A stretch of DNA of 64,000 nucleotides from positions 46,381 to 110,380 of IMG/VR virus record IMGVR_UViG_3300037606_000137. One strand, written 5' to 3'. Positions 1 to 64,000 of the stretch are shown here, piece after piece. Source of the stretch: a virus. The notes below the pieces were generated by a model. That model saw only the letters and a program-made list of their open reading frames with translations. It did no database searches and was not told where the DNA came from. Positions within the stretch are counted from its first letter, which is position 1. Each line of letters begins with the position of its first letter. Made by a program: the position numbers and the translations under genes.

Positions 1-305
1 ATATCGTAATACTCTTTAATAACTTTACCTTTTGTAGCTTTTACAATAGGTGTTATAAATTCATAACAAAAACCTAATTCTAACAATTCAGGCCACATTT
101 TATGTATAAAATTAATTAATAAACCTTTAATTGAAATACCAAAACAATTATGTGTTAACATATATCCAAGTTCATGTTTAATATGAAATGTGTGATCATT
201 TTCAATAGTTAAATCTATGCATTTTGTTTCTTTGTTTATGTGTGAAATACTGTCTATTTTATGTATTTCATATTGACTCAAATCTATATTTATTTTTTCT
301 ATCAT
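1..305 (-). CDS. Type II topoisomerase large subunit, C-terminal part, preceded by split-intein C-half (partial)
   Basis: The gene runs off the left edge of the window. Residues 1-53 look like a split-intein C-half: a block F region (LTIENDHTFH) and a block G ending LTHN, followed by Cys as the +1 residue. From residue 54 the protein is topoisomerase II: the TOPRIM continuation GISIKGLLINF, then MWPELLELGF and EFITPIVKA, close to eukaryotic and phage-type topoisomerase II. The start is an ATG overlapping the upstream endonuclease stop as ATGA, so translation is probably coupled. Trans-splicing with the product at 1336-3117 would rebuild TDAD-C-FG-ISIKG. The residue after the new Cys is Phe, where type II enzymes normally have the third TOPRIM Asp. 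The identity of both parts is secure; splicing is inferred. Confidence 0.88.
   Translation of the reverse strand, partial: MIEKINIDLSQYEIHKIDSISHINKETKCIDLTIENDHTFHIKHELGYMLTHNCFGISIKGLLINFIHKMWPELLELGFCYEFITPIVKATKGKVIKEYYD
147..305 (-). other. Split intein C-terminal half (IntC), 53 residues
   Basis: Fifty-three residues from the initiator Met to the terminal His-Asn (HN at the splice junction, codon AAT at 147-149), with Cys (TGT at 144-146) as the first C-extein residue. The block F/G pattern resembles known short phage split-intein C-halves such as gp41-1. The terminal Asn and the +1 Cys needed for Asn cyclisation and trans-esterification are both present. Confidence 0.85.
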
Positions 306-1339
306 AAGTATATTATGTTTTTAATTATTTTTAATTGTTTTATTATGTCTATTAATATTTTTTCTTCTGGTACATTGTTTTCCCATAAAATAATAAGTGG
401 TCCATTTGTTGATTCTATAATTTGTTTATTTCTAATTTCATCATCTTTCCAAATTTCGTATGCATATTTCTTTTTTAATTTATGATAATAGTCTTTTTTG
501 TAATTTCTTGGGTCACAGTGCCAAAATTGCCCAAAAAATTCTAAACATATATTATAATCTACTAAATAAAAATCTACAATTTTTGGTCTTATTTTGTTTA
601 AAATATGAATTGGATATTCTTCGATATATTTAATATTGTATAATTCTAATGTTTGTTTAATTTTTTGTGATACTTTACTTATTTTTGTTCCAGTTGTAAC
701 TTTTATTAATTTTGCTAAATATGATTCATATTTAGTTTTACCTATATCATATCCAAATTTATTTATATACCAATCTAAAGTATTAGATTTTCCTATTTTA
801 TCACATCTCTCTTTATATTTTATTGGTCCGTCAATTTCACCATATCTTATAATATAACCAGCTAAATTTGTACGCTGTGATATTGGTACATTATCACCAG
901 ATTTATTTCTGTTTGGTAATACTATATATTGTGCATCTTCTAATGTTATTTTTTTTATTATTGATAAATATTTTGGATTAGAACCAATGTGTTCATATGT
1001 TTTTTTATCATATGATGTACCCAATATTTTTAAACTTAAATCATTTTTACATTCAATACTATTACAAAAAAAACCACATTTATAGTATCTAGTAAATGTA
1101 TAATTTTCATTATCTAATCTATAAATAAAAAAAGAGTTTTTATTACAATTTCCACATTTTTCTATAGGTTTATCCTCAACATAATATCTTTTAATGTAAT
1201 CATCAAATATTATATTATGTTTTCTTTTAACATGACTAATTAAACCACTATTATTATTTACTATTTTATTACATATTTTACAAGTCATACACATACCAAA
1301 TTGTTTATATTTATATATTAATTTTGGTATGTGTATCAA
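302..1339 (-). CDS. Free-standing Vsr-like (EDxHD-type) homing endonuclease between the split-intein halves
   Basis: 345 residues if read from TTG at 1339, which overlaps the upstream stop as TTGA. An ATG at 1294 (giving MCMTCKIC) is an equally plausible start. The N-terminus holds a C2H2-like zinc finger (CKIC then H-x4-H), followed by a second Cys cluster (CGNC, CGFFC, IEC). The C-terminal third carries a Vsr/PD-(D/E)XK-like core: KIVDFYLVDYNICLEFFG, FWHCDPRNY, then IWKDDEIRN and GPLIILWE. Endonucleases of this very-short-patch-repair-like family are known between split-intein gene halves in environmental phages (fractured genes). The position here, flanked exactly by IntN and IntC, points to homing into topoisomerase genes. 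Its stop overlaps the next start (ATGA). A related core occurs in the endonuclease at 50381-52699. Confidence 0.85.
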   Translation of the reverse strand: MIHIPKLIYKYKQFGMCMTCKICNKIVNNNSGLISHVKRKHNIIFDDYIKRYYVEDKPIEKCGNCNKNSFFIYRLDNENYTFTRYYKCGFFCNSIECKNDLSLKILGTSYDKKTYEHIGSNPKYLSIIKKITLEDAQYIVLPNRNKSGDNVPISQRTNLAGYIIRYGEIDGPIKYKERCDKIGKSNTLDWYINKFGYDIGKTKYESYLAKLIKVTTGTKISKVSQKIKQTLELYNIKYIEEYPIHILNKIRPKIVDFYLVDYNICLEFFGQFWHCDPRNYKKDYYHKLKKKYAYEIWKDDEIRNKQIIESTNGPLIILWENNVPEEKILIDIIKQLKIIKNIIYL

Positions 1340-3117
1340 TTTCTTTTTATTAATACTAAATCTGTGTATAGCAATGATTCTGCATAAATTACTATAGTTT
1401 CACCATTGCGTAATACAATTAATTTGTGTTGTTTACTACATAAATATTCAGTGCCTGAAACCATAAATGACACCATATCATTTTTTATAGATGCAATTAT
1501 ATTTATAACTTTTTTATATTCTCCGGTGTGTGTTAATACATAATCATCATATGTAATATTTTTTATTTTCTTTTCGCCATCTTTTGTTAAAACTATAGTA
1601 TTTTCTTCTAAACAGTCAGCATCAGTAAAAAATACAATTTTACCATATCTTAATTCGTTTATATCTGTATATTTTTTACCCGGTACTAATCCAATAATTT
1701 TAATAATATTTGCTATTTCATCATTATTAATTATTTTAGATACCGGTACATCTCTTACATTTAATGGTCTTCCTTTTATTGGAAAAACACCCCAATAATC
1801 TCTACCAACAACACTCAACCCTGTTATAACTGTTCCTTTTGCACTATCACCTTCTGTAATACAAAGTGTTGATTTATAACCACTTGTAGTTCCAGCTTTA
1901 TGTGCATCAACTAATTTTTCTACACGAATTGTTTTACCAGCAGATTTTTTATTCATTTTATTCAATGCTGCTTGTTCTTTCATTAAAACCCATTCTAAAA
2001 TAGATTCTATGATTTCAGATTTCATTAATAATTTATATAATTTATCAGATAAATCAACATCATCTATAATTTTAGATATTAAATTTTCTTTTGTTTGTGC
2101 ATCAAATTTAGGATTAGCTATTTTACATATTAAAAACATGTGAAATTTATTTTTAATATCGTTTGGTTTAATATTAATACCTTTTCTACCTTTAGTTAAA
2201 TCTGTTATTAATCTTTTAATAACTTTACTCATTATAAAATCAACATGTGTTCCACCTTGCCATGTAGTATTACCGTTTATAATAGAACAGTGTTCAAATG
2301 TGTCTGTACTTGATTGTGTTAAACCAATATTCCATTTATCATTAATTTCTTCTTTAAATAATTCTGCATTTGGTTCTATATGTAATGACATCCAATCTGA
2401 AATATTATTAATTTTAATTAATTCATCATTAAAATAAACTTTAATATTTGGATTGTATGCAGCAATATCATATGCTCTTTTAATACATAATTTCATTGTA
2501 TCATTACTATAATCAGCTATTGGTAGTCTTGTAATATCTGTATTATATGTTACACATGTATATGATTTTTTACATGGTTTTATAACGGGTTTTGTTTTAT
2601 TTCTTGCATTATTTGATAATTCTTGATAATAAGATTTAGATCCATCACCACAATCAATAATAAATTTTGATGAAAATAATGCAACACAACCAGAACCAAC
2701 ACCATTTCTACCAGCACCATAACGTTCTTCGGTATCATTGTAATTCGACCCAGAATTTAAACGCCCTAAAACCATTTCAGGAACATACATATTATGTTCT
2801 TTATGAATTGTAACTGGAATACCTTCACCATCATTCCATACTTTAATAGTCCAATCGCTTTCTATATTAATTTTAATGGTTGTAACTTTTTTCCCCCTTT
2901 GTGCATGATCTGACGCATTTGTTATAATTTCATCATATAATTTCAAAAATCCGGGTATATATGTTAATGATTGTTTTCGAATATGATTATCTTCAAAACA
3001 CCACATATCTTTAGTTTGTTCTTCAATAGAACCAATCATTGTATCAGGTCTAAGTAAAATTTGTTCTTCTTGACTTAATAATTTATATTCTTCTTCAACA
3101 TTTATTTTTTTTACCAT
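1336..3117 (-). CDS. Type II topoisomerase large subunit, N-terminal part, ending in split-intein N-half
   Basis: 593 residues. Residues 1-501 are topoisomerase II: GHKL ATPase motifs (EIITNASDH 63-71, NDGEGIP 95-101, GAGRNGVGSG 134-143), the transducer domain, then TOPRIM with CITEGDSAKG (catalytic Glu 422) and FFTDAD at 496-501. At residue 502 the topoisomerase stops abruptly in the metal-binding TDxD motif and an intein N-half follows to the stop. The product would relieve torsional stress or start replication like T4 gp39/52, once joined in trans to the product at 1-305. The start is ATG at 3117. Upstream lies a 10-bp inverted repeat (3141-3177). The protein resembles eukaryotic and T4-like enzymes more than bacterial GyrB. 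Confidence 0.92.
   Translation of the reverse strand: MVKKINVEEEYKLLSQEEQILLRPDTMIGSIEEQTKDMWCFEDNHIRKQSLTYIPGFLKLYDEIITNASDHAQRGKKVTTIKINIESDWTIKVWNDGEGIPVTIHKEHNMYVPEMVLGRLNSGSNYNDTEERYGAGRNGVGSGCVALFSSKFIIDCGDGSKSYYQELSNNARNKTKPVIKPCKKSYTCVTYNTDITRLPIADYSNDTMKLCIKRAYDIAAYNPNIKVYFNDELIKINNISDWMSLHIEPNAELFKEEINDKWNIGLTQSSTDTFEHCSIINGNTTWQGGTHVDFIMSKVIKRLITDLTKGRKGINIKPNDIKNKFHMFLICKIANPKFDAQTKENLISKIIDDVDLSDKLYKLLMKSEIIESILEWVLMKEQAALNKMNKKSAGKTIRVEKLVDAHKAGTTSGYKSTLCITEGDSAKGTVITGLSVVGRDYWGVFPIKGRPLNVRDVPVSKIINNDEIANIIKIIGLVPGKKYTDINELRYGKIVFFTDADCLEENTIVLTKDGEKKIKNITYDDYVLTHTGEYKKVINIIASIKNDMVSFMVSGTEYLCSKQHKLIVLRNGETIVIYAESLLYTDLVLIKRN
1339..1614 (-). other. Split intein N-terminal half (IntN), 92 residues
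   Basis: Starts with the catalytic Cys1 (TGT, 1612-1614) directly after TDAD. Block A reads CLEENTIVLT; DGEKKIKNI and YDDYVLTHTGE follow, as in Hint domains. Block B is CSKQHKLIV, with the conserved His. It ends at a stop instead of an endonuclease or C-half, so it is a split rather than contiguous intein. Its size is close to known short phage IntN domains of about 90 residues. Confidence 0.87.
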
Positions 3118-3140
3118 AATCTAATTAATCCTTTTATTCA

Positions 3141-3177
3141 TTTAAATGTATTACTATACTTTTATTATACATTTAAA
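3141..3177. promoter_or_regulatory. 10-bp inverted repeat upstream of the topoisomerase start
   Basis: TTTAAATGTA at 3141-3150 is matched exactly by TACATTTAAA at 3168-3177, with 17 bp between. It lies 24-60 bp before the minus-strand topoisomerase ATG, in the divergent intergenic region 3118-3287. It could be an operator or an mRNA leader hairpin; nothing in the sequence decides between them. Confidence 0.4.
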
Positions 3178-3261
3178 CTTTTATTTGTTTATTAATTTAT
3201 TCTTATATAGTATTTTTTATTTTAATACATAAAAATATTTTTTTATTAAATAAAAAATTAA

Positions 3262-3269
3262 TATATTTG
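3262..3269 (+). promoter_or_regulatory. Bacteroidetes-type -7 promoter element (TATATTTG)
   Basis: TATATTTG fits the Bacteroidetes sigma-A -7 consensus TAnnTTTG and lies 19 bp before the ATG at 3288. No clear -33 TTG box is seen. Confidence 0.6.
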
Positions 3270-3287
3270 TAAAAAATAAAATTAATT

Positions 3288-3599
3288 ATGAAATATATTA
3301 AATTATCAATTACAACATTTTTCTTGTTTATATCATTTTGGTTAACAACATTAATATTCGGAAAACAATTTTCTGTGAATAACTTAGAATATGCTATTGA
3401 CAATCATACAGAAAACACATTAATGATTTTAATCATATCAACAGTGTTATCTGCAATCGGTATATTTTTGTTAGGTCTATTAGCTCTTTTTATACATTAT
3501 GTTTTTGTAAAATTAACATTTCATAATGAAATTAGAAAAGATGCTTTTTTATTATTGAAATATAGACGTAATAAACAAAATAAATTAAAAACAAAATAA
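3288..3599 (+). CDS. Small two-helix membrane protein
   Basis: 103 residues, function not recognised. There are two strongly hydrophobic segments (about residues 5-22 and 44-72) separated by a short polar loop, then a basic Lys/Arg-rich tail, so probably an inner-membrane protein with a cytoplasmic C-terminus. A TATATTTG promoter lies 19 bp upstream. The stop is immediately followed by the repeat gene at 3602, so the two are probably co-transcribed. Confidence 0.6.
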   Translation: MKYIKLSITTFFLFISFWLTTLIFGKQFSVNNLEYAIDNHTENTLMILIISTVLSAIGIFLLGLLALFIHYVFVKLTFHNEIRKDAFLLLKYRRNKQNKLKTK

Positions 3600-3676
3600 A
3601 TATGAAAGAACAAATTAAATCATTTTTATTAAAAATTAAAATACAACTAAAATTAGTTAATTGGAATTCTATATCA
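3583..3676 (+). repeat. 94-bp perfect direct repeat, copy 1 of 2
   Basis: The 94 bases from AATTAAAAAC to TTCTATATCA are identical to 4337-4430. Copy 1 covers the end of the membrane-protein gene and the start of the first repeat gene. Copy 2 lies inside the coding frame of the second repeat gene, so it marks a recombination or duplication junction. Confidence 0.9.
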
Positions 3677-4249
3677 GTGCGTTATAATTTATCAGAATCA
3701 TTCATTAGAGAAAATAAAGATAGAGTTGATTGGTTTCGTATATCACAATATCAAAAGTTATCAGAAGCTTTTATAACAGAATTTAAAGATAAAGTTGATT
3801 GGAATAATATATCAGGTTATCAAAATTTATCTGAATCTTTTATCAGAGAATTTAAAGATTTAGTTGATTGGGGTTATATATCAATGTATCAAAATTTAAC
3901 GGAAAATTTCATTAGAGAATTTAAAAATGAAGTTGATTGGTATTATATATCATGTAGTCAAAAGTTATCAGAATCATTCATTAGAGAAAATAAAGATGAT
4001 GTTAATTGGGATTATATATCATGTTTTCAAAAATTATCAGAAGAATTTATAATAGAAAATAAAGATAGAGTTTATTGGGATTATATATCAAGTAATCAAA
4101 AGTTATCCGAATCATTCATATCAAAACATAAAAGATGATATTAATTGGACTAGTTGGTTGTTGAAGTTAGAATTCATAAAGATGATCTAACTGCATTGGT
4201 TCATGATGGTGGTAAAATTAGATGTCAAAAATTTACAATTTTAAATTAA
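3602..4249 (+). pseudogene. 23-residue-repeat protein, broken copy (frameshift and internal deletion)
   Basis: An open frame of 178 residues (3602-4138) holds about seven copies of a 23-residue unit of the form KLSESFIxExKDxVxWxxIS. In the last unit an extra A in a run of four (4131-4134) shifts the frame and brings in a stop at 4136-4138. Just after, 4155-4249 encodes, in another frame, the last ~32 residues of the family's C-terminal domain (LVVEVRIHKDDLTALVHDGG... to FTILN). The rest of that domain is missing, so a deletion has also occurred. It also lacks the family's N-terminal MRT..EIIKLL leader. The truncated N-terminal product could still be made. Intact relatives are at 4254, 62423 and 63551. 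Confidence 0.8.
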
Positions 4250-4253
4250 AAGT

Positions 4254-5594
4254 ATGAGAACATTAAAAGAAATTATAAAATTATTAGATATTAAAACTAA
4301 ATCAAAAGATTTAAAAAAGGTTTTATATGATAAATTAATTAAAAACAAAATAAATATGAAAGAACAAATTAAATCATTTTTATTAAAAATTAAAATACAA
4401 CTAAAATTAGTTAATTGGAATTCTATATCACAATATCAAAAATTGTCTGAAGATTTTATGAGAGAACATAAAGATTATGTTAATTGGCATTCTATATCAT
4501 ATTATCAAAAGTTATCAGAATCATTTATAACAGAACATAAAGATAAAGTTAATTGGGAACGTATATCAAGTAATCAAAAGTTATCTGAATCTTTTATTAC
4601 AGAACATAAAGATAGTGTTGATTGGAATGCTATATCACAATTTCAAAATTTATCTGAATCTTTCATATCAGAACATAAAGATTATGTTTATTGGTATAAT
4701 ATATCTTGTTATCAAATGTTATCTGAATCTTTTATTACAGAACATAAAGATAAAGTTAATTGGGAACGTATATCTTGTTATCAAAACTTATCAGAAGAAT
4801 TCATTACAGAACATAAAGATAAAGTTTCTTGGTATGATATATCACAATATAAAAAATTAACTGAATCATTCATTACAGAATTTAAAGATTATGTTGATTG
4901 GGAATGTATTTCACATTATAAAAAATTAACTGAATCATTCATTGAAAAACATAAAGATGAAGTTTTTTGGCCTTTTATATGTGAATATCAAAAGTTATCA
5001 GATTCATTTATAACTAAATTTCAAGATTATGTTGATTGGTATCGTATATCAAAATATCAAAATTTATCTGAAGAATTCATTACAGAACATAAAGATAAAG
5101 TTTCTTGGACATGTATTTCAAAATTTCAAAAATTATCGGAAGAATTTATAATTGAATATAAAGATTTAATTGATTGGTCTATTATATCAAAATTTCAAAA
5201 ATTATCTGAATCATTCATATCAGAACATAAATTAGAATTGAATCCTAATAGTTGGTTATATAAGGATGGTGATTATAAATTGGAAGCTATTAGAAAGACT
5301 GGTTTATATACAACTGATGATAATTATGTTTATGGATTTAAAGGTATTAGACGGGATCGTTATAGTAAATTTAACTTTCAATTTCAATACTTAAAAGGTC
5401 AAGAATATGAATGTCATGCTGATTTCAATAATGATAATGAAAATTCATTTGGTTTGTCTGTTTGGACAAAAAAAGAAGCAACTGATTATTGTAAACAATT
5501 GGTTGTTGAAGTTAAAATACACAAAGATGATTTATCAGCATTAGTGCATAATGGTGGTAAAATTCGATGCCAAAAGTTTACAATTTTAAATTAA
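4254..5594 (+). CDS. 23-residue-repeat protein with conserved C-terminal domain
   Basis: 446 residues: a leader (MRTLKEIIKLLDIKTKSKDL), a short linker, about twelve repeats of 23 residues (consensus LSESFITEHKDKVxWxxISxYQK) and a C-terminal domain of ~110 residues beginning SWLYKDGDYKLEAI and ending KIRCQKFTILN. The leader is fused to a segment (MKEQIKSFLLKIKIQ) whose DNA equals the start region of the preceding broken gene, so this gene looks like a recombinant; relatives at 62423 and 63551 have a different linker there. Similar repeat proteins occur in large phages and giant viruses, with no known function. No signal peptide or membrane segment is seen. It may be a solenoid binding protein. 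Confidence 0.8.
   Translation: MRTLKEIIKLLDIKTKSKDLKKVLYDKLIKNKINMKEQIKSFLLKIKIQLKLVNWNSISQYQKLSEDFMREHKDYVNWHSISYYQKLSESFITEHKDKVNWERISSNQKLSESFITEHKDSVDWNAISQFQNLSESFISEHKDYVYWYNISCYQMLSESFITEHKDKVNWERISCYQNLSEEFITEHKDKVSWYDISQYKKLTESFITEFKDYVDWECISHYKKLTESFIEKHKDEVFWPFICEYQKLSDSFITKFQDYVDWYRISKYQNLSEEFITEHKDKVSWTCISKFQKLSEEFIIEYKDLIDWSIISKFQKLSESFISEHKLELNPNSWLYKDGDYKLEAIRKTGLYTTDDNYVYGFKGIRRDRYSKFNFQFQYLKGQEYECHADFNNDNENSFGLSVWTKKEATDYCKQLVVEVKIHKDDLSALVHNGGKIRCQKFTILN
4337..4430 (+). repeat. 94-bp perfect direct repeat, copy 2 of 2
   Basis: Identical to 3583-3676 (offset 754). Inside the gene at 4254 it includes the ATG that starts the upstream broken gene, now an internal Met. Confidence 0.9.
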
Positions 5595-5602
5595 TTATTA
5601 GT

Positions 5603-6856
5603 ATGAATTTTCAATTATTTACAAAAACAAAAATAGAAAAAATTAAAAGTAATCATTCTTATGGTATACTTATTGAAGTTGGTGCTGGATGTCCGGTTTA
5701 TAATGAATTATGTCAATATCAAAACACAGCTTCAAAAATTGTAATGTATGCAGAATCACCGAATTCTTGGATATATAATCAATTTAAATATAAAAATGAA
5801 AATGTAAGAGCAATATCAGCTGAAATTTGTCGTAATTTTATAGAACAAAAAAAGAATCATCATGGAATGTTAATTAATTTTGAATTAGTTAATACAATTC
5901 AAATTGCTAATGATGATAAAACACAAACACATGGATGGTTTGGTTTAAAATATTTAGATGAAATTAAGTATTACCATTTTACTATTTCAAATAAAACAAC
6001 AGACAGAAAATATTTATGTGAAATTATTTCAAAAATTGGTTTAGATATTTTAGCATCACAAAACAATGTAGAATTGTTAGATAATGGTTATATAGATCAA
6101 ATTTTAGATAATAATTTAAATCAATTAAAAGAAGAAACATTAACTGTTATTATTAATGGTAAATTAAATATTAATAATATCAATAATACAATAACTGTAT
6201 TTACTCCAGATAATAATATAATTAGATTTAATGATTATTTACGGTCTATTCAAAATAGTTCATTAACTGTATTTAAGGGTAGTTTTAATCCAATACATAA
6301 ACAACATATCAATTTAATAGAAAGTGCACGAAAAGAGCTTAAATGTGATAATACAGTACTTTGTATTTCTGTTTACAATAGAGATATAACTAAAAAAATA
6401 TGTGCAGAAAATTTATTAAAGCGTATACAAATATTAAATGATTTAGGATATACTGTTTTAATAGATTGTTTAGGACAATATCATTATTCATATACGTCAA
6501 TGTTAAACAATGTCAATTTTAAAAATATAGAATTAAATTACATTATGGGTTCTGATATTATAAAAAGATTTTTACTTGATGAAGATGTTTATATAAAAGA
6601 GAAATCAAATAAAAACATTACAGATTTTAATAATAAATGGGATAAATGTAATTTTCATTATGTATGTCGTGATGGTGTGTGTGATGTTAAAAAACATATT
6701 AATATAGATTTATTAAATGTTAAACATATGGATATTCATTATAACGAAATATCATCAACACAAATTAGACAATTACTATTGAATGAAGATTATGATACAT
6801 TAAAAGAATTAGTTGGTGATGAAATATTAACATTATATAAAAAACATAAAATATGA
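5603..6856 (+). CDS. CinA/PncC-like domain fused to NMN/NaMN adenylyltransferase
   Basis: 417 residues from ATG 5603. Residues ~15-155 resemble the CinA C-terminal/PncC (NMN deamidase) fold: GILIEVGAGCPVYNEL, then MYAESPNSW in place of the usual SSxxxxGGxxxYS stretch. Residues ~220-417 are a nucleotidyltransferase of the NadD/NMNAT class: GSFNPIHKQH at 226-235 (HxGH-type site, here HKQH) and SSTQIR at 384-389. Family knowledge predicts deamidation of NMN to NaMN and adenylylation to NaAD or NAD. Similar CinA-NMNAT fusions exist in bacteria and fungi. It precedes nadV, and nadE lies downstream, giving a salvage pathway. Whether the deamidase domain keeps catalytic residues cannot be settled here. 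Confidence 0.75.
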   Translation: MNFQLFTKTKIEKIKSNHSYGILIEVGAGCPVYNELCQYQNTASKIVMYAESPNSWIYNQFKYKNENVRAISAEICRNFIEQKKNHHGMLINFELVNTIQIANDDKTQTHGWFGLKYLDEIKYYHFTISNKTTDRKYLCEIISKIGLDILASQNNVELLDNGYIDQILDNNLNQLKEETLTVIINGKLNINNINNTITVFTPDNNIIRFNDYLRSIQNSSLTVFKGSFNPIHKQHINLIESARKELKCDNTVLCISVYNRDITKKICAENLLKRIQILNDLGYTVLIDCLGQYHYSYTSMLNNVNFKNIELNYIMGSDIIKRFLLDEDVYIKEKSNKNITDFNNKWDKCNFHYVCRDGVCDVKKHINIDLLNVKHMDIHYNEISSTQIRQLLLNEDYDTLKELVGDEILTLYKKHKI

Positions 6857-7167
6857 AAGAACATATATTAAAACGATTTGGTACAAAAGAATTTGAATTT
6901 AAAAATGATGTTTTTTATACAGATGAATATTGTATAACAACATACAATTATACTGAAGGATTTGGAATTATGTTTCATCCAACACGTGATAATGGTAAAA
7001 CATATCAATTACATAAAGGCACAAAAATTTATAAACGACCAAAAAAATCAGAAATTGTATTATGTGATACTATTTATAATACTATGATACAAAATGTATC
7101 ACCATTTTTTAAATGTTTAGTAAGTGACGATTATACCAATTACGAAGAATATATACAAAAACCATAA
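6853..7167 (+). CDS. Hypothetical protein, 104 residues
   Basis: Not recognised. Soluble, mixed alpha/beta composition, no signal or membrane segment. Its ATG overlaps the stop of the adenylyltransferase gene (ATGA), so the two are translationally coupled. It is the last gene before a promoter for nadV. Confidence 0.6.
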   Translation: MKEHILKRFGTKEFEFKNDVFYTDEYCITTYNYTEGFGIMFHPTRDNGKTYQLHKGTKIYKRPKKSEIVLCDTIYNTMIQNVSPFFKCLVSDDYTNYEEYIQKP

Positions 7168-7211
7168 AATAATTATATTATAATTGTAGTTTAATAATTA
7201 AAAATATTTAT

Positions 7212-7219
7212 TATATTTG
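7212..7219 (+). promoter_or_regulatory. TATATTTG promoter upstream of nadV
   Basis: TAnnTTTG-type -7 element in the 143-bp gap before nadV. It predicts a leader of about 85 nt. No obvious -33 box. Confidence 0.6.
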
Positions 7220-7310
7220 CAATAAAATGTATTACAATTAAAACAATTATATAAAATAACATATAAACTATAAGTAAAAATTAATTAATTAATAAATAAA
7301 AAATAAAATT

Positions 7311-8762
7311 ATGAAACATTTTCAAAGCATGTGGAATATCATGCTCGCAACAGATAGCTATAAAGCTACACATCACGGTATGTTACCAAAAGGATTAACA
7401 TATATGGAATCTTATGGTGAATCAAGAGGTGGAGACTATCCATTTACGTTATTTTTTGGTATGCAATATTATTTAAAATCGTATTTAGTTGGTCAACAAG
7501 TCACAGAACAAAAAATTCAAGATGCTGTTAAATTTTATAATGCACATTTTGGTGTAGATAATATGTTTAATGAAGATGGTTGGAGATATATTCTTGATAA
7601 ATACGATGGAAATTTACCTTTAAAAATAGAATCAGTAAAAGAAGGATCTATTGTACCAACAAAAAATATGTTATATAAAATTTCATCTACAGATGAAAAA
7701 TGTGCATGGTTAGTAAATTGGGTAGAAACATTATTAATGAAATTATGGTACCCAATTACAGTTGCTACAAATTCATTAGCTGGTATGGAAATTGTCAACA
7801 TACATGCAGAAAAATCAGGAACTAAGTCAGGTAATGAATTTAAGTTAGTTGATTTTGGTTATAGAGGTGTTGCAAGTGAAGAACAAGCATGGCTTGGTGG
7901 TGCAGCAAATTTATTATCATTTAAAGCTACAGATACCGTTGCTGGTATTAGAATGTTGATGGAATATTATGATGCACCAATGTGCGGATATTCAATTCCT
8001 GCAACAGAACATATGGTTATGACAATTAGAGGTCGTGATTTTGAAAGAGAAACATATAAACAAATTTTATCTGATCCTAAATACCGTAGTGGTAAATTAG
8101 CATTAGTTTCTGATACATATGATATTTATGCAGTATGTCGAATGTTATCAGAAGATACTGAATTAAAAGAATTAATTTTAAGTAGAAATGGACAATTGAT
8201 TATACGTCCTGATTCAGGTGATCCACAAGATGTTTTACTTAAATGTTTAGAAATTTTAGGTGATGGTTTTGGTTATACCGTAAATGAAAAAGGATATAAA
8301 GTATTAAATCCAAAAATTGGTTTATTACAAGGTGATGGTATTACAATATATACTATGCATGAAATAATGGAATATTTAGAAAGTGCAACAAATATGTGGT
8401 CATTTGATAATATAGCATTTGGTTCAGGTGGTGGATTATTGCAACACTTTAATAGAGATTCATTAAAATTTGCAATTAAAGCATGTTATGCAGTAACTGA
8501 TGGTGTTGCTATTGATGTATATAAGGATCCAATTACAGGATCAGGTAAAACATCTAAGAAAGGACAATTATATACTGTATGGAATGATAAAACCGGATAT
8601 GAAACAATTACAAAAGCAGAATTTGAAACTAATAATAGTACAAATATGTTACAAGCTGTATTTTTAAATGGTGTTTTATATAACGAACAAACATATCAAG
8701 ATATTATTGATACAAAAAACAATGAAATAAAAAAATTAGAGAATTTAGAAGATGACAAATAA
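7311..8762 (+). CDS. nadV: Nicotinamide phosphoribosyltransferase (NAMPT/NadV)
   Basis: 483 residues, full family length. It makes NMN from nicotinamide and PRPP. Diagnostic motifs match NAMPT closely: N-terminal TDSYKATHHGMLP, DFGYRGVASEEQA, SIPATEHMVMT (the catalytic His region), RPDSGDPQD (PRPP site), GLLQGDGI and NIAFGSGGGLLQ. Phage nadV genes are known, and a NAMPT plus NMN adenylyltransferase pair is the described two-step route (NARP2) by which phages rebuild NAD after host NAD-depleting defence. It has its own TATATTTG promoter, and the next gene overlaps its 3' end by 11 nt. A related enzyme that uses ADP-ribose pyrophosphate instead of PRPP cannot be excluded from sequence alone. 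Confidence 0.93.
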   Translation: MKHFQSMWNIMLATDSYKATHHGMLPKGLTYMESYGESRGGDYPFTLFFGMQYYLKSYLVGQQVTEQKIQDAVKFYNAHFGVDNMFNEDGWRYILDKYDGNLPLKIESVKEGSIVPTKNMLYKISSTDEKCAWLVNWVETLLMKLWYPITVATNSLAGMEIVNIHAEKSGTKSGNEFKLVDFGYRGVASEEQAWLGGAANLLSFKATDTVAGIRMLMEYYDAPMCGYSIPATEHMVMTIRGRDFERETYKQILSDPKYRSGKLALVSDTYDIYAVCRMLSEDTELKELILSRNGQLIIRPDSGDPQDVLLKCLEILGDGFGYTVNEKGYKVLNPKIGLLQGDGITIYTMHEIMEYLESATNMWSFDNIAFGSGGGLLQHFNRDSLKFAIKACYAVTDGVAIDVYKDPITGSGKTSKKGQLYTVWNDKTGYETITKAEFETNNSTNMLQAVFLNGVLYNEQTYQDIIDTKNNEIKKLENLEDDK

Positions 8763-9048
8763 AACAAATTATGCAATTATATCAATAATTTATGAGGATA
8801 AAAAATATAAATCTATATTATTAGACATTGATGACGATTTAGATAACAGAGAATTAGTTACATTATTATCTGAATCAGGAACAACAAAATTATCAATGTT
8901 TAAAATGCCTACAAGTAAAACAAAATTTATAATATTTTCAAGAGAACAATTAGATAAAGCAGTATTTGAAATTGAGTTATTAACAAAAATAAATAAAACG
9001 ATAACTACTTGGGATGAAAGTAATGAAAATGAAATGATAAAATCATAA
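8752..9048 (+). CDS. Hypothetical protein, 98 residues
   Basis: Not recognised. Acidic and soluble, with a central region of strands and a helix; it starts inside the end of nadV (11-nt overlap) and is closed by a strong terminator, so it is the last gene of the nadV transcript. Confidence 0.6.
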   Translation: MTNKTNYAIISIIYEDKKYKSILLDIDDDLDNRELVTLLSESGTTKLSMFKMPTSKTKFIIFSREQLDKAVFEIELLTKINKTITTWDESNENEMIKS

Positions 9049-9055
9049 AAAAAGA

Positions 9056-9082
9056 GACTTATTAATAAATAAGTCTTTTTTT
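9056..9082 (+). terminator. Rho-independent terminator after the nadV operon
   Basis: Stem GACTTAT / ATAAGTC with a 6-nt loop, preceded by A-rich sequence and followed by seven T. Confidence 0.85.
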
Positions 9083-9093
9083 ATATATATATT

Positions 9094-9903
9094 ATGAAAA
9101 TCATACAACCTTTTGATTTAACAAAAACATCAATTGAATCATTATTAAATGATAAAAAAATTTTATTAGCTAAAGATAATAAATCTTGGAGCGCATCAAT
9201 ATTTCCATTATCTAAAAAATTAAATAATATTACAACATTTGATAAAGACCATATAATAACACAAATAGATGATAAATTATTTGATGATTTTTTAATAGCT
9301 GATAATGTTAATCAAACAATTTATAATATTACTAATACCAAAAGAGATTATATAAAATGTATTGAAATTGGTGATATTAATGATAGTATAAAAAGATATA
9401 CACAATTAAATGTGTCTGTTGATTATAATACCGATGCACAAAAATTTTTAAATATACCAAATCAAGATTATTCACAAAATACAAATTTAAATATTTCTAA
9501 TAGAAATATATATCAATCTGAAATTGATATATTAATGAGTAAAAATAAAAAAAATAATATTTTTGATAACAATATTAATCATCCACATATTAATCAATAT
9601 AATCAATCTAATAATCTAACAAAAAATAATAATAAATCTATTATTATACAAATATTTAAGTGGGCAAAAGAAAAAGGTATTAAATATATTTATTGTATAA
9701 ATGAAAATAGACCTAATGTAATAAACAATCAATATGTTTTACCATTTGTATACTATACTATTAAAGGAACATATGATAAACAAAATACATTATTTAATGG
9801 TAATTTTGGAACAGGTAGTCAATCAATAGAAATATATACAAATATTATAGATGAATTTAATAATGATATAATAGATGAAAATAATATTGAATTAATTTAT
9901 TAA
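9094..9903 (+). CDS. Hypothetical protein, probable tail-associated, 269 residues
   Basis: Not recognised by motif. Asn/Ile-rich, no signal peptide or membrane helix. It lies directly before a beta-helix tail-fibre-like gene, and its end (residues 210-255) has the extended, glycine-containing strands common in fibre proteins. A virion role is an inference from position only. Confidence 0.5.
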   Translation: MKIIQPFDLTKTSIESLLNDKKILLAKDNKSWSASIFPLSKKLNNITTFDKDHIITQIDDKLFDDFLIADNVNQTIYNITNTKRDYIKCIEIGDINDSIKRYTQLNVSVDYNTDAQKFLNIPNQDYSQNTNLNISNRNIYQSEIDILMSKNKKNNIFDNNINHPHINQYNQSNNLTKNNNKSIIIQIFKWAKEKGIKYIYCINENRPNVINNQYVLPFVYYTIKGTYDKQNTLFNGNFGTGSQSIEIYTNIIDEFNNDIIDENNIELIY

Positions 9904-9925
9904 AATAAAAAATAAGCATACATAT

Positions 9926-11203
9926 ATGACACCACCAGCAAAAAAACAAATAAAAGATTTTGAAGAGACATTAACTATAAATAATTTATCGTTACATTTA
10001 ATACAATTTTGGGATAGTTTAAATAATAAATATATTACCAAAACATTAAAACATTCAACATTAATAAATAGTATAAGTGGTGTAAATATACTGTTTAATG
10101 ATTTTTTAGTGTTAATTACTAATGCACAATTAATACCACAAACAGTTTATAGAATAACAGATTATAAATCTTTTAATTATTTAAATGGATATAACAATTT
10201 CATTGATGGAATTCCATCAACAACAAATTTTGATACTACTGCAATTTATGAAAGTTTAGAAGAAGTTATTTTAGTAACAGCAATAACTAATAATAAAATA
10301 GCACCGTTTACATATAGTGAAACATATCCTAATGATATTATATATTATGATCCAACAATTACTGGTATCAATACTAAAGGTAGAATTTTTAGACGAATAG
10401 ATACAAAATTTAACATTGATGTATGTTGTGATTGGAGAAATATAAAATATAGACGATTTAATGCATCAACTTTAAGTGGTATAACTGGATATATTACTAT
10501 TGGTAATATGAATAGTGCATATATTGATACTATTAATTTAAACGATTTTAATGATTTTAATATATTTAACAATAGTCCAGCAGCAACAAATTGTTTTAAT
10601 ATAGTTATTAAAACAGTACACGATAATAATTTTATATCATTTGATAATAATATTATTGTAAGTGGTAATAATGTTAATATATCATGTTCAACATTTTTTA
10701 ATAATTATATAGAACAAGCAACTAACTTAAAAATGATGGATGAAGATGTTAAGAATAATATATTTAATAATATATATTTATGTAATTTTGAGTCTAATTG
10801 TATATCAAATGATATTTTCTTTATAAGAGGATGTAATATTAAAAATATTTTTAGAGACAATATTATACGTGATAATTTTGCAAGTAATAATATTAATACA
10901 CCTTTTACCAATAATATTATTGGTAAAACCTTCACAAATAATCAAATTAATGGTGAATTTACATACAATAATATCCAAAATGATTTTAAATTGAATATTA
11001 TTAATAACACATTTAATAATAATATTGTGTTAACTAATTTTCAAGTTAATATATTTAACACTATTGTTGATCTAATTGATTTTTCAGCAGCAACACATGT
11101 TTATAATGATTATACCTGTACAACATTGATCGGTAGTAATGGTACTAATTATTTACAATATTTTGATGGTACAACAACACAAACAACTGGTCTAAATTTA
11201 TAA
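9926..11203 (+). CDS. Tail-fibre-like protein with parallel beta-helix repeats
   Basis: 425 residues. The N-terminal part has QTVYRITDYKSF, then TYSETYPNDIIYYDPT and DWRNIKYRRF, a signature seen in many Bacteroidetes phage tail and appendage proteins. Residues ~230-390 are short repeats rich in NN-I and F-NN (for example FTNNIIGKTFTNNQI, FTYNNIQNDF), typical of a right-handed beta-helix. It probably serves in host recognition at the virion surface. It follows a smaller gene at 9094 with which it may form one structural unit. Confidence 0.7.
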   Translation: MTPPAKKQIKDFEETLTINNLSLHLIQFWDSLNNKYITKTLKHSTLINSISGVNILFNDFLVLITNAQLIPQTVYRITDYKSFNYLNGYNNFIDGIPSTTNFDTTAIYESLEEVILVTAITNNKIAPFTYSETYPNDIIYYDPTITGINTKGRIFRRIDTKFNIDVCCDWRNIKYRRFNASTLSGITGYITIGNMNSAYIDTINLNDFNDFNIFNNSPAATNCFNIVIKTVHDNNFISFDNNIIVSGNNVNISCSTFFNNYIEQATNLKMMDEDVKNNIFNNIYLCNFESNCISNDIFFIRGCNIKNIFRDNIIRDNFASNNINTPFTNNIIGKTFTNNQINGEFTYNNIQNDFKLNIINNTFNNNIVLTNFQVNIFNTIVDLIDFSAATHVYNDYTCTTLIGSNGTNYLQYFDGTTTQTTGLNL

Positions 11204-11232
11204 ACATTTAAATAAAATTTCATATAAATTAT

Positions 11233-11766
11233 ATGAAATTAATAATAGTTGGTGCATCTGGGAGTGGAAAAGATTACGCATTAAATACATTACGTAAAAA
11301 CGGATTAAATTGTGCTGTTAAATATACAACACGACCTAATAGAAATTTTGAAGAAAATGGTATTGATTATCATTTTATAAAAAATGATCAATTTGAAAAA
11401 ATGATCATTAATAATACTATGTGTGTATATCAATCATTTAATATAAATAATGATATATGGTATTATGGTTTTTCTTCAAATAGTTTTCAAGAAAATGATA
11501 TTTTTATATTAACACCAAAAGAGTTATTACATTTAGCACTAGATATTAGACAAAATTGTATTGTTTTATATTTAAATATAGATAAAGAAACCAGATATAA
11601 TAGATTAATTTCACGTAATGATAATAATGATGATATAAATCGTAGAATTTTATCAGATGAAAAAGATTTTGAAAATTTTAAAGAGTACGATATTCAAATT
11701 AGTAATTCAAATTTCCATATACAACAGATCTACATGGCATTAAATTTAATATATAATTATAAATAA
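11233..11766 (+). CDS. Guanylate kinase-like NMP kinase
   Basis: 177 residues, slightly short for guanylate kinase. P-loop GASGSGKD at residues 7-14; KYTTRPNR and GIDYHFI match the GMP-binding region of guanylate kinases; a lid with arginines (RYNRLISR, NRRI) follows. It would convert (d)GMP to (d)GDP for phage DNA synthesis, in keeping with the ribonucleotide reductase genes elsewhere in the window. The sequence TTCATATAA lies 14 nt before the ATG. Confidence 0.8.
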   Translation: MKLIIVGASGSGKDYALNTLRKNGLNCAVKYTTRPNRNFEENGIDYHFIKNDQFEKMIINNTMCVYQSFNINNDIWYYGFSSNSFQENDIFILTPKELLHLALDIRQNCIVLYLNIDKETRYNRLISRNDNNDDINRRILSDEKDFENFKEYDIQISNSNFHIQQIYMALNLIYNYK

Positions 11767-11779
11767 TTACAATAATAAA

Positions 11780-12502
11780 ATGGAATTAGCATCATGGATA
11801 AAAAAAGATAATGATAAATTTCCAATATTAGGTTTAGAAAGTTTTAATACGTTTTTAAAAGTATGTGCAGAATTTTCTGAGTGGGCATTAGACGATATAG
11901 GACTATCAAATAGAAATAATTCATATAAAATTTGGGTTTGTAAAATTAAACCAGAACAAATAAATAAAGTAAAAGAGATATTAGAACGTTATACATCAAT
12001 GGCATTAATATTACAATATTATAATATTAATATTGTTGAAAATAATGCCATTGCATTATATGTTAAATTAGATTGGGAAGAAAATAAATGGGTTATGAGT
12101 TATGGTATAACAAATAATAAAAAATTATTTAAAGGTGGTGAATTTGATTATACTTTTAATACTGAATTACCAGAAAATAAAATATTAAAATATATTATAG
12201 AAGATATAAATGATTTTAATCCACGAGAACATTTATTATTATTCATCATTAAAAAAAATATATTTTTATTTGATCCTGGTTATTGTCAAATTTCAGATCC
12301 TTTAATAGTTGATAAAGAAATTGTATTATCAACATATAATTTAGGTCAATGGATAGAACAAGATATAGCTTTAGGTGAAGCTGAAAAATATTTAAATGTA
12401 TTTAAAAACTGGGTTAAAACACAAAAATGGTGGAACCAAGTTCATTTAATTGTTAGACCAAGAAAAAATAAATGGATGGATTTTGTAATTAAATTAAAAT
12501 AA
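11780..12502 (+). CDS. Hypothetical protein, 240 residues
   Basis: Not recognised. Soluble, Trp-rich (WIKKD, EWALDD, NWVKTQKWWNQV). It follows the kinase gene by 13 nt and is probably co-transcribed. No catalytic motif is evident. Confidence 0.55.
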   Translation: MELASWIKKDNDKFPILGLESFNTFLKVCAEFSEWALDDIGLSNRNNSYKIWVCKIKPEQINKVKEILERYTSMALILQYYNINIVENNAIALYVKLDWEENKWVMSYGITNNKKLFKGGEFDYTFNTELPENKILKYIIEDINDFNPREHLLLFIIKKNIFLFDPGYCQISDPLIVDKEIVLSTYNLGQWIEQDIALGEAEKYLNVFKNWVKTQKWWNQVHLIVRPRKNKWMDFVIKLK

Positions 12503-12506
12503 TTTA

Positions 12507-12514
12507 TATATTTG
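12507..12514 (+). promoter_or_regulatory. TATATTTG promoter upstream of the HAD gene
   Basis: TAnnTTTG-type -7 element 36 bp before the ATG at 12550. A TTTG lies 21 bp further upstream (12482-12485), slightly wide for a -33 box. Confidence 0.6.
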
Positions 12515-12549
12515 TATTAAACTTTTATTAATACACTAATATAATAAAT

Positions 12550-13068
12550 ATGAATAAAGAAATTAACATAGTTTATATGGATTTTGATGGTTGCATTGCA
12601 GATACCCCACATCATGATTTTGGTAAACAACAATGGTCTGATTATTACGGTATACCATATCCACATATTGGTTGGTGGGGCAGATTAGAATCAATGGATC
12701 CTGTTGCATTTAATATTAAAACACATCCAGAACAACATGCAGAATGGATTAAATATAATGCTTTAGGGTATAAATCATATATTCATACATCACGTCAACC
12801 GAAATTTGAACCATTAATTGCTGGTATTTTAAAAAATAACAATATAAATGTTGATGGTATTTTAACAGTTAAAGGAAACATTACTAAAGGTGAAAGAATT
12901 TTACTAGAAGTTAAATCGTTTATTGAAAATGGTTATGTTGTAAAAAATGTTGTTTTTTTCGATGATAGACAAAAAGAAATTGTTACAGTAGAAGCAGTTA
13001 AAGAAGAATTAAATCAACTAGGTGTATTAATCGATATTATTAAAGTAGAATCTGATGCATTAGATTAA
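12550..13068 (+). CDS. HAD-superfamily phosphatase-like protein
   Basis: 172 residues. Motif I YMDFDGCIADTP (nucleophile Asp and the second Asp two residues later), a Ser/Thr in HTSRQP (motif II position), a Lys (motif III) and a final FFDDRQKE (motif IV acidic pair). The GWWGRLESM segment after motif I recalls HAD domains linked to RNA-repair (Swiss-army-knife type) proteins. It may be a 5'-nucleotidase or polynucleotide 3'-phosphatase. It is a single-gene transcription unit, with a TATATTTG promoter before and a perfect hairpin terminator after. Confidence 0.7.
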   Translation: MNKEINIVYMDFDGCIADTPHHDFGKQQWSDYYGIPYPHIGWWGRLESMDPVAFNIKTHPEQHAEWIKYNALGYKSYIHTSRQPKFEPLIAGILKNNNINVDGILTVKGNITKGERILLEVKSFIENGYVVKNVVFFDDRQKEIVTVEAVKEELNQLGVLIDIIKVESDALD

Positions 13069-13095
13069 TTCAAAATGAAATAAAATAAAATTTAT

Positions 13096-13125
13096 AACCT
13101 TGATAATATTATCAAGGTTTTTTTT
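13096..13125 (+). terminator. Rho-independent terminator (12-bp perfect stem)
   Basis: AACCTTGATAAT pairs fully with ATTATCAAGGTT (13096-13119), followed by a T tract to 13125. Confidence 0.9.
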
Positions 13126-13155
13126 AAACAAAAAATTAATAATTCATATAAATGT

Positions 13156-13389
13156 ATGTTAAATGAAACAGAAAATTTATTAGCGCTTGTAAACAATGAT
13201 GCTAAAGTAAAACAAATTAAAAGAGCAATAAGATTAAATAAATTTTTAAAAATTAAAAAAATTTTAAAAATTATTGTATTAATATTTTTAGGTGTTGTAT
13301 TATTATTTTTTCCTGTTCAAACTGGTACAATTATTGGTACATGGATAAATGAATTTTTTGTAACAATTTATAAAAATATTATTAAATAA
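13156..13389 (+). CDS. Small single-pass membrane protein, 77 residues
   Basis: Not recognised. Basic N-terminal half (KIKKILKI) followed by one long hydrophobic segment (about 39-55, IIVLIFLGVVLLFFPV) and a second weaker one. TTCATATAA lies 13 nt before the ATG. Could be holin-like, but nothing proves it. Confidence 0.55.
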   Translation: MLNETENLLALVNNDAKVKQIKRAIRLNKFLKIKKILKIIVLIFLGVVLLFFPVQTGTIIGTWINEFFVTIYKNIIK

Positions 13390-13393
13390 AAGA

Positions 13394-14068
13394 ATGGAAA
13401 ACGCAAAAGACATAGCTGAAGAGTTATATAGAAGTTTTAAATCTCAAGTACTTTGGAAAGAAGTTGATTTTAAACGTATTGAAAAATTCAAAAAGATTAT
13501 ATCTCGTAGGTTTATATTAGAATTAAATACAGAAGTTCAAAAATTATCTATTAGTAGTGAAGAAATTATAGAAATAAAAAAAGTTGCTGATACATTAGTT
13601 TTACCAACAGATAATTTAGTTCAAGTAGATCATCAAACACTATTACAAAGAATTGTTGAAGCACAAGATGAACAATTTAATATAAATGAAAATAATATAA
13701 TTGAAAACGATTTTCCTACTCAAGGTATAGATGCAGCTAAAGTACTTATGTCTGAATTAAATAAAGCTGTAAATTTGTTAAAAGATAAAAGATATTTTAT
13801 TACAATTGAATGTGATGGAATTATTAAAAAACCAAATTTTCAATTATTTAAAGATGCAGATATAATTGAAAAAAATTTTAGAACAGATCAAATAACACGA
13901 CAAAGATCAATATTTAAAGGATATGTTGATACACATGATAGAGTAAATATATATGAAACAATAAAAGAATATTTTATAAATGCTGGTATATCTGATATAA
14001 TCGAAGTTTCTATTGATGAAATACCTGTACGATATAAAGATATTTGGCAAAATAGAACAAAATTATAA
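13394..14068 (+). CDS. Hypothetical protein, 224 residues
   Basis: Not recognised. Mostly helical N-terminal half; the C-terminal half has an alternating strand/helix region (RYFITIECDG, GISDIIEVSIDEIP). Starts 4 nt after the preceding membrane-protein gene and is closed by a terminator, so the two form a short operon. Confidence 0.55.
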   Translation: MENAKDIAEELYRSFKSQVLWKEVDFKRIEKFKKIISRRFILELNTEVQKLSISSEEIIEIKKVADTLVLPTDNLVQVDHQTLLQRIVEAQDEQFNINENNIIENDFPTQGIDAAKVLMSELNKAVNLLKDKRYFITIECDGIIKKPNFQLFKDADIIEKNFRTDQITRQRSIFKGYVDTHDRVNIYETIKEYFINAGISDIIEVSIDEIPVRYKDIWQNRTKL

Positions 14069-14082
14069 ATAATATAAAAAAA

Positions 14083-14105
14083 TTCAACACATGTTGGATT
14101 TTTTT
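14083..14105 (+). terminator. Rho-independent terminator
   Basis: TTCAACA pairs with TGTTGGA (one T-G wobble), 2-nt loop, then a run of T. Confidence 0.75.
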
Positions 14106-14108
14106 GTT

Positions 14109-14116
14109 TATATTTG
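14109..14116 (+). promoter_or_regulatory. TATATTTG promoter upstream of the Nudix gene
   Basis: TAnnTTTG-type -7 element directly after the terminator at 14105 and 21 bp before the ATG at 14138. It also decides the start: an in-frame TTG at 14114 overlaps the promoter and cannot be the initiator. Confidence 0.65.
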
Positions 14117-14137
14117 TTTAATAAAAAAATAAAAAAT

Positions 14138-14521
14138 ATGCAAAAAAATGTTAGTGTTGTATTGATTAACGAGCACGGTAACGTGTTATGTGTTTCAAGA
14201 AAAGATAATCATTTAGATTTTGGAATGCCTGCTGGAAAAGTTGATGATACTGATTTAAATGAATTGGAAGCAGCTCATCGTGAAGTAAAAGAAGAAACCG
14301 GATTAGATATAAATAATTTAAGATTGATTTATGCTAATTGTGAAAATGAATCTATGGGATATACATATTTAGCAGATTATTCAGGTGTAATTGAGTTTAA
14401 CGAACCACATGTTGTTAAATGGGGTTCATTTAAAGATTTAATTGCTGGAACTTTCAGTAAATGGAATGAAAATGTATACAATTCATTAATTGAAATGAAA
14501 ATTAATGTAAATATTAAATAA
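14138..14521 (+). CDS. Nudix hydrolase
   Basis: 127 residues from ATG 14138. The Nudix box is present (PAGKVDD, then AAHREVKEETGL: the REVxEExG helix with catalytic Glu residues), with about three extra residues before the helix compared with the canonical GX5EX7REUXEEXGU. It hydrolyses nucleoside diphosphates linked to another moiety; the substrate (ADP-ribose, dNTP, NADH or an RNA cap) cannot be read from sequence. NAD-metabolism genes nearby make ADP-ribose or NADH plausible. Transcribed alone from a TATATTTG promoter. Confidence 0.85.
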   Translation: MQKNVSVVLINEHGNVLCVSRKDNHLDFGMPAGKVDDTDLNELEAAHREVKEETGLDINNLRLIYANCENESMGYTYLADYSGVIEFNEPHVVKWGSFKDLIAGTFSKWNENVYNSLIEMKINVNIK

Positions 14522-14546
14522 AATATTTTTTATTCAAAAAGTTTAG

Positions 14547-14554
14547 TATATTTG
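14547..14554 (+). promoter_or_regulatory. TATATTTG promoter upstream of the sigma-70 gene
   Basis: TAnnTTTG-type -7 element 33 bp before the ATG at 14587; no clear -33 box. Confidence 0.6.
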
Positions 14555-14586
14555 TCGAGTATAAATTAAATAAATTAAAATATAAT

Positions 14587-15510
14587 ATGTCAAAATTTAA
14601 CATTCATGCAAAATTAACAATAATTGAACAGGATTCAATTGATAAATATTTACAAGAATTGCGTTTAGATAAAACAACTACGCCGTTATCTCGAGCTGAA
14701 CAAAATAGTTTATTTAGTCAATACAAAATGACAGGTGACAAACTAATTAAAGATCGTTTAATTAAATCAAATTTACGATGGGTTATATCTGTTGCAAAAC
14801 AATATACTTATACAAAAGTTAAATTAGCAGATTTAATTAATGAAGGAAATATTGGTATGATTGAAGCAATAGATAAATTTGATGTTTCTCGAGAAACGTC
14901 ATTTATTACATTTGCGACAAATTACATTAGATTAGCTATAACATCATATATTAATGACGTTGCTGTAGATATTCCACAACCAGCTAATCGTTTTAGAATT
15001 AATCGTTTAATTAAAAAAGCATTATTAGATTTAAAAATATGTGGAAACAATACACCATCAGATTATCAATTAGTTGAATATTATGCATCAATTAAAAAAC
15101 AATGTGATCCAATTTTAAGTGTTTCATTATTGAATGAAGTAAGAAACAATTCTAAAGATTTTGTATCAATGCATACAAGTGTATCATCTAGTAGTGAAGA
15201 TTATGAATTAATTGATACATTTAAATCTTCAAAAGAATGGAATGCAGATTTTGAAATGGAAAAAACTGAAAAAACAAATATTTTAAATGAATATTTAAAA
15301 AAACATTTAAATGAGCGTGAATTAGAAATTATAACAATGTCATTTGGTTTAATCACACAACTGTCAATGACAAATGAAGAAATTTCATTTCGAACAGGAT
15401 ATACTCGTGAAAGAGTTGGACAAATCATAAAAGAAGGTGTTAAAAAATTAAGTAAAAATAAAAACATTTTAAATGGTTTAAGTGAAACAAACTATAGCAT
15501 TGTTTCTTAA
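14587..15510 (+). CDS. Sigma-70 family RNA polymerase sigma factor (primary-like)
   Basis: 307 residues. N-terminal DSIDKYLQEL and TPLSRAEQ (region 1.2), NLRWVISVAKQY, LADLINEGNIGMIEAIDKFD (region 2.1-2.2), TFATNYIRLAITSYI (2.3-2.4), region 3, and a region 4 with LNERELEIITMSFGL then EEISFRTGYTRERVGQI (helix-turn-helix). The layout matches Bacteroidetes RpoD of about 290 residues, so it likely directs host core polymerase to a subset of phage promoters. Region 2.4 differs from the typical primary-sigma motif (RLAITSYI instead of RQAI..), which suggests altered -10 specificity. Monocistronic: its own TATATTTG promoter before, strong terminator after. Confidence 0.9.
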   Translation: MSKFNIHAKLTIIEQDSIDKYLQELRLDKTTTPLSRAEQNSLFSQYKMTGDKLIKDRLIKSNLRWVISVAKQYTYTKVKLADLINEGNIGMIEAIDKFDVSRETSFITFATNYIRLAITSYINDVAVDIPQPANRFRINRLIKKALLDLKICGNNTPSDYQLVEYYASIKKQCDPILSVSLLNEVRNNSKDFVSMHTSVSSSSEDYELIDTFKSSKEWNADFEMEKTEKTNILNEYLKKHLNERELEIITMSFGLITQLSMTNEEISFRTGYTRERVGQIIKEGVKKLSKNKNILNGLSETNYSIVS

Positions 15511-15524
15511 AAAAATAAAATAAT

Positions 15525-15552
15525 AAACCCCACACTTTTATGTGTGGGGTTT
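15525..15552 (+). terminator. Rho-independent terminator after the sigma gene
   Basis: AAACCCCACAC pairs perfectly with GTGTGGGGTTT around a 6-nt loop; the GC-rich stem stands out in this AT-rich genome. Confidence 0.92.
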
Positions 15553-15586
15553 AATTTATATAATTGTTTAGATATTAAAAAAATAT

Positions 15587-16072
15587 ATGGAGAGTAATTA
15601 TACTGATTGTTTACAATATATACCAGATTTAAAAAAATATGTTAAAAAATGTGTAGGCGGAAGTGAATGGGAAGATGTTGTACAAGATACATTGTTATAT
15701 TTATTTTTAAAGTATGATAATATTAATGTTACAAATGTTAAAGGTTTATTAATAAATACATCACTATTTTTTATAAAAAAACATTTATCATATAATAGTA
15801 AAGTAAATACGTGTGAAATTAATGATACAAATATTATTATAGATTATAATAATGCAAATATTAAAATTGGAAAATATAATTCTATTTTAATAGATGATAC
15901 ATTATTTAATAATATTAATAGAGTATCAAAATCTTTATTTATACCATTCCAAATGCAATTAAATGGTAAATCTATAGAAAGTATAGCTAAAGTATTAAAA
16001 ATAAATGAAAACACTATTAAAACACGAATAAGACGGTGTAAGTCTGTATTAAGAGAAAATATAATATTATGA
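15587..16072 (+). CDS. ECF-type sigma factor
   Basis: 161 residues, the usual two-domain ECF size. Region 2: EWEDVVQDTLLYLFLKYD. Region 4: GKSIESIAKVLKINENTIKTRIRRC, a clear helix-turn-helix. The linker is Asn-rich. This is a second phage-encoded sigma, probably for a different (perhaps late) promoter class, by analogy with T4 gp55. Its stop overlaps the next start (ATGA), coupling it to the Thg1-like gene. Confidence 0.82.
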   Translation: MESNYTDCLQYIPDLKKYVKKCVGGSEWEDVVQDTLLYLFLKYDNINVTNVKGLLINTSLFFIKKHLSYNSKVNTCEINDTNIIIDYNNANIKIGKYNSILIDDTLFNNINRVSKSLFIPFQMQLNGKSIESIAKVLKINENTIKTRIRRCKSVLRENIIL

Positions 16073-16962
16073 ATAATAAATTAAAATTAGATGATCGTAT
16101 GAAACAATACGAACATATTAATAGAAACTATTTAATTCCTAACATGTATAATGTTATTCGTTTAGATGGTAAAGCTTTTCATACATATACAAAGCAATTT
16201 ATTAAACCATTTGATGATGTATTTATTAATGCAATGAATGAAACTGCAAAATATATATGTGAAACAATGCAAGGTGCAAAATTTGCTTTTGTACAAAGTG
16301 ATGAAATATCTATATATTTTACAGATACTGATAACCATGAACAACAATTATGGTTTGGTGGTAATATACAAAAAATAGTATCAGTAGCAGCATCTAAAGC
16401 AGCAGCAAAATTTAACCAAATTATATTTTTACATAATTCAAAATCTACAATAGAAGAATTACAACAACTACAATTAGCCGAATTTGATGCTCGCGTTTTT
16501 CAATTACCAAACAAACATGAATTATTAAATTGTTTTATTTGGAGACAAGAAGATTGTATTAGAAATAGTGTATCTACTGTAGCACAATATTTTTATTCTA
16601 CAAAAGAATTACATAAAAAAACAGTAAAAGATATGAAAACTATGCTACTTGAAAGTGGTAGAGCATGGGAAAATTATAATTCAAAATATAAAAATGGTAG
16701 ATTTATTTCTAAAGAAATTTATATAAATGATATTTTAGTTGGTGATAATGAAACAGAAATTCGGTACCAACCAGATAATGAAGGTATTTTTAAATCTAAA
16801 TATGGTAGAGCATTACAATTAAACACGTCTGAAAATGATGAAATTGATTGGTGTGATATTAAAATTAAAAAAATGAGATCTTTTTGGAATATTTCTAATG
16901 CTAATATATTTTTAAACGTTAGAGAAACATTAATAAAAAAATATTTTCATAATGATAAATAA
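16069..16962 (+). CDS. Thg1-like 3'-5' nucleotide-adding tRNA polymerase
   Basis: 297 residues. Shows the Thg1 catalytic palm: RLDGKAFHTYTKQF at 31-44 (metal Asp33) and FVQSDEISIYF at 74-84 (Asp78, Glu79), plus PFDD and N-terminal MKQYE. Family members add nucleotides to RNA 5' ends in the 3'-5' direction: tRNA-His maturation in eukaryotes, template-dependent 5' repair of tRNAs in bacterial and archaeal Thg1-like proteins. Here it could repair or edit phage or host tRNAs; the phage tRNA cluster begins 1.6 kb downstream and includes degenerate copies. Coupled to the ECF sigma gene by ATGA. Confidence 0.85.
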   Translation: MNNKLKLDDRMKQYEHINRNYLIPNMYNVIRLDGKAFHTYTKQFIKPFDDVFINAMNETAKYICETMQGAKFAFVQSDEISIYFTDTDNHEQQLWFGGNIQKIVSVAASKAAAKFNQIIFLHNSKSTIEELQQLQLAEFDARVFQLPNKHELLNCFIWRQEDCIRNSVSTVAQYFYSTKELHKKTVKDMKTMLLESGRAWENYNSKYKNGRFISKEIYINDILVGDNETEIRYQPDNEGIFKSKYGRALQLNTSENDEIDWCDIKIKKMRSFWNISNANIFLNVRETLIKKYFHNDK

Positions 16963-17338
16963 TACAAATAAATTTATAATTATAAATGATAATCTAATTT
17001 CAATCAGTGATATTGTATTAATTAAACCTGCATTATATCATAATGGATATTCTGCATCATTTTCAATTATATTTAATAATAATAATATTGAATTGAATCA
17101 ATATTATTATTATAATGAGTTTAGTAATAATTATGATAATTCTCCAACAGTCACTAAAAACATTATTAAAAACTCTATATTAGATTTTTTAAATGATGAA
17201 ATATTAAAATTTAAATTTTTATTAATAAATAATGACATTAATAAAAATTTAAATTATTTACAAACAAGTGATTTAAAAGAAAAATATGAAAAATGTGAAA
17301 TTTATGAAAATATGATAAATGATGTTAATAATTTATAA
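16952..17338 (+). CDS. Hypothetical protein, 128 residues
   Basis: Not recognised. Asn/Tyr/Ile-rich. Overlaps the end of the Thg1-like gene by 11 nt. The opening (FIIINDNLISISDIV) resembles that of the next gene, so the two may be distant paralogues. Confidence 0.55.
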   Translation: MINNTNKFIIINDNLISISDIVLIKPALYHNGYSASFSIIFNNNNIELNQYYYYNEFSNNYDNSPTVTKNIIKNSILDFLNDEILKFKFLLINNDINKNLNYLQTSDLKEKYEKCEIYENMINDVNNL

Positions 17339-17347
17339 AATAAATAT

Positions 17348-17656
17348 ATGAAAATAATAATAGATAATGATGGTGATGCAATTTTCTTACATAAAGAAAA
17401 TATTAAGAGTATTTCAAAAATAAAAAGTAATAGTTCTTATCTTTATTTTAATGTTAATTGGATAGATGGAGCAGAGAATTCATTTATTTTTGAATATTCA
17501 AATTATGATATGGATAAAGATATTTTATTAAATAAAATATCAAAAATACGTTTAGATATACTTAGTGATTTAAATGGTGGAATTAATCCTGAAATAATGT
17601 TTCCGGAAATTAATTTAAAAAAAGAAATTAAATTAACTACTCATCCAAATATATAA
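17348..17656 (+). CDS. Hypothetical protein, 102 residues
   Basis: Not recognised. N-terminal strands with an acidic turn (IIIDNDGDAIFLHKENI) and a helical centre; similar in outline to the preceding protein. Followed by a tract of AAAT repeats (17659-17692). Confidence 0.55.
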   Translation: MKIIIDNDGDAIFLHKENIKSISKIKSNSSYLYFNVNWIDGAENSFIFEYSNYDMDKDILLNKISKIRLDILSDLNGGINPEIMFPEINLKKEIKLTTHPNI

Positions 17657-17692
17657 AATAAATATATAAAATAAATAAATAAATAAATAAAT

Positions 17693-18097
17693 ATGGACGT
17701 TTTCCTTGGTGGTACATGTAATAATTCTGAATGGAGAGATGAATTAATACCTTTATTAAATTGTGATTATTTTAATCCTGTTGTAGATGATTGGACAGAA
17801 GATGCACAAAAATTAGAATTACAAAAACGCATAGAATGTGATTTTGTGCTTTATGTAATAACACCAAAAATGACTGGTGTGTATTCATTAGTCGAAGCTA
17901 CAGATGATTCAAATAAGAGACCACAAAGAACTATATTTTGTGTTCTTACAAATGATGATGGTAACGAATTTACAGAATCACAATTAAAGTCATTAGAAAT
18001 GACAAAAAATTTAATTAGAAATAATAATGCTAGAGTTTTTGATACGTTACAAGATATTGCAAGTTTTTTAAATTATATGAATTTGGTACCAAATTAA
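17693..18097 (+). CDS. Nucleoside 2-deoxyribosyltransferase-like protein
   Basis: 134 residues. VFLGGTCNNSEWRDELIPLL, DDWTEDAQ, and MTGVYSLVEATDDSNK follow the pattern of nucleoside 2-deoxyribosyltransferases (the second block is where the catalytic Glu lies). These swap or hydrolyse the base of deoxynucleosides or deoxynucleotides, so a role in phage nucleotide salvage or base modification is likely; the fold is also close to TIR and NAD glycohydrolase domains. Confidence 0.75.
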   Translation: MDVFLGGTCNNSEWRDELIPLLNCDYFNPVVDDWTEDAQKLELQKRIECDFVLYVITPKMTGVYSLVEATDDSNKRPQRTIFCVLTNDDGNEFTESQLKSLEMTKNLIRNNNARVFDTLQDIASFLNYMNLVPN

Positions 18098-18164
18098 ACT
18101 TAATTGTTTTTATTCTGTATAATAATTCTAAATAACAAAAATAAAAAGAATTAAAATTATTATT

Positions 18165-18335
18165 ATGGACAAGAATCAAATTTTTACAGAATTAGAAACA
18201 TTATGGGAAGCATTTAAAGCAGAACATGAATCAACAAAGAAAATTGCAGGTGGTAGAGCTAGAAAAGCAATTGGTGAAATGAAAAAATTAGTTACACCTT
18301 ACCGTCAAGCATCTGTTGAAGCAGGAAAATTATAA
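18165..18335 (+). CDS. Small histone H1-like (Hc1-type) protein, 56 residues
   Basis: ATG at 18165, TAA at 18333. The protein is basic and helical: FTELETLWEAFKAEHEST, then KKIAGGRARKAIGEMKKL. The second block matches the AGxRxRKAxxELKKL pattern of small histone H1-like proteins found throughout Bacteroidetes (about 56-60 residues). It probably binds DNA in the cell or the virion. Likely acquired from a host lineage. Confidence 0.75.
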   Translation: MDKNQIFTELETLWEAFKAEHESTKKIAGGRARKAIGEMKKLVTPYRQASVEAGKL

Positions 18336-18373
18336 AAAATAAATAAAAATTTTTATATATCAAAATAAATTCT

Positions 18374-18381
18374 TATATTTG
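18374..18381 (+). promoter_or_regulatory. TATATTTG promoter at the head of the tRNA region
   Basis: TAnnTTTG-type -7 element. Transcription would start near 18388 and meet the terminator at 18563-18591, giving a short RNA of about 200 nt, with readthrough feeding the tRNA cluster. Confidence 0.6.
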
Positions 18382-18431
18382 TTTTGTAAAAGTAAAAAGG
18401 GAAGAAAAAAAATTAATATATACAATTAAGA

Positions 18432-18524
18432 ATGAAAAATTTATCAAACATATTAGTGGATCGTTATTATGATCGTGAACCGGAGAGATTACTTGGGACT
18501 AACAATGTTATGTGTAAATTTTAA
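18432..18524 (+). CDS. Possible 30-residue peptide within a short transcript
   Basis: ATG 18432 to TAA 18522-18524 encodes MKNLSNILVDRY...VMCKF, a basic peptide with no recognised family. It is the only open frame in the ~200-nt unit between the promoter at 18374 and the terminator at 18563. The unit may instead be a noncoding RNA. Confidence 0.35.
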   Translation: MKNLSNILVDRYYDREPERLLGTNNVMCKF

Positions 18525-18562
18525 TTATTAAAAAGATATTAAATTTTTAAACAAATAACTGA

Positions 18563-18591
18563 AAAGTCCCTTAGCAATAAGGGACTTTTTT
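18563..18591 (+). terminator. Rho-independent terminator
   Basis: AAAGTCCCTTA pairs with TAAGGGACTTT around GCAA, followed by T's. Confidence 0.9.
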
Positions 18592-18605
18592 ATTTTAAAT
18601 CATAT

Positions 18606-18677
18606 GCTCCTATCGTCTAACGGTCAGGACTCTACCTTTTCAAGGTAGCAATGAGAGTTCGATTCTCTCTGGGAGTA
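18606..18677 (+). tRNA. tRNA-Glu (UUC)
   Basis: 72 nt, cloverleaf complete. Acceptor GCTCCTA with TGGGAGT (two wobble pairs), anticodon arm CTACC-TTTTCAA-GGTAG giving anticodon TTC, T arm GAGAG-TTCGATT-CTCTC. No CCA encoded. Confidence 0.92.
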
Positions 18678-18759
18678 CAAAAAATAAATTGTAGTGTACA
18701 ATAGGTGAAATTTGTATATGAATGGTAAGACAGCTCGAGACTGTATTTATTTTTTTTAA

Positions 18760-18839
18760 CTAGATGCTTGAGCAGTTGGTTGAACTCGCCTGTTTTGGGA
18801 ACAGGAGCATTTGCGTAGGTTCGAATCCTACCATCTAGA
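18760..18839 (+). tRNA. tRNA-Pro (UGG)
   Basis: 80 nt. Acceptor CTAGATG with CATCTAG (perfect), anticodon arm CCTGT-TTTGGGA-ACAGG giving anticodon TGG, T arm GTAGG-TTCGAAT-CCTAC, discriminator A. No CCA encoded. Confidence 0.92.
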
Positions 18840-18858
18840 CATAAATTATTGATAACAA

Positions 18859-18946
18859 ACAAGTTACAATAAAAAATATATTTACTAGTAATGTTTAGTA
18901 AATTAAAGATAATAGTTGGATAATGAAAATATGAGCTGTAACTTGT
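18859..18946 (+). other. Structured intergenic segment between tRNAs (nested inverted repeats)
   Basis: The 196-nt gap 18840-19035 has no gene. It holds ACAAGTTACA (18859-18868) matched exactly by TGTAACTTGT (18937-18946), and inside it a hairpin TTTACTA/TAGTAAA (18881-18902). This looks like an RNA that folds and may be a processed spacer or small RNA. No tRNA could be fitted to it. Confidence 0.35.
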
Positions 18947-19035
18947 ATAATAGTAATTATAAGCTAGAATATAGAAATGATATAATATTTAAGTATTATT
19001 ACAGTAAGAAAGAATTAAATTGAATTGAAGTATTT

Positions 19036-19110
19036 TTTATGTGTGGTGTAATTGGATAGGCACGCTTGCGTTGAGTGAGTAGATTATTGGTTCGAATCCA
19101 ATACATGAAA
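19036..19110 (+). tRNA. tRNA-like sequence, possibly tRNA-Gln (UUG), degenerate
   Basis: 75 nt with acceptor TTTATGT/ACATGAA (one wobble) and a good T arm ATTGG-TTCGAAT-CCAAT. The anticodon stem GCTTG/TGAGT pairs only with wobbles. The loop CGTTGAG would give TTG but has G instead of the nearly universal T33. Either a decayed tRNA or one needing repair or editing. Confidence 0.5.
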
Positions 19111-19120
19111 CAAAAAATAA

Positions 19121-19191
19121 GGTCCATTGGTGAAATGGTATCATGACTCACTGTCTATGAGTTGTCGTCGGATCGTAACCGGCATGGACCG
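19121..19191 (+). tRNA. tRNA-Asp (GUC)
   Basis: 71 nt. Acceptor GGTCCAT/ATGGACC (perfect), anticodon arm ACTCA-CTGTCTA-TGAGT giving GTC, T arm GTCGG-ATCGTAA-CCGGC, discriminator G. Position 37 is T, where a purine is usual. Confidence 0.85.
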
Positions 19192-19217
19192 CTAAAGAAA
19201 CAAAAATAATAAAATAA

Positions 19218-19290
19218 GGTCCTGTAGCACAATTGGTAGTGTAACTTGTTGTCTGCGAGATGGTTGACGGTTCGAATCCGTTCAGGACCG
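19218..19290 (+). tRNA. Second tRNA with anticodon GUC (Asp-type)
   Basis: 73 nt. Acceptor GGTCCTG/CAGGACC (perfect), D stem GCAC/GTGT, anticodon arm ACTTG-TTGTCTG-CGAGA (outer A-A mismatch), T arm GACGG-TTCGAAT-CCGTT, discriminator G. Read literally the anticodon is GTC again with T37, like its neighbour, so the pair looks like a diverged duplication. Confidence 0.75.
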
Positions 19291-19310
19291 CAATAAACTG
19301 AGTTAGTGTA

Positions 19311-19337
19311 CTACAAGTTCGAAACTTGTGATCTTGA
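19311..19337 (+). other. tRNA 3'-half remnant
   Basis: ACAAG-TTCGAAA-CTTGT is a perfect T arm followed by GATCTTGA, but no matching 5' acceptor or anticodon arm precedes it. Probably a decayed tRNA. Confidence 0.45.
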
Positions 19338-19473
19338 CAAAAAAAAATTAAAAAAGATGAAAAAAATAATAGTAAATAAAAATGTAATGATAAGTGTAAG
19401 AAATATTTCTTATTCATATTATTATAACTTATTGAAATCTCAATGAGACTGAAATTGTATTTTAACAAATTTT

Positions 19474-19507
19474 AAGTCCTATTGAGAAATCAGTAGGACT
19501 TTTTTTA
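19474..19507 (+). terminator. Rho-independent terminator inside the tRNA cluster
   Basis: AAGTCCTATTGA pairs with TCAGTAGGACTT around a GAAA tetraloop, then seven T. It separates the tRNA-Asp genes from the interrupted tRNA-Tyr. Confidence 0.9.
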
Positions 19508-19510
19508 TAA

Positions 19511-19556
19511 CCGACAGTATGCAAGTGGTTAAAGCAGGGGGATTGTAAATCCTGTT
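19511..19556 (+). tRNA. tRNA-Tyr (GUA), 5' part; gene interrupted by a 588-bp insertion
   Basis: Acceptor 5' strand CCGACAG, D arm TGC...GCA, anticodon arm GGGGA-TTGTAAA-TCCTG giving GTA. The acceptor finds no partner in the following bases. Its exact complement CTGTCGG lies 658 bp downstream at 20175-20181, beyond an HNH endonuclease gene. Joining 19556 to 20145 rebuilds an 84-nt class II tRNA-Tyr with variable arm TTCTCTTCGGAGTTC (stem CTC/GAG around TTCG). Confidence 0.82.
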
Positions 19557-20144
19557 ACAGTCAATTCGAATTTAATATATAAAGATAAAAAACTATATAT
19601 GTGTGATTTGAAAAAATGTGAAAATTGTGATAACGATCATAATGGTGATTATGGAAGTGGAAGATTCTGTTCGAATAAATGTGCTAGAGGATTCTCAACC
19701 AAAAATAAACGAAAAGAAATAAATAAAAAAGTAAGTAATACATTACAGTTAAAATTAAATAATGGATTAACAACACAACAAGTAATACAAAAAAAATATG
19801 CAGCTAAACACGCTTCTTATATTAGAGAAACTGAAATAACTACATTATATGATTTAAGTACACGTACAATAAGTAAAATATTAAAAAGATTAAAATTACC
19901 ATGTTCATTATGTAAATGGTATGTTGAAGATGTTGTTGGTGATTTACATCATATAATAGAAAGAAAAAATGGTGGTTCAAACAATCATGATAATTTAACA
20001 TATGTATGTCCTAATTGTCATAGATTAATTCATTCTAATAAAATAGATAATAGTAAAATAATAAATCTTAAAGATTATATTGGTGACGAATGGAAAAAAT
20101 ATTATTATGTAATCAATAAAAAATTAATAAACAAATAATTTGTT
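19557..20144 (+). mobile_element. 588-bp insertion in tRNA-Tyr carrying an HNH endonuclease gene
   Basis: The insert is bounded by TGTT on both sides (19553-19556 and 20141-20144), as expected for a target-site duplication or short homology. Only 42 nt precede and 6 nt follow the HNH gene, too little for a group I or II intron core, and no cut point gives the U before / G at the end expected of group I introns. It looks like a mobile endonuclease gene rather than a self-splicing intron. Confidence 0.7.
19599..20138 (+). CDS. HNH homing endonuclease
   Basis: 179 residues. An N-terminal zinc-binding segment (CENCDNDH, FCSNKCARGFST) is typical of phage HNH proteins. The middle has a helix-turn-helix-like stretch (LYDLSTRTISKILKRL). 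The C-terminal HNH motif is CSLC, DLHHIIERKNGGSNNHDNL, then CPNCHRLIH, with both Zn Cys pairs and the catalytic His pair present. It lies wholly inside a tRNA-Tyr gene, so the likely target is an uninterrupted tRNA-Tyr variable-arm sequence. The stop is 6 nt before the tRNA resumes. Confidence 0.9.
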   Translation: MCDLKKCENCDNDHNGDYGSGRFCSNKCARGFSTKNKRKEINKKVSNTLQLKLNNGLTTQQVIQKKYAAKHASYIRETEITTLYDLSTRTISKILKRLKLPCSLCKWYVEDVVGDLHHIIERKNGGSNNHDNLTYVCPNCHRLIHSNKIDNSKIINLKDYIGDEWKKYYYVINKKLINK

Positions 20145-20185
20145 CTCTTCGGAGTTCGTAAGTTCAAATCTTACCTGTCGGACCA
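20145..20185 (+). tRNA. tRNA-Tyr (GUA), 3' part with encoded CCA
   Basis: Variable arm remainder CTCTTCGGAGTTC, T arm GTAAG-TTCAAAT-CTTAC, acceptor 3' strand CTGTCGG, discriminator A (20182) and CCA (20183-20185). It is the exact partner of 19511-19556. It is the only tRNA here seen with an encoded CCA. Confidence 0.82.
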
Positions 20186-20351
20186 CAACAATTTTAAGTT
20201 GTACTTCTAATTTTATTAAATTAAAACATAAATATGTTGATGTATTTTTGTTTTAATTTTTTTGTTTATATAATTGTATTCATAACAATTTAAACAAAGT
20301 TAAACAATTCATATATAATACTATAGAAAATATAGTAAATATAGTAAAGCT

Positions 20352-20885
20352 ATGGGAACAATAAAAGATTATATACAAGAAAGAATAACATTAAATCATT
20401 TACCTTTAAATATTAATGAATGTTTAGCTGTTATAGAAACATATGAAACAATATATTCTAATGTTTCAGAGAAAGAACGTTTTTTTTTATTTATCAAAAA
20501 TAAAGTTGGAGAAATACTAACAAATATTGATGAAGATTTGTCTGAAATTTTAGGATGGTTACATGTACATAAAAGTAAACAAGATATAGTTTATTTTTTA
20601 TTTGAAACCGAAGAAGATTATTATAATTGGTTAAGTGTTCGTAAAGATTTATATTTACAATTAAATGAAGATTACACAAGATTATTAAATTTTTTAGAAT
20701 TATCGACTATGGATTTCATTTCTGATATAACTACTAATTGTAATTATATCTTAGAATTAAAAAATAAAAAAACAGATTTTAAAAAAGAAGGATATGGTGT
20801 TGATGTTGAATCAACAATATCATTCATTAAATACTTAGGTGCATCATTTAAAAAAGGATATAACTTTAAACCAACAAAAATATGA
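20352..20885 (+). CDS. Hypothetical protein, 177 residues
   Basis: Not recognised. Largely helical, soluble, charged. First gene after the tRNA region; the 166-bp gap before it holds TTCATATATAATA and no clear TAnnTTTG box. Overlaps the next start by ATGA. Confidence 0.55.
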   Translation: MGTIKDYIQERITLNHLPLNINECLAVIETYETIYSNVSEKERFFLFIKNKVGEILTNIDEDLSEILGWLHVHKSKQDIVYFLFETEEDYYNWLSVRKDLYLQLNEDYTRLLNFLELSTMDFISDITTNCNYILELKNKKTDFKKEGYGVDVESTISFIKYLGASFKKGYNFKPTKI

Positions 20886-21145
20886 AAATAAAATTTTTGT
20901 TTTTCAATACTTTTGATAGTACCGAACCATGTGATATTAAAATACTTTCTGGTAATAGTTTAAAAGAAATACTTTCAGATAATTATACTATTAATGATAC
21001 ACATTATAACGATTATAATGATATAGAAAAAACATTATTAAATGGTGGTAAAGTTGTACTTGATGAATCATCTGATAAATCAGATGATCCACAATTTTGG
21101 CATGAAGACGATTGGATTATAAAAATAGAAATAATAGAAATATGA
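20882..21145 (+). CDS. Hypothetical protein, 87 residues
   Basis: Not recognised. Acidic (DESSDKSDDP, HEDDW). Coupled to both neighbours by ATGA overlaps. Confidence 0.55.
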   Translation: MKIKFLFFNTFDSTEPCDIKILSGNSLKEILSDNYTINDTHYNDYNDIEKTLLNGGKVVLDESSDKSDDPQFWHEDDWIIKIEIIEI

Positions 21146-21393
21146 ATACAATTAAAATAAGACAATACACACCACCACAATTATCAGTTTTTGATTTCAA
21201 TGATCAATTTATTGGATTTATTAACCATTATGAAGAATTTAAATCGTTACAAAATGATATTTTTAATAATGCTATTACTGGTTATTACGCTACTTATGGT
21301 GAACATAAAATAATTTTTACAGAATTTGGTTATGTTGGTATAGATAATATTATATTTTTAAAATCACTTTATAATATAAAACATGAATATTAA
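21142..21393 (+). CDS. Hypothetical protein, 83 residues
   Basis: Not recognised. Start chosen at ATG 21142, which overlaps the upstream stop as ATGA; an earlier in-frame ATG at 21112 lies deep in the previous gene. Its end overlaps nadE by 11 nt. Confidence 0.55.
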   Translation: MNTIKIRQYTPPQLSVFDFNDQFIGFINHYEEFKSLQNDIFNNAITGYYATYGEHKIIFTEFGYVGIDNIIFLKSLYNIKHEY

Positions 21394-22297
21394 AAATATT
21401 GATGTTAGTAAAATTTCAGATTTAATTTTATTAACAAAAGATTTAAGAAATTTCAAAAGTGAAATTGTATTAAAAGCAAAATTAGAAGCAATAAACAATT
21501 TTTTTAAAACACATAATTTAGATTCTTGTGTTTTAGGTTTATCTGGTGGTATAGATTCATCAGTTGTTTTAATGTTATTATTAGAAGCATCAAAATTATC
21601 AGAATCACCAATTAAAAAAGTGATTGGTGCATTTATGCCAATTTATTCTCAAGGTATTACTGGACAAGATGCTGCTAATGTATATGTAAATCAATTATTA
21701 TTATTTCTTGCAGAAAGTTATAGTGTATTTAATTATAGAAAAATAGATTTAAGTATAGTTTCAAACGAATATAGTAAAACATTAAATATACGTGATAAAC
21801 GAACAGTTGGACAAATTGATTCTATTATTAGAACACCTGCAATGTATGGTCTTGCTGCTGATTTACAATATAGAAATTTTAAATCTATTGTTGTAGGAAC
21901 TACAAATAGAGATGAAGGTGCATATATCGGATTTTATGGTAAAGCAAGTGATGGAATGAATGATCTTCAACCAATTGCTGATTTACATAAATCAGAAGTT
22001 ATTGAATTAGCAAAATTGTTAAACATTGATAAACATATTATAAATCGTCCACCAATGGGTGATGTTTGGGATGGATCATTAGATGAAGATACAATTGGTG
22101 CACCTTATTGGGCATTAGAAATGTATCAAATACTTATGGAATTTAATGCAACATACTTAATTAATAGAGTTACAAATTGTCCAGAATTAATCAAATATGT
22201 ATTAAATATAGAATCAATTCATAATATAAATGCTCATAAATATATGGTTGGTTCTCCAAGTCATTATATCGATGTAATGAATAGAAAAATAAAATAA
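21383..22297 (+). CDS. nadE: NH3-dependent NAD synthetase
   Basis: 304 residues, similar to single-domain NadE. Amidates nicotinic acid adenine dinucleotide to NAD using ATP. ATP-pyrophosphatase loop LGLSGGIDSS at 51-60, GAFMPIYSQ, and the synthetase signature GTTNRDEGAYIGFYGKASD with NDLQPIADLHKSEV. No glutaminase domain, so it would use ammonia. With the adenylyltransferases at 5603 and 27146 it completes the NaMN to NaAD to NAD branch. It is translated within a chain of overlapping small genes. Confidence 0.92.
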   Translation: MNIKNIDVSKISDLILLTKDLRNFKSEIVLKAKLEAINNFFKTHNLDSCVLGLSGGIDSSVVLMLLLEASKLSESPIKKVIGAFMPIYSQGITGQDAANVYVNQLLLFLAESYSVFNYRKIDLSIVSNEYSKTLNIRDKRTVGQIDSIIRTPAMYGLAADLQYRNFKSIVVGTTNRDEGAYIGFYGKASDGMNDLQPIADLHKSEVIELAKLLNIDKHIINRPPMGDVWDGSLDEDTIGAPYWALEMYQILMEFNATYLINRVTNCPELIKYVLNIESIHNINAHKYMVGSPSHYIDVMNRKIK

Positions 22298-22308
22298 TAT
22301 ATAAAAAT

Positions 22309-23343
22309 ATGAAAAAACTTTTAATAAGTATAATGTTCATAATTTCTGTATTTACAGTAATTGGGCAAATAATATATAGTTGGACACCTAATGTAAATCC
22401 AGGTTGGACATCAAGTAATCCATCAGTAAGTACGTTAGGTTGGCAATCTGTTGCTAATATTGTATCTACATCTGACCAAGTTGTAATAAATGGTGGGTGG
22501 TATACATATGATGATTCACAAATAACAACATATACTAGTCCATTAATTAATACAACCTGTTTATTATCTAGTGCTGTTGTAATAAATTTCACTTTAGATA
22601 TAAATTTAGAAAACCGAAGGGATTGGTTATATTTTCAATATTCATCAGATGGTGGAACAACATGGTTAAATCCTGTAGTTACTAGTGGTTCTATTAATAA
22701 TTCTTTTGTAAATTTATCACCATTTCTACCTTTAACAGCATGGGTTAATAATAATTCAAACAGAAATGGTTGGACTAATAATATAGGGGTTATAAATTTA
22801 AGTTATACAATACCATCGTCTATTAATTCAAGATTTAGATTTATTTTTGCTTCGAACTTCGCTGTTAATACATATGGGTCAAATTTTATATATTATGCTG
22901 ATATTTCTGTTTTCCGTATATTATGTACAACACAGTTACCCATTGAGCTTATTGATTTTGTTGGATATAATGAAATTGATAATGTATTAGAATGGGAAAC
23001 AGCTACCGAAAAAAATAATGATTATTTTACATTAGAACATTCAGAAAATGGTACTGATTGGAATATAATCGGTAGAGTTGATGGTAAAGGTGATTCACAA
23101 TCAAAACAATCATATAATTTTAAACATCAAGATTTTAAATTTATAACAAATTATTATAAATTAAGTCAAACAGATTTTGATGGTGTTGTAAGAATATATA
23201 ATAATCATGTAGCAATTAACAACACACAAGGCTTTAAACACATAGTTAGAGTTATTAATTTATTAGGTCAAACAGTTGATATAAATACAACAGGTGTAAA
23301 GATTGTTATATACAGTGATGGAACAATTAAAAAAATAATGTAA
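22309..23343 (+). CDS. Secreted protein with type IX secretion (T9SS)-like C-terminal domain
   Basis: 344 residues. Signal peptide MKKLLISIMFIISVFTVIGQ. The middle is a beta-rich region (WTSSNPSVST, WQSVANIVST, YFQYSSDGGTTW). The C-terminal part reads LPIELIDFVGYNE, LEWETATEKNNDYFTLEHS, YYKLSQTDFDG, followed by IVRVINLLGQTVD...GTIKKIM. This is the arrangement found at the ends of Bacteroidetes T9SS cargo, where the terminal ~70 residues direct export across the outer membrane. Its presence in a phage implies export by the host's T9SS to the surface or medium. See also 59570. Confidence 0.8.
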   Translation: MKKLLISIMFIISVFTVIGQIIYSWTPNVNPGWTSSNPSVSTLGWQSVANIVSTSDQVVINGGWYTYDDSQITTYTSPLINTTCLLSSAVVINFTLDINLENRRDWLYFQYSSDGGTTWLNPVVTSGSINNSFVNLSPFLPLTAWVNNNSNRNGWTNNIGVINLSYTIPSSINSRFRFIFASNFAVNTYGSNFIYYADISVFRILCTTQLPIELIDFVGYNEIDNVLEWETATEKNNDYFTLEHSENGTDWNIIGRVDGKGDSQSKQSYNFKHQDFKFITNYYKLSQTDFDGVVRIYNNHVAINNTQGFKHIVRVINLLGQTVDINTTGVKIVIYSDGTIKKIM

Positions 23344-23371
23344 AAATATTTTTTTATTTAAATATTTTTTA

Positions 23372-23379
23372 TATATTTG
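23372..23379 (+). promoter_or_regulatory. TATATTTG promoter
   Basis: TAnnTTTG-type -7 element. It sits only 5 bp before an in-frame ATG at 23384, which therefore probably lies at or before the transcription start. This argues for a later start of the gene (23435 or 23462). Confidence 0.6.
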
Positions 23380-23461
23380 TTATATGAAAATATTAATAAA
23401 TTATTTAAGTGTACTTTTAGATTTAAAATCATTGATGTTTTATTTTAAACGTTCTTGTGTG

Positions 23462-23923
23462 ATGGTTGAGATTTATAAATCAAATATCTATCATAGATTT
23501 GTACCAGTATCTAATGTTTTAGTTGAATCAGATTATGCTATTAAATTTGGACTTGATTCAAGTCATACTAATCGCATAATTAAAGAAAAAGAAAAAACAA
23601 ATTTACCCATACCTAGAGAATTATATGATAACCGTACAGGATATTATATTGATGGAACACCAATTGTAACTAGATTACATCCATTACATGATAAACAATT
23701 AGTTTGTAAAAAAACAGGTAAAAGATATGTAATTGATACTGTTCATTATACAAATTATTATGGGAAACATATAATGTTAGGTATGCGTCAAGAAGGATCT
23801 AAATCACATAAACATATTACTTGGACTAATATTTCATGCCGTGAACCAGATACAGTTAAATCTATTAAAGAAAATTCAAAAAAATATATAATAGAAGATA
23901 AAACATATTTTGAAGAATATTAA
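23462..23923 (+). CDS. Hypothetical protein, about 153 residues
   Basis: Not recognised. Start set at ATG 23462 (MVEIYKSNIYHRF) because the promoter rules out 23384; ATG 23435 is an alternative. There is an N-terminal helical region with a HTH-like look, then a compact beta region (GYYIDGTPIVTRL, GKRYVIDTVHYTNYYG). Many His residues; no catalytic motif identified. Confidence 0.55.
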   Translation: MVEIYKSNIYHRFVPVSNVLVESDYAIKFGLDSSHTNRIIKEKEKTNLPIPRELYDNRTGYYIDGTPIVTRLHPLHDKQLVCKKTGKRYVIDTVHYTNYYGKHIMLGMRQEGSKSHKHITWTNISCREPDTVKSIKENSKKYIIEDKTYFEEY

Positions 23924-23949
23924 TCAATAAAAAATACAACAATAAAAAC

Positions 23950-24345
23950 ATGAAAAAAATATTAATTTTTTTATTATTATTAATTAGTAATAATTTATTT
24001 ACACAAATAGTAGTAAAAACATATTCAAATGATCATACACTTATATCAAAAATTGAAACCGAAACATCTATTGAAATTAATTTATATTTAAATAAAAAAG
24101 ATATTGCAAAAATTATAAAATTTAATGTATATGATGGTGATGAAAAAATTGCTATGTCTAATTATGAAATTAAAAAAAATAAATTTTATGGTAATATATG
24201 GGATTGTAATTTAGTTGATAGTAATAACAATAAATTCAAAATGTTATTATTAATTTATGAAGATGAAGATGAAGATCAAATAAAAATGATTACATTCTTA
24301 TATAAAGATAAATATATAATATTCACTGGTAATTTAACATATTAA
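23950..24345 (+). CDS. Exported small protein, 131 residues
   Basis: N-terminal signal peptide (MKKILIFLLLLISNNLFTQ, no lipobox Cys), then a small charged domain of strands. Probably periplasmic. Function not recognised; it may act in superinfection exclusion or envelope alteration. Confidence 0.6.
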   Translation: MKKILIFLLLLISNNLFTQIVVKTYSNDHTLISKIETETSIEINLYLNKKDIAKIIKFNVYDGDEKIAMSNYEIKKNKFYGNIWDCNLVDSNNNKFKMLLLIYEDEDEDQIKMITFLYKDKYIIFTGNLTY

Positions 24346-24347
24346 AA

Positions 24348-24743
24348 ATGATTAAAAGTATAACAGATATTAAAATAAGTAAACCATTATTATTAATAAG
24401 TGAAATACGTAAAGATTTTCCTAATAAACCATTTCATGAAATTAAAGAATTTGTTGTTTCATTAATTAAAAATAAAGAATTATTAGTAAGTGATAATTCT
24501 GAAAATCAAGAAATATATAGATTATTAATTTATTCTGATAATATTGTTGGTGTTTTTAAAAACATAGACGAAGATAATTATACAGAACCATCTAAGAACA
24601 ATACAGAATTAATTAATAATGTATTAGAAAACAAATTAGGTTTAACTGATTCGGAAAGATGGTTTAATATACAAACTAAAGAAAATAAAGAATACGTTAA
24701 ACAATTATCAATTATTTTTAACCCAAATTTAATAGCACACTAA
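24348..24743 (+). CDS. Hypothetical protein, 131 residues
   Basis: Not recognised. Helical and soluble. Starts 2 nt after the preceding stop and shares one base with the next start (TAATG). Confidence 0.55.
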   Translation: MIKSITDIKISKPLLLISEIRKDFPNKPFHEIKEFVVSLIKNKELLVSDNSENQEIYRLLIYSDNIVGVFKNIDEDNYTEPSKNNTELINNVLENKLGLTDSERWFNIQTKENKEYVKQLSIIFNPNLIAH

Positions 24744-25255
24744 TGAAATTATTTATACCGGAAATTGGAACTGAATTTATACTAACTAAAGATTGGTTAT
24801 TTAAATTAATTCTTGAAAAAAGAAATAATAAATTAATTAAAAGATTTTATCCAAATTATTATAATGAGTCATATTCATATTACAGTTATGTAATTGCTGA
24901 TATTCTTGAATTTAAAGGTCAAGTATTACAATCAAATATATTACATGCACTTATAAATAATATACCATATAGAAGTGATATGACAAAAGATGGAAGAACA
25001 CAATTTAAATTAGATTTATATAATTTATGGATGGATAATCCAACAGAATGGATAGCTGAAGAAAAATTAGATGCAATATGTTTACCAGTTGGAACAGTAT
25101 TAAAAGTAGATCGTATTTATATTCGTAAAGGTAAAGATATGTCAAATTATTCATCTATATCATTTTATGCACAATTACCAGGTGATAAATCAAAAATTAG
25201 ATTTTTTGCAAAACTTGATGATGTGAATACAATTGAATGTGAATTAAAATTATAA
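24743..25255 (+). CDS. Hypothetical protein, 170 residues
   Basis: Not recognised. Opens with PEIGTEFILTKDW and ends with a beta region (LPVGTVLKVDRIYIRKG), which suggests a small beta-barrel or SH3-like fold; otherwise no assignment. Confidence 0.55.
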   Translation: MKLFIPEIGTEFILTKDWLFKLILEKRNNKLIKRFYPNYYNESYSYYSYVIADILEFKGQVLQSNILHALINNIPYRSDMTKDGRTQFKLDLYNLWMDNPTEWIAEEKLDAICLPVGTVLKVDRIYIRKGKDMSNYSSISFYAQLPGDKSKIRFFAKLDDVNTIECELKL

Positions 25256-25281
25256 TATTTTCACTATTGAAATTATATGTA

Positions 25282-25289
25282 TATATTTG
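25282..25289 (+). promoter_or_regulatory. TATATTTG promoter
   Basis: TAnnTTTG-type -7 element 25 bp before the ATG at 25314. Confidence 0.6.
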
Positions 25290-25313
25290 TATCAATAATA
25301 TTATAATTAAAAA

Positions 25314-25529
25314 ATGATTAAACTTAATGAATTAATTGAATTAGGATTTTATGTTAATATACATAATAATAATGAATATTTTCTATATGGTTGGGAATAT
25401 TTATATGTAGTTAGTTCTTGTGATTTTTTTTGTATATATGATGGTTGTGGTGAAGAAGAGTTTATAGCAAAAATATATAATTTAGAACATTTAAAAGAAA
25501 TTATAGAATTATTACCAGAAAATAATTAA
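25314..25529 (+). CDS. Hypothetical protein, 71 residues
   Basis: Not recognised. Tyr/Asn-rich and acidic. First gene of an operon that runs through the oxygenase and NMNAT genes. Confidence 0.5.
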   Translation: MIKLNELIELGFYVNIHNNNEYFLYGWEYLYVVSSCDFFCIYDGCGEEEFIAKIYNLEHLKEIIELLPENN

Positions 25530-25530
25530 T

Positions 25531-25917
25531 ATGGAAAAACATTTTGTATCATATGATATTGCATTAGTATTAAAAGAATTAGGTTTTGATGAAATGTGTT
25601 TTGGTTATTATTATAATCAAGGAGATCTTAAAATAACAAGTGGTATTTATAATTTGACTAAAACTTGTATATTGGCACCAATATATGATCAAGTATTTGA
25701 TTATATTAGTACTATTTTTAAAATTGATTGTAATATTATATCTTTTGGAAATAAATTAAATTGTTGGGAATTTACTATTTGTAATATAGTTAATTCAAAA
25801 GATGATAATTTGGATTATGATTCATCATATAATGAATTATTATTTGATACACCAAAAGATGCAAAAGATGCATGTTTGAAGATGGTTATTGATATAATAC
25901 AAAGAAAAAATGGATAA
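25531..25917 (+). CDS. Hypothetical protein, 128 residues
   Basis: Not recognised. Soluble, with several Cys (MCFGYY, KTCIL, FKIDCN). Overlaps the next start by 8 nt. Confidence 0.5.
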   Translation: MEKHFVSYDIALVLKELGFDEMCFGYYYNQGDLKITSGIYNLTKTCILAPIYDQVFDYISTIFKIDCNIISFGNKLNCWEFTICNIVNSKDDNLDYDSSYNELLFDTPKDAKDACLKMVIDIIQRKNG

Positions 25918-26707
25918 AATAGTACATAGGACAAAACCAAATAAAAAATCTTTACCAGGTTTTTTTGAACCAACTATAGAAATTAATTTACATCCACATC
26001 CTAGTATTCAAACAATACCTGGATTTTCTAGTGATGATGCAGTAATTTTAACAAATATATTATCTAAAGATGTGTGTAATAAATTAATCGATTATATGCA
26101 CACATCAGATAACTTTGAAAGTGTTGGTGTTCAAGGAATGATAGATAACGAAGACAAAAAAATTGGGTCTCTTAGAACGAGTATATGGACACCAAATGTT
26201 GCAGAACAAATTTGGGATAAAATTAAAACATATTTGTCAATACAACATTGTGATAATAATAAAGCAACTGATTGGTGGCAAGGATTATGTCATAGTGTGA
26301 TAACATATAATAATGTGACAACATATGTACCTGTTGCAGTTTCACCATTATTACGATTTATGAAATATGGTAAAAATGGTCAACATTATGCTCATTATGA
26401 TGCATCATTTATTTATCCTGATAATGAATATCGATCATTAAAATCGATGATTATTTATTTAACATCAAATGATGGAGCAGCAACTAGATTTATTAATGAT
26501 GGACAATCTGATATTGATATTTGGAACCGTAAACATGAAGATTGGAATAGACCAGTAACTGATGATGAAATTATTGGTAAATCTGAATGTATTCAGGGTA
26601 ATGTATTAATTTTTGATCATAGAATTTGTCATGATGTTCAAAAATATATGGGTGATGATGTTAGAATTATTATCAGAGGTGATATAATTTATAAATTAAA
26701 TATATGA
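25910..26707 (+). CDS. 2-oxoglutarate/Fe(II)-dependent dioxygenase (prolyl 4-hydroxylase type)
   Basis: 265 residues. The double-stranded beta-helix core is clear: LLRFMKYGKNGQHYAHYDAS with iron ligands His162 and Asp164, RSLKSMIIYLTS, NVLIFDHRICHDV with the distal His241, and VRIIIRGDI with Arg for 2-oxoglutarate. Family members hydroxylate protein, nucleotide or small-molecule substrates; phage members may modify bases or host proteins. Substrate unknown. Located in an operon just before the NMNAT fusion gene. Confidence 0.83.
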   Translation: MDKIVHRTKPNKKSLPGFFEPTIEINLHPHPSIQTIPGFSSDDAVILTNILSKDVCNKLIDYMHTSDNFESVGVQGMIDNEDKKIGSLRTSIWTPNVAEQIWDKIKTYLSIQHCDNNKATDWWQGLCHSVITYNNVTTYVPVAVSPLLRFMKYGKNGQHYAHYDASFIYPDNEYRSLKSMIIYLTSNDGAATRFINDGQSDIDIWNRKHEDWNRPVTDDEIIGKSECIQGNVLIFDHRICHDVQKYMGDDVRIIIRGDIIYKLNI

Positions 26708-27123
26708 AAAAAATAGAAGAATTAAAAAACGAATTACAACAATATCAAAAAGATTATATCAAAATTTCGGCAGAAAGAAGATTTTTAAAAAAAATTATTT
26801 TATCAACATTAAAAAATATTGATAATTTAGAACCAAAATCAGTATTTTTTAATATACATGCAAAATTAATTTACCGTGATGTAGATTTATGTGTAGATTT
26901 TATTAGAGAAAATTCTAGTGTAACATCAACACAACTAATTACATATTTAAATACGATATTAACAGATCTTGAAAAAAGATGGCCAGAAGATAAACCATTA
27001 GATGGAAATTATTTTATGGCACGTGTTGGTAATAAATTAAAATTGGATTCTCGTATACGATATGAAAAGAATGGTATTGGTATGGCTGGAAAAAAAACAA
27101 CAATTTGGGAAATTAAAATATAA
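26704..27123 (+). CDS. Coiled-coil protein with winged-helix-like C-terminus, 139 residues
   Basis: The N-terminal ~35 residues form a charged coiled coil (EELKNELQQYQKDYIK). The C-terminal half (FMARVGNKLKLDSRIRYEK) looks like a winged-helix DNA-binding wing. No family recognised. ATGA overlap with the oxygenase gene. Confidence 0.5.
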   Translation: MKKIEELKNELQQYQKDYIKISAERRFLKKIILSTLKNIDNLEPKSVFFNIHAKLIYRDVDLCVDFIRENSSVTSTQLITYLNTILTDLEKRWPEDKPLDGNYFMARVGNKLKLDSRIRYEKNGIGMAGKKTTIWEIKI

Positions 27124-27145
27124 TAATTATAACTATATTTACAAC

Positions 27146-28636
27146 ATGAAATTAAAATTTGAACCATATTATAATAAGTTGAGTGAAAATATTGCTATAT
27201 CTACTGGATATTTTGAACCGACACATGATGAAATTAATTGGAATGAACATGTAAATTTACCATGTACACCAATTAATTTTTTAAGAGAATGTAATGATAT
27301 TCATAAACCAGCAATATTAATATCTACTGGAGCACATTGTCCAATGCATAAAGGACACATTAGTATTATGACTAATGCCAAAAAATCTGTTGAACAAGCT
27401 GGATATACAGTGATTGGTGGTTATTTATCTCCAGGTCATGATGAATATATTAATCAAAAATTAGGTAATGATGCAATGAACATTTCAAAACGTATGCAAT
27501 GGGCAAATAATTTACTTAATGAAAATAAAAATAATAATTGGTTAGCCATTGATCCATGGGAAGGAGTTTTTGCACCTGGTGCTGTAAATTTCACATCTGT
27601 TGTATATAGATTACAATTGTATATTAAAAAGTTTTACAAACATGCTGAAAATGTAAAAATATTTTTTGTATGTGGTGATGATAATGCGAGATTTATGGTA
27701 CCATTTGAAAATACTGATATAGGTACTGTAATAGCAACACGTCCCAATTATGAAGAAATAAGATTACAATATAAAAATGTATCAACTACAAATAATGTAA
27801 TTTTTGCTGATAGTGGTATAAATACATCTTCTACAGAAGTTCGTAAAAGTAAAGAATATACAGATTTCAAAAATACAAAAGATGTTCAAGCTATTGTTAG
27901 ATTAAAATACGATAGTACAAATCATACAATTTTAAATATATTAAGAGAATATTATTCTAATGTTTGGCCACAATATATAGATAAACAAATTACATCTTTA
28001 AAATTCACAGATTTTAAATATCCAATTATTAATATGGATAGTGAAATTGATTTGGGTACAAAATTAGAAATTTCAAGATTGTATGATAATTTTGGACAAA
28101 AACAATTAGGTTATACAAATAGACCAGGTTCTAAAGATTTAGAAACACAATTTTATGATATTAATAGTCAAGATATAAAAGAATATTATTTATTCGATGA
28201 TGATATTTTTACAGGATCTACAATGAAATATGTTGAAAAATGTTTATCTAATTTTAATATTTTAATTAAAGGCCGATTAAGTTTTATATCTGGAAATACT
28301 GAACACGAAGTTGTAGACATAAAAGATTTTTTAATGTATGATGGTGGTGGATTAGTTACTAAAATCGATAATGAATTAGTACGTATACCATACATTTATC
28401 CTTTTGTTGATCCATCAACTAGAGCAAGTATTAAAAATCCATTACAGTTCTCTATTGATATGTGGAAACAATCAGAAAATTATTATTATAATGTACTTAC
28501 ACCACCAATATTAATTGGTGAACATGAACATCTTAGATATTTAATACAATTGGGATTTAATGCTAATACATCAATGCAAGAAGTGTGTGCATATTATTAT
28601 ACATTTCTAACAAAAATAAAAAATTACGAATTATGA
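27146..28636 (+). CDS. NMN adenylyltransferase fused to a phosphoribosyltransferase-like domain
   Basis: 496 residues from ATG 27146. Residues ~55-250 are an NMNAT: STGAHCPMHKGHISIM (HxGH site 66-71 region), GGYLSPGHDEY as in eukaryotic NMNATs, FFVCGDDNARF, and SSTEVRKS at 228-235. Residues ~260-400 carry a type I phosphoribosyltransferase PRPP loop, FDDDIFTGSTMKY (350-362). This combination would couple NMN adenylylation to PRPP chemistry, or make a two-step NAD builder. It is the second adenylyltransferase in the window. Followed, by ATGA overlap, by a nucleotidyltransferase gene. Confidence 0.78.
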   Translation: MKLKFEPYYNKLSENIAISTGYFEPTHDEINWNEHVNLPCTPINFLRECNDIHKPAILISTGAHCPMHKGHISIMTNAKKSVEQAGYTVIGGYLSPGHDEYINQKLGNDAMNISKRMQWANNLLNENKNNNWLAIDPWEGVFAPGAVNFTSVVYRLQLYIKKFYKHAENVKIFFVCGDDNARFMVPFENTDIGTVIATRPNYEEIRLQYKNVSTTNNVIFADSGINTSSTEVRKSKEYTDFKNTKDVQAIVRLKYDSTNHTILNILREYYSNVWPQYIDKQITSLKFTDFKYPIINMDSEIDLGTKLEISRLYDNFGQKQLGYTNRPGSKDLETQFYDINSQDIKEYYLFDDDIFTGSTMKYVEKCLSNFNILIKGRLSFISGNTEHEVVDIKDFLMYDGGGLVTKIDNELVRIPYIYPFVDPSTRASIKNPLQFSIDMWKQSENYYYNVLTPPILIGEHEHLRYLIQLGFNANTSMQEVCAYYYTFLTKIKNYEL

Positions 28637-29343
28637 ATTTAATAGAAAAATATAAAAAAGATCCTAATGTATTAAACATATATCAATTTGGTTCTTTCGT
28701 TTATGGTACAAATTCAATAAATTCTGATATAGATTTAATTTTAATAGTTAATGAATATTTTGATTCAGAAAATATTGATGTACACGTTTATACCGTTAAA
28801 GAATTTGAATTATCTTTACAATTGCATGATATTCAATCTATTGAATGTGTATCAGCAGACTATAATTTTTGTTATAAAAAATCAATTAATTTTGAAATAC
28901 CTAAAATTGATTTACAACAATTACGTAAATCGATTTCAACTATTTGTAATAATAGTTATGTTAAGGGTAAAAAGAAATTGATTGTTGCTGGTGATTACGA
29001 TATGTATATTGCAATTAAATCTGTTTTTCATTCATTACGTATTTATGATTATGGTTATCAAATTGCATTGTATGGACATATATACAATTTCGGTTCAGTT
29101 AATTATATTTGGGATGATTTATTAAAACTATCAGAAAAATATAAAAGAGTAGAATTATGGAATCAAATTGAATCTAAATACAAAAAAACATTTAATGAAT
29201 TTGCAACTAAATTTAAAAAAGTTGCACCTAAAGATTTAGATGAAAACGATAAAAGAAAACAATTGGAAAATTTGTTGATAAATACATTTGGAGAATTAAA
29301 TGATACATTAAAATATAGTATTTTATCTATATTTGAAAAATAA
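28633..29343 (+). CDS. Pol-beta superfamily nucleotidyltransferase
   Basis: 236 residues from ATG 28633 (ATGA overlap; an upstream in-frame ATG at 28585 lies inside the previous gene). Catalytic pattern YQFGSFVYGTNSINSDIDLI: GS followed by SDxD, the metal-binding pair of pol-beta nucleotidyltransferases. The C-terminal half is helical. Relatives include tRNA nucleotidyltransferases, RNA-repair enzymes and MNT-type antitoxins. Beside an NMNAT and with Thg1-like and HAD genes elsewhere, RNA repair is plausible but unproven. Confidence 0.75.
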   Translation: MNLIEKYKKDPNVLNIYQFGSFVYGTNSINSDIDLILIVNEYFDSENIDVHVYTVKEFELSLQLHDIQSIECVSADYNFCYKKSINFEIPKIDLQQLRKSISTICNNSYVKGKKKLIVAGDYDMYIAIKSVFHSLRIYDYGYQIALYGHIYNFGSVNYIWDDLLKLSEKYKRVELWNQIESKYKKTFNEFATKFKKVAPKDLDENDKRKQLENLLINTFGELNDTLKYSILSIFEK

Positions 29344-29360
29344 ATAATATAATTGTAAAT

Positions 29361-29717
29361 ATGAATATATCATCAAACATTATTATCGGATTACAATATG
29401 CAAAATTTTGTAATTTTTATAATAACTTACGTACATATACATTAGAATTAAATAATGTATATCCAAATACTAATGACGAGTTATTAATCGCGTTGTGTAT
29501 ACATATAATTAAAGTAAATAATAAAGAATTACTAGAACATGTATACTTTACAAGTAATAAAAACGGTATTCGTAAATATACATATACTATAAATAAAGAA
29601 AATGATAATCCATTATGGGTTGATTGTGATTACGATTTAGAATTGAATGATATAAAAGAATATATTTCACTTCAACCAAATATTCACAATTTAGATTATT
29701 TTTATAAAAATGTGTAA
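29361..29717 (+). CDS. Hypothetical protein, 118 residues
   Basis: Not recognised. Acidic and soluble. Last gene before a 395-bp stretch that holds one small membrane protein gene and a promoter. Confidence 0.5.
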   Translation: MNISSNIIIGLQYAKFCNFYNNLRTYTLELNNVYPNTNDELLIALCIHIIKVNNKELLEHVYFTSNKNGIRKYTYTINKENDNPLWVDCDYDLELNDIKEYISLQPNIHNLDYFYKNV

Positions 29718-29782
29718 TAATGAAAGTTTTTGATTTACTTAAAAATGTTAAAACCACATTGGTTTGAAGATATAAATAAATT

Positions 29783-29959
29783 ATGAATCAGATATTGATA
29801 TGCCTTTTATTGCAGTTTGTGTTATTTATACCATTTTATTTTATTTGGAAAAACGACTGCAAAAAAATAGGTAAAGACAACTTAGCAGTAAGTTTGGCAG
29901 AAAGATTCTTTTATTGGTTACTTTTTTTCCCAATTTGGTTAACTGGGATGGTATCGTAA
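29783..29959 (+). CDS. Small membrane protein, 58 residues
   Basis: ATG 29783 to TAA 29957. Two hydrophobic helices (ILICLLLQFVLFIPFYFIW and FFYWLLFFPIWL) around a polar loop with KNDCKKIGKDN, an outline common in small phage membrane proteins. No function known. It fills part of the gap 29718-30112; the rest is a 15-codon frame at 29720 (not credited) and the promoter at 30086. Confidence 0.6.
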   Translation: MNQILICLLLQFVLFIPFYFIWKNDCKKIGKDNLAVSLAERFFYWLLFFPIWLTGMVS

Positions 29960-30085
29960 CTATGGATGCTAAAAAATTATAAAGATTTGTGACCAAAAGT
30001 TTATATAAACTCAAGGTTATTGTCATGTTTCAAATAATTTATTAAAAAATATTCAATTACCAGTATAAATATCAAATATTATTAT

Positions 30086-30093
30086 TATATTTG
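30086..30093 (+). promoter_or_regulatory. TATATTTG promoter
   Basis: TAnnTTTG-type -7 element 20 bp before the ATG at 30113. Confidence 0.62.
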
Positions 30094-30112
30094 TGTAAAT
30101 TAAATATAGAAA

Positions 30113-30394
30113 ATGAATAGAACAAAATTAAATTGGTTGAAAGTATTACGTTTCTTCTTTGGTCCTAAATATAAACCATACAAACCATCATTATTAAAAA
30201 TACAAAAAAGTGTTGATCCAAATGGTAATGATTTAGATGCTAATGATTTAATGTTTGCTAAAAACAAATTAAAAGGCATTAATGCACTTACAGTCGATAG
30301 AAATGTATGTCATTATGACTATGTTAAAAACACTTGTAGATGTGGTATAACATTACAAAAATTAAAAAAAGATGAAAATTGTCCATTAAAATAA
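30113..30394 (+). CDS. Small cysteine-containing protein, 93 residues
   Basis: Not recognised. Basic N-terminus; C-terminal CHYDYVKNTCRCGITL could bind one metal. Followed by another small Cys-rich protein. Confidence 0.55.
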   Translation: MNRTKLNWLKVLRFFFGPKYKPYKPSLLKIQKSVDPNGNDLDANDLMFAKNKLKGINALTVDRNVCHYDYVKNTCRCGITLQKLKKDENCPLK

Positions 30395-30401
30395 TAATAG
30401 T

Positions 30402-30623
30402 ATGGAATTATTAAAATATATATTTTGGAAAAAACATGTTTGTGTTTTTTTTAACCCATTAGCATCAAGATATGTTTCTTTTAATTGTAGAGATATAGCT
30501 TATTCATGCACATGTGGTAAAAAAACTATAAAAAGAGTACATGCATATCAAGATCAAGCTTTTCCTATTGAAACTAATATGTTAATGAGTACAAAAGAAC
30601 TTGAAAATATAGCTAAAAATTAA
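30402..30623 (+). CDS. Small cysteine-containing protein, 73 residues
   Basis: Not recognised. FNCRDIAYSCTCGKKTIKR suggests a zinc knuckle similar to the previous protein; the pair may be paralogous. Confidence 0.5.
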   Translation: MELLKYIFWKKHVCVFFNPLASRYVSFNCRDIAYSCTCGKKTIKRVHAYQDQAFPIETNMLMSTKELENIAKN

Positions 30624-30627
30624 TAGT

Positions 30628-30965
30628 ATGCTGATTAAAAAAGAACACATAGAACAACATTTTATTATAAATAGAGATTGGAAAGCTTTATTTATTTCAA
30701 AATTTCCTAATTGGACAAATGAAACGTGGGAACGAGATGTTTTATCAATTTTTGAAGCAAATGGGTACCGTTATGATATTCAAATAATCCAAATTCTAAA
30801 TTGTATACTGCTGTTAAATGTATTGATTTATATGGTCCAATAACAGAAGAAAATGATGATGGTTTTGTAATTGGTCTAGGTGATGTAAATATTTCTAGTG
30901 CAATACAACAATTATTAATAATGGTTATATGTGATTTTTTAGTTGATTTTAATACATTTAAATAA
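30628..30965 (+). pseudogene. Hypothetical gene with a single-base frameshift
   Basis: The frame from ATG 30628 reads FEANGYRYD and then drifts into an unrelated hydrophobic tail ending at 30843. From 30777 another frame continues sensibly: YSNNPNSKLYTAVKCIDL, GPITEENDDGF, to a TAA at 30963 that overlaps the next gene's ATG as TAATG. One extra base near 30776 would restore a ~112-residue protein. It is a true mutation, a sequencing error, or a programmed shift; no slippery heptamer is obvious. Confidence 0.6.
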
Positions 30966-31651
30966 TGAAAGAGTATAAAGATATAATAGTATTAGAAAAT
31001 GATATTGAACATATTGGTTTGAATCGTTTTTTAGGAATGGTTTTAAAAAATGAAACCGTAAATGTTGACATGTTTTGGGATTTTTCATCTACATTTCATT
31101 ATGAAAGAGAAAAATCCTTTGAAAGATTAAAAGCTATCAATTCAGATACATTAGTTTTAACTAATCCATCATTTGTTGGTTCTGATAATTCATTTAGTGG
31201 TTATCTTGGATTATTTCTTTTATTAAAACAAATGAATATTAAATTAGACGTTGCTATTATTTATTATGATGGTTTTTTTAAATATTTAATTGATTTTATG
31301 TATGGTGAATCAAATTATTTAAAAAATCAAAATAATCATAGAATGTTGCAAGAAGTTTTAGAATTTCATACAATTTATGAAATTGATTTTAATAATGTTA
31401 ATTTAAATAATGGTACTATTAAAAATTCAAGTAAACTAATTACTTGGGATAATTTAAATAGTTATTATTTTGAAACACATCGTAAATTACCTAAAACGAT
31501 GATGCGAGTTAAAGCAACAGGTGAAGTATATCATTTAATTTATATAAATAAACATGTAAATAATTTAGAAGATATGGAATTTGAATTACTTATAAGTGAA
31601 ACACCATTTAAATCTGAAAAATACACATTAAATCAAATCGAAAAAATATAA
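30965..31651 (+). CDS. Hypothetical protein, 228 residues
   Basis: Not recognised. Alternating helices and strands (DTLVLTNPSFVGS, LDVAIIYYDGFF) suggest a Rossmann-like fold. Its start overlaps the stop of the frameshifted gene (TAATG), so its translation may depend on that gene being read through. Confidence 0.5.
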   Translation: MKEYKDIIVLENDIEHIGLNRFLGMVLKNETVNVDMFWDFSSTFHYEREKSFERLKAINSDTLVLTNPSFVGSDNSFSGYLGLFLLLKQMNIKLDVAIIYYDGFFKYLIDFMYGESNYLKNQNNHRMLQEVLEFHTIYEIDFNNVNLNNGTIKNSSKLITWDNLNSYYFETHRKLPKTMMRVKATGEVYHLIYINKHVNNLEDMEFELLISETPFKSEKYTLNQIEKI

Positions 31652-31653
31652 TT

Positions 31654-31851
31654 ATGACAAATAAAGAAGCAGGACAAGACGCATACCACGAAGCAAGAGC
31701 TTTTGGTCACTCAAAAAGTGAAGCACAATCCATTAGAAACAATTGGAAATATTCAAAAAATGATACTCGTAGTAATTCAAATCATTGAGATGATTCAGAC
31801 GATTATGTGAATGATTCAGAACCATATTCACAAGATTGTATTGATGATTAA
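31654..31851 (+). CDS. Small protein interrupted by an in-frame TGA
   Basis: ATG 31654 gives 44 residues (MTNKEAGQDAYHEARAFGHS...SNSNH) to a TGA at 31786-31788. The same frame stays open for 20 more acidic codons (DDSDDYVNDSEPYSQDCIDD) to a TAA at 31849. The residues before TGA are charged and helical. A TGG-to-TGA change would explain it; leaky readthrough is the alternative. The rest of the genome uses TGA as a stop. Confidence 0.5.
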
Positions 31852-31862
31852 ATAAAACAAAT

Positions 31863-32234
31863 ATGAAACATGCATCAATTTCAAATATACCAAACAATCC
31901 TAAAGAAATTTTAGATTATGCATTAACTAAATGTTTCGATTCTTGGGTAGATGAAAAAGGAACTAAAGATAATCCGGGTATATTTCAACGAAAATTAAGT
32001 AAATTAACACACGATGAAGCGTTTGATATAATACAAAATAATAAACCACATTGGGTATTTATATTTAGAAATCTTTCAAGTATATCAAAATCCAAAAAAG
32101 ATTATTGGGATATTGGTGGTTGTAATATTGGTAGTAATAATTATGGTGAAGTATTTATATGGATTCATGTTACTGTTGAAGATGCAGAATTATTATTTAA
32201 AAAATTTAATCTTAATATAAAAGAACATGGTTAA
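31863..32234 (+). CDS. Hypothetical protein, 123 residues
   Basis: Not recognised. Contains HWVFIFRNLSS, DYWDIGGCNIG and VFIWIHVTVEDAELLF, a small alpha/beta fold. Last gene before the ligase promoter. Confidence 0.55.
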   Translation: MKHASISNIPNNPKEILDYALTKCFDSWVDEKGTKDNPGIFQRKLSKLTHDEAFDIIQNNKPHWVFIFRNLSSISKSKKDYWDIGGCNIGSNNYGEVFIWIHVTVEDAELLFKKFNLNIKEHG

Positions 32235-32281
32235 AAGTAAAAAAATAAATCAAAATAATTTTTTTATTGATTTATTATAGC

Positions 32282-32289
32282 TATATTTG
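32282..32289 (+). promoter_or_regulatory. TATATTTG promoter upstream of DNA ligase
   Basis: TAnnTTTG-type -7 element 20 bp before the ATG at 32310. Confidence 0.65.
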
Positions 32290-32309
32290 TTAAGACAAAA
32301 AAATTATAT

Positions 32310-34241
32310 ATGGCAAATTCATTAGATTTAACAAAATTAACAACTGACGAGGGTTTATATCTTAGAGCAAAAGCAACATATGCTATTGGTCAACCTATTA
32401 TTGATGATGTTGAATTTGATATTTTAGAAGAACATTTAAGACAACAAGATTCGTTTGTTGTTGATATTGTTGGAGCAATTAAAATCAAAGGAAATAAAGT
32501 ATCAATTTCTAAAGGAAAGAAATTGTTTATTGCACATACAACACCAATGGGTTCATTGGCAAAAATTCAGTTCAAGCCTGGTTATGTTCCACATCCAGAA
32601 TTTTCACATTGGTTAACATCAAATGTTTTATCTAATACTGATCCTGTTTTAGAATTTGGTCCTAAGTTAGATGGTAATGCAATTAATATTACGTATGATA
32701 ATGGACAATTAAAATCTGTTACATCAAGAGGTGATGGTATTGAGGGACAAGATTACACAAAATGTTATCCATCAAATATACCTAAATACATTAAAGGTTT
32801 TACAGGCGAAATTAGAGGTGAAGCAGTTATGGATGTTTATGTGTTTGATAATACATATGGACCTGATTCAAATGCTGTAAAGAAATATGCAAATGCTCGT
32901 AATATTGTAGCAAGTGGTTTAACTAAAGGTGATCCATCAATGATTGCTGATATTGATTTTATTGCATTTCAAATTGTAGATTTTACTGGAGACACAAATA
33001 CACAATTAATTAAATGGGGATTTGATACATTAAATTTCTTAAAAACATATGCTTCATCACAAATGAATTTATTTGTATTTGAAAAAATGTATGCTGAATT
33101 TAAATACTATCGAGAAAATTGTAAATACCAATTAGATGGTATTGTTTGTAAAATTGAAGAAGAATATAGAGATGCAATCGGTGGTAATTCACATCACCCA
33201 TATTGGGCATTAGCAATTAAGTTTGAAACTAAAGAAGTTTATACAACTATTGTTAGTATTGAATGGTCATTAGGTAAACGTGGTCAATTAGCACCTGTTG
33301 CAATTTTAGCACCTGTTAATTTATTAGGTTCTGTTGTACAAAGAGCATCAGTATATAATGCGGATTGGATGTTGAAAAACAAATGTTATCCAGGTGCAAC
33401 AGTTTCATTGATTAAATCAGGAGACATTATACCAAAAATTGTTGCTATTACAATAGAATCTACAGAAGTATTTGAATTACCTACTGTATGGAATGGTAAT
33501 TCAGTTTCTTTTGATGGTGTTCAGTTGATGGTTGATGATTTTGAGCAAACGGATGCGTTTAAATCACTTCAATTACACAATTCAATTGTTGCACTAGGTA
33601 TTGAAGGAATCGGTCCAGCAACAGCATCTAAATTGCAAGATGCTGGACAAACACTTATTTCTTTATTAAGTACTAATCCTGACGGATTGAGAATGGAATT
33701 ATTGAAGTCTGATGTATTTAAAGATGGTCGGGACCTTGAAATTTTAGTTGAGAATGTATTTGCATTAACTAAAACAGAATTGTGGAAAGTTATTTATGCA
33801 ATGAATTATAGAAATTGTGGTAAAACAATTTCAAAACAATTAGGAAATTGGATGGCTAAAATTCCTTTTGATTTTAAAGGTTTAGAAAAAGCTGTTGTTG
33901 AAGCATTCATTATGGATATTGATAAACAAGATGAGGTTAAACATTTAGTTGGTATTTTATTAGCAAATAATGTTAATATAATTAAACCAGAAGCACCTAA
34001 AGCAGGAATCATTACTTATTGTATGACTGGTTCTCCAAGTAGCGGTCATGCAACTAAAAAAGACTATTCAAGAGACGTTGAATCAAGTGGTAAATGTATT
34101 GAATCATCTTTGACAAAGGAAACACATTATTTAGTTGCTGAATCATTAGCTGGAATGACAACAAAAATGCAAAAAGCTGAAAAGAATGGTACAAAAATAA
34201 TTTGTTATTCAGATTTTTTAGATTTAATTAAATCATTATAA
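32310..34241 (+). CDS. ligA: NAD-dependent DNA ligase
   Basis: 643 residues. A short Ia-like N-terminus (IIDDVEFDILEEHL); nucleotidyltransferase motif I KLDG at 119-122 (Lys119 the AMP acceptor), TSRGDGIEGQDYT, GEIRGEAVM (motif III), LDGIVCKIE, AIKFE (motif V); OB fold; HhH (GIEGIGPATASKL); and a C-terminal BRCT domain (TYCMTGSPSSGHATKK...). The four-Cys zinc finger normal in bacterial LigA is not seen. It seals nicks with NAD and releases NMN, so it draws directly on the phage NAD-salvage genes. Strong TATATTTG promoter upstream. Confidence 0.93.
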   Translation: MANSLDLTKLTTDEGLYLRAKATYAIGQPIIDDVEFDILEEHLRQQDSFVVDIVGAIKIKGNKVSISKGKKLFIAHTTPMGSLAKIQFKPGYVPHPEFSHWLTSNVLSNTDPVLEFGPKLDGNAINITYDNGQLKSVTSRGDGIEGQDYTKCYPSNIPKYIKGFTGEIRGEAVMDVYVFDNTYGPDSNAVKKYANARNIVASGLTKGDPSMIADIDFIAFQIVDFTGDTNTQLIKWGFDTLNFLKTYASSQMNLFVFEKMYAEFKYYRENCKYQLDGIVCKIEEEYRDAIGGNSHHPYWALAIKFETKEVYTTIVSIEWSLGKRGQLAPVAILAPVNLLGSVVQRASVYNADWMLKNKCYPGATVSLIKSGDIIPKIVAITIESTEVFELPTVWNGNSVSFDGVQLMVDDFEQTDAFKSLQLHNSIVALGIEGIGPATASKLQDAGQTLISLLSTNPDGLRMELLKSDVFKDGRDLEILVENVFALTKTELWKVIYAMNYRNCGKTISKQLGNWMAKIPFDFKGLEKAVVEAFIMDIDKQDEVKHLVGILLANNVNIIKPEAPKAGIITYCMTGSPSSGHATKKDYSRDVESSGKCIESSLTKETHYLVAESLAGMTTKMQKAEKNGTKIICYSDFLDLIKSL

Positions 34242-34243
34242 TT

Positions 34244-34630
34244 ATGAAAATTAAAGCATCAAGATTCGATTTAATAGATATATTAACATATCCAATATTT
34301 TTTAATATATCTCTTATAATTATATTGCTATCGTTAGGAACATTTAATATATTATTTGGGTGGATGCATATAAAATGTGTAGGGAAATATACGGTTTTAT
34401 ACATAAATAAAAAAAAATATTTTGAAACATTACGAGATGTAATTTCTGCATGGTTATTATTATTTATAAATAGTTGGTATTGGAATATTAATTATTCACG
34501 GTTTCTTGTAGATTATTTAATGTTTGTATTGTGGCCATATTATGAAAAAGATTCTGATTTATATAATCGTGAACTTAATGATTTTTGTACAAGTATGATT
34601 AATAGAAAAAATATAAGAAAAAACAAATAA
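34244..34630 (+). CDS. Membrane protein, 128 residues
   Basis: Not recognised. Two or three hydrophobic segments (FFNISLIIILLSLGTF, VISAWLLLFINSWYW, LVDYLMFVLW). Starts 2 nt after the ligase stop. Confidence 0.55.
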   Translation: MKIKASRFDLIDILTYPIFFNISLIIILLSLGTFNILFGWMHIKCVGKYTVLYINKKKYFETLRDVISAWLLLFINSWYWNINYSRFLVDYLMFVLWPYYEKDSDLYNRELNDFCTSMINRKNIRKNK

Positions 34631-34677
34631 AATAAAATATTTGATAAACAAAAATCAGAATAATTCATATAATATTT

Positions 34678-35811
34678 ATGAAATATTCTGATTTTTTACA
34701 TTTAGAAGATAAATTGAAAGAACAAACTTTTAATACTTCTTATAAAACTATAAATACATTATTAACTGTATTTTCATATTTAGGAAATTTAATTTCCATA
34801 TTTTTAGCATTTTTCTTTTTATTTAGTATTATATCTATTGGTATTTCTAATATTTATATTAGTGGTGGTGTAAGTATATTATTATTAATTGGTTTAGAAT
34901 TATTTAAAAGAGATGTATTTAAAAAGTTTTCTTTTGCTATTTTAAGTAAGAAAAAAAATATACAAACATATGTATCATTATTAATTTTTAGTTTGTTATT
35001 AATATTTATGTCATTTTACTCATCATTAACTGGTGCTAAAATGTTTTCAAATAAAAATACACAAATAGAAAACACACAAGATAAATTAATTGAAAATTAT
35101 CGAGATAGTATTTACACTAAGAATTTATCAAAGAATAACATAATAGAAAAAGAAATTAATTTTTATAAAGAAAAATTAATTATTAAAGACAATGAGCAGT
35201 TTGAGATTAATAAAAAATTACAAAGTAATGCAACATTATCAAGATCCGAAAAAGATCGTAATGTACAATTAACAAATGAAAAAACAGAAATTAATTCATT
35301 TATATTAAAAAACGAATTATTATTAAATAATAATTCAAAGTATCAAGATTCATTAATAACTAATTATACGGTACAAATTAAAGATAAATCAAAAACTGAA
35401 ATATTAAAAAATTCAAATGATTCAATAATATTTATTTTATTATCAACAATTATTGAATTTGTTATTTTATTTGGTGTATTTTTTAATGTTTACTTTTTAA
35501 ATAAATCATATACAGAATATAAAAAGAATATACAATATGATCCAATATTTCAAAAGTGGTATTTATATAATGAAGTATTAAATATTTTATATCCAAAAAA
35601 TATAAAAATAAATCAAAGAATACAAACATTAAATAGTATTATTGATATGTGTAAAATAAACAATATTTATGCAGATAAAAAAGAGATTGAATCATTTTTG
35701 AAATTGTGTAATAATATTGGAATTATTACACAAAAAGGATCATACAGATATATCATGCAACAATATGATAGCGCTTATGAATTATTAAAAACACATTTTA
35801 ACATTAAATAA
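34678..35811 (+). CDS. Multi-pass membrane protein with long coiled coil, 377 residues
   Basis: Hydrophobic helices at ~25-75 and ~96-117, then a ~130-residue charged coiled coil (INKKLQSNATLSRSEKDRN and around it), another membrane helix (~255-280) and a soluble C-terminal domain of ~90 residues. The outline suggests an envelope-spanning protein with a large extracytoplasmic coiled coil. No family recognised. TTCATATAA lies 14 nt before the ATG. Confidence 0.6.
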   Translation: MKYSDFLHLEDKLKEQTFNTSYKTINTLLTVFSYLGNLISIFLAFFFLFSIISIGISNIYISGGVSILLLIGLELFKRDVFKKFSFAILSKKKNIQTYVSLLIFSLLLIFMSFYSSLTGAKMFSNKNTQIENTQDKLIENYRDSIYTKNLSKNNIIEKEINFYKEKLIIKDNEQFEINKKLQSNATLSRSEKDRNVQLTNEKTEINSFILKNELLLNNNSKYQDSLITNYTVQIKDKSKTEILKNSNDSIIFILLSTIIEFVILFGVFFNVYFLNKSYTEYKKNIQYDPIFQKWYLYNEVLNILYPKNIKINQRIQTLNSIIDMCKINNIYADKKEIESFLKLCNNIGIITQKGSYRYIMQQYDSAYELLKTHFNIK

Positions 35812-35813
35812 TT

Positions 35814-36026
35814 ATGAAAAAAATACTAGCATATATACCACTTTGGAGCTTATACAGATTTGCTCAATTAATAAATTATATAAATAATATAATTGAAAAA
35901 ACTTTTAAATTTATTGATTTATTAAATCCAATAGATAATTTTATGATGTATATATATTACATCATAATGTTACAATGTATACAACTACAAGAGTGGTCAA
36001 AATTAACTAAACCATATAATTTATAA
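35814..36026 (+). CDS. Hypothetical protein, 70 residues
   Basis: Not recognised. Amphipathic and hydrophobic, rich in Tyr and Ile, probably membrane-associated. Sits between two genes with 1-2 nt gaps. Confidence 0.45.
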   Translation: MKKILAYIPLWSLYRFAQLINYINNIIEKTFKFIDLLNPIDNFMMYIYYIIMLQCIQLQEWSKLTKPYNL

Positions 36027-36027
36027 T

Positions 36028-36951
36028 ATGTTATTAGAAATTGCTATAGGTGATGCTTACGGTCGTTCATTTGAGTTTAATTCAAATGAATTTATAAAAG
36101 AATTTAATATTGGATTAGATTATGTTTTAAGAAATGATGATGAAGAAATTAATTTATTTGGTACATATACCGATGATACACAAATGTCAATTGCTTTAGC
36201 TGAATTGTTAATAGATGATAATGCCGGATTTGATTTTAATACAATAGGTAAAAAGTTTGTAAAAACATATAAACGTGATCCACATGGTGGATATAGTAAA
36301 CGGATTTTAGCTGCGTTTGCTGAAGCATCAAACCATTTACAATCAGGTAAAAAGTTTTTTAACGCATGCCAAACAGATGTATTAATACATAGTAATGGTA
36401 GTATTATGCGTTCTGTGCCATTAGGTATCTTACCAACTGAGGGACATGTAATTAGAGCAGCACAAATGCAATCATTGGTAACACATTGTTCACATGAAGC
36501 ATCAATGGGTTCACAATTAATTGCAATAACATCTCATTATTTTTATTATAAAAAACATAAGGGAGATTTTAGTGTTAATGCATATTTAAAATATTTAGGA
36601 ACACAAAACATGTTTGAATATTATATGATTTGTGAAAATGCTTTTTATAAACATTATAAGCAGTATAAAACAATACCGTGTGATGCAAATATTACAGTAG
36701 GTGCTGTAATAAATACATTATTTTCATGTAAAACAGCACAAGAAATATTAATTTATGCTATATCTTTTAGTGGTGATGTTGATAGTATTGCTGCAATTAC
36801 ATTAGGTATTGCATCGTTAAAAGATGATATTATTATGAATTTTTCTAAAAATTTAATAATTAATTTAGAAAATAAAAAATACGGAAAAAACTATTTAATT
36901 GATTTAGATAATATTATATTCAAAAAGTATAATAGAGATATTAATTATTAA
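36028..36951 (+). CDS. ADP-ribosylglycohydrolase (DraG/ADPRH family)
   Basis: 307 residues, full family length. LLEIAIGDAYGRSFE at the N-terminus, GTYTDDTQMS (metal-binding TDDT at 48-51), NGSIMRSVPLGI, and FSGDVDSIAAITLGIA (the second metal site). It removes ADP-ribose from proteins, nucleic acids or small molecules. In a phage with many NAD genes it could reverse ADP-ribosylation by host defence, or recycle ADP-ribose made from NAD. Confidence 0.9.
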   Translation: MLLEIAIGDAYGRSFEFNSNEFIKEFNIGLDYVLRNDDEEINLFGTYTDDTQMSIALAELLIDDNAGFDFNTIGKKFVKTYKRDPHGGYSKRILAAFAEASNHLQSGKKFFNACQTDVLIHSNGSIMRSVPLGILPTEGHVIRAAQMQSLVTHCSHEASMGSQLIAITSHYFYYKKHKGDFSVNAYLKYLGTQNMFEYYMICENAFYKHYKQYKTIPCDANITVGAVINTLFSCKTAQEILIYAISFSGDVDSIAAITLGIASLKDDIIMNFSKNLIINLENKKYGKNYLIDLDNIIFKKYNRDINY

Positions 36952-36962
36952 TATATATTATT

Positions 36963-37205
36963 ATGAAAAAACATTTAACGATATTTCTTATTTTATTCTT
37001 TATTATGTATGCAATATTGTTTTGGTTCTTTTTATTAAATGGTATTTATTTAGATACATTATATGTAAAAATAGCAGTTGGTTTCACATCACATGTTGGT
37101 GTAATTTTATCTACTGTATGGTATTATTTAAATTTAAAAGGGAAATTGTTTATAGAACAATGGGATATTTTATTTAATAAAAATAAAACAAAAAATAATA
37201 AATGA
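36963..37205 (+). CDS. Membrane protein, 80 residues
   Basis: Two membrane helices (TIFLILFFIMYAILFWFFLL; VGFTSHVGVILSTVWYYL). Not recognised. ATGA overlap with the next gene, suggesting the two membrane proteins act together. Confidence 0.55.
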   Translation: MKKHLTIFLILFFIMYAILFWFFLLNGIYLDTLYVKIAVGFTSHVGVILSTVWYYLNLKGKLFIEQWDILFNKNKTKNNK

Positions 37206-37597
37206 TAAGTGTTATTTTAGTAGTAGTTGGAATAATATTAGTAGGTTTAGCTGGTATTAGTGAAGCAATAATGGATAAATTGATTTTTCATTACGATAAT
37301 AGTATTTTTAAATCATTTAATAATCAAAAATATTGGGATCCAGAGTTATCATGGGTTAATAAATATAAAAAAGATTTAGTAACAGAAAGATTTATGTTTT
37401 CAACAACAATATTAGTTTTTCTTACAGATGCTTGGCATTTTTTAAAATTTGTACGAACATTATTTATGTTTGTTGGCTTAGTTATAATAGGCGCAAATTC
37501 ATTATCTATATTTCATATTATTATTTTCACTATAATTGCTAGAATTGTATTTGGTGTAATTTTCGAATATTTTTTTAAACATGTTTTTAACATATGA
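37202..37597 (+). CDS. Membrane protein, 131 residues
   Basis: An N-terminal membrane helix (ISVILVVVGIILVGLAG), a polar middle with KYWDPELSWVNKYKK, and two C-terminal helices. Residues EAIMDKLIFHYDNSIF recall a widespread Bacteroidetes and phage membrane family, but the function is unknown. Overlaps the next start by ATGA. Confidence 0.55.
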   Translation: MISVILVVVGIILVGLAGISEAIMDKLIFHYDNSIFKSFNNQKYWDPELSWVNKYKKDLVTERFMFSTTILVFLTDAWHFLKFVRTLFMFVGLVIIGANSLSIFHIIIFTIIARIVFGVIFEYFFKHVFNI

Positions 37598-38493
37598 GTT
37601 TTTATAAAGGATTATTACATAATAGTAGAAAAGAATTAACATTTATGTTAACGCCAAAATATATATTACATATTAAAGAAAATGTAGATCAAACATTTGT
37701 ACCAAGATTTTCTTTAAAAAATATAGATATTTTTGATGATTTTCCAACAAATACACCAACTAAATTTACACCAGAATTAATTTTAAAAGCAATTAATTGG
37801 GGTATGATTATTCAAATAGATTATAAAGGTGATGAAGATGATAATTTTTCAGGACATGAACGAGTAATTTATCCTGTAGCTTTTGGAAAATCAAAAGATG
37901 GTAAATATTTAATAAGAGGTTATCATTTAAAAGGTTGGTCAATTAGTCGTGGTGGTAATGTTCAAAAAGAATGGAGATTATTTAGAGCTGATAGAATATT
38001 AAATATGACTTTTAGTGGTGCATTTTTTAGATTGGCACCTGATGGATATAATGCCGACGGCGATAAAGGTATAACAAAATTAATGGCAAGAGCCGATTTT
38101 AATCAAATACGTAATAACCAACAATCATTATTAAATAAAAATGATATTGATACATTAGATAGAGTAATTTTAAATAAAATTACAGAAGTTGAAGTAAAAG
38201 ATTTAAATTATAATTTTAAAATTTTTAGTCCATGGTCTAATAACATTATACCAAAAAAAGATGCTAAAAATATTAGAATAACTTTTGCTAAACCCTTAAT
38301 TGGTAATGGTCAATGGATTGCAATTGTTGGTTCAAGCATTGAACCAAATAATATTTTTAAATTAAAATTAAACAATACAATTATTAGTTCATATAAATCT
38401 GTAAAGTGGATAATGGCTGACGAATTAGATAAAACAAAAAATATCGAATCGCAAGTAGAATTTAAACTTTATTTATTTTTAAAAGCAAAATAA
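37594..38493 (+). CDS. WYL-domain-like protein
   Basis: 299 residues. Residues ~70-150 show the WYL pattern: INWGMIIQIDYKGDEDD, then HERVIYPVAFGKSKDG, YLIRGYHLKGW, EWRLFRADRILNMTF. WYL domains bind nucleic acid or small ligands and regulate defence and DNA-repair systems. Here there is no obvious helix-turn-helix, so it may be a sensor or an inhibitor rather than a repressor. Coupled by TAATG to the following cupin-like gene. Confidence 0.65.
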   Translation: MSFYKGLLHNSRKELTFMLTPKYILHIKENVDQTFVPRFSLKNIDIFDDFPTNTPTKFTPELILKAINWGMIIQIDYKGDEDDNFSGHERVIYPVAFGKSKDGKYLIRGYHLKGWSISRGGNVQKEWRLFRADRILNMTFSGAFFRLAPDGYNADGDKGITKLMARADFNQIRNNQQSLLNKNDIDTLDRVILNKITEVEVKDLNYNFKIFSPWSNNIIPKKDAKNIRITFAKPLIGNGQWIAIVGSSIEPNNIFKLKLNNTIISSYKSVKWIMADELDKTKNIESQVEFKLYLFLKAK

Positions 38494-38897
38494 TGAAAGG
38501 TAAATCATTTAGTTTTTTTCGTTATAACAAATTCACATTTGGTGAACAAGTTGTATCACAATTTGTATTATTTGAATGTAAATTTTTATTTAGTATAATA
38601 TTATTTTATTTTCATAAAACAAATGGAACACAAGACCGTTATCATACACACGCATTTAATTCTTTAAGCGTTAAATTGTGGGGTAATTATAACGAATATA
38701 TTTTATTAACTAAAGATCCACAAAGTTTTAATATTAAAAAACGTACAAAAACTTTTAAATATTTTTCAAAAAACGTATATCATAAAATTGGTAAATCTAA
38801 TGGGTGTTGTACAATATTATTTTCTGGTTCATGGGATAAAACATGGGAAGAATTTTTAAATGAAAAAACATATACATATAATTGGAATAGAAAATGA
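38493..38897 (+). CDS. Cupin-like protein
   Basis: 134 residues. The core RYHTHAFNSLSVKLWGNYNEY resembles the first cupin motif (G..HxH...), with YHKIG and TILFSGSWDKTWEE as the second. Similar small proteins occur in phages of this host group. Function unknown. Confidence 0.55.
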   Translation: MKGKSFSFFRYNKFTFGEQVVSQFVLFECKFLFSIILFYFHKTNGTQDRYHTHAFNSLSVKLWGNYNEYILLTKDPQSFNIKKRTKTFKYFSKNVYHKIGKSNGCCTILFSGSWDKTWEEFLNEKTYTYNWNRK

Positions 38898-39148
38898 AAG
38901 CAAATATAAATATAGAAGAAATTGTTTATAATTATAAAACAGAACATATTTCTGGTTTTACATCAACAGAAGTTTTAAATATTAAAAAGTGTTTTAATTT
39001 TATAAATGAAAAAAAATTCAATGTTGCATTAATGGGAATCAGTTGTACTCGTATTAATAATGAATTAATAATATATCACCAAGATGTAATTACAGCATTA
39101 AAATGTGGTATAGATGGTAGAAATATGTACGAAAGTGAATTTGATTAA
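38894..39148 (+). CDS. Hypothetical protein, 84 residues
   Basis: Not recognised. Soluble, with two Cys. ATGA overlap with the preceding gene. Confidence 0.5.
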   Translation: MKANINIEEIVYNYKTEHISGFTSTEVLNIKKCFNFINEKKFNVALMGISCTRINNELIIYHQDVITALKCGIDGRNMYESEFD

Positions 39149-39150
39149 TT

Positions 39151-39546
39151 GTGGAATTTAAATTTTATAAAAACTTTGAAAACAAATGGTATATTGATAT
39201 ACCTAATTGGACTGGATCTATAGATGATTTAGAAATGGTTTCTGGTGCTGATGTAATGTTAAATATTATGACACAAGGTGATAATGAAATATATTTAACA
39301 ATTTCTGATAAACCTTTTGAATTAATACCATTGGTTAAAAACTTAGATAATTCACATGTTGATATAAGTAAATATAAACATCCAAAAAATACAATATTAA
39401 CAAAAATTAAAAACACTCCTGATATTGGTGGTGCTGAATATAATTTTGATCAATGGTGTGGAATTGATTACAACATCACTATTTGGTTGTGTGGTGTCAC
39501 TGAACACGTTTTTAGCTATCTACCTGATAGAATATATATAATATAG
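39151..39546 (+). CDS. DUF6717-like protein, GTG start
   Basis: 131 residues. FYKNFENKWYIDIPNWTGS, LEMVSGADVMLNIM, and a C-terminal IWLCGVTEHVF match my memory of the DUF6717 family of bacterial and phage proteins (function unknown). The only start that fits is GTG at 39151, 2 nt after the upstream stop. The stop coincides with the start of the terminator hairpin. Confidence 0.65.
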   Translation: MEFKFYKNFENKWYIDIPNWTGSIDDLEMVSGADVMLNIMTQGDNEIYLTISDKPFELIPLVKNLDNSHVDISKYKHPKNTILTKIKNTPDIGGAEYNFDQWCGIDYNITIWLCGVTEHVFSYLPDRIYII

Positions 39547-39574
39547 AAAAGGACGCATTTAATGCGTCCTTTTC
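39546..39574. terminator. Bidirectional terminator between convergent blocks
   Basis: AAAAGGACGCAT pairs with ATGCGTCCTTTT around TTA, with A/T tails on both sides. Genes converge here from both strands. Confidence 0.92.
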
Positions 39575-39583
39575 ACTTTATAA

Positions 39584-40228
39584 TTATTTAATTAATTGTG
39601 CATATTTATATGTTAATGCTTTACGATCATCTAAACCATTTGTTCCACCATTTATACGTTTAGATATTTTTAAAATTGTTGCATCATTAATACCACCTTT
39701 ACACATATCCCATATTTTATTTTTATCAAAGAAATATATTGCACTTTCAAAAGCATATATATCTGCAACAATATCTGGTGTAGACATAATTTCTGTTTTT
39801 TTTATAGAATTTGCAAAAGCTTGATAATTTGCACGTCCTGTTAATTGTATTGCACCACGGCCTCTAAATTTCCAACCATCACCAGATGCTTCATTTCCAT
39901 TACCATTTTGATTCGCATATACGAAATTTGCTATTGGTTCAGGTTTGCGTGATAAAGTATTAGCTTTTATTTTTTCATTTGCTTCAATAATTCTATTTTT
40001 ATTAATATCAAAATCAGATTTGAATGTTATTAATAATCCACTAGCTGAATAATTTAAATTTTCACTAAAAGCTTTAAACTTTCCGGTTTCATGGCCACAT
40101 TGAGCAAAAAAATGTACCATATGATCTAAAGGCTTATTAAAAAAAATTGCAGCTTTTGTTATTGTTTCTTTACCAAAACTACCATCAGGTTTAGCTCCTA
40201 TTTTTTGTTGTAATTTTATTAAACTCAT
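39584..40228 (-). CDS. GH19 chitinase-type endolysin
   Basis: 214 residues. A short N-terminal peptidoglycan-binding-like segment (LIKLQQKIGAKPDGSFG) is followed by a GH19-like catalytic core: HFFAQCGHETGKFKAFSENL (catalytic Glu in HETG), FVYANQNGNGN, DGWKFRGRGAIQLTGRANY. Cleaves peptidoglycan for lysis. No signal peptide, so release would need a holin. Follows the gp25 gene on the minus strand. Confidence 0.88.
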   Translation of the reverse strand: MSLIKLQQKIGAKPDGSFGKETITKAAIFFNKPLDHMVHFFAQCGHETGKFKAFSENLNYSASGLLITFKSDFDINKNRIIEANEKIKANTLSRKPEPIANFVYANQNGNGNEASGDGWKFRGRGAIQLTGRANYQAFANSIKKTEIMSTPDIVADIYAFESAIYFFDKNKIWDMCKGGINDATILKISKRINGGTNGLDDRKALTYKYAQLIK

Positions 40229-40250
40229 TTTATTTTATTTCATTTTGTTT

Positions 40251-40619
40251 TTATTTATAAATAATATTTACATTATTTACACCAAGATCTATATTTATTA
40301 TTCCAATATCTTGTACAGTACCAGATAATATATAAACGTTTATAATATAATCATTTGTAGATAATTCTGGGATATGTTCTTCAAATTGTTCTTTAATACT
40401 ATCTTGTATAGTTGTTGCTGGGAAACTTGTTTTCCATAAATATTTTGGTATATCAGCACCAAAATCTGGATTGCCTAAAACATCACCTTTATTTGTCATT
40501 AAAATAACATACATTTTAGAAATAACTGTATCTAAAAATGTAGTTGTTTCAATTTGTGTTTCGTTATAAAATGGATCAGTTGTTCCTTTTATATAAATAT
40601 CTGATATATCCGTTGCCAT
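40251..40619 (-). CDS. gp25-like baseplate wedge protein
   Basis: 122 residues. The pattern LMTNKGDVLGNPDFGADI followed by YLWK and a C-terminal region of strands matches the GPW/gp25 family, which forms part of the contractile-tail baseplate wedge. It supports a myovirus morphology. Confidence 0.85.
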   Translation of the reverse strand: MATDISDIYIKGTTDPFYNETQIETTTFLDTVISKMYVILMTNKGDVLGNPDFGADIPKYLWKTSFPATTIQDSIKEQFEEHIPELSTNDYIINVYILSGTVQDIGIINIDLGVNNVNIIYK

Positions 40620-40634
40620 ACGTTATATATTAAT

Positions 40635-41378
40635 TTATACTGTTATCTTATAAGTATTATTTTTATTATAAAAGTTTTTATGAAACATACAAGTGATAAC
40701 TTTAAATGTAATTACATCAGTTTTTTTATTTGATAACAATGAACCAACAACATTTAAATCATTAGTTGAATTATGAATTAAAACTGGATCATTTATATTT
40801 AAAGTGTTATCAATTAATAAATCAATTATTTGTTCTGTTGCATTATCTACAGTTTGTTTAATATCACCATTCTTAATATATTCACTAGATCTACCTTGTC
40901 TTTCCATTGAATGCATTGAATGTTTTAAATCTAATTCAATTGTAATAGTTTTTGTAATTTTACCAATGTTTGCAACTGTATCAAAAGCATAATCTTCATT
41001 CATATCTACACTAATATATGATTTAGCAATATCTATAAAATTTGTAACTTCATTTGATTTATATGTATCTAAAGATGCAATAACATCTTGTTGTACATTA
41101 TCATCTTCATCATCATATCTACGAATTAAATCATAACTAATTTCCCATGTTGTTGTACTATCAGATTCTACAATAAAATAACCATCAGATAAATCACCAG
41201 AAATATTCCATGCATGAATTCCGGCCCAATCTGTACTTGTAACAGATTCTTTTGTGAATGTATTATTTAATGTTTGTACAAAAGTTTTTTTAAATCTTTT
41301 AATTTCAATTTCTTCATGAGATATATCACCCATAGACTCATTTATGTATTGTTTGAATTCTTTTATATTTGTTATCAT
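40635..41378 (-). CDS. Virion protein with capsid-targeting-like N-terminus, 247 residues
   Basis: Not recognised by family. The N-terminus MITNIKEFKQYINESM resembles T4-type capsid-targeting leaders (an amphipathic stretch ending IxE, the prohead-protease site). A related leader occurs at 60289. Probably a head- or tail-associated structural protein; it lies between the gp25 gene and a neck-type gene. Confidence 0.5.
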   Translation of the reverse strand: MITNIKEFKQYINESMGDISHEEIEIKRFKKTFVQTLNNTFTKESVTSTDWAGIHAWNISGDLSDGYFIVESDSTTTWEISYDLIRRYDDEDDNVQQDVIASLDTYKSNEVTNFIDIAKSYISVDMNEDYAFDTVANIGKITKTITIELDLKHSMHSMERQGRSSEYIKNGDIKQTVDNATEQIIDLLIDNTLNINDPVLIHNSTNDLNVVGSLLSNKKTDVITFKVITCMFHKNFYNKNNTYKITV

Positions 41379-41395
41379 AATATTTATTTATATTT

Positions 41396-42151
41396 TTAAT
41401 TAGTTTTATTGAAAAAGAATGATGCTCTTGTAATACCTTTAATATATTCTTTTGTTTCTATAACAAGTTTGTCACCACGATCATAAATACGATCTGTGCT
41501 TATTTTTGAGTTACCTGCTAATTCCATGTCAACAAAAGACAAGTGTGTTGCATAATCCATCATTGCCATACCTGTAACATATTTAATAAACCATGGATCA
41601 GCGAATAAAAATTGTTCAGGTATAGATGCATAAACTTCTAATATTAAATTATTACGTAATGATGTTTGAACTTCAAATCTTTTACTATTTGGATCAAATG
41701 CAAACTTAACGGTAGTTTTAACAAACATAGAAATTGCATCTTGTAATGTTTGCATTACACCTACAGATTGTGCAAATTCAGAAACATTAATAGCTGCAAC
41801 ATATGGTGTTGATGTCATTCCTAAAGCAACGCTGTTATTAGGCATTAAATATCCTAAATTACGCATATTACTAAAATTAACATTATAAATCCATCTGATA
41901 GCTTGTATTTCTTTAGGTAATGTTATAAACTTTACACCATTTGAATTGTTTTTAAATAATGATTGTAAATCAACGTAATAATATGTTCGTTGTGTTGCAT
42001 ATTTGTATTCACGATAAAACCAAGGTAATGCATCATATTGAATAACTCTTTCAATATTTTCATTACCTAATGTATACGGAAGTTTACAATTGAATGTAAT
42101 ATTTTGTCGAATTATATCAATAAATTCATCTAGGCCATATTCATTTTCCAT
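41396..42151 (-). CDS. Probable virion structural (neck/tail completion) protein
   Basis: 251 residues. Not assigned to a named family. The sequence (LPWFYREYKYATQRTYYYV, ITLPKEIQAIRWIY) has the look of neck and head-completion proteins common in large Bacteroidetes phages, and it sits in the virion block between gp25 and amidoligase genes. Confidence 0.5.
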   Translation of the reverse strand: MENEYGLDEFIDIIRQNITFNCKLPYTLGNENIERVIQYDALPWFYREYKYATQRTYYYVDLQSLFKNNSNGVKFITLPKEIQAIRWIYNVNFSNMRNLGYLMPNNSVALGMTSTPYVAAINVSEFAQSVGVMQTLQDAISMFVKTTVKFAFDPNSKRFEVQTSLRNNLILEVYASIPEQFLFADPWFIKYVTGMAMMDYATHLSFVDMELAGNSKISTDRIYDRGDKLVIETKEYIKGITRASFFFNKTN

Positions 42152-42154
42152 TAT

Positions 42155-43492
42155 TTATTTTAAATCTTTTTTCTTTTTATCAATTGGATTTACTCTCCAA
42201 AAAGTATCTTTATTTGCCATTTTAACACTCATATCAATATCTGCATCAGATCCAACAGTTCCAGATCTAAATACACCGTTTTTCATTATACAATTTAATG
42301 TACCACCATCAAATAAACAGTTATTTAATTCAGTCCATTCTAAACCATTACAATTAGATAATCTAGTATTTGTTATTTCAGATTCATATATATTTGAATT
42401 ATAAATATGTCCATTTTCAATAGTTGTACCAATAATATCACAGTTAAAAATTGTACAATTTTTAATTTGACAATCAATAAAATCAACATGTTTAATATAA
42501 TGTATATTATTTAATAAACCATTTAATAATTCTAATCTATTTGTAGTACTATTATAATTAATTGTTAAATCGTTAATACTATCACATGAACGAATCACTT
42601 CAAATAATTTATTTTTAAATTTATCCCATGACATTTTAATCATTTTATATGATGCGTTTTTATCTACTTGAACATTAACCCCTGATATATTAGCTAAAAA
42701 GTCATCATATGTTTTATATTGTTTCATCCAATTAATATTATCTTCTAAATATGATAATAATTTAATTTGATCTTCATCGTTTAAATCATTAGTTATTGCC
42801 AAACGTGTTTGTAATATAAAATAATCCATTGCTGATAATATTTCATCAGTTTTTTCTTCATATTTTTCTCCACCAATATATCTAAATTCTAAATAACCAT
42901 TAATTTTTTTTTGAAAGTTTATACCATAATATTTAGTATTATCTGGTATTTTTAATGTTTGTAAAATTGAATCTAAAGCTGATTGTGAATTACACCAATC
43001 TTCAAATGGTACGATCCATTTAATAGATCTCGCATAAATATTATTACGTCTAGTAGGAAATAAATCATAAACAAAATCTTCATTGAAATTTAAAATTAAT
43101 TTAATAGGATTTAAATCCATCATTTTAATATCTGTAAATGAAATATTTATATGTATTGAACAATGATCATCAGTATATCCATGTTTTTTAATAAATTCTA
43201 ACATTTTAATAATAATAACTCTTGCATCAATCCAAGACATTTGTCCTGTAATTAATTCAACCATTTCTGATCCACCAGAATAATCGGGTTCTATTTTAAA
43301 ATGTTTATCATCAACTTTAAATGCAGAATGATAAACATTAAAACCCCATATCTCTATTGGCTGAAATTCTAAATTTAATAATTCCATTGTTTTAATATAA
43401 GAATAGTTTGAAAAAAATTCAAACTCCAATCCAATAACCGCAGTTTGTAAGTCTTTCCAATTATTAATAAATTTGTTATTAAATGAATTCAT
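42155..43492 (-). CDS. Amidoligase-like protein with C-terminal beta-helix repeats
   Basis: 445 residues. GLEFEFFSN at the N-terminus, EPDYSGGSEMVELITG and DHCSIHINISF match the amidoligase (COOH-NH2 ligase) pattern, which forms amide bonds on proteins or cell-wall components. Residues ~345-420 carry short repeats (CQIKNCTIFNCDIIGT, NSNIYESEITNTRLSNCN) of beta-helix or pentapeptide type. The fusion may place an enzyme on a virion surface protein, or protect or modify a substrate. Followed at 43507-43535 by a hairpin terminator of the upstream genes. Confidence 0.65.
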   Translation of the reverse strand: MNSFNNKFINNWKDLQTAVIGLEFEFFSNYSYIKTMELLNLEFQPIEIWGFNVYHSAFKVDDKHFKIEPDYSGGSEMVELITGQMSWIDARVIIIKMLEFIKKHGYTDDHCSIHINISFTDIKMMDLNPIKLILNFNEDFVYDLFPTRRNNIYARSIKWIVPFEDWCNSQSALDSILQTLKIPDNTKYYGINFQKKINGYLEFRYIGGEKYEEKTDEILSAMDYFILQTRLAITNDLNDEDQIKLLSYLEDNINWMKQYKTYDDFLANISGVNVQVDKNASYKMIKMSWDKFKNKLFEVIRSCDSINDLTINYNSTTNRLELLNGLLNNIHYIKHVDFIDCQIKNCTIFNCDIIGTTIENGHIYNSNIYESEITNTRLSNCNGLEWTELNNCLFDGGTLNCIMKNGVFRSGTVGSDADIDMSVKMANKDTFWRVNPIDKKKKDLK

Positions 43493-43506
43493 ATGTTTTA
43501 TATATT

Positions 43507-43535
43507 AAAAAAGTCCATCATTAATGATAGACTTT
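43507..43535. terminator. Hairpin terminator
   Basis: AAAAAGTC and GACTTTTT flank an ATCATT/AATGAT palindrome, one C-A mismatch. It lies between the 82-residue gene and the amidoligase gene on the minus strand, with T tracts both ways. Confidence 0.8.
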
Positions 43536-43554
43536 TTATGTAATTTGTTTTTAT

Positions 43555-43803
43555 TTATTTTGATTTAATATCATTAAGTAATGATATTTTATCTCGAATG
43601 CTATCTTTTAAACATTCTTCTAATTGATCTGTTTCAAATTGAATATTTTCAATTGTTAATTTACGGTATACACGATTATAAATGAATTTATAATTATCTT
43701 CATCAATATTTAAAAAATTCATTAAATGTATCGGTTTTATACCTTCACTAATATAATCATTTAATACATCATTAATATAAAAGTAAATCTTATTTATAAT
43801 CAT
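43555..43803 (-). CDS. Hypothetical protein, 82 residues
   Basis: Not recognised. Charged and helical. It ends just before the terminator; it is last in a four-gene minus-strand group starting at 45278. Confidence 0.5.
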   Translation of the reverse strand: MIINKIYFYINDVLNDYISEGIKPIHLMNFLNIDEDNYKFIYNRVYRKLTIENIQFETDQLEECLKDSIRDKISLLNDIKSK

Positions 43804-43806
43804 AGT

Positions 43807-44157
43807 TTATCTATTAAAATATTGTTCTAATTTAGCTTTTAATACCAATTTATGGTAATCTGTTTCAATAGAATTTTTTTTAGTTTCATACATTGCAATA
43901 ATATTATTATATGCAATATTCATTTCTTCTTCTTCGGTATTATTTAATTGTGCTGATTCTTTAACTGTTTCAACTACATTTAATGAATTCATTTCATAAT
44001 CAACAACATTATCAATTGAATCTATTACACTATCAACTAATTCACCTGCATTACTTTCAGAATTTGCTACAACTGTACCTTCTATTTTAACAGTTGCCAT
44101 ATACTTATATGTTTTAGTTTCATCTTGTTCTTTTATTAATTCTGTTAAGTTTCTCAT
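43807..44157 (-). CDS. Hypothetical protein, 116 residues
   Basis: Not recognised. N-terminus MRNLTELIKEQDETK, then a beta region (YMATVKIEGTVVANS) and helices. Its leader could be a processed virion leader, though the match to IxE is weak. Confidence 0.5.
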   Translation of the reverse strand: MRNLTELIKEQDETKTYKYMATVKIEGTVVANSESNAGELVDSVIDSIDNVVDYEMNSLNVVETVKESAQLNNTEEEEMNIAYNNIIAMYETKKNSIETDYHKLVLKAKLEQYFNR

Positions 44158-44181
44158 TTTGTTTTTTATTTGTTTTTTATT

Positions 44182-44676
44182 TTATAAAATTTCATTCATT
44201 AACTCGTTTATTAATGATATTGATTTTGTATTTATTTCTTCGTTATTCATATCACTAATAGATACAAAATCAATATCATTACCATTATCATCAATAAAGT
44301 ATTTAGAATAATTAATTGATTTAATATTTATATCATAATTATCATCTGAATATTCAGCTGGTTGTAATTGTGTTTCTCCCGTTTCTAATTTACCGCCATT
44401 ATTTATTACAGTATATTCAAAATCTAACTGTTCATCAAAATCCACTTCTTCATTTCTTATAGAAACTTCAGCATTGAACATTTCACCTGGATTTTCATAT
44501 CCATTATTACTTGTTATAACGAATTTACCAACTTTCAAATCTGTATGAATTTTACGTTTAAAATCATATTTATAATTAGTAATTATAAAATCAATTATTT
44601 CGATGGTTCTATTTTTTGAAAAATCTCTATCAGATTTGAATTCTTCAAATAATTTAATTATAATTTTCTTTTCCAT
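44182..44676 (-). CDS. Hypothetical protein, 164 residues
   Basis: Not recognised. Acidic (SDDNYDINIK, DDNGNDIDF), mostly beta. Overlaps the end of the next gene upstream (44658-45278) by 19 nt. Confidence 0.5.
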   Translation of the reverse strand: MEKKIIIKLFEEFKSDRDFSKNRTIEIIDFIITNYKYDFKRKIHTDLKVGKFVITSNNGYENPGEMFNAEVSIRNEEVDFDEQLDFEYTVINNGGKLETGETQLQPAEYSDDNYDINIKSINYSKYFIDDNGNDIDFVSISDMNNEEINTKSISLINELMNEIL

Positions 44677-45278
44677 TTTAATTGTGTGCTAATATTTTTT
44701 GCATTACATTGTTGTAATAATTTCATAATAGTATTTCTGTTTTTATCATTCAATTTATCAATTGAATTTATAAAAAATATATTATTTTCATATAACGATT
44801 TAAAATCATTTTTAGTTATTTGTGTATTTAATATCTTAGTTAATTTTTCAATCTTTAAATTTTCTTTTACATACATTACACATTCAAACGGAAATTCATT
44901 TTCAGTCATATCTGTTGTAAATGTTAATGGATTTTCTGGATATTCATCATCTGGAATATTATCTAAAATTTCTACAATTTCACCCATATTATTTTGTACA
45001 AATGCAACAGATATATCATCTGGTGCTTGTGTAGGATCAACAAATATTTTTTGTACCATTCCAATTGTGTCTGGTTTAGACATATCAAAATCTTTAGCAT
45101 ACATTGCAATATCTAAACATTGTTTAGACACAACACTATTTATTGTTTTATCTGCTGGAAAATTAATATCATCTGAATTTGAAACAGCAATTTCGTTGAT
45201 TTGTTTATTTTTAAACTCACAAACAGCTATAGCAATTAGAGTTTGTTTCTTTTTCCACTCATTTAAAGATATAATCAT
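44658..45278 (-). CDS. Hypothetical protein, 206 residues
   Basis: Not recognised. N-terminus MIISLNEWKKKQ resembles the MIT(N/S)I-x-(E/D)-(F/Y)-K leaders seen at 41378 and 60289. Contains a small hydrophobic core and helical C-terminal half. Probably a virion-associated protein. Confidence 0.5.
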   Translation of the reverse strand: MIISLNEWKKKQTLIAIAVCEFKNKQINEIAVSNSDDINFPADKTINSVVSKQCLDIAMYAKDFDMSKPDTIGMVQKIFVDPTQAPDDISVAFVQNNMGEIVEILDNIPDDEYPENPLTFTTDMTENEFPFECVMYVKENLKIEKLTKILNTQITKNDFKSLYENNIFFINSIDKLNDKNRNTIMKLLQQCNAKNISTQLKWKRKL

Positions 45279-45313
45279 ATTTAAAATTGTATTTATTTGT
45301 ATTATATATATTT

Positions 45314-45401
45314 ATTTAAAAATTGAATTCATCATAATTTTCATCGTCTACATCTTGTTTAAATGCACCAACCGTATAAGAAATTATTTCTTCTTCCTGT
45401 G
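45314..45401 (-). repeat. 88-bp direct repeat, downstream copy (nrdB tail fused to GIY-YIG gene)
   Basis: Matches 46606-46693 at 87 of 88 positions (mismatch C45390/G46682). It encodes the last 27 residues of NrdB, here in frame at the end of the GIY-YIG gene. Confidence 0.95.
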
Positions 45402-46200
45402 TATTAACATACATATCATAATGATATAATTTCCAGCCTTGTGTTTTACCGTATTTGGGCGCAATAGATGTATTAATTCGTTTATCTAATGTTGATTTAG
45501 ATATATTGTATTTTTTACAAAAATCTATTATATCATTACCTTTTACATTATATACACCATTTAATGATGATGTAAATATATAATTTAATGCACGTTTACT
45601 TTTTTTCCCTTTATTGGCTTTCCCTATTTTATTTCTTATTTCTTGTGTAACTTCAACACCATATCTAGCATTACCTTTACCACTCTGTAATTTCGATAAT
45701 AATTTTAATGTTTCTGTTGTATGTTTTTTTCCTTTAAAATATCCACCTGCATCTTTTTGTAATTTGTTTCTTAATTTTCTTTGTATTTTAGCTTTTTCAA
45801 CACCATATATTTCTTCATATGTTTTACCGGCATGATTAGGAGGTCGATTATCAATACAAAAATTACATAAAGTTCCACGTTTAATAGTTTCACCATCAAT
45901 TGTTCCTATTTCTTTAATTAAAATAGATTCTAAATCATATACAATACTTTCATTTGTATTTTGATTTATTTCTATAATAAATGGATTTAAATTCAATTTA
46001 AATATTTTATCTAATTTATTATATAAAATTGAATTTATTCTACTTTTACGGTTTGTTTTATAATATGTTATATGATTATTTTTTCTCTTGTTTTTACCTT
46101 TTCCAACATAAATTGGTTCATATAAAAAACAAATATCATTATATTCATATTTTCCTGGTTTTCTTGGGTCTAAATATATGTAATTATAAAAAATATCCAT
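45316..46200 (-). CDS. GIY-YIG homing endonuclease with NrdB C-terminal tail fused on
   Basis: 294 residues. GIY-YIG nuclease domain: YIYLDP at 7-12, IYVGKGKNKR at 30-39, and DLESILIKEIG with the catalytic Glu near 91. NUMOD3-like DNA-binding segments follow: FKGKKHTTETLKLLSKLQSG and GNARYG. A final helix-turn-helix is seen at 222-245. The last 27 residues (268-294, QEEEIISYTVGAFKQ... to EFNF) are almost identical to the C-terminus of NrdB, due to an 88-bp direct repeat. The gene is part of a ~1.3-kb cassette inserted at the 3' end of nrdB; its start overlaps the preceding cassette gene by 17 nt. Confidence 0.9.
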   Translation of the reverse strand: MDIFYNYIYLDPRKPGKYEYNDICFLYEPIYVGKGKNKRKNNHITYYKTNRKSRINSILYNKLDKIFKLNLNPFIIEINQNTNESIVYDLESILIKEIGTIDGETIKRGTLCNFCIDNRPPNHAGKTYEEIYGVEKAKIQRKLRNKLQKDAGGYFKGKKHTTETLKLLSKLQSGKGNARYGVEVTQEIRNKIGKANKGKKSKRALNYIFTSSLNGVYNVKGNDIIDFCKKYNISKSTLDKRINTSIAPKYGKTQGWKLYHYDMYVNTQEEEIISYTVGAFKQDVDDENYDEFNF

Positions 46201-46624
46201 TAGTATTAATCGTTGTATTTATTGTTTCTATTTTGTATTCAGAATATAATATTTGTTTAAAAATATTTATATTTTTTCCATAAACAAACAATTTTTTATC
46301 ATAAATACGACATGGTGTAATATCTAAAACGTTTTTTGTTTTTTTGTTAATAACAACAGAATGTAAAATACATAATAATGTTGTGTTTTCTTTATTAATT
46401 AATACATAAAAACCTAATAATTTATCATATGTTTTATTTTTTTTAATGAATATATTAACATTATTATGACAATTATTTTCACCATATATACTAAAATTTG
46501 TATTTGTAGATAATAATTCAATTGAATCATTATTAATAAAAACTTCTAATTTTTTAAATATTTTAGAAGTTTTTATTGGTAAATACCACTTATGTATTAT
46601 ATCCGATTTAAAAATTGAATTCAT
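46184..46624 (-). CDS. Cassette-carried protein of unknown function, 146 residues
   Basis: Start chosen at ATG 46624 (MNSIFKSD), 17 nt inside the end of nrdB in another frame; ATG 46636 is an alternative. No family recognised. Mostly strands, with HSVVINKKTKNVLDITPC in the middle. It lies inside the 1.3-kb insertion between the two 88-bp repeats, so it travels with the GIY-YIG gene. Confidence 0.55.
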   Translation of the reverse strand: MNSIFKSDIIHKWYLPIKTSKIFKKLEVFINNDSIELLSTNTNFSIYGENNCHNNVNIFIKKNKTYDKLLGFYVLINKENTTLLCILHSVVINKKTKNVLDITPCRIYDKKLFVYGKNINIFKQILYSEYKIETINTTINTNGYFL

Positions 46625-46693
46625 CATAATTTTCATCGTCTACATCTTGTTTAAATGCACCAACCGTATAAGAAATTATTTGTTCTTCCTGTG
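46606..46693 (-). repeat. 88-bp direct repeat, upstream copy (native end of nrdB frame)
   Basis: Encodes NrdB residues 330-357. Identical to 45314-45401 except one base, at an offset of exactly 1292 bp, which would be the size of the inserted unit. Confidence 0.95.
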
Positions 46694-47681
46694 GTGCTTC
46701 CTGAACAGTATTACCACCAATCCAATTACCAATCCATGAAATTGGGTTTTTAACTTTATCAAAAATTGGATCTAATTTTATCATTTTTAATCGATTATTA
46801 GTTAACCATTGCATATATTCAATTAATATATCTGAATTTAACCCAATAATAGATCCATCTTTAAATAAATATTTAGCCCATTCAATTTCTTCATCTGCTG
46901 CATCTTTATACATTTGAATAACCGTTTCTTTACAATCTTCTGCAATTTGTAGAAAACCTTCACTTTCATCTTCACCCATGCGTTTTAAAACAAATGAACT
47001 AAAACCCATATGTAAATTTTCATCTCTTGCAATTAACGATATAATTTTAGCATTACCTGTCATTTTTTTATTTTGTGCAAAAGCAAAAGAACATGCAAAT
47101 GATACATAAAATCTAATACCTTCTAAAATGTTAATAGAAACTAAAGTTAAATATAATTTCTTCTTTCTATCATATTCAGATTCATCTGGTATTTTATTAA
47201 TCAATGCATCGTAATATTTTGTAACCGAACTTGCTCTTTTAATAATTTCTTCATCTTCTAAAATATTATCCAATACTTCTGTAGGATTTGTATAAATTTG
47301 TTTAATAATATATGTGTACGAATATGAATGTATTGTTTCAGAAAACTCCCATGCTTTAGCAAATGCCTCTATTTCAGAATTTGTACAATTTTCTAATAAA
47401 TTAGAAATACCTCGTGATTGAATACTGTCTAGTAATATTTGGTACCCAAGATTTTTTGTAAATATAAATTTCTCATGTTCAGATAAATTATTAAAATCAC
47501 TTTTATCTTTACTTACATTAATTTCTTCTGGTCTCCAAAAGTATGATAATTGTTGTTTAAACATATTAAACAATTTTTCATATTTTGGTTGATCATATCG
47601 TTGTATTCCCATTCCTTCTTTACCGAAAAAAATTGGTTGTAACGAATTTTTTTTTTGATTTGTATTTATTATTGATTTCAT
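46608..47681 (-). CDS. nrdB: Ribonucleoside-diphosphate reductase beta subunit (class I)
   Basis: 357 residues. Diiron and radical residues are all present: Asp85, Glu115, His118 and radical Tyr122 (SETIHSYSY), Glu188 (NILEGIRFY), Glu221 and His224 (ARDENLHMG). Supplies the tyrosyl radical to NrdA for making dNDPs. The last ~20 residues (YTVGAFKQDVDDENYDEFNF) are the tail that in this family docks onto the alpha subunit. That tail is duplicated at the end of the GIY-YIG gene downstream, showing that a cassette has entered here and supplied a replacement 3' end. Confidence 0.95.
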   Translation of the reverse strand: MKSIINTNQKKNSLQPIFFGKEGMGIQRYDQPKYEKLFNMFKQQLSYFWRPEEINVSKDKSDFNNLSEHEKFIFTKNLGYQILLDSIQSRGISNLLENCTNSEIEAFAKAWEFSETIHSYSYTYIIKQIYTNPTEVLDNILEDEEIIKRASSVTKYYDALINKIPDESEYDRKKKLYLTLVSINILEGIRFYVSFACSFAFAQNKKMTGNAKIISLIARDENLHMGFSSFVLKRMGEDESEGFLQIAEDCKETVIQMYKDAADEEIEWAKYLFKDGSIIGLNSDILIEYMQWLTNNRLKMIKLDPIFDKVKNPISWIGNWIGGNTVQEAPQEEQIISYTVGAFKQDVDDENYDEFNF

Positions 47682-47709
47682 ATTATTTATTTGTTTATTT
47701 TATATAAAT

Positions 47710-47754
47710 AATAAAGAAAAATGTTTATATAATACATAAACATTTTTCTTTATT
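47710..47754 (-). terminator. 19-bp perfect hairpin between nrdA and nrdB
   Basis: AATAAAGAAAAATGTTTAT pairs with its full complement (47736-47754) around a 7-nt loop. It lies after nrdA on the minus strand. With no long T tract it may attenuate rather than stop transcription into nrdB. Confidence 0.75.
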
Positions 47755-47775
47755 TATTTTATGTTTTATATTGTT

Positions 47776-50055
47776 TTATAAAGAACAACCACCACTATCA
47801 CAGCCACTATCACTACCCATATCATCAACATTGTCTGATTTTTTATCATCTGTATTTGCATAATATAAAGTTTTTAATCCCATTTTATATGAATATAAAA
47901 TATCTTTAATTACACCACCTAATGATATACCCTCACTTGAATATTGATAATAATGGTTAGCACTTATAGATTGATCCATCCATTTTTGTATAACTGCTAC
48001 AATGTTTGTATAACCATCATTTGTTTTCATATCATATGCCATTTGATATTTATTTTTCAATTTTCTCATTTCAGGTAATACTTGTTTAACTAAACCTGAT
48101 TTTGATCGTTTAGATGTTATTAAACCTCTAGGTGGTTCAATTCCGTTTGTAGCATTTTGTATTACAGATGAACTTTCAGCTGGAAATTCAGCAGATAGTA
48201 CAGAATTTCTTAACCCGTGTAATTTTATATCTTTTCTTAATTTTTCCCAATCACACGAATGTTCTCTAGTTACAATTGTATCAACATTTTTATTATATCT
48301 ATCAATCGGTAAAACACCTTTACTATATGTTGTTTTATCGAACCATTCACATGCACCAAATTCTTGTGCTAATTTATTAGATGCTAATAATAATGAATAC
48401 TGGAAGTGTTCAAATAATTCATCAACTTTTTCTAAACTTTCACTATCAGTATATTTTAAATTCTGTTTAGCTAACCAATATGCAAAATTAGTAACACCAA
48501 CACCAATTGAACGTCTTTTTAACATTTTACGAGATGCATTAATTGGATAATCTTGATGTGTAATAACAAAATCTAAAATTCGAACCATATATTCAGAACA
48601 TTTATACAATTCTTCATTGTTTTTTATATTACCTAAATTATGTCCAGCTAAAACACATAAAGCAATTTCACCCTCAGATAAATGTTCTGTTGCAGGATTC
48701 CAATCAATATCATAAATACTTTTTAATGGTGAAACCGGTAATAAAATTTCTTGACATAAATTGCTCATTGTCAAATGATCAGTGAATGGTGAATTTTCAT
48801 TTACATTATCTATAAACATTGCATATATTCTACCAGTACCGATTCTTTCTTGTGCAAAAGCATTCATTAAATCACGAGCATTTACAGTTTTACGTTTGAT
48901 TTTTTTATTTGATTCATATTTGATATACAATTCGTCAAATTTATCATTATAACCAAAAACGTCATATAAACCTGGAACATCATTTGTAGAAAATAATGAT
49001 ATAGTTTTGTTTTCAATAAATCTTTGGAAAAATAATTTAGAAAATTGAATTGAATAATCAACATGTCTTACTCTATTATCGTCTGTACCTTTATTGTTTT
49101 TTAATACTAAAATATCTTCAATTTCTTGTGTCCACCATGGAAAATGTATTGTTGCGCCAGCTTTTCTAATACCACCTTGTGAACATGAATGTACTGATGC
49201 TTGTGCTTGTTTTAAAAATGGAACAATTCCTGTATGAATAACTTCACCACCACGAATCTCTGCACCTTCTCCTCTAATACGACCCATATTTAAACCTATT
49301 CCAGCTCGTTTAGCAACATATTTTGTAATTGCTGTATTCATACTTGTTATTGTATCTAAATCATCAGCAGAATCGATTAAAACACAACTACTATATTGTC
49401 TATTAGGTGTTCTTACTCCAGCCATTATTGGTGTAGGTAATGATATTTTTTGTGTTGATATTAAATCATAAGCTTCTTTAATATGATTAATTCTTGTATC
49501 AATTGGATAATTCATAAAAGATGTCATAGCAATTAGCATAAATGCATATTGTGGTGTTTCATAAATTGTTTTGCTTTTTCTATGTTGAACTAAATATTTG
49601 TCCATCAATTGCTGTAATCCAGCATATGTAAAATCATAATCTCTTTTATGTTTTAATACTAAATCTAATATAGATATTTCTTCAGATGTGTATTTTTCTA
49701 ATATGATTTTATCATATACTTCTCGTGAAACATTATCTGTTATTACTTTCCATAAATGCGGCATTTCTGTTTTTACTTCAAATACCTCTTTACGTAATAA
49801 GTAATTTAATAAATTACCCGCAACTATTTGATAATTTGGATTTTCTTCCGTAATTAAATCTACAGCCGATTGAATCAATACATTATGTATTTGACTAGTT
49901 TTCATATTAGCAAAAAACTGTATCTCTGCATTCATTGCTATATCACTTGCAGATACTCCATTTATTCCATCACACGCCCATAATAATACTTTATTTATTT
50001 TCTCTGCATCAAAGATCGTTTTTTCACCAGTTCTTTTTGTTACATTTAATTCCAT
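47776..50055 (-). CDS. nrdA: Ribonucleoside-diphosphate reductase alpha subunit (class I)
   Basis: 759 residues. N-terminal ATP-cone (VTKRTGEKTIFDAEKI), then the ten-stranded barrel: PTPIMAGVRTPNRQYSSCVL (catalytic Cys), NLCQEILLP (with the Asn-x-Cys-x-Glu catalytic trio), a second Cys (CVLAGHNLG), and FPAESSSVIQNATNGIEPPR. The C-terminus ends DSGCDSGGCSL, the Cys pair that shuttles reducing power. It reduces ribonucleotides with NrdB. The minus-strand nrdA-nrdB order is that of an operon, with a hairpin between. Confidence 0.96.
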   Translation of the reverse strand: MELNVTKRTGEKTIFDAEKINKVLLWACDGINGVSASDIAMNAEIQFFANMKTSQIHNVLIQSAVDLITEENPNYQIVAGNLLNYLLRKEVFEVKTEMPHLWKVITDNVSREVYDKIILEKYTSEEISILDLVLKHKRDYDFTYAGLQQLMDKYLVQHRKSKTIYETPQYAFMLIAMTSFMNYPIDTRINHIKEAYDLISTQKISLPTPIMAGVRTPNRQYSSCVLIDSADDLDTITSMNTAITKYVAKRAGIGLNMGRIRGEGAEIRGGEVIHTGIVPFLKQAQASVHSCSQGGIRKAGATIHFPWWTQEIEDILVLKNNKGTDDNRVRHVDYSIQFSKLFFQRFIENKTISLFSTNDVPGLYDVFGYNDKFDELYIKYESNKKIKRKTVNARDLMNAFAQERIGTGRIYAMFIDNVNENSPFTDHLTMSNLCQEILLPVSPLKSIYDIDWNPATEHLSEGEIALCVLAGHNLGNIKNNEELYKCSEYMVRILDFVITHQDYPINASRKMLKRRSIGVGVTNFAYWLAKQNLKYTDSESLEKVDELFEHFQYSLLLASNKLAQEFGACEWFDKTTYSKGVLPIDRYNKNVDTIVTREHSCDWEKLRKDIKLHGLRNSVLSAEFPAESSSVIQNATNGIEPPRGLITSKRSKSGLVKQVLPEMRKLKNKYQMAYDMKTNDGYTNIVAVIQKWMDQSISANHYYQYSSEGISLGGVIKDILYSYKMGLKTLYYANTDDKKSDNVDDMGSDSGCDSGGCSL

Positions 50056-50139
50056 ATGTAATTTTAATTTTTTTTTGAATTTTTTGTATAATTATATATT
50101 GTTAAGAAACCTAAAAGTTTTATTTATTATCACTGTATT

Positions 50140-50359
50140 ATGTGTCCCGTTTTTTTATATATTTTTAAATCACTATTTAAATTTCATAAAATAAAAATAT
50201 ATTTTAAATTAAAAAACGACATAATATCATAGTATTATGTCGTTTTTTATATTTTTAATTGATAGTATTATTAATTCAATATGTGTAAAAAATGTATAAC
50301 ATTATTATATTGTATTAAATAATAATGTTTATTTTTAATGAAAAATAAAGTGGACACAT
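50140..50359. repeat. Inverted 8-bp repeat flanking the gap upstream of nrdA
   Basis: ATGTGTCC at 50140-50147 and its complement GGACACAT at 50352-50359 bracket ~200 bp. The interval contains a terminator and no gene. Together they account for the 325-bp non-coding stretch 50056-50380. The significance is uncertain. Confidence 0.35.
50211..50248. terminator. Bidirectional hairpin terminator
   Basis: AAAAAACGACATAATA pairs with TATTATGTCGTTTTTT around a 6-nt loop, with A/T tails both ways. It ends the endonuclease transcript upstream of nrdA. Confidence 0.9.
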
Positions 50360-50380
50360 ATGATATATAAGTAAAAATAA

Positions 50381-52699
50381 TTAAAATATTATACTTGGTT
50401 TTAAATATTTAAATATTTTTACACCTGAATTTGGTATAACTAAAATTTCATTTTTAGTAATTTTTTCTTTTATTTCATTATGTTTCATTGGTTGTCTATG
50501 TTTAATAATATTTTCTTTTACCCAATAGTTCATTATACCACCTTTTGAATAACCAATAAATTCAAAATTTAAATTTGATAAACTGTTTCCTAAATTATGA
50601 TCATAATCAGAATAAAATTTTATTTCTTTTACATTAATTAGTTTTTTACCTATTTGTATAGTTTTATAATTTTGTAGAAAATGATTAAATAATTTAGAAC
50701 TACCACCAGTAACCGAATGATATTTTAAAGTACCAACTCTTATTACTTCAATAACACCGTCTTTTTTTGCAAAGAAATTATGTCCAAACGTATATAACAT
50801 AATTAAAGAACCTGCTTTTAAATCACATTTATCTTTTTTTAAAATTAATCCTAAATTTAAAGATGCTCCACGTTTACCATAAAAACAGTTTTCTTTTTCA
50901 AATGATCTAGCTGTTTTATTATCAATAATCTTAACTATACAATCACGAGCATAAATTTTATTGATAGTTTTATTTGCTGCATGTAATATATAAGATTTTA
51001 AAATATCTTTTTGATTTAAATTATCCCATTCAAAATCTTTAATCCAACATTTAAAAGAATTGTTTTTTTCGGCTTCAACTGATAATGAATAAAAATATTT
51101 TTTATCTATATCATTTAATGAATAATTAAAACTATCAATATAACATATTTCATATTTCATATTATTTTTTGTATAAAAACAATAATTATTATGTTCCATA
51201 AAATAATCAATATTATTATGTTCTAAAAATAATTTCATTTCATTATTATACAATATATGTTTATCTTGTAATGAATAAATAGTCGAACCAGAATCATATA
51301 TTTTATGATAATTAAAATTTATAATCTCAATATCATTATGATTATATTTTGTTTCAATATTGTCTTTAATATAAAGTTTTATATTTTGTTTATCATTAAA
51401 ATTTACATATTTATAATCTGGTAATTTATATTTAATAAAACAAAATTTAGTAGTATCTAAAAATATATTGTTATTATCATGTACATAATAATGATTAATT
51501 AAATTTAACTCTTTTATAAAAATATCAAATACAATATTATTATTATAATTACTATCACAATTGAAATCAATAATGTAATTATTATCAAATTCGATTGACG
51601 CAATTATATTATTATTGATTATTAATTCATTATTAATTATTTTATAATTTTGTATTGGTGAATAATTATTTTGAATATAATTTTTTAATTTTAATTTAAT
51701 ATCATTTTTATCATTTAACCAATCAGTTTCATAAATGTGATATAATTTAATATTTTTATTTATACAATTAATAGATTTATTAAAGTGAAAATCATTATCT
51801 TTATATTTATTACAATGCCAATAAACACCATTATACTCAATAGCTAAATTTATATCTTTACAATAAATATCTAAATGTTTACCATCTAATATAGTTTTAT
51901 TTGTTTGTTCACATATTGTATAATCAGATACATAGTTAAATATGTCTTGCTCAGCCCACGATATTTTATTATTAATAGGATTACATAAAATACAAGGACA
52001 AACATTGTATAACTTAGTTCTTTGATATAATAATTTATAAGTTGTTATGTAATCTTTATTACATATATTACATTTTATTTGTAATTTATTATCTGTAATT
52101 ATTTTAAAATTAAAAATATTATAATCTGTAGTTAATTTATTAGTATAAAAATCAATCCATTTTTTTTGTATTTTATTTTTAAAATAAATAGATTGATTAA
52201 AACTATCAGAACCGTATTTTTTATTATTAGTTGCTATTGTTTTTAATTTTATATCTGGATGTGCTAATGGCGATTTATTTCCATACCTTTCTAAATTTGT
52301 TATTAATTTCTTTTCTTGCACTTCAGGAACTAATAATGTATTTTTTACACCGTACCGATTCAAACATGTTTTTTTGTATTTATCTTTACCCTCTTGTGTT
52401 TCCATATAATTGTTACTACCATATAATTCATTACATGTTAAATTTGCTTTAACTCTTGAACATTTTTTACAACTATAAAAATTATACCTATTATAATTTT
52501 GAACATACTTATAATACATCAATTGCCTTTCATCTTTACATAAATCACAAACAGCTGTAATTTTATCATGTGAATTAATTGATATATCTTCAATCAATAC
52601 AACAGTTAATTCATCATCGTTTTTTACATAATTCTTATCTTCATAATATTTTTTATTGCGATTTGTAATATTAATTAATATTTCTTTTTCTTTTATCAT
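50381..52699 (-). CDS. Large Vsr-like homing endonuclease (772 residues)
   Basis: The N-terminus has a Cys cluster (CDLCKDERQ, CKKCSRVK), then NUMOD-like repeats of a YG..N / NLERYGN type (NELYGSNNYMET, LNRYGVKNTLLVPEV, NLERYGNKSPLAHPDI, NKKYGSDSF), a second zinc cluster (CNIC...CPCILC), and a Vsr/EDxHD-type core (LDIYCKDINLAIEYNGVYW, HCNKYKDND, YHIYETDWL). The rest is a long Asn-rich region and a C-terminal domain (~600-772) of unknown role. The Vsr core is related to that of the endonuclease at 302-1339. It lies divergently, 87 bp from the split DNA polymerase gene at 52787, which suggests a mobile gene that fractured or moved next to polymerase. Confidence 0.78.
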   Translation of the reverse strand: MIKEKEILINITNRNKKYYEDKNYVKNDDELTVVLIEDISINSHDKITAVCDLCKDERQLMYYKYVQNYNRYNFYSCKKCSRVKANLTCNELYGSNNYMETQEGKDKYKKTCLNRYGVKNTLLVPEVQEKKLITNLERYGNKSPLAHPDIKLKTIATNNKKYGSDSFNQSIYFKNKIQKKWIDFYTNKLTTDYNIFNFKIITDNKLQIKCNICNKDYITTYKLLYQRTKLYNVCPCILCNPINNKISWAEQDIFNYVSDYTICEQTNKTILDGKHLDIYCKDINLAIEYNGVYWHCNKYKDNDFHFNKSINCINKNIKLYHIYETDWLNDKNDIKLKLKNYIQNNYSPIQNYKIINNELIINNNIIASIEFDNNYIIDFNCDSNYNNNIVFDIFIKELNLINHYYVHDNNNIFLDTTKFCFIKYKLPDYKYVNFNDKQNIKLYIKDNIETKYNHNDIEIINFNYHKIYDSGSTIYSLQDKHILYNNEMKLFLEHNNIDYFMEHNNYCFYTKNNMKYEICYIDSFNYSLNDIDKKYFYSLSVEAEKNNSFKCWIKDFEWDNLNQKDILKSYILHAANKTINKIYARDCIVKIIDNKTARSFEKENCFYGKRGASLNLGLILKKDKCDLKAGSLIMLYTFGHNFFAKKDGVIEVIRVGTLKYHSVTGGSSKLFNHFLQNYKTIQIGKKLINVKEIKFYSDYDHNLGNSLSNLNFEFIGYSKGGIMNYWVKENIIKHRQPMKHNEIKEKITKNEILVIPNSGVKIFKYLKPSIIF

Positions 52700-52748
52700 A
52701 ATGCACCATATATACTATTTGTATATGTATATATTAATTAATATTAAA

Positions 52749-52760
52749 TTGTTTAAACAA
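52749..52760. promoter_or_regulatory. 12-bp perfect palindrome upstream of polymerase fragment
   Basis: TTGTTTAAACAA in the divergent region 52700-52786, 27 bp before the polymerase-fragment ATG. It may be an operator; a near-match to the -7 box (TACTATTTG) lies ~30 bp upstream of it. Confidence 0.35.
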
Positions 52761-52786
52761 CATAATAATAATTTTATATAATAATC

Positions 52787-54139
52787 ATGAATACAATCGA
52801 TTATAATATATTTGAACTAAATAGAAATAAAGAAGAATTATCTGAAACTGAAATTGAATATCTTAATACTTTGGATATTAAACAAATAGAATCATATATT
52901 ACATATTGTAATAGTAATTATAATTATTATAATGCTATTCAAACAGGATTAAAATTAATTCTTAATAGTATTTATGGTGCGTTTGGAAATGAATATTTTG
53001 TATGTTCTACAAAGGATATTGCTGGAGCAATTACAGCAATGGGTAGAGATGTTGTAAAATACATGGATAATATTAATGAAAAATATTGGTATGATTTTTG
53101 GCATTTAGATGAAGAATTACATGCGCATTTAGGAATAGATACGGCAAATGTGAAAGCTATTGATAATAGTTGGATCCATAGAGAATCAAAAACACCACAT
53201 TATGAAGAAGTGACGCAAACAGATATAGTTGATGGTGAATATCAGAGATTAGTACCAGTGTCTAATTATGTTGATACTGATTCATTGTTTGTTGGATTTC
53301 AGCCGGCAATGAATAGTTGTAATTGGACTGAAGATGAGCAAGATTTTGTATGGAAAATATGTAAATTTAGATTAGAAAAAATATTTAAAGCAAAATTAAT
53401 TGGTTATGCTAAAAAATACAAGGTTGAAAATTTACAAGAGTTTGAATTAGAGAATATAAATGAATCTGTATTGTTTGTTACAAAGAAAAATTATATTAAA
53501 CATGTTATATGGGAAGATGGTATGCAATATAATAGATTGACTAATATAACACCAAAAGGTGTTTCATTGATTAAAAAAGGAACACCAAATTTTGCACGGA
53601 CTAAAGTGATGGATATTATTAATTATATTTTTGATAATTCAAAAACATATAATATAAAGGATTTATTAAAATTTGTAAGAGATCTTAAGAAAGAATTTGA
53701 ATTAACAAGTATTGATGAGATTGCACCGACGGGAAACATTAATAATTATTGGTCTAGTAAATTATTTATAGATGGACAAACTATAGATGGACCTGGTATT
53801 GTTGAAGATAGAGAAGATTTAATTATGGGAAAACTTACATATTTTGTAATTAAATCTGCTGGTTTATATAATCATTTATTATACAAACATGCTGAATTAA
53901 TTAATGATTATGAAGTAATTCGACCGGGAACAAAAGTTAGAATTTATCCATGTATACATGAATTAAATGATAAATTTTGTTACATACCTGGTGCTTGTCC
54001 AATAGAGTTTGCACCACCAATAGATTATGATACATTATTTGAAACATCTGTATCAAATCAAGTTAATTATTATTTAAAAGCTTTGAATTTACCAATATTA
54101 AATAAAAGATTAAAAATAGTTATTTCATTATTTGATTAA
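52787..54139 (+). CDS. DNA polymerase family B, C-terminal fragment
   Basis: 450 residues. Has the second half of a B-family polymerase: motif B GLKLILNSIYGAFGN (54-68, with the KxxxNSxYG helix) and motif C YVDTDS at 161-166 with its two Asp residues. The thumb follows (VTKKNYIKHVIWEDG, TPKGVSLIKKG). The 3'-5' exonuclease and motif A (DxxSLYPS) are absent, so the product cannot polymerise alone and needs an N-terminal fragment encoded elsewhere. T4-like phages with gene 43 split into two polypeptides near this point are known. No intein-like ending is seen at its N-terminus. It lies beside the endonuclease at 50381. Confidence 0.88.
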   Translation: MNTIDYNIFELNRNKEELSETEIEYLNTLDIKQIESYITYCNSNYNYYNAIQTGLKLILNSIYGAFGNEYFVCSTKDIAGAITAMGRDVVKYMDNINEKYWYDFWHLDEELHAHLGIDTANVKAIDNSWIHRESKTPHYEEVTQTDIVDGEYQRLVPVSNYVDTDSLFVGFQPAMNSCNWTEDEQDFVWKICKFRLEKIFKAKLIGYAKKYKVENLQEFELENINESVLFVTKKNYIKHVIWEDGMQYNRLTNITPKGVSLIKKGTPNFARTKVMDIINYIFDNSKTYNIKDLLKFVRDLKKEFELTSIDEIAPTGNINNYWSSKLFIDGQTIDGPGIVEDREDLIMGKLTYFVIKSAGLYNHLLYKHAELINDYEVIRPGTKVRIYPCIHELNDKFCYIPGACPIEFAPPIDYDTLFETSVSNQVNYYLKALNLPILNKRLKIVISLFD

Positions 54140-54191
54140 ATGAAATGAAATAATAATAATACATAAAATATATAAAAAGACAATAAATAAT

Positions 54192-55340
54192 ATGAACAAA
54201 AGAATAACATTTGAACCAGAATTTACAGATATTACATTATATCAGATTTTAGAAAAAGTACCAATGCATTCAGAATTAAATATTGTACAAGAATTAGATT
54301 TAAATAAATTTGAAACATTAATTAAAAAATATTTATCAAATACAACAGAATTAAATAAAACACAATTCACACAATTTACAGATGAACCTGGTAGTTTAAA
54401 CCCATTTTATACATTTAAAACTGTTTTAGGTGATAACATTGCAATATCATATGATTATACAGAATTAAAAAATCAAGAAGAAGATGAAGATTTAGATGAA
54501 GAATTGATGATTGATGAAATAATAAAACCAATAGTGAAAATTGAATCTAAAGCAGAAACATGTAATGAAATTACTATTTATTATAATGAATCAACATCTA
54601 GTATTGTTAAATCAATAATGGGTGAAATTAATGATTGTATTCATAATAATATTGAAACAAATTTATTTTATACTATTGGTCTTACTTCTTATGGTTTTAA
54701 TTTAGTAAAACAAGAAGTTAATCTTGTTGATATAGATGTTGAGTTAAATTATGGTTCTAGTTTTGTACCAGTATATGATGATATTATAAATAATTTAAAA
54801 ACTAAGTTCCATGGGTTAATTTTATTACATGGTGCACCAGGAACGGGGAAAACAACAATAATTAGAAAAATTATAAGTGAATTATGTAATACTAAAAAAA
54901 TTATTTATATTCCGGCATATATGATTGAACAAATAGCGAATCCAGAATTTATTACATTTATTCAAAAATATAAAGAATCTGTATTGGTATTAGAAGATGC
55001 AGAATTTGCATTACAATCACGTTCAGAAGAATATGGTGCACAAGCTGTATCTAATCTATTAAATATAACAAATGGTTTATTAAACGATGCGGTTAAGATA
55101 CAAGTTATTGCAACATTTAATATGAATAAAAAAGATATTGATTCTGCATTATTACGTCCAGGTCGTTTATTAAATGATTGGAAATTTAATAAATTGACAA
55201 TTGAAGAATCAAAAAAATTAGCTGATTCTTTAAAGAAAAAAATAGAAATTTCTGAACCAATGACAATTGCAGAAATTTATGCAGAAAAAACTGCGGTTAA
55301 AAATGTAAATACAGACAAAAAAAGAAAAATAGGATTTTAA
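54192..55340 (+). CDS. AAA+ ATPase
   Basis: 382 residues. N-terminal ~200 residues unfamiliar and acidic; the AAA module has Walker A GAPGTGKTT at 214-222, Walker B SVLVLEDAE near 256-264, sensor IATFN, and an arginine-finger region RPGRL. Could be a remodelling or unfolding ATPase for replication, virion assembly or defence. It lies between polymerase and virion genes, so the role is open. Confidence 0.85.
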   Translation: MNKRITFEPEFTDITLYQILEKVPMHSELNIVQELDLNKFETLIKKYLSNTTELNKTQFTQFTDEPGSLNPFYTFKTVLGDNIAISYDYTELKNQEEDEDLDEELMIDEIIKPIVKIESKAETCNEITIYYNESTSSIVKSIMGEINDCIHNNIETNLFYTIGLTSYGFNLVKQEVNLVDIDVELNYGSSFVPVYDDIINNLKTKFHGLILLHGAPGTGKTTIIRKIISELCNTKKIIYIPAYMIEQIANPEFITFIQKYKESVLVLEDAEFALQSRSEEYGAQAVSNLLNITNGLLNDAVKIQVIATFNMNKKDIDSALLRPGRLLNDWKFNKLTIEESKKLADSLKKKIEISEPMTIAEIYAEKTAVKNVNTDKKRKIGF

Positions 55341-55343
55341 TCT

Positions 55344-55655
55344 ATGGTTTATACATTAGATGATATACAACGATTAGATAAATTTAATGATTTATCACAA
55401 AGAGAATTGATTGAATTGATCGAAATATTACGTAATGAATTAAAATTTCAAATGTATAAACGTGATAATTCTCAATTTAGTGTACAAAATAATATAAATG
55501 TTTTAGAAAACAAATTAAATGAATGTGTTTCTTTAAATGAAAAATATAAAAAATCTATTCAACATTACTTTAAAATGTATGATCGTAAATTAACATTTAA
55601 AGAAAGATTATTTGGTAAAATTTATAATATTGTACGAGTAGACGACATCAAATAA
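55344..55655 (+). CDS. Coiled-coil protein, 103 residues
   Basis: Not recognised. Helical throughout, with heptad-like spacing (ELIELIEILRNELKF, VLENKLNECVSL). Starts 3 nt after the ATPase stop. Confidence 0.5.
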   Translation: MVYTLDDIQRLDKFNDLSQRELIELIEILRNELKFQMYKRDNSQFSVQNNINVLENKLNECVSLNEKYKKSIQHYFKMYDRKLTFKERLFGKIYNIVRVDDIK

Positions 55656-55692
55656 AATATATAAAAAAAGAAAATAAAAAACACTATTTAAA

Positions 55693-58600
55693 ATGGCTAA
55701 AAAAAAATATTCTATTAATGATTTTGCTGCACAATTAATGCGTACAAATCAAAACAGTATTGAATTATTAACAAAATTAGATCAATCGTTAAATAGTAAT
55801 GAATCATACATTACAGCAAAAAGTGTTGATGCTTCTGGTAAAGAAGTAAACACACAAATACCAACAGTCGGATTTTTTAAACAAAAGTTAGAACAATTAA
55901 CTAAAATGGTTAAAACTATGTCTGGTTTAGAAGGTGTTACATCATCTATACAAATTGATGATAATTCATTTAAGCGTATAATTACGGCAGATATTAATAA
56001 AGAGCCGAGTCAAATATCACAATTATCACCATTATCAGTTTTTAAAACATCACCTAATTGGATTTTCGATTCATTTTTAAATCCATTAATTAGTGTTGAA
56101 TTAGATTTAACAGGTCGTATTGAAGATAATACTAAAACAATTTTATCAAAAAGATTTATAGTTAAATTTGATAGAATTGTTTCTTTTGATGAAAACAATA
56201 ATGAAATTGTTGAGTTATCAACTAATGCTAAATTACGTTTAATAGAATTTGAACAAAAATATAAAGGTAAAAGTGATATTAATATTGTTGAGTTTGTTAC
56301 ATGGTTAGATAGTCCTGGATTAGTTAATAGTGTTGATGATACATTATTAGATCAAGATGAATTTAAAATTGAACCTAGTAGATTACAATATAAAGGTGAT
56401 TTTACAGTTAAAAATACAGAACTTGATACAATAAATAAAAAATTATGGTATGTATTAGATACATTAACATATTATGATGTTACTGATTTATCTACAACAC
56501 CAAATCCAACTGATTTAAAAATTGGTGATTTAATTAAAATAAATCCAGCTGTTTTAGGCGCATCATCAGCAACAGTTTATAGAGTTGTAGAAATATCTAC
56601 AATAACATCAGAATATAGAGTAAGATTTGAACAAGTGTTTGGACAAGAACCAATACCAGTTCGTAATAATGCTATTTCAATATATTCTGATATAATTCCA
56701 ACAAAAAATGTAAAAGTTAGTGTTGGTTTTGACGAATACTGCGTTTTATTTGTAAAACAATTAGATGATTTTAATAATATCGTTGGTTTAGATTGGTCTC
56801 CAGGTATTGGATTCCATACAAATGAATTACGATTAGATAATGAAACAGGTGAATTATTTTCTGACTATTATATTAATACTGTATATGATTATGGTATTGT
56901 ATTACAAGATCTTGTTGCAAAAAAAGTTCCTAATTATTATGGAATTAAACCAAATGCACCAGTATTAGATGATACAAATTTTAAAGTTGTACAAATTAAT
57001 GCACACTTAACACAAACAGTTGAAGCTGAAAAAATAAGAGATTTACATAATCAAAAAAATAATTTAATTTCTCAAATTTCTCAAATACAAACAACAGTAG
57101 AAAAACAAAATCGATTAATATCAACTACAGATTTTACATCTAATGCAGATAAAAAAAGAGCAGATGATCAATTAGTTACTTTACTATCTAAATTAGATGC
57201 AAGAAATAAATCAAAAACTACACTAATTACAGATATTTTAGCATCTAAAAAAGATTTAAATAAAATTGCTCCAATATTTCATATTAGAGGTTTTTATCCA
57301 ATGCCAGAAGCAATACAAAACACAAAAACAAAACCACAAGAAATTGTACAGTTTGAAGTATGGTATAGAAAATTATCTAAATCTGGTGATGAAAATCCAA
57401 TATTAACAATTACAGATATTAATAATATCGCAGCTCAAACTGCAAGTGTAAAAAATACAACAGCAAGCACAATTAAAAAACCTAAAGTTGTTAATGGTAC
57501 ATTCTCAAACTGGGTAAAATATAAATCAGACGCTCGTAAAAGAGTACAAGACCCAATTACTGGTGCATGGTTATGGGAACTTGAAGATGTAACAGATGCA
57601 AATACACCAAATATTAATCAAATAGATATACCTCTATTACCAGGTGAAAGAATCGAAATTAAAATTAAATCTCTATCAGAAGTCGGATGGCCCGAAACAC
57701 CAATCGAATCAGATTTTTCTAATACTCTTGCAATAAATTTTCCTGATGATTTAAATAAAGTTTTAAATGAAGATGAATTCATTCTTAAAGAAGCACAAGC
57801 AGATGATATGAAAGTGTCTTTTGATCGTGATTTAGAAGCACGTGGTTTAAACTTACACTTATCTACAGCTTTACGTGACTCAGATATTTATTACGCCCAC
57901 AAAGCCGATGCAATTGCCTCTGGATTTAAAGATAATAACGGAAAAATAATTAATCTATACGATCAATTATTAGCAATGATGTCACAAATTAATACATTAC
58001 AAGAAAATATAAATAGATCAAAAGGTATTCTTGAAGTGTATTTATTAAATAAAGGAAATCAAACTAAAATATTTAGTGGTAATAATCTATCATTCAATAT
58101 AAACTTAGAAGACTATATGATACCAACAAAAATTGGTTTAACATCAGCTCCAGTAGATTCAATCGCTCGTACATATAAAAATGAATTAATACTAATTAAT
58201 GACTTTCAACTAATTATTAAAAATGCAGCTCAAACAGCAGATCTTGGTATTCTTTCTTATAGAGGATATGGTCAACCAACAGGAAAACAACCATCAACTT
58301 TTGCGTATAATCATAACGGTTTAGCATCTAGAGTTCCTCAAGCATTATGGATCCAACCAGATTCAACAATGCTTTTAAACCAAATTACAGCAAATGCTAC
58401 AAGTGTAGTTGTTACACAAGCACCTGTATTTGCAACACAACAAGATAATCAATGGATATGGTTACAAACTGGTGATTTATCAGGTAATGATATTTATTTT
58501 AGAGATACAACACAACCAGATAATACATATTTTGGTGATACAGGTTTAGCAAATGGTGCATCAGGTGTTCATAAGTCATTAACAGAGAAAAAACATAATT

Positions 58601-59484
58601 TAGGATTTACAACTGGTCCAAATCAAATATTAGGTTCAAATCCAGGTAATGATATTACATCAATAACTAATCCTTTAAATTGGGAAATAAATGAAGATCC
58701 ATCAACAGTTGGTGGTGTCATTGGTAGCATGGGATCAACAATTCATCCAGTTATTAATGGATTTTCTGATATTATTGAAACATCTTCACAATTAATAAAA
58801 TTTATTAAACCAGGTGATACTAATAGTATTAATATACCAATCTATATTTATGCTAAACCATATACAGGTACAGGTTGTCATGTTACCGGTTCACCAAATA
58901 CCGAATTTAATGATGCTCTTACAATTCCTAGTATTGGTGGAAATATGCCATCAGTTCTTGCACTTGGTAATCTATCTAAAGATCCATCAACAAATAGATT
59001 AAGAATAAGTTTAACAGTAGGTTCAGGTAATATTATTAAAACAAATGATAAAATTATATTATCTGGCGTTACTGGATTATTATCTGATGTTAATGGTAAA
59101 ATATTAACTGTAACAAATTCAGCATCTAATATTATAACAGTTAATTACGATGCTAGTATTTTAGCATCAGGACAAATTGACGGTGGTAATATATTAATAG
59201 ATCAATTACATAAAAGATATAATAATACAACTGAGGGTACACAATTATTTAATTATAATGTATTAGGGAAAGTTGGTTCTGACAATAGATATGTTACTAA
59301 TTATGTAGAGATTGTTAATACTGGAACACCTACTGAAATAACACATAATAAAAAAATGCGTTTATTTTTAGAAGATGAAAATAATATTAGACCTTTTGAA
59401 TTTCAATTAAATTGGAATATTAAACAATATAAACCAACATTAATATTAGGTGCAAATATTTTACAAGCACAGAATAGAAATTAA
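55693..59484 (+). CDS. Large virion structural protein (baseplate/tail appendage), 1263 residues
   Basis: No single family recognised. The N-terminal region (SINDFAAQLMRTNQ, then LNPLISVELDLTGRI) and a long middle region of strands are followed by a coiled coil (~450-500), a fibronectin III-like segment near 650-690 (ERIEIKIKSLSEVGW), and a beta-rich C-terminus. Size, beta content and neighbours (tail and capsid proteins) support a baseplate or appendage role. It is the largest gene in the window. Confidence 0.65.
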   Translation: MAKKKYSINDFAAQLMRTNQNSIELLTKLDQSLNSNESYITAKSVDASGKEVNTQIPTVGFFKQKLEQLTKMVKTMSGLEGVTSSIQIDDNSFKRIITADINKEPSQISQLSPLSVFKTSPNWIFDSFLNPLISVELDLTGRIEDNTKTILSKRFIVKFDRIVSFDENNNEIVELSTNAKLRLIEFEQKYKGKSDINIVEFVTWLDSPGLVNSVDDTLLDQDEFKIEPSRLQYKGDFTVKNTELDTINKKLWYVLDTLTYYDVTDLSTTPNPTDLKIGDLIKINPAVLGASSATVYRVVEISTITSEYRVRFEQVFGQEPIPVRNNAISIYSDIIPTKNVKVSVGFDEYCVLFVKQLDDFNNIVGLDWSPGIGFHTNELRLDNETGELFSDYYINTVYDYGIVLQDLVAKKVPNYYGIKPNAPVLDDTNFKVVQINAHLTQTVEAEKIRDLHNQKNNLISQISQIQTTVEKQNRLISTTDFTSNADKKRADDQLVTLLSKLDARNKSKTTLITDILASKKDLNKIAPIFHIRGFYPMPEAIQNTKTKPQEIVQFEVWYRKLSKSGDENPILTITDINNIAAQTASVKNTTASTIKKPKVVNGTFSNWVKYKSDARKRVQDPITGAWLWELEDVTDANTPNINQIDIPLLPGERIEIKIKSLSEVGWPETPIESDFSNTLAINFPDDLNKVLNEDEFILKEAQADDMKVSFDRDLEARGLNLHLSTALRDSDIYYAHKADAIASGFKDNNGKIINLYDQLLAMMSQINTLQENINRSKGILEVYLLNKGNQTKIFSGNNLSFNINLEDYMIPTKIGLTSAPVDSIARTYKNELILINDFQLIIKNAAQTADLGILSYRGYGQPTGKQPSTFAYNHNGLASRVPQALWIQPDSTMLLNQITANATSVVVTQAPVFATQQDNQWIWLQTGDLSGNDIYFRDTTQPDNTYFGDTGLANGASGVHKSLTEKKHNLGFTTGPNQILGSNPGNDITSITNPLNWEINEDPSTVGGVIGSMGSTIHPVINGFSDIIETSSQLIKFIKPGDTNSINIPIYIYAKPYTGTGCHVTGSPNTEFNDALTIPSIGGNMPSVLALGNLSKDPSTNRLRISLTVGSGNIIKTNDKIILSGVTGLLSDVNGKILTVTNSASNIITVNYDASILASGQIDGGNILIDQLHKRYNNTTEGTQLFNYNVLGKVGSDNRYVTNYVEIVNTGTPTEITHNKKMRLFLEDENNIRPFEFQLNWNIKQYKPTLILGANILQAQNRN

Positions 59485-59530
59485 TTTTAATTATTTTTGA
59501 TAAAAGTTTTTTTTATTAAAAAAGATTTAC

Positions 59531-59538
59531 TATATTTG
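59531..59538 (+). promoter_or_regulatory. TATATTTG promoter upstream of the second T9SS cargo gene
   Basis: TAnnTTTG-type -7 element 31 bp before the ATG at 59570. It lies directly after the structural gene, so this gene is transcribed on its own, unlike the virion genes around it. Confidence 0.68.
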
Positions 59539-59569
59539 TAATGTATTAACAAATTAAAAAATATAAAAT

Positions 59570-60199
59570 ATGAAAAAGTTATTAAGTTTAGTAGTTGTAA
59601 TGTTTGTAACATTAAATTCATTTGGACAACAACCATTAAGTATTACATATACGTTGCCAAATAATATAACAATAACAGATACTATTAATGCACTACAAGA
59701 TGCTGGAAATGTTAATTTTAATACTTTGACAATACCAAAAAATACAACCATTAATTTTATTAAAAATGAACTGGGACATGATTTAGATATGGAGTCTGTA
59801 ATTGAGGACCCATTTTCAGTTTATCCTTTAGTAATACCTAATACATATTATTCAGAAGAATCTTTTCTTATTCGTGTTACAAATAGTTTTAATTATATTA
59901 TAATTATTGTATATGATCCAACACAAACATCATTAGGGACAGATGAGTTTAAGTTTGATAGAGAGATGATGAAAGTATTTCCGTCGCCTGCGATTGATAA
60001 AGCAACTGTAAGTTTTATTGCAAGTGATATGAATGTACCTTTAGTTATTTATTCAATGAATGGTTCTATAGTATTTACAGATAATGAAAAAAGAAACGTT
60101 GGTGCATTGAATGAGATACAATTAGATTTGTCTAGATTTGATTCAGGTGTTTATATTGCAAGAGCGGGTAAAGATTCTTTTAGATTTATCAAACAGTAA
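59570..60199 (+). CDS. Secreted protein with type IX secretion sorting domain
   Basis: 209 residues. Signal peptide MKKLLSLVVVMFVTLNSFGQ, a ~110-residue mature domain with mixed strands, then a canonical T9SS type A C-terminal domain from ~135: VFPSPAIDKATVSF, LVIYSMNGSIVF, LDLSRFDSGVYIARAG, FRFIKQ. Such domains send cargo to the Bacteroidetes cell surface. The passenger is not recognised. Own TATATTTG promoter and own terminator make it a stand-alone early-type unit between virion genes, suggesting a moron acting on the host, for example blocking other phages. Confidence 0.86.
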   Translation: MKKLLSLVVVMFVTLNSFGQQPLSITYTLPNNITITDTINALQDAGNVNFNTLTIPKNTTINFIKNELGHDLDMESVIEDPFSVYPLVIPNTYYSEESFLIRVTNSFNYIIIIVYDPTQTSLGTDEFKFDREMMKVFPSPAIDKATVSFIASDMNVPLVIYSMNGSIVFTDNEKRNVGALNEIQLDLSRFDSGVYIARAGKDSFRFIKQ

Positions 60200-60224
60200 T
60201 ATAAATAAATAAATAAATAAATTT

Positions 60225-60256
60225 AAAAGTCTTATCTTAATTGATAGGACTTTTTT
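60225..60256 (+). terminator. Rho-independent terminator
   Basis: AAAAGTCTTATC pairs with GATAGGACTTTT (one T-G wobble) around TTAATT; six T follow. A run of AAAT units precedes it. Confidence 0.88.
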
Positions 60257-60288
60257 AATATATAATAAAAAAAATACAGATTAAAATT

Positions 60289-61983
60289 ATGATTACAAGT
60301 ATTAATGATTATAAAAAAATTAATGAATCATTATCTAAGGAAAGAGAACGTGCTGCAAAATTGGAGACTTTAATTAAATTGGGTAGAGAAATGATTGATG
60401 CATATAAGAAAGTTGATGAGATTAAGGAATTAAAGAAAGTTAAAGATGATAATATTCAGGAATTATTAACAAAATTGAATGAAACATCTATTATAGCAAA
60501 AGGTACATTGATTGAGGTTATTAAACCATTTAAGCAAAATAGATTATCTAGTTCTGCATATTTTAGTTTTGTTGAAAATTCTGTAAATGTAATTTCAGCT
60601 GATTTTAAGAGTATTTCTGATGAGATTAAGATGGCAGCGAATAAGATGTCAACAGCAAGTACTACATTACGTAAAACAAACAATGCTAAGAATAAGGTAA
60701 CAGGTGAAATGACAGCAGAAGGATTGAAAGATGTTTGGGCTGGAGTTGTTAAAGTATTGAGTGGTTGGATGAGTAAATTTGGATCATTATTAAATAAGAC
60801 ACAAAAGCATTTAGAAAGTATTAATACTAAAGCTGCAAAATTTTTAACTGTTACAGAATCATTAACTGTTACAGAGGGATTTGTAGATAATATTTTTATT
60901 GCTGATTTATATGATGATGATCAAGAAATAATTATGCGTCAAATTATTCAAAAATTAGAATTAAAATTTGATACTATTAATATGCAAGAAGTATTTCAAA
61001 CAATTGCATCTTTATCTTTTGATTTAATAACATTAAATATTAACATTGATGATAATTTTTACAAATTTGTTGAAATGACAAATTTAAATAGTGCTGTAGT
61101 TAAAGATAATATTGATATTGTTATTAAAAATAATACGTCAATGTTTTTACGTGATGAATCAATTTTAAACGAAGAATTAACGGAAGATGATAGATTAGCT
61201 AGAAATAAATATTCAAGAGAGTACAAGCAGCGACAACGCAATATTGTAAGTGTATTAGAACAAGCAAAAGAAACGATAGTATTAGCGGAAGAATCTGAGT
61301 ATTATACACAATTAGCAAAGACAAATGAAAAGATGATTATAAATTTATTAAAAGAATTTAAGTCAAAATCTATTGCTATTGACGATAAAATCATATCTTT
61401 GGTAAATACAGCAGCATCTGATAAATTTGATTTTTCTATATATCAAGAAAAAATAACAAATGCTGAAGAGGTTGGAGATGCTGTTGCATTGATGGCTAAA
61501 GCATTATTAGATGTACACAGAAATGTTGTAGAAATGTCTGGATCTGTACGACAATATAAAGATGATACTGCATCACAAGATGGTACGATGGGTGCATCAT
61601 TTGATTACGTAAATAAAACTGTTAAATTACCAGAAGGTAAAACAAATGAAGGTAAAGAATTTAATTATATGTTATTAAGTAGATTACAAAGTGATTGTGA
61701 ATATTTTTTAGGATATGGAAATAGACGTGAAAATGCATTACATCAAGGTGGTGTAGAAGGTCAAATATCTAAAATGAAAGAGTTATGGAATGGTTTTCCT
61801 GTAGATGAAAAACCGGAATGGTTAACAATGGAACAAATTGAAGAATACGAAACTAAAATGTTACAAGAAAATACAAATGAAGGTATTGGATCTTGGATGA
61901 AAATTTGGAGTAAAGTAAAAGCATTCTTTAGTAATTTTAAAACAGCATCACAACAAGTTGATGTTGCGTTGAATAATATTTAA
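60289..61983 (+). CDS. Internal head-type polyvalent protein with LPD11-like domain
   Basis: 564 residues. N-terminus MITSINDYKKINESLSKE looks like a capsid-targeting leader with an INE cleavage site. The middle is long alpha-helical coiled coil. The C-terminal domain (~445-535) has FNYMLLSRLQSDCEYFLGYG, ALHQGGVEGQISKMKELW and EKPEWLTMEQI, matching the large polyvalent-protein domain LPD11 as I recall it. Such proteins are packaged in the capsid and injected with the DNA. Likely an ejected effector. Confidence 0.65.
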   Translation: MITSINDYKKINESLSKERERAAKLETLIKLGREMIDAYKKVDEIKELKKVKDDNIQELLTKLNETSIIAKGTLIEVIKPFKQNRLSSSAYFSFVENSVNVISADFKSISDEIKMAANKMSTASTTLRKTNNAKNKVTGEMTAEGLKDVWAGVVKVLSGWMSKFGSLLNKTQKHLESINTKAAKFLTVTESLTVTEGFVDNIFIADLYDDDQEIIMRQIIQKLELKFDTINMQEVFQTIASLSFDLITLNINIDDNFYKFVEMTNLNSAVVKDNIDIVIKNNTSMFLRDESILNEELTEDDRLARNKYSREYKQRQRNIVSVLEQAKETIVLAEESEYYTQLAKTNEKMIINLLKEFKSKSIAIDDKIISLVNTAASDKFDFSIYQEKITNAEEVGDAVALMAKALLDVHRNVVEMSGSVRQYKDDTASQDGTMGASFDYVNKTVKLPEGKTNEGKEFNYMLLSRLQSDCEYFLGYGNRRENALHQGGVEGQISKMKELWNGFPVDEKPEWLTMEQIEEYETKMLQENTNEGIGSWMKIWSKVKAFFSNFKTASQQVDVALNNI

Positions 61984-61992
61984 CATACATAA

Positions 61993-62361
61993 ATGAAAAA
62001 AAAATACATATTAACAAAAGAACAAGTGATTCAAACCGTCAATGAACGATGGTTTGAATCAATTGTTAATAAATATAAAAACGAATTTAAATTATTTTTT
62101 ATAAATTTAAAAAAACAATTTAAATTTAATGCAAATGCTCGTCGTATCATATTAACATATATGAAAACAAAAAAAATATCTAATGATGATCAAATAATTT
62201 TAAAAATTATTATTACTGATTCATTAAAAATGGTTGGTTTAGGGGGTATTGTTATTCCAATACCAGGAGGTGTAGTTTTAGTAACATTATTAATATCTAT
62301 GTCTAAAAAATTTAATATAGATATTTTACCATCACAATTTGAAAAAGAAAAAATAATTTAA
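61993..62361 (+). CDS. LETM1-like small membrane protein
   Basis: 122 residues. The C-terminal part, LKMVGLGGIVIPIPGGVVLV then KKFNIDILPSQF, resembles the segment of LETM1-type proteins with a PGG motif and a following ILPSAF-like end. One hydrophobic segment is present. Function unknown. Confidence 0.45.
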   Translation: MKKKYILTKEQVIQTVNERWFESIVNKYKNEFKLFFINLKKQFKFNANARRIILTYMKTKKISNDDQIILKIIITDSLKMVGLGGIVIPIPGGVVLVTLLISMSKKFNIDILPSQFEKEKII

Positions 62362-62422
62362 TACATAATTTTTTATTTATTGCTTTTTATTTATATTCTT
62401 GTAATGTAAATAAATTAAAAGT

Positions 62423-63511
62423 ATGAGAACAATAGAAGAAATTATTAAATTATTAAATATTAAAACCAAATCGAAAGATTTAAAGAAAGTTTTATATGAT
62501 AAATTAATTAAAAAAAATATTGATTATGACATTTTAATTCAATATCCAGAATTAATTTTATTATTTAAAAATTCAAATAAAATTGACTTAAATAAATTAT
62601 ATTGGTATCATATATCAATTAATCAAAAATTATCTGAATCATTTATCAGAGAATTTAAAGATAAAGTTTATTGGTCTAGTATATCAGAATATCAAAATTT
62701 ATCTGAATCTTTTATTACAGAACATAAAGATAAAGTTTGGTGGGATCGTATATCATGTTTTCAAAAATTATCTGAATCTTTCATATCAGAACATAAAGAT
62801 AAAGTTTCTTGGTATGATATATCACAATATCAGAAATTATCAGAATCATTCATATCAGAACATAAAGATAAAGTTAAATGGTATCATATATCTGAATTTC
62901 AAAAATTATCTGAATCATTCATATCAGAACATAAAGATAATTTTAATTGGTATTATATATCAGAATATCAAAAATTATCTGAATCATTTATCAGAGAATT
63001 TAAAGATAAAGTTTCTTGGTATTATATATCAGAATATCAAAAATTATCTGAATCATTTATCAGAGAATTTAAAGATAAAGTTTCTTGGTATAATATATCA
63101 AAATATCAAAAATTAACAGAATCATTCATTACAGAACACAAAGATAAATTAAAATTGAATGATGATAGTTGGTTATATAAGGATGGTGATTTTAAATTGG
63201 AAGCAATTAAAAAGACGGGTTTATATACAACTGATGATAATTATGTTTATGGTTTTAAAGGTATTAGAAGTAATAGATATTCAAGATACAATTATCAATA
63301 TCAATATTTAAAAGGTAAAACTTATGAATGTCATGCTGATTTTAATAATGATAATCGAAATTCATTTGGTTTGTCTGTTTGGACGAAAGAAGAAGCAACA
63401 AATTATTGTAATGAATTAGTCGTTGAAGTTAAGATACACAAGGATGATTTATCAGCATTAGTGCATAAAGGAGGAAAAATTAGATGTCAAAAATTCACAA
63501 TTTTATCATAA
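62423..63511 (+). CDS. 23-residue-repeat protein, intact
   Basis: 362 residues. Leader MRTIEEIIKLLNIKTKSKDL, a linker (YDILIQYPELILLFKNSNKI), about eight 23-residue repeats (LSESFIREFKDKVSWYYISEYQK type), and the C-terminal domain (SWLYKDGDFKLEAIKKTGLY ... KIRCQKFTILS). Adjacent repeats are nearly identical at DNA level (two 69-bp units around 62968-63100). It belongs to a family with members at 3602, 4254 and 63551, and is one of two copies at this end of the window. Confidence 0.85.
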   Translation: MRTIEEIIKLLNIKTKSKDLKKVLYDKLIKKNIDYDILIQYPELILLFKNSNKIDLNKLYWYHISINQKLSESFIREFKDKVYWSSISEYQNLSESFITEHKDKVWWDRISCFQKLSESFISEHKDKVSWYDISQYQKLSESFISEHKDKVKWYHISEFQKLSESFISEHKDNFNWYYISEYQKLSESFIREFKDKVSWYYISEYQKLSESFIREFKDKVSWYNISKYQKLTESFITEHKDKLKLNDDSWLYKDGDFKLEAIKKTGLYTTDDNYVYGFKGIRSNRYSRYNYQYQYLKGKTYECHADFNNDNRNSFGLSVWTKEEATNYCNELVVEVKIHKDDLSALVHKGGKIRCQKFTILS

Positions 63512-63550
63512 TAAATAGTATTATATTTATATTTACAAAAAATTAAAAGC

Positions 63551-64000
63551 ATGAGAACATTACAAGAAATTATAAAATTATTGGATATTAAAACTAAATC
63601 AAAAGATTTAAAAAAAGTTTTATATGATAAATTAATTCGTAAAAATATTGATTATGACATTTTAATTCAATATCCAGAATTAATTTTATTATTTAAAAAT
63701 TCAAATAAAATTGACTTAAATAATGTTGAGTGGTCTTATATATCAGAATATCAAAATTTATCTGAATCTTTTATTATTGAATTTAAAGATAAAGTTAATT
63801 GGGATTCTATATCATGTTTTCAAAAATTATCTGAATCTTTCATATCAGAACATAAAGATAAAGTTTCTTGGTATGATATATCACAATATCAAAAATTATC
63901 AGAATCTTTTATCAGAGAATTTAAAGATAAAGTTAAATGGTATCATATATCTGAATTTCAAAAATTATCTGAATCATTCATATCAGAACATAAAGATAAT
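63551..64000 (+). CDS. 23-residue-repeat protein, cut by window end
   Basis: At least 150 codons, in frame to the right edge. Leader MRTLQEIIKLLDIKTKSKDL and linker (IRKNIDYDILIQYPELILLF) match the preceding gene, followed by at least four repeats (LSESFIIEFKDKVNW, LSESFISEHKDKVSWYDIS). It forms a tandem pair with 62423. Confidence 0.85.
   Translation, partial: MRTLQEIIKLLDIKTKSKDLKKVLYDKLIRKNIDYDILIQYPELILLFKNSNKIDLNNVEWSYISEYQNLSESFIIEFKDKVNWDSISCFQKLSESFISEHKDKVSWYDISQYQKLSESFIREFKDKVKWYHISEFQKLSESFISEHKDN

Follow-up and report, generated by a model that had tools for sequence, protein, structure and literature searches.

Homing endonucleases and phage tRNA genes

Free-standing homing endonucleases are known from phage tRNA arrays, SegB of the T4/T6 arrays being an example. 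SegB cuts within tRNA genes, prefers the motif RAWTSGAAC genome-wide and shows no isotype preference in its association (PMC13096335); judged by its letters, the motif appears to be the complement of the T-loop consensus. The segB gene has a late promoter and a hairpin leader, and its product promotes the inheritance or amplification of tRNA genes including tRNA-Tyr (PMC13096335, PMC2988022). Free-standing HNH genes are also known to split phage protein genes, mobE in Aeh1 nrdA and mobA in T4 gene 60 (PMC2988022). Endonucleases specific for one tRNA and located inside group I introns are known as well, as cited in a 2014 review (PMC3984707). Archaeal split tRNAs depend on a bulge-helix-bulge, a splicing endonuclease and a ligase (PMC4390854, PMC3218864).

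Like segB, the HNH gene studied here lies in a phage tRNA array and is of the free-standing homing endonuclease kind. It was found in the window, i.e., the whole stretch of 64,000 nt analysed, bases 46381–110380 of a 110,380-bp virus record. While SegB is a GIY-YIG enzyme, lies between tRNAs and is isotype-neutral, the window gene encodes an HNH protein with a Cys4 motif, in which no GIY-YIG domain was found; it belongs to a clade linked to tRNA-Tyr and lies inside a tRNA gene. As with mobE and mobA, the host gene has its coding sequence broken up by a free-standing HNH gene and no intron is involved (PMC2988022); however, in those hosts two polypeptides reassemble, whereas the host in the window is a tRNA, for which reassembly is only hypothetical. 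The bacterial intron-borne endonucleases likewise concern one tRNA type and are inserted in that tRNA gene, but they ride a self-splicing group I intron, and none is detectable in the window (PMC3984707). The two-part tRNA gene recalls the archaeal disrupted, split and permuted tRNA genes (PMC4390854, PMC3218864), but domain searches for RtcB and RNA ligase and folding of the junction gave no sign of their processing elements in the window. In the open-access literature, no account was found of an intron-less homing gene inside a tRNA or of isotype-linked families.

The anti-phage defences Septu and retron-Eco7 cut at tRNA-Tyr and its variable loop. tRNA-Tyr genes would therefore be defence target, counter-defence and homing site together. 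Beyond the known presence of free-standing homing endonucleases such as SegB in phage tRNA arrays, the present data show, for one family found in many phages, that nuclease type and tRNA isotype are linked. It can thus be tested if homing endonucleases cause phage tRNAs to spread, to be replaced or to be destroyed.

Anatomy of the split tRNA-Tyr locus

A tRNA-Tyr(GUA) gene is present in two pieces, 19511–19556 and 20145–20185, separated by an insert of 588 bp at 19557–20144 (all on the plus strand). The 5' part contains the acceptor CCGACAG, the D-arm, the anticodon arm (GTA) and the start of the variable arm; the 3' part contains the remaining variable arm, the T-arm, the acceptor CTGTCGG and an encoded ACCA (20182–20185). 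The acceptor strands at 19511–19517 and 20175–20181 are paired at 7/7 positions, and the T-arm GTAAG-TTCAAAT-CTTAC (20158–20174) has a 5/5 T-stem and a canonical T-loop. When the flanks were joined, ARAGORN called a class II tRNA-Tyr(gta) of 87 nt including CCA, with a GG-containing D-arm and a long variable arm; its anticodon stem is imperfect, with one G.U and one G/G. At the uncut locus no tRNA was reported by ARAGORN or by the Rfam tRNA model, even at E up to 5, and neither program found a complete tRNA in the 5' half alone. The earlier note had described a single tRNA-Tyr interrupted in its variable arm and keeping an encoded CCA, and its coordinates proved exact. The TGTT it had placed at both ends of the insert was located at 19553–19556, at the insert boundary, and at 20141–20144 (plus strand). 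A staggered cut may have duplicated these 4 bp, or the repeat may be a coincidence; taken alone it is weak evidence for a target-site duplication, and the tRNA structure does not fix its position.

To control the split for chance, homing-endonuclease loci were cut at a grid of points, their 5' and 3' flanks were joined, and those joined tRNAs were counted of which neither part belonged to an intact tRNA. The window gave 57 tRNA-Tyr calls with constant ends, while no mismatched flank pair (n = 1320) gave more than 15 or came up to 20. Orphan T-arms for which a complementary acceptor lies upstream were sought in a second scan, which placed the window near the top (80 calls); in the decoy orientation there was one strong match in total. 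Two other loci were set aside: L065, a group I-type tRNA, was not counted as its calls recurred with mismatched flanks, and L137 was rejected as a second class II tRNA with an HNH gene inside, since no join restores an intact tRNA.

The insert is made up of a leader of 42 nt that has a promoter-like box of its own, an HNH gene of 540 bp and a further 6 bp, so that, as the earlier note had stated, it is almost wholly one HNH gene. The gene (19599–20138, plus strand; Pfam HNH, 2e-7) encodes 179 amino acids, with a Cys4 motif near the N-terminus and an HNH domain in the C-terminal part, assigned by Pfam, profile and residue comparison. C7, C10, C24 and C28 form a putative zinc finger. The HNH domain carries C102, C105, D115, H117, H118, N132, C137 and H141, which are conserved, together with C140, and its catalytic and zinc-binding residues are intact. 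A profile search ties the domain to those of McrA and IscB; the structure model (mean pLDDT 70) is usable for the HNH domain only. The N-terminus bears the family signature C-E-x-C...G-x-Y-G-S-G-R-F-C-S-x-K-C-A-R-x-F-S-T-K-x-K-R-x-x-I-N, and the gene lies in the tRNA array, on the array strand and inside a tRNA gene, in keeping with the placement of the family.

In the leader (19557–19598, plus strand), by-eye comparison with relatives picked out TTCGAA (19565–19570) and TATATAAA (19576–19583). Leaders of the relatives have in common, by eye and with no background comparison, the motif GTTCGAA/TTGAAC together with a box resembling TATAAATA, and GGTTCAA often lies over the start region as an inverted repeat (also by eye). 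T4 homing endonucleases have late-promoter leaders with hairpins hiding the ribosome-binding site, and the I-TevI operator mimics the I-TevI homing site; the family leaders resemble both (PMC2988022). As TTCGAA and TATATAAA stand at the same places as the relatives' motifs, the interrupter of tRNA-Tyr appears to be an ordinary cassette, the standard leader-plus-ORF unit of a tRNA-array homing-endonuclease family.

The plus-strand array upstream encodes Glu, Pro, Gln, Asp and Asp tRNAs (18606–19291; ARAGORN, Rfam), and among all tRNAs at 18606–20185 only the split tRNA-Tyr has an encoded CCA. Further partnerless tRNA fragments or tRNA-like pieces were seen at 18700–18745 and 19296–19335, the latter with no matching 5' acceptor nearby, and in L009 at 14270–14660 (minus strand); the arrays of this phage thus hold several broken tRNA genes. 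Upstream of the array, 16069–16962 encodes a Thg1-like tRNA 3'-5' polymerase (Pfam 3e-31). DNA polymerase, NrdA/NrdB, DNA ligase, NAD synthetase, a sigma factor and other proteins, identified partly by reading the sequences, together with the low G+C content suggest a large T4-like phage, perhaps infecting Bacteroidota.

The earlier note had proposed a search of relatives for an uninterrupted tRNA-Tyr; no such allele of this tRNA came to light. An exact 24-base search of viral contigs for the uninterrupted 5' end gave no match, nor did the joined tRNA-Tyr match any of six NrdA-matched contigs of related phages; against phages it gave only general tRNA-Tyr/Val matches. In the largest of the NrdA-matched contigs (G003), with 29 tRNAs, no tRNA-Tyr was called in its four tRNA regions, and no syntenic relatives were recovered with the neighbouring proteins 20352–20885 and 21383–22297 as baits. 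The 110-kb record, which is incomplete, yielded no further tRNA-Tyr in one contiguous piece. A stretch of about 1 kb free of ORFs lies between tRNA-Ser and tRNA-Met at G000:C1 31900–32880 (= L009 11900–12880, minus strand); it is rich in stem-loops by eye, has no Rfam match and is possibly a large phage non-coding RNA.

The homing family and its tRNA neighbours

The family was scanned with a profile of the N-terminal 50 residues, and the best 80 of 149 viral loci plus four genome loci were analysed. The N-terminus is common to the members, while the C-terminal nuclease domains differ: HNH, PD-(D/E)xK/Vsr-like (by motif) and others. In this set (best 80 of 149, plus four), dereplicated to 68 distinct members, 57 have a tRNA within 80 nt. 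Typically, the gene starts 40–70 nt past an intact tRNA and its stop falls between −44 and +20 nt from the first base of the next tRNA, sometimes with the stop codon within that tRNA. The statement of the earlier note that HNH genes in phage tRNA regions usually lie between tRNAs therefore holds for family members. Sequence comparison shows that the N-terminal Cys4 motif is associated with tRNA arrays, and the nuclease domains with particular isotypes.

Where members have a neighbouring tRNA, 92 of 211 pairs with similar nuclease domains shared the neighbour's isotype; shuffling gave 24.5 such pairs on average and never more than 48 in 5000 rounds. A group with the motif WYSPSNKG and its relatives had a tRNA-Cys neighbour in 5/6. 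For the window clade, the first scan found tRNA-Tyr within 80 nt in five of the six nearest relatives and in 0/60 others (p = 7e-7), and a second scan, restricted to the nuclease domain (31 distinct loci), found a tRNA-Tyr anticodon arm up to 150 nt upstream or 130 nt downstream of 23 clade members versus 2/60 other family members (p = 9e-13), p-values that overstate independence because the members share ancestry. A whole-tRNA-Tyr finder, which misses many real genes, gave 10/31 versus 2/60 (p = 3e-4, with the same reservation) and is superseded by the anticodon-arm test. The two scans have L131, L132, L133, L165 and L168 in common. The association could partly reflect common descent of a linked tRNA and not target choice; the varied position of tRNA-Tyr, which lies upstream, downstream, on both sides (L147, L148) or around the gene, speaks otherwise. 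The HNH clade of the window is specifically associated with tRNA-Tyr, a point which, like the cassette nature of the insert, the earlier note had missed.

Lak phages, which infect Prevotella, have HNH homologues that lack the Cys4 motif and start 5–10 nt past an intact tRNA-Tyr. Beside the HNH gene of L130, L134, L139, L143 and L152 there are tRNA-Tyr-like genes missed by ARAGORN, in which, by eye, the D-region pairs 3' of the anticodon arm, inside the long variable arm; in the example CCCGTC...GACGGG-TGGTT the D-stem is replaced by a pseudoknot-like pairing (by eye).

Other cassettes were found inside tRNAs or breaking them. In L027 and L046/L047 a block of tRNA-Cys and homing gene stands between a 26-nt tRNA 5' end and a T-arm–acceptor 3' end. 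The acceptors of the broken tRNA are 7/7 complementary (GGTTCGG/CCGAACC; GTACAGG/CCTGTAC), and its anticodon arm is lost. Judging from the T at the discriminator position ahead of CCA, the broken gene had probably been a tRNA-Cys too; the block carries its own intact tRNA-Cys. In L063, L085 and L129 orphan tRNA 3' halves lie directly 3' of the homing gene. Together, these cases indicate that tRNA genes do receive such cassettes in their interior and are mostly wrecked by them. The cleanest case, perhaps also the most recent, is that of the window; it presents a homing gene in its presumed target and names a candidate cut site.

Origin of the split gene and fate of the tRNA

We consider it probable that a free-standing homing endonuclease cassette with an affinity for tRNA-Tyr landed inside its target, most likely inactivating it. 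The HNH protein would cut tRNA-Tyr genes that lack the cassette, and double-strand-break repair would copy the cassette into the cut site. In most phages the cassette has come to lie just before or after an intact tRNA-Tyr, whereas in the window it lies inside the variable arm, and the insertion point may therefore mark or neighbour the cut site. As both tRNA-Tyr halves are intact in sequence, the insertion is probably recent; undecayed halves would also be expected if the tRNA-Tyr were functional. Since neither an intron core nor an RNA ligase could be recognised, expression of the tRNA-Tyr gene most likely yields no working tRNA.

A self-splicing intron carrying the HNH gene, with a ribozyme core that overlaps the ORF or is too divergent for detection, seems very unlikely. 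Intron-borne homing endonucleases are common in phages, and related arrays do have tRNAs with a group I intron in the anticodon loop (L077, L065, L092). Nevertheless, cmscan gave no Rfam group I or group II match in the insert at E up to 5 with permissive filters, neither to the conserved group I core (RF00028) nor to group II domain V, while the L077 intron was detected by the same tool at 1.5e-7. Only 48 nt lie outside the ORF, too little RNA for a group I or II intron in the argument of the earlier note, and the leader-plus-ORF build is the same as in cassettes between tRNAs. Its further argument, that the junctions do not fit the group I end rule (U before the intron, G at its end), is weaker: the rule could be satisfied only by a join that lengthens the variable arm by 2 nt, but the length of this arm is free and a join after U19556 with an intron ending at G20142 would fit, so that the junction argument is not decisive. 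It is the absence of a catalytic core, rather than the junction, that decides against an intron. An assembly artefact of the metagenomic contig is barely conceivable: the arrangement does come from a single record, but insert and flanks are biologically coherent, and comparable arrangements are seen elsewhere, in the contigs L027 and L046 and beside tRNA-Tyr in named phages. We also regard as unlikely a recombination remnant of two tRNA-Tyr copies flanking an HNH gene, one having lost its 3' half and the other its 5' half. An HNH gene does lie between two tRNA-Tyr copies in L147 and L148, and broken tRNA pieces are common in such arrays; however, the acceptors match at 7/7 positions, and apart from the 4-bp repeat nothing is lost or gained when the halves are joined. 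One insertion is the simplest explanation for this, two independent deletions ending at the same variable-arm position being less likely.

The transcript could also be cut at the insert edges, its halves assembling with a nick in the variable arm or being rejoined into a working tRNA-Tyr, as in the two-piece enzymes of Aeh1 nrdA. Both halves are intact, with perfect acceptor and T-stem, and split yet working phage protein genes are known (PMC2988022); in an in silico fold of the whole transcript the acceptor closes across the insert with a probability of about 0.69. Against this, the predicted pairing of the two halves (−22.6 kcal/mol) is no stronger than that of shuffled halves (−19.9 +/- 2.9 kcal/mol), folding revealed nothing of note in the insert outside the ORF and no stable junction structure, and neither an RNA ligase (PF09414) nor RtcB was matched in the phage record or in G003. 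The halves in relatives have lost the anticodon arm, which indicates broken genes. A working two-piece tRNA is therefore doubtful. The same observations leave excision by an undescribed route, which the earlier note had offered besides inactivity, without support, and inactivity is most likely. A tRNA-Tyr that did work in two pieces, or was rejoined by a host enzyme, would be a split phage tRNA made by a homing endonuclease and perhaps unseen by defences that cut tRNA-Tyr; we give this only a slight chance.

Several other interrupted genes were observed. Group I introns lie in phage tRNA anticodon loops at L077:2163–2443 (Rfam), L065:1738–2010 and L092:4536–4822 (the latter two by look); the 2014 review stated that phage introns were known from protein genes only (PMC3984707). 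tRNA-Asn(GUU) carries an insert of 78–79 nt within the anticodon (GU^U) at L050:4354–4504, L080:2284–2434 and L021:3288–3440. The three inserts have a common fold, in which 8/19 pairs are changed on both sides, match no Rfam family and are smaller than known introns of group I or group II; the same tRNA-Asn is uninterrupted at L066:2103–2175. A tRNA at L069:1971–2104 has a 58-nt insert. In the window itself, nrdB (45316–46200) and a downstream GIY-YIG homing endonuclease gene (46608–47681), both on the minus strand, encode the same last ~22 residues, ISYTVGAFKQDVDDENYDEFNF; this reads as an insertion near the 3' end of nrdB, with that end duplicated.

Follow-up and report, generated by a model that had tools for sequence, protein, structure and literature searches.

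Why does the end of a phage ribonucleotide reductase gene occur twice, once in nrdB itself and once at the end of a neighboring endonuclease gene? The question arises in a window (the whole stretch of DNA analyzed, 64,000 nt long and part of a 110,380-bp virus record) in which all the genes discussed for this locus lie on the minus strand. The answer that we consider very likely is that a free-standing homing cassette lives at the nrdB 3′ end and swaps it.

The repeat and the genes that carry it

The repeat is direct and 88 bp long, with two copies, which make up its whole family, at 45314-45401 and 46606-46693 (spacing, 1292 bp; 87/88 positions identical). Relative to nrdB, it runs from 2 nt ahead of codon 331 to 2 nt past the stop codon; one copy is the end of nrdB, and the other is the end of a GIY-YIG gene downstream. 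Judged from the sequence, a near-perfect in-frame repeat of this kind is far beyond chance, and the arrangement is no assembly artifact, because it recurs in independent assemblies (L004 and L054/L055, described below). The copies differ at a single base, the first of codon 334 (46682, G; 45390, C; plus strand). This difference is nonsynonymous, as nrdB has CAA for Gln (Q334, QEEQIISY..) and the endonuclease copy has GAA for Glu (QEEEIISY..). The original prediction had placed two nrdB-tail copies at these positions and this offset, with the GIY-YIG gene and an unknown gene between them, all of which is confirmed. It had also described the two tails as the same 27 residues, in frame and one base different; the frame and the base hold, and the residues match at 26/27 (E334Q).

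nrdB as a whole (46608-47681, 357 aa) matches Pfam Ribonuc_red_sm (PF00268, E=1.8e-54). The repeat boundary at 46693 divides it into a body that carries residues 1-330 of a class I ribonucleotide reductase small subunit (46694..47681, PF00268) and a 3′ end (46606..46693; codons 331-357 with CAA at 334, the stop codon, and 2 nt), which we take to be a putative replacement on the basis of the repeat and by analogy with the L004/L005 pair below. The gene for the partner subunit, nrdA, lies upstream (47776..50055; PF02867, E=1.9e-124). Downstream, a companion gene of 150 aa, here called UNK (46184..46636), starts within the nrdB tail in a different frame; it matches no Pfam family and carries the conserved pattern NNCHNNV..G[FY]Y..HSV..DITP. 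The GIY-YIG ORF (45316-46200, 294 aa with the tail included) has a recognizable homing nuclease domain (LEM-3_GIY-YIG, 7.9e-09; NUMOD3, 9.4e-05; both above the Pfam cut-off) and is 55% identical to its L004 homologue. Its body, of the LEM-3/COG3680 type with NUMOD3 (45402..46200), has no stop codon of its own, and its C-terminal 27 residues are encoded by the second repeat copy (45314..45401; codons 331-357 plus stop). This copy is the putative displaced native nrdB end, as inferred from the repeat and from its L004 equivalent, which is the native end of L005. Next follows a 206-aa gene (44658..45278) whose homologue comes after nrdB in L005 and L014.

GIY-YIG nucleases often reside in introns, and in several relatives nrdA contains split inteins accompanied by GIY-YIG genes. 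Both facts would suit a group I intron, or an intein, with a 3′ part that imitates the end of nrdB. We give this reading next to no credence, since nrdB is complete and reaches its own stop before the cassette, the window contains no Rfam intron family, the cassette ORFs contain no intein motifs, and the displaced copy repeats the end rather than completing a broken gene.

Occupied and empty sites in related phages

Among the nrdB relatives that we fetched from viral contigs, L004 and L005 are near-identical phages that differ in presence or absence at one site, L004 being occupied and L005 empty, with flanks that are 99.3-99.96% identical. In L004, nrdB is followed by a UNK homologue, the GIY-YIG gene, and then the downstream genes; in L005, those genes follow nrdB directly. 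Positions 6259-8789 of L004 and 4990-7520 of L005 (~2.5 kb) are 99.96% identical, and these segments begin at the start of the endonuclease tail in L004 and at the start of the native nrdB end in L005. The upstream 5070 bp are 99.27% identical, with the differences clustered in a few patches. One of these is the nrdB tail, whose final ~80 bp contain 13 differences between L004 and L005, several of them amino-acid changing. Because the L004 segment matches the native nrdB end of L005 at 99.96%, the endonuclease tail is native in L004. On this sequence comparison, the L004 endonuclease tail is the displaced native nrdB end, now lying downstream and matching an uninterrupted relative, and the L004 nrdB tail is a diverged import, a foreign C-terminus joined in frame to nrdB. 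For the window, this is inferred by analogy only, as no near-identical empty relative of the window phage was found (in the tree set, no nrdB body exceeds 75% identity to that of the window). The pair supports the original prediction that the cassette brought its own nrdB end and that the native end became the endonuclease C-terminus. Moreover, L005 has the order predicted for an empty site (nrdB, then the gene at 45278), and L014 has it too, apart from a small additional ORF after nrdB.

The same pair bears on a simpler origin, in which the nrdB 3′ end was duplicated locally in tandem and the endonuclease was then inserted between the copies, with no foreign end involved. The window copies, 87/88 identical as if recent, would agree with this. 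However, the L004 tails differ at many sites, and it is the distal copy, not the nrdB copy, that equals the L005 native end, so that local duplication is already contradicted for L004/L005. Furthermore, the single difference in the window falls on a codon that is altered at other occupied sites, and in L017 the nrdB tail groups with L018, whereas the body groups with L015. Altogether, we regard local duplication as quite unlikely. Divergent synonymous sites between the copies had been proposed as a refutation of cassette import; L004 has such sites, and they are expected of an imported tail, which removes their force as a counterargument.

Import by a cassette would also involve co-conversion of flanks, and in L004 the nrdB tail is replaced up to the insertion, with 9 silent changes in the patch at 4036-4105; the distant patches could instead reflect separate recombination events. 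More generally, the L004/L005 differences lie in short patches (1187-1298, 3346-3652, and 4036-4105), those in the nrdB body being all silent, within sequence that is otherwise the same, a distribution that would fit the introduction of several short conversion tracts.

Comparable structures occur elsewhere. In the distant lineage L054/L055, nrdB (QQTE..) is followed by a TevI-type GIY-YIG gene and then by UNK, which ends in a second NrdB tail (QETE..). Codon 331 is the first codon of the displaced tail in the window, in L004, and in L054 alike. In L017, a tail of the native type has degenerated and contains an internal stop; its DNA is 92% identical to the tail of the unoccupied L007, and this broken tail reads as a fossil of the same event. 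According to tree and sequence comparisons, the nrdB body of L017 is near that of L015 and its nrdB tail near that of L018, a mismatch that fits a tail traveling with the cassette. No repeated nrdB tail was found in the loci of the GIY-YIG relatives L040-L048, and a search of viral contigs with the window GIY-YIG protein alone gave no match.

The C-terminal tail of NrdB is the element that binds NrdA. This general knowledge raises the possibility that the endonuclease tail was selected for docking on NrdA, either to inhibit ribonucleotide reductase or to localize the endonuclease to it, and the fusion is indeed kept in frame in the window, in L004, and, on UNK, in L054. Nevertheless, in L054 the tail sits on UNK, not on the nuclease; an intact displaced tail is present in only 3/20 nuclease-bearing loci and is broken in L017; and the L004 tail is recipient sequence without any change, which is what a by-product would show. 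We thus consider selection for docking very improbable, and the original suggestion that a tailed endonuclease could compete for NrdA finds no support, given that the L054 tail is on UNK and most occupied loci have no displaced tail. The NrdB-like tail reads best as a by-product, given that the element lacks its own stop codon at this point, and as the right-hand homology arm.

Altered codons at occupied sites

We surveyed 113 non-redundant nrdB loci, counting as occupied those with a recognized nuclease within 1.5 kb downstream. In almost all unoccupied nrdB genes, codons 330-334 read PQETE, PQEHE, or PQEQE. All 20 nuclease-bearing loci are altered at codon 332 and/or 334 (19 with Gln, and L059 with Q331M and E334A), and 89/93 loci without a recognized nuclease keep Glu..Glu (Fisher p=1.3e-18). 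Thus, the alteration is found in 20/20 occupied and 4/93 unoccupied loci. The single base that separates the window copies (46682) is a codon 334 change of the kind seen at other occupied sites and is the proposed resistance substitution. Since the copies are one base apart, any resistance in the window rests on that base. The change is not uniform, as L054 is altered at codons 332 and 336 and not at 334, and L059, which has a different nuclease, does not show Glu-to-Gln.

Occupied loci were found mostly through a UNK motif scan and partly through nrdB similarity, and the nuclease queries were derived from occupied loci. When the downstream genes of Glu..Glu loci were read by eye, no nuclease was found directly adjoining nrdB (6 of these loci have <700 bp downstream). 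A conserved GIY-YIG-like gene (ENPW..GFVYxITN..GRKY) that lies further downstream in both classes was left out of the count.

The Fisher count ignores kinship of the loci, for which reason we built a tree from the nrdB body without the tail. On this tree, occupancy requires 13 changes, at least 10 of them on well-supported branches, and in independent pairs the site changes with occupancy in 8-9/10 and against it in 0 (p about 0.004). These results bear on the possibility that it is the phylogeny or the biochemistry of certain nrdB lineages, and not nuclease resistance, that accounts for the Gln codons. In favor of a lineage effect, L058, L060, and L108 have Gln-334 and no cassette was found there; the cassette could, however, have been lost by recombination between the repeats. 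Against it, the association survives the independent-pairs test on the tail-free tree, L004 and L005 differ at these codons with nrdB otherwise near-identical, and the change is common to at least five nuclease types. A lineage effect therefore retains only a small chance. L019 has Gln and UNK, with no nuclease recognized next to nrdB.

At least five nuclease types are found among the occupied loci. The window, L004, and the L141 group have a LEM-3/COG3680-type GIY-YIG, which in L131 is fused to UNK; L155, L145, and L176 have another GIY-YIG type; L054 has the TevI type; and L143 has another GIY-YIG-like type. In L010, L017, and L018, a zinc-ribbon protein with a VSR-like EDxHD-type nuclease region (assigned by eye) is fused to UNK, and L059 has a further nuclease-like protein. 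In the absence of cleavage data, it looks as though homing has converged on nrdB codons 330-336 as a target. The replacement tail is probably an allele resistant to its own nuclease, with both cleavage and resistance inferred; an economical reading is that the conservative Glu-to-Gln change would abolish the target at little cost and leave the tail working. A CNNNG motif of the I-TevI type was rejected as the cause of resistance, as CACAG is lost in L004 and kept in the window and L017.

The homing model, its precedents, and the companion gene

The sequences show how the cassette is built, where each of the two L004 tails came from (by comparison with L005), that the junction falls on the same codon in separate cases, and that altered codons go with occupancy. 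On these observations we propose the following cycle for the cassette. When a relative with an empty site infects the same cell, the GIY-YIG endonuclease would cut the nrdB of this relative near codons 330-336, the cleavage and its target bases being inferred. The break would be repaired from the donor (the direction of repair is likewise an inference), with nrdB as the left arm and the nrdB-derived tail of the donor endonuclease as the right arm. The recipient would thereby gain the replacement nrdB end (GAA to CAA, Glu-to-Gln), UNK, and the endonuclease body, and its native nrdB end would be pushed downstream. There it would close the endonuclease ORF with 27 codons and a stop, and it may serve as the homology arm for the next jump. 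nrdB would remain intact, although expression of the hybrid gene is inferred without transcript data, and the Gln codons would shield the occupied copy from cutting if the inferred resistance holds.

Mobile ORFs that replace gene ends have been described in mitochondria, namely at atp6 of Allomyces macrogynus and at atp6, atp9, cox2, and nad3 of Glomus sp. (PMC3630166). Allomyces atp6 had been named as a comparable case for this locus, and the anatomy is the same: an endonuclease gene lies near the 3′ end of an essential gene, a foreign C-terminus is joined to the host gene, and the displaced native C-terminus lies downstream and matches uninterrupted relatives. In contrast, the hosts of the nrdB cassettes are tailed phages, and nucleases of several classes converge on a single stretch of codons. 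The displaced end prolongs the ORF of the nuclease (window and L004) or of the companion (L054), the replacement end carries a recurrent Glu-to-Gln change, and a companion domain is nearly always present.

Within phages, the closest likeness is to the free-standing homing endonucleases of T4-like phages (seg and mob genes, MobE, SegG, and SegF), which show co-conversion and have nrdB as a known target (PMC2988022). Both involve a nuclease gene beside an essential nucleotide-metabolism gene, flank co-conversion, and marker replacement; however, the T4 genes are intergenic, with a distant cut site and no duplicated gene end, whereas the nrdB cassette inserts inside the coding end and supplies a new one. 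In Aeh1, mobE breaks nrdA into two polypeptides that reassemble (PMC2988022), which likewise places a homing endonuclease within a phage ribonucleotide reductase gene, but here nrdB stays whole. Nuclease genes near ribonucleotide reductase genes have also been surveyed (PMC10448857). In the literature searched, which covered few subscription papers, we found no earlier report of gene-end replacement in phages; as such, the phage occurrence is what appears to be new, the kind being already known from fungal mitochondria.

Gene-end replacement by a homing element, known earlier from a few fungal mitochondrial genes, is thus met in phages, with a near-perfect before/after pair and one codon stretch hit by many unlike nucleases. 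This makes it testable how an element can enter a coding sequence without harm from the start, how it builds in resistance yet keeps the protein, and how it gains a right-hand homology arm. The last 27 residues of a phage NrdB may have a history separate from that of the rest of the gene. The locus also exposes a conserved companion domain tied to ribonucleotide reductase.

This domain, UNK, accompanies 19/20 nuclease-bearing loci. A DNA-motif scan for it that made no use of nrdB returned 36 stretches, two of them spurious, and those with enough upstream sequence have nrdB directly upstream with Gln at 332 and/or 334. Close pairs show a dN/dS of about 0.07-0.24, which indicates that UNK is under purifying selection. 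The window UNK had no match in GenBank phages, and two scans of bacterial genomes with narrow motifs found none. The UNK of L131 and L010 matched one unannotated gut phage and gave two weak cyanophage-type matches in GenBank phages, and phrog_37148 matches the UNK domain of L131, L054, and L010 as well as the gut phage protein. The gut phage member carries a SEC-C motif and has no nrdB within the stretch read.

Modeling the structure of UNK on 8 sequences gave a poor result (pLDDT 60) that matched no fold, and a second model, on 23 sequences, reached a pLDDT of 88. C39, H74, and D85 are invariant in these 23 sequences, and the model places the Cys at the start of a helix, the His in a strand, and the Asp later. 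None of the PDB matches of the model (to staphopain, SpvD, and an amidase; E 0.8-1.9) reaches significance, and its top viral structural match is A0A6J5NTA5, a GIY-YIG_COG3680 protein of an uncultured Caudovirales. The predicted Cys/His/Asp layout possibly resembles that of papain-like enzymes. A speculative extension, which we rate as improbable, is that UNK is a small papain-like Cys-His-Asp enzyme acting on the NrdB tail, for example a deamidase that turns Gln into Glu. If true, the element would alter the host-gene DNA against cutting and then mend the protein. A deamidase would explain why UNK stays with Gln-type tails even as the nuclease type varies, and why both UNK and Gln persist in L019, where no nuclease was recognized next to nrdB. 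Roles of UNK in homing, in ribonucleotide reduction, or as an enzyme on the Gln-bearing tail all remain open.

Further elements lie in and around this operon, which is a homing hot spot. nrdA is split by intein halves in L014, L017, L018, L019, L024, L029, and L032, mostly with a GIY-YIG gene between the halves; the main site is near residue 435, and that of L014 is near residue 628. In the window, a 772-aa homing-endonuclease-like protein (50381-52699; PHROG 3339 and 559; DUF7487) is encoded just upstream of nrdA. A second GIY-YIG relative, L002 (G000:C1:482-760), lies in the same record outside the window, with about 44% identity over 100 residues. In L057 (Tenacibaculum phage PTm1, AP019524.1 48752-50806), the nrdB ORF has ~685 codons and matches NrdB in two pieces, a sequence pattern that suggests an intein. 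Elsewhere in the window, there are large 69-bp tandem-repeat arrays at 3538-5281 and 62479-63975 (flanking copies 86-91% identical), two adjacent tRNA-Asp genes with the same anticodon (gtc) at 19121-19192 and 19218-19291 within a five-tRNA cluster, and, inside a coding region, a 25-nt inverted repeat (44212-44236 and 44257-44281) that is 96% complementary with a 20-nt loop.
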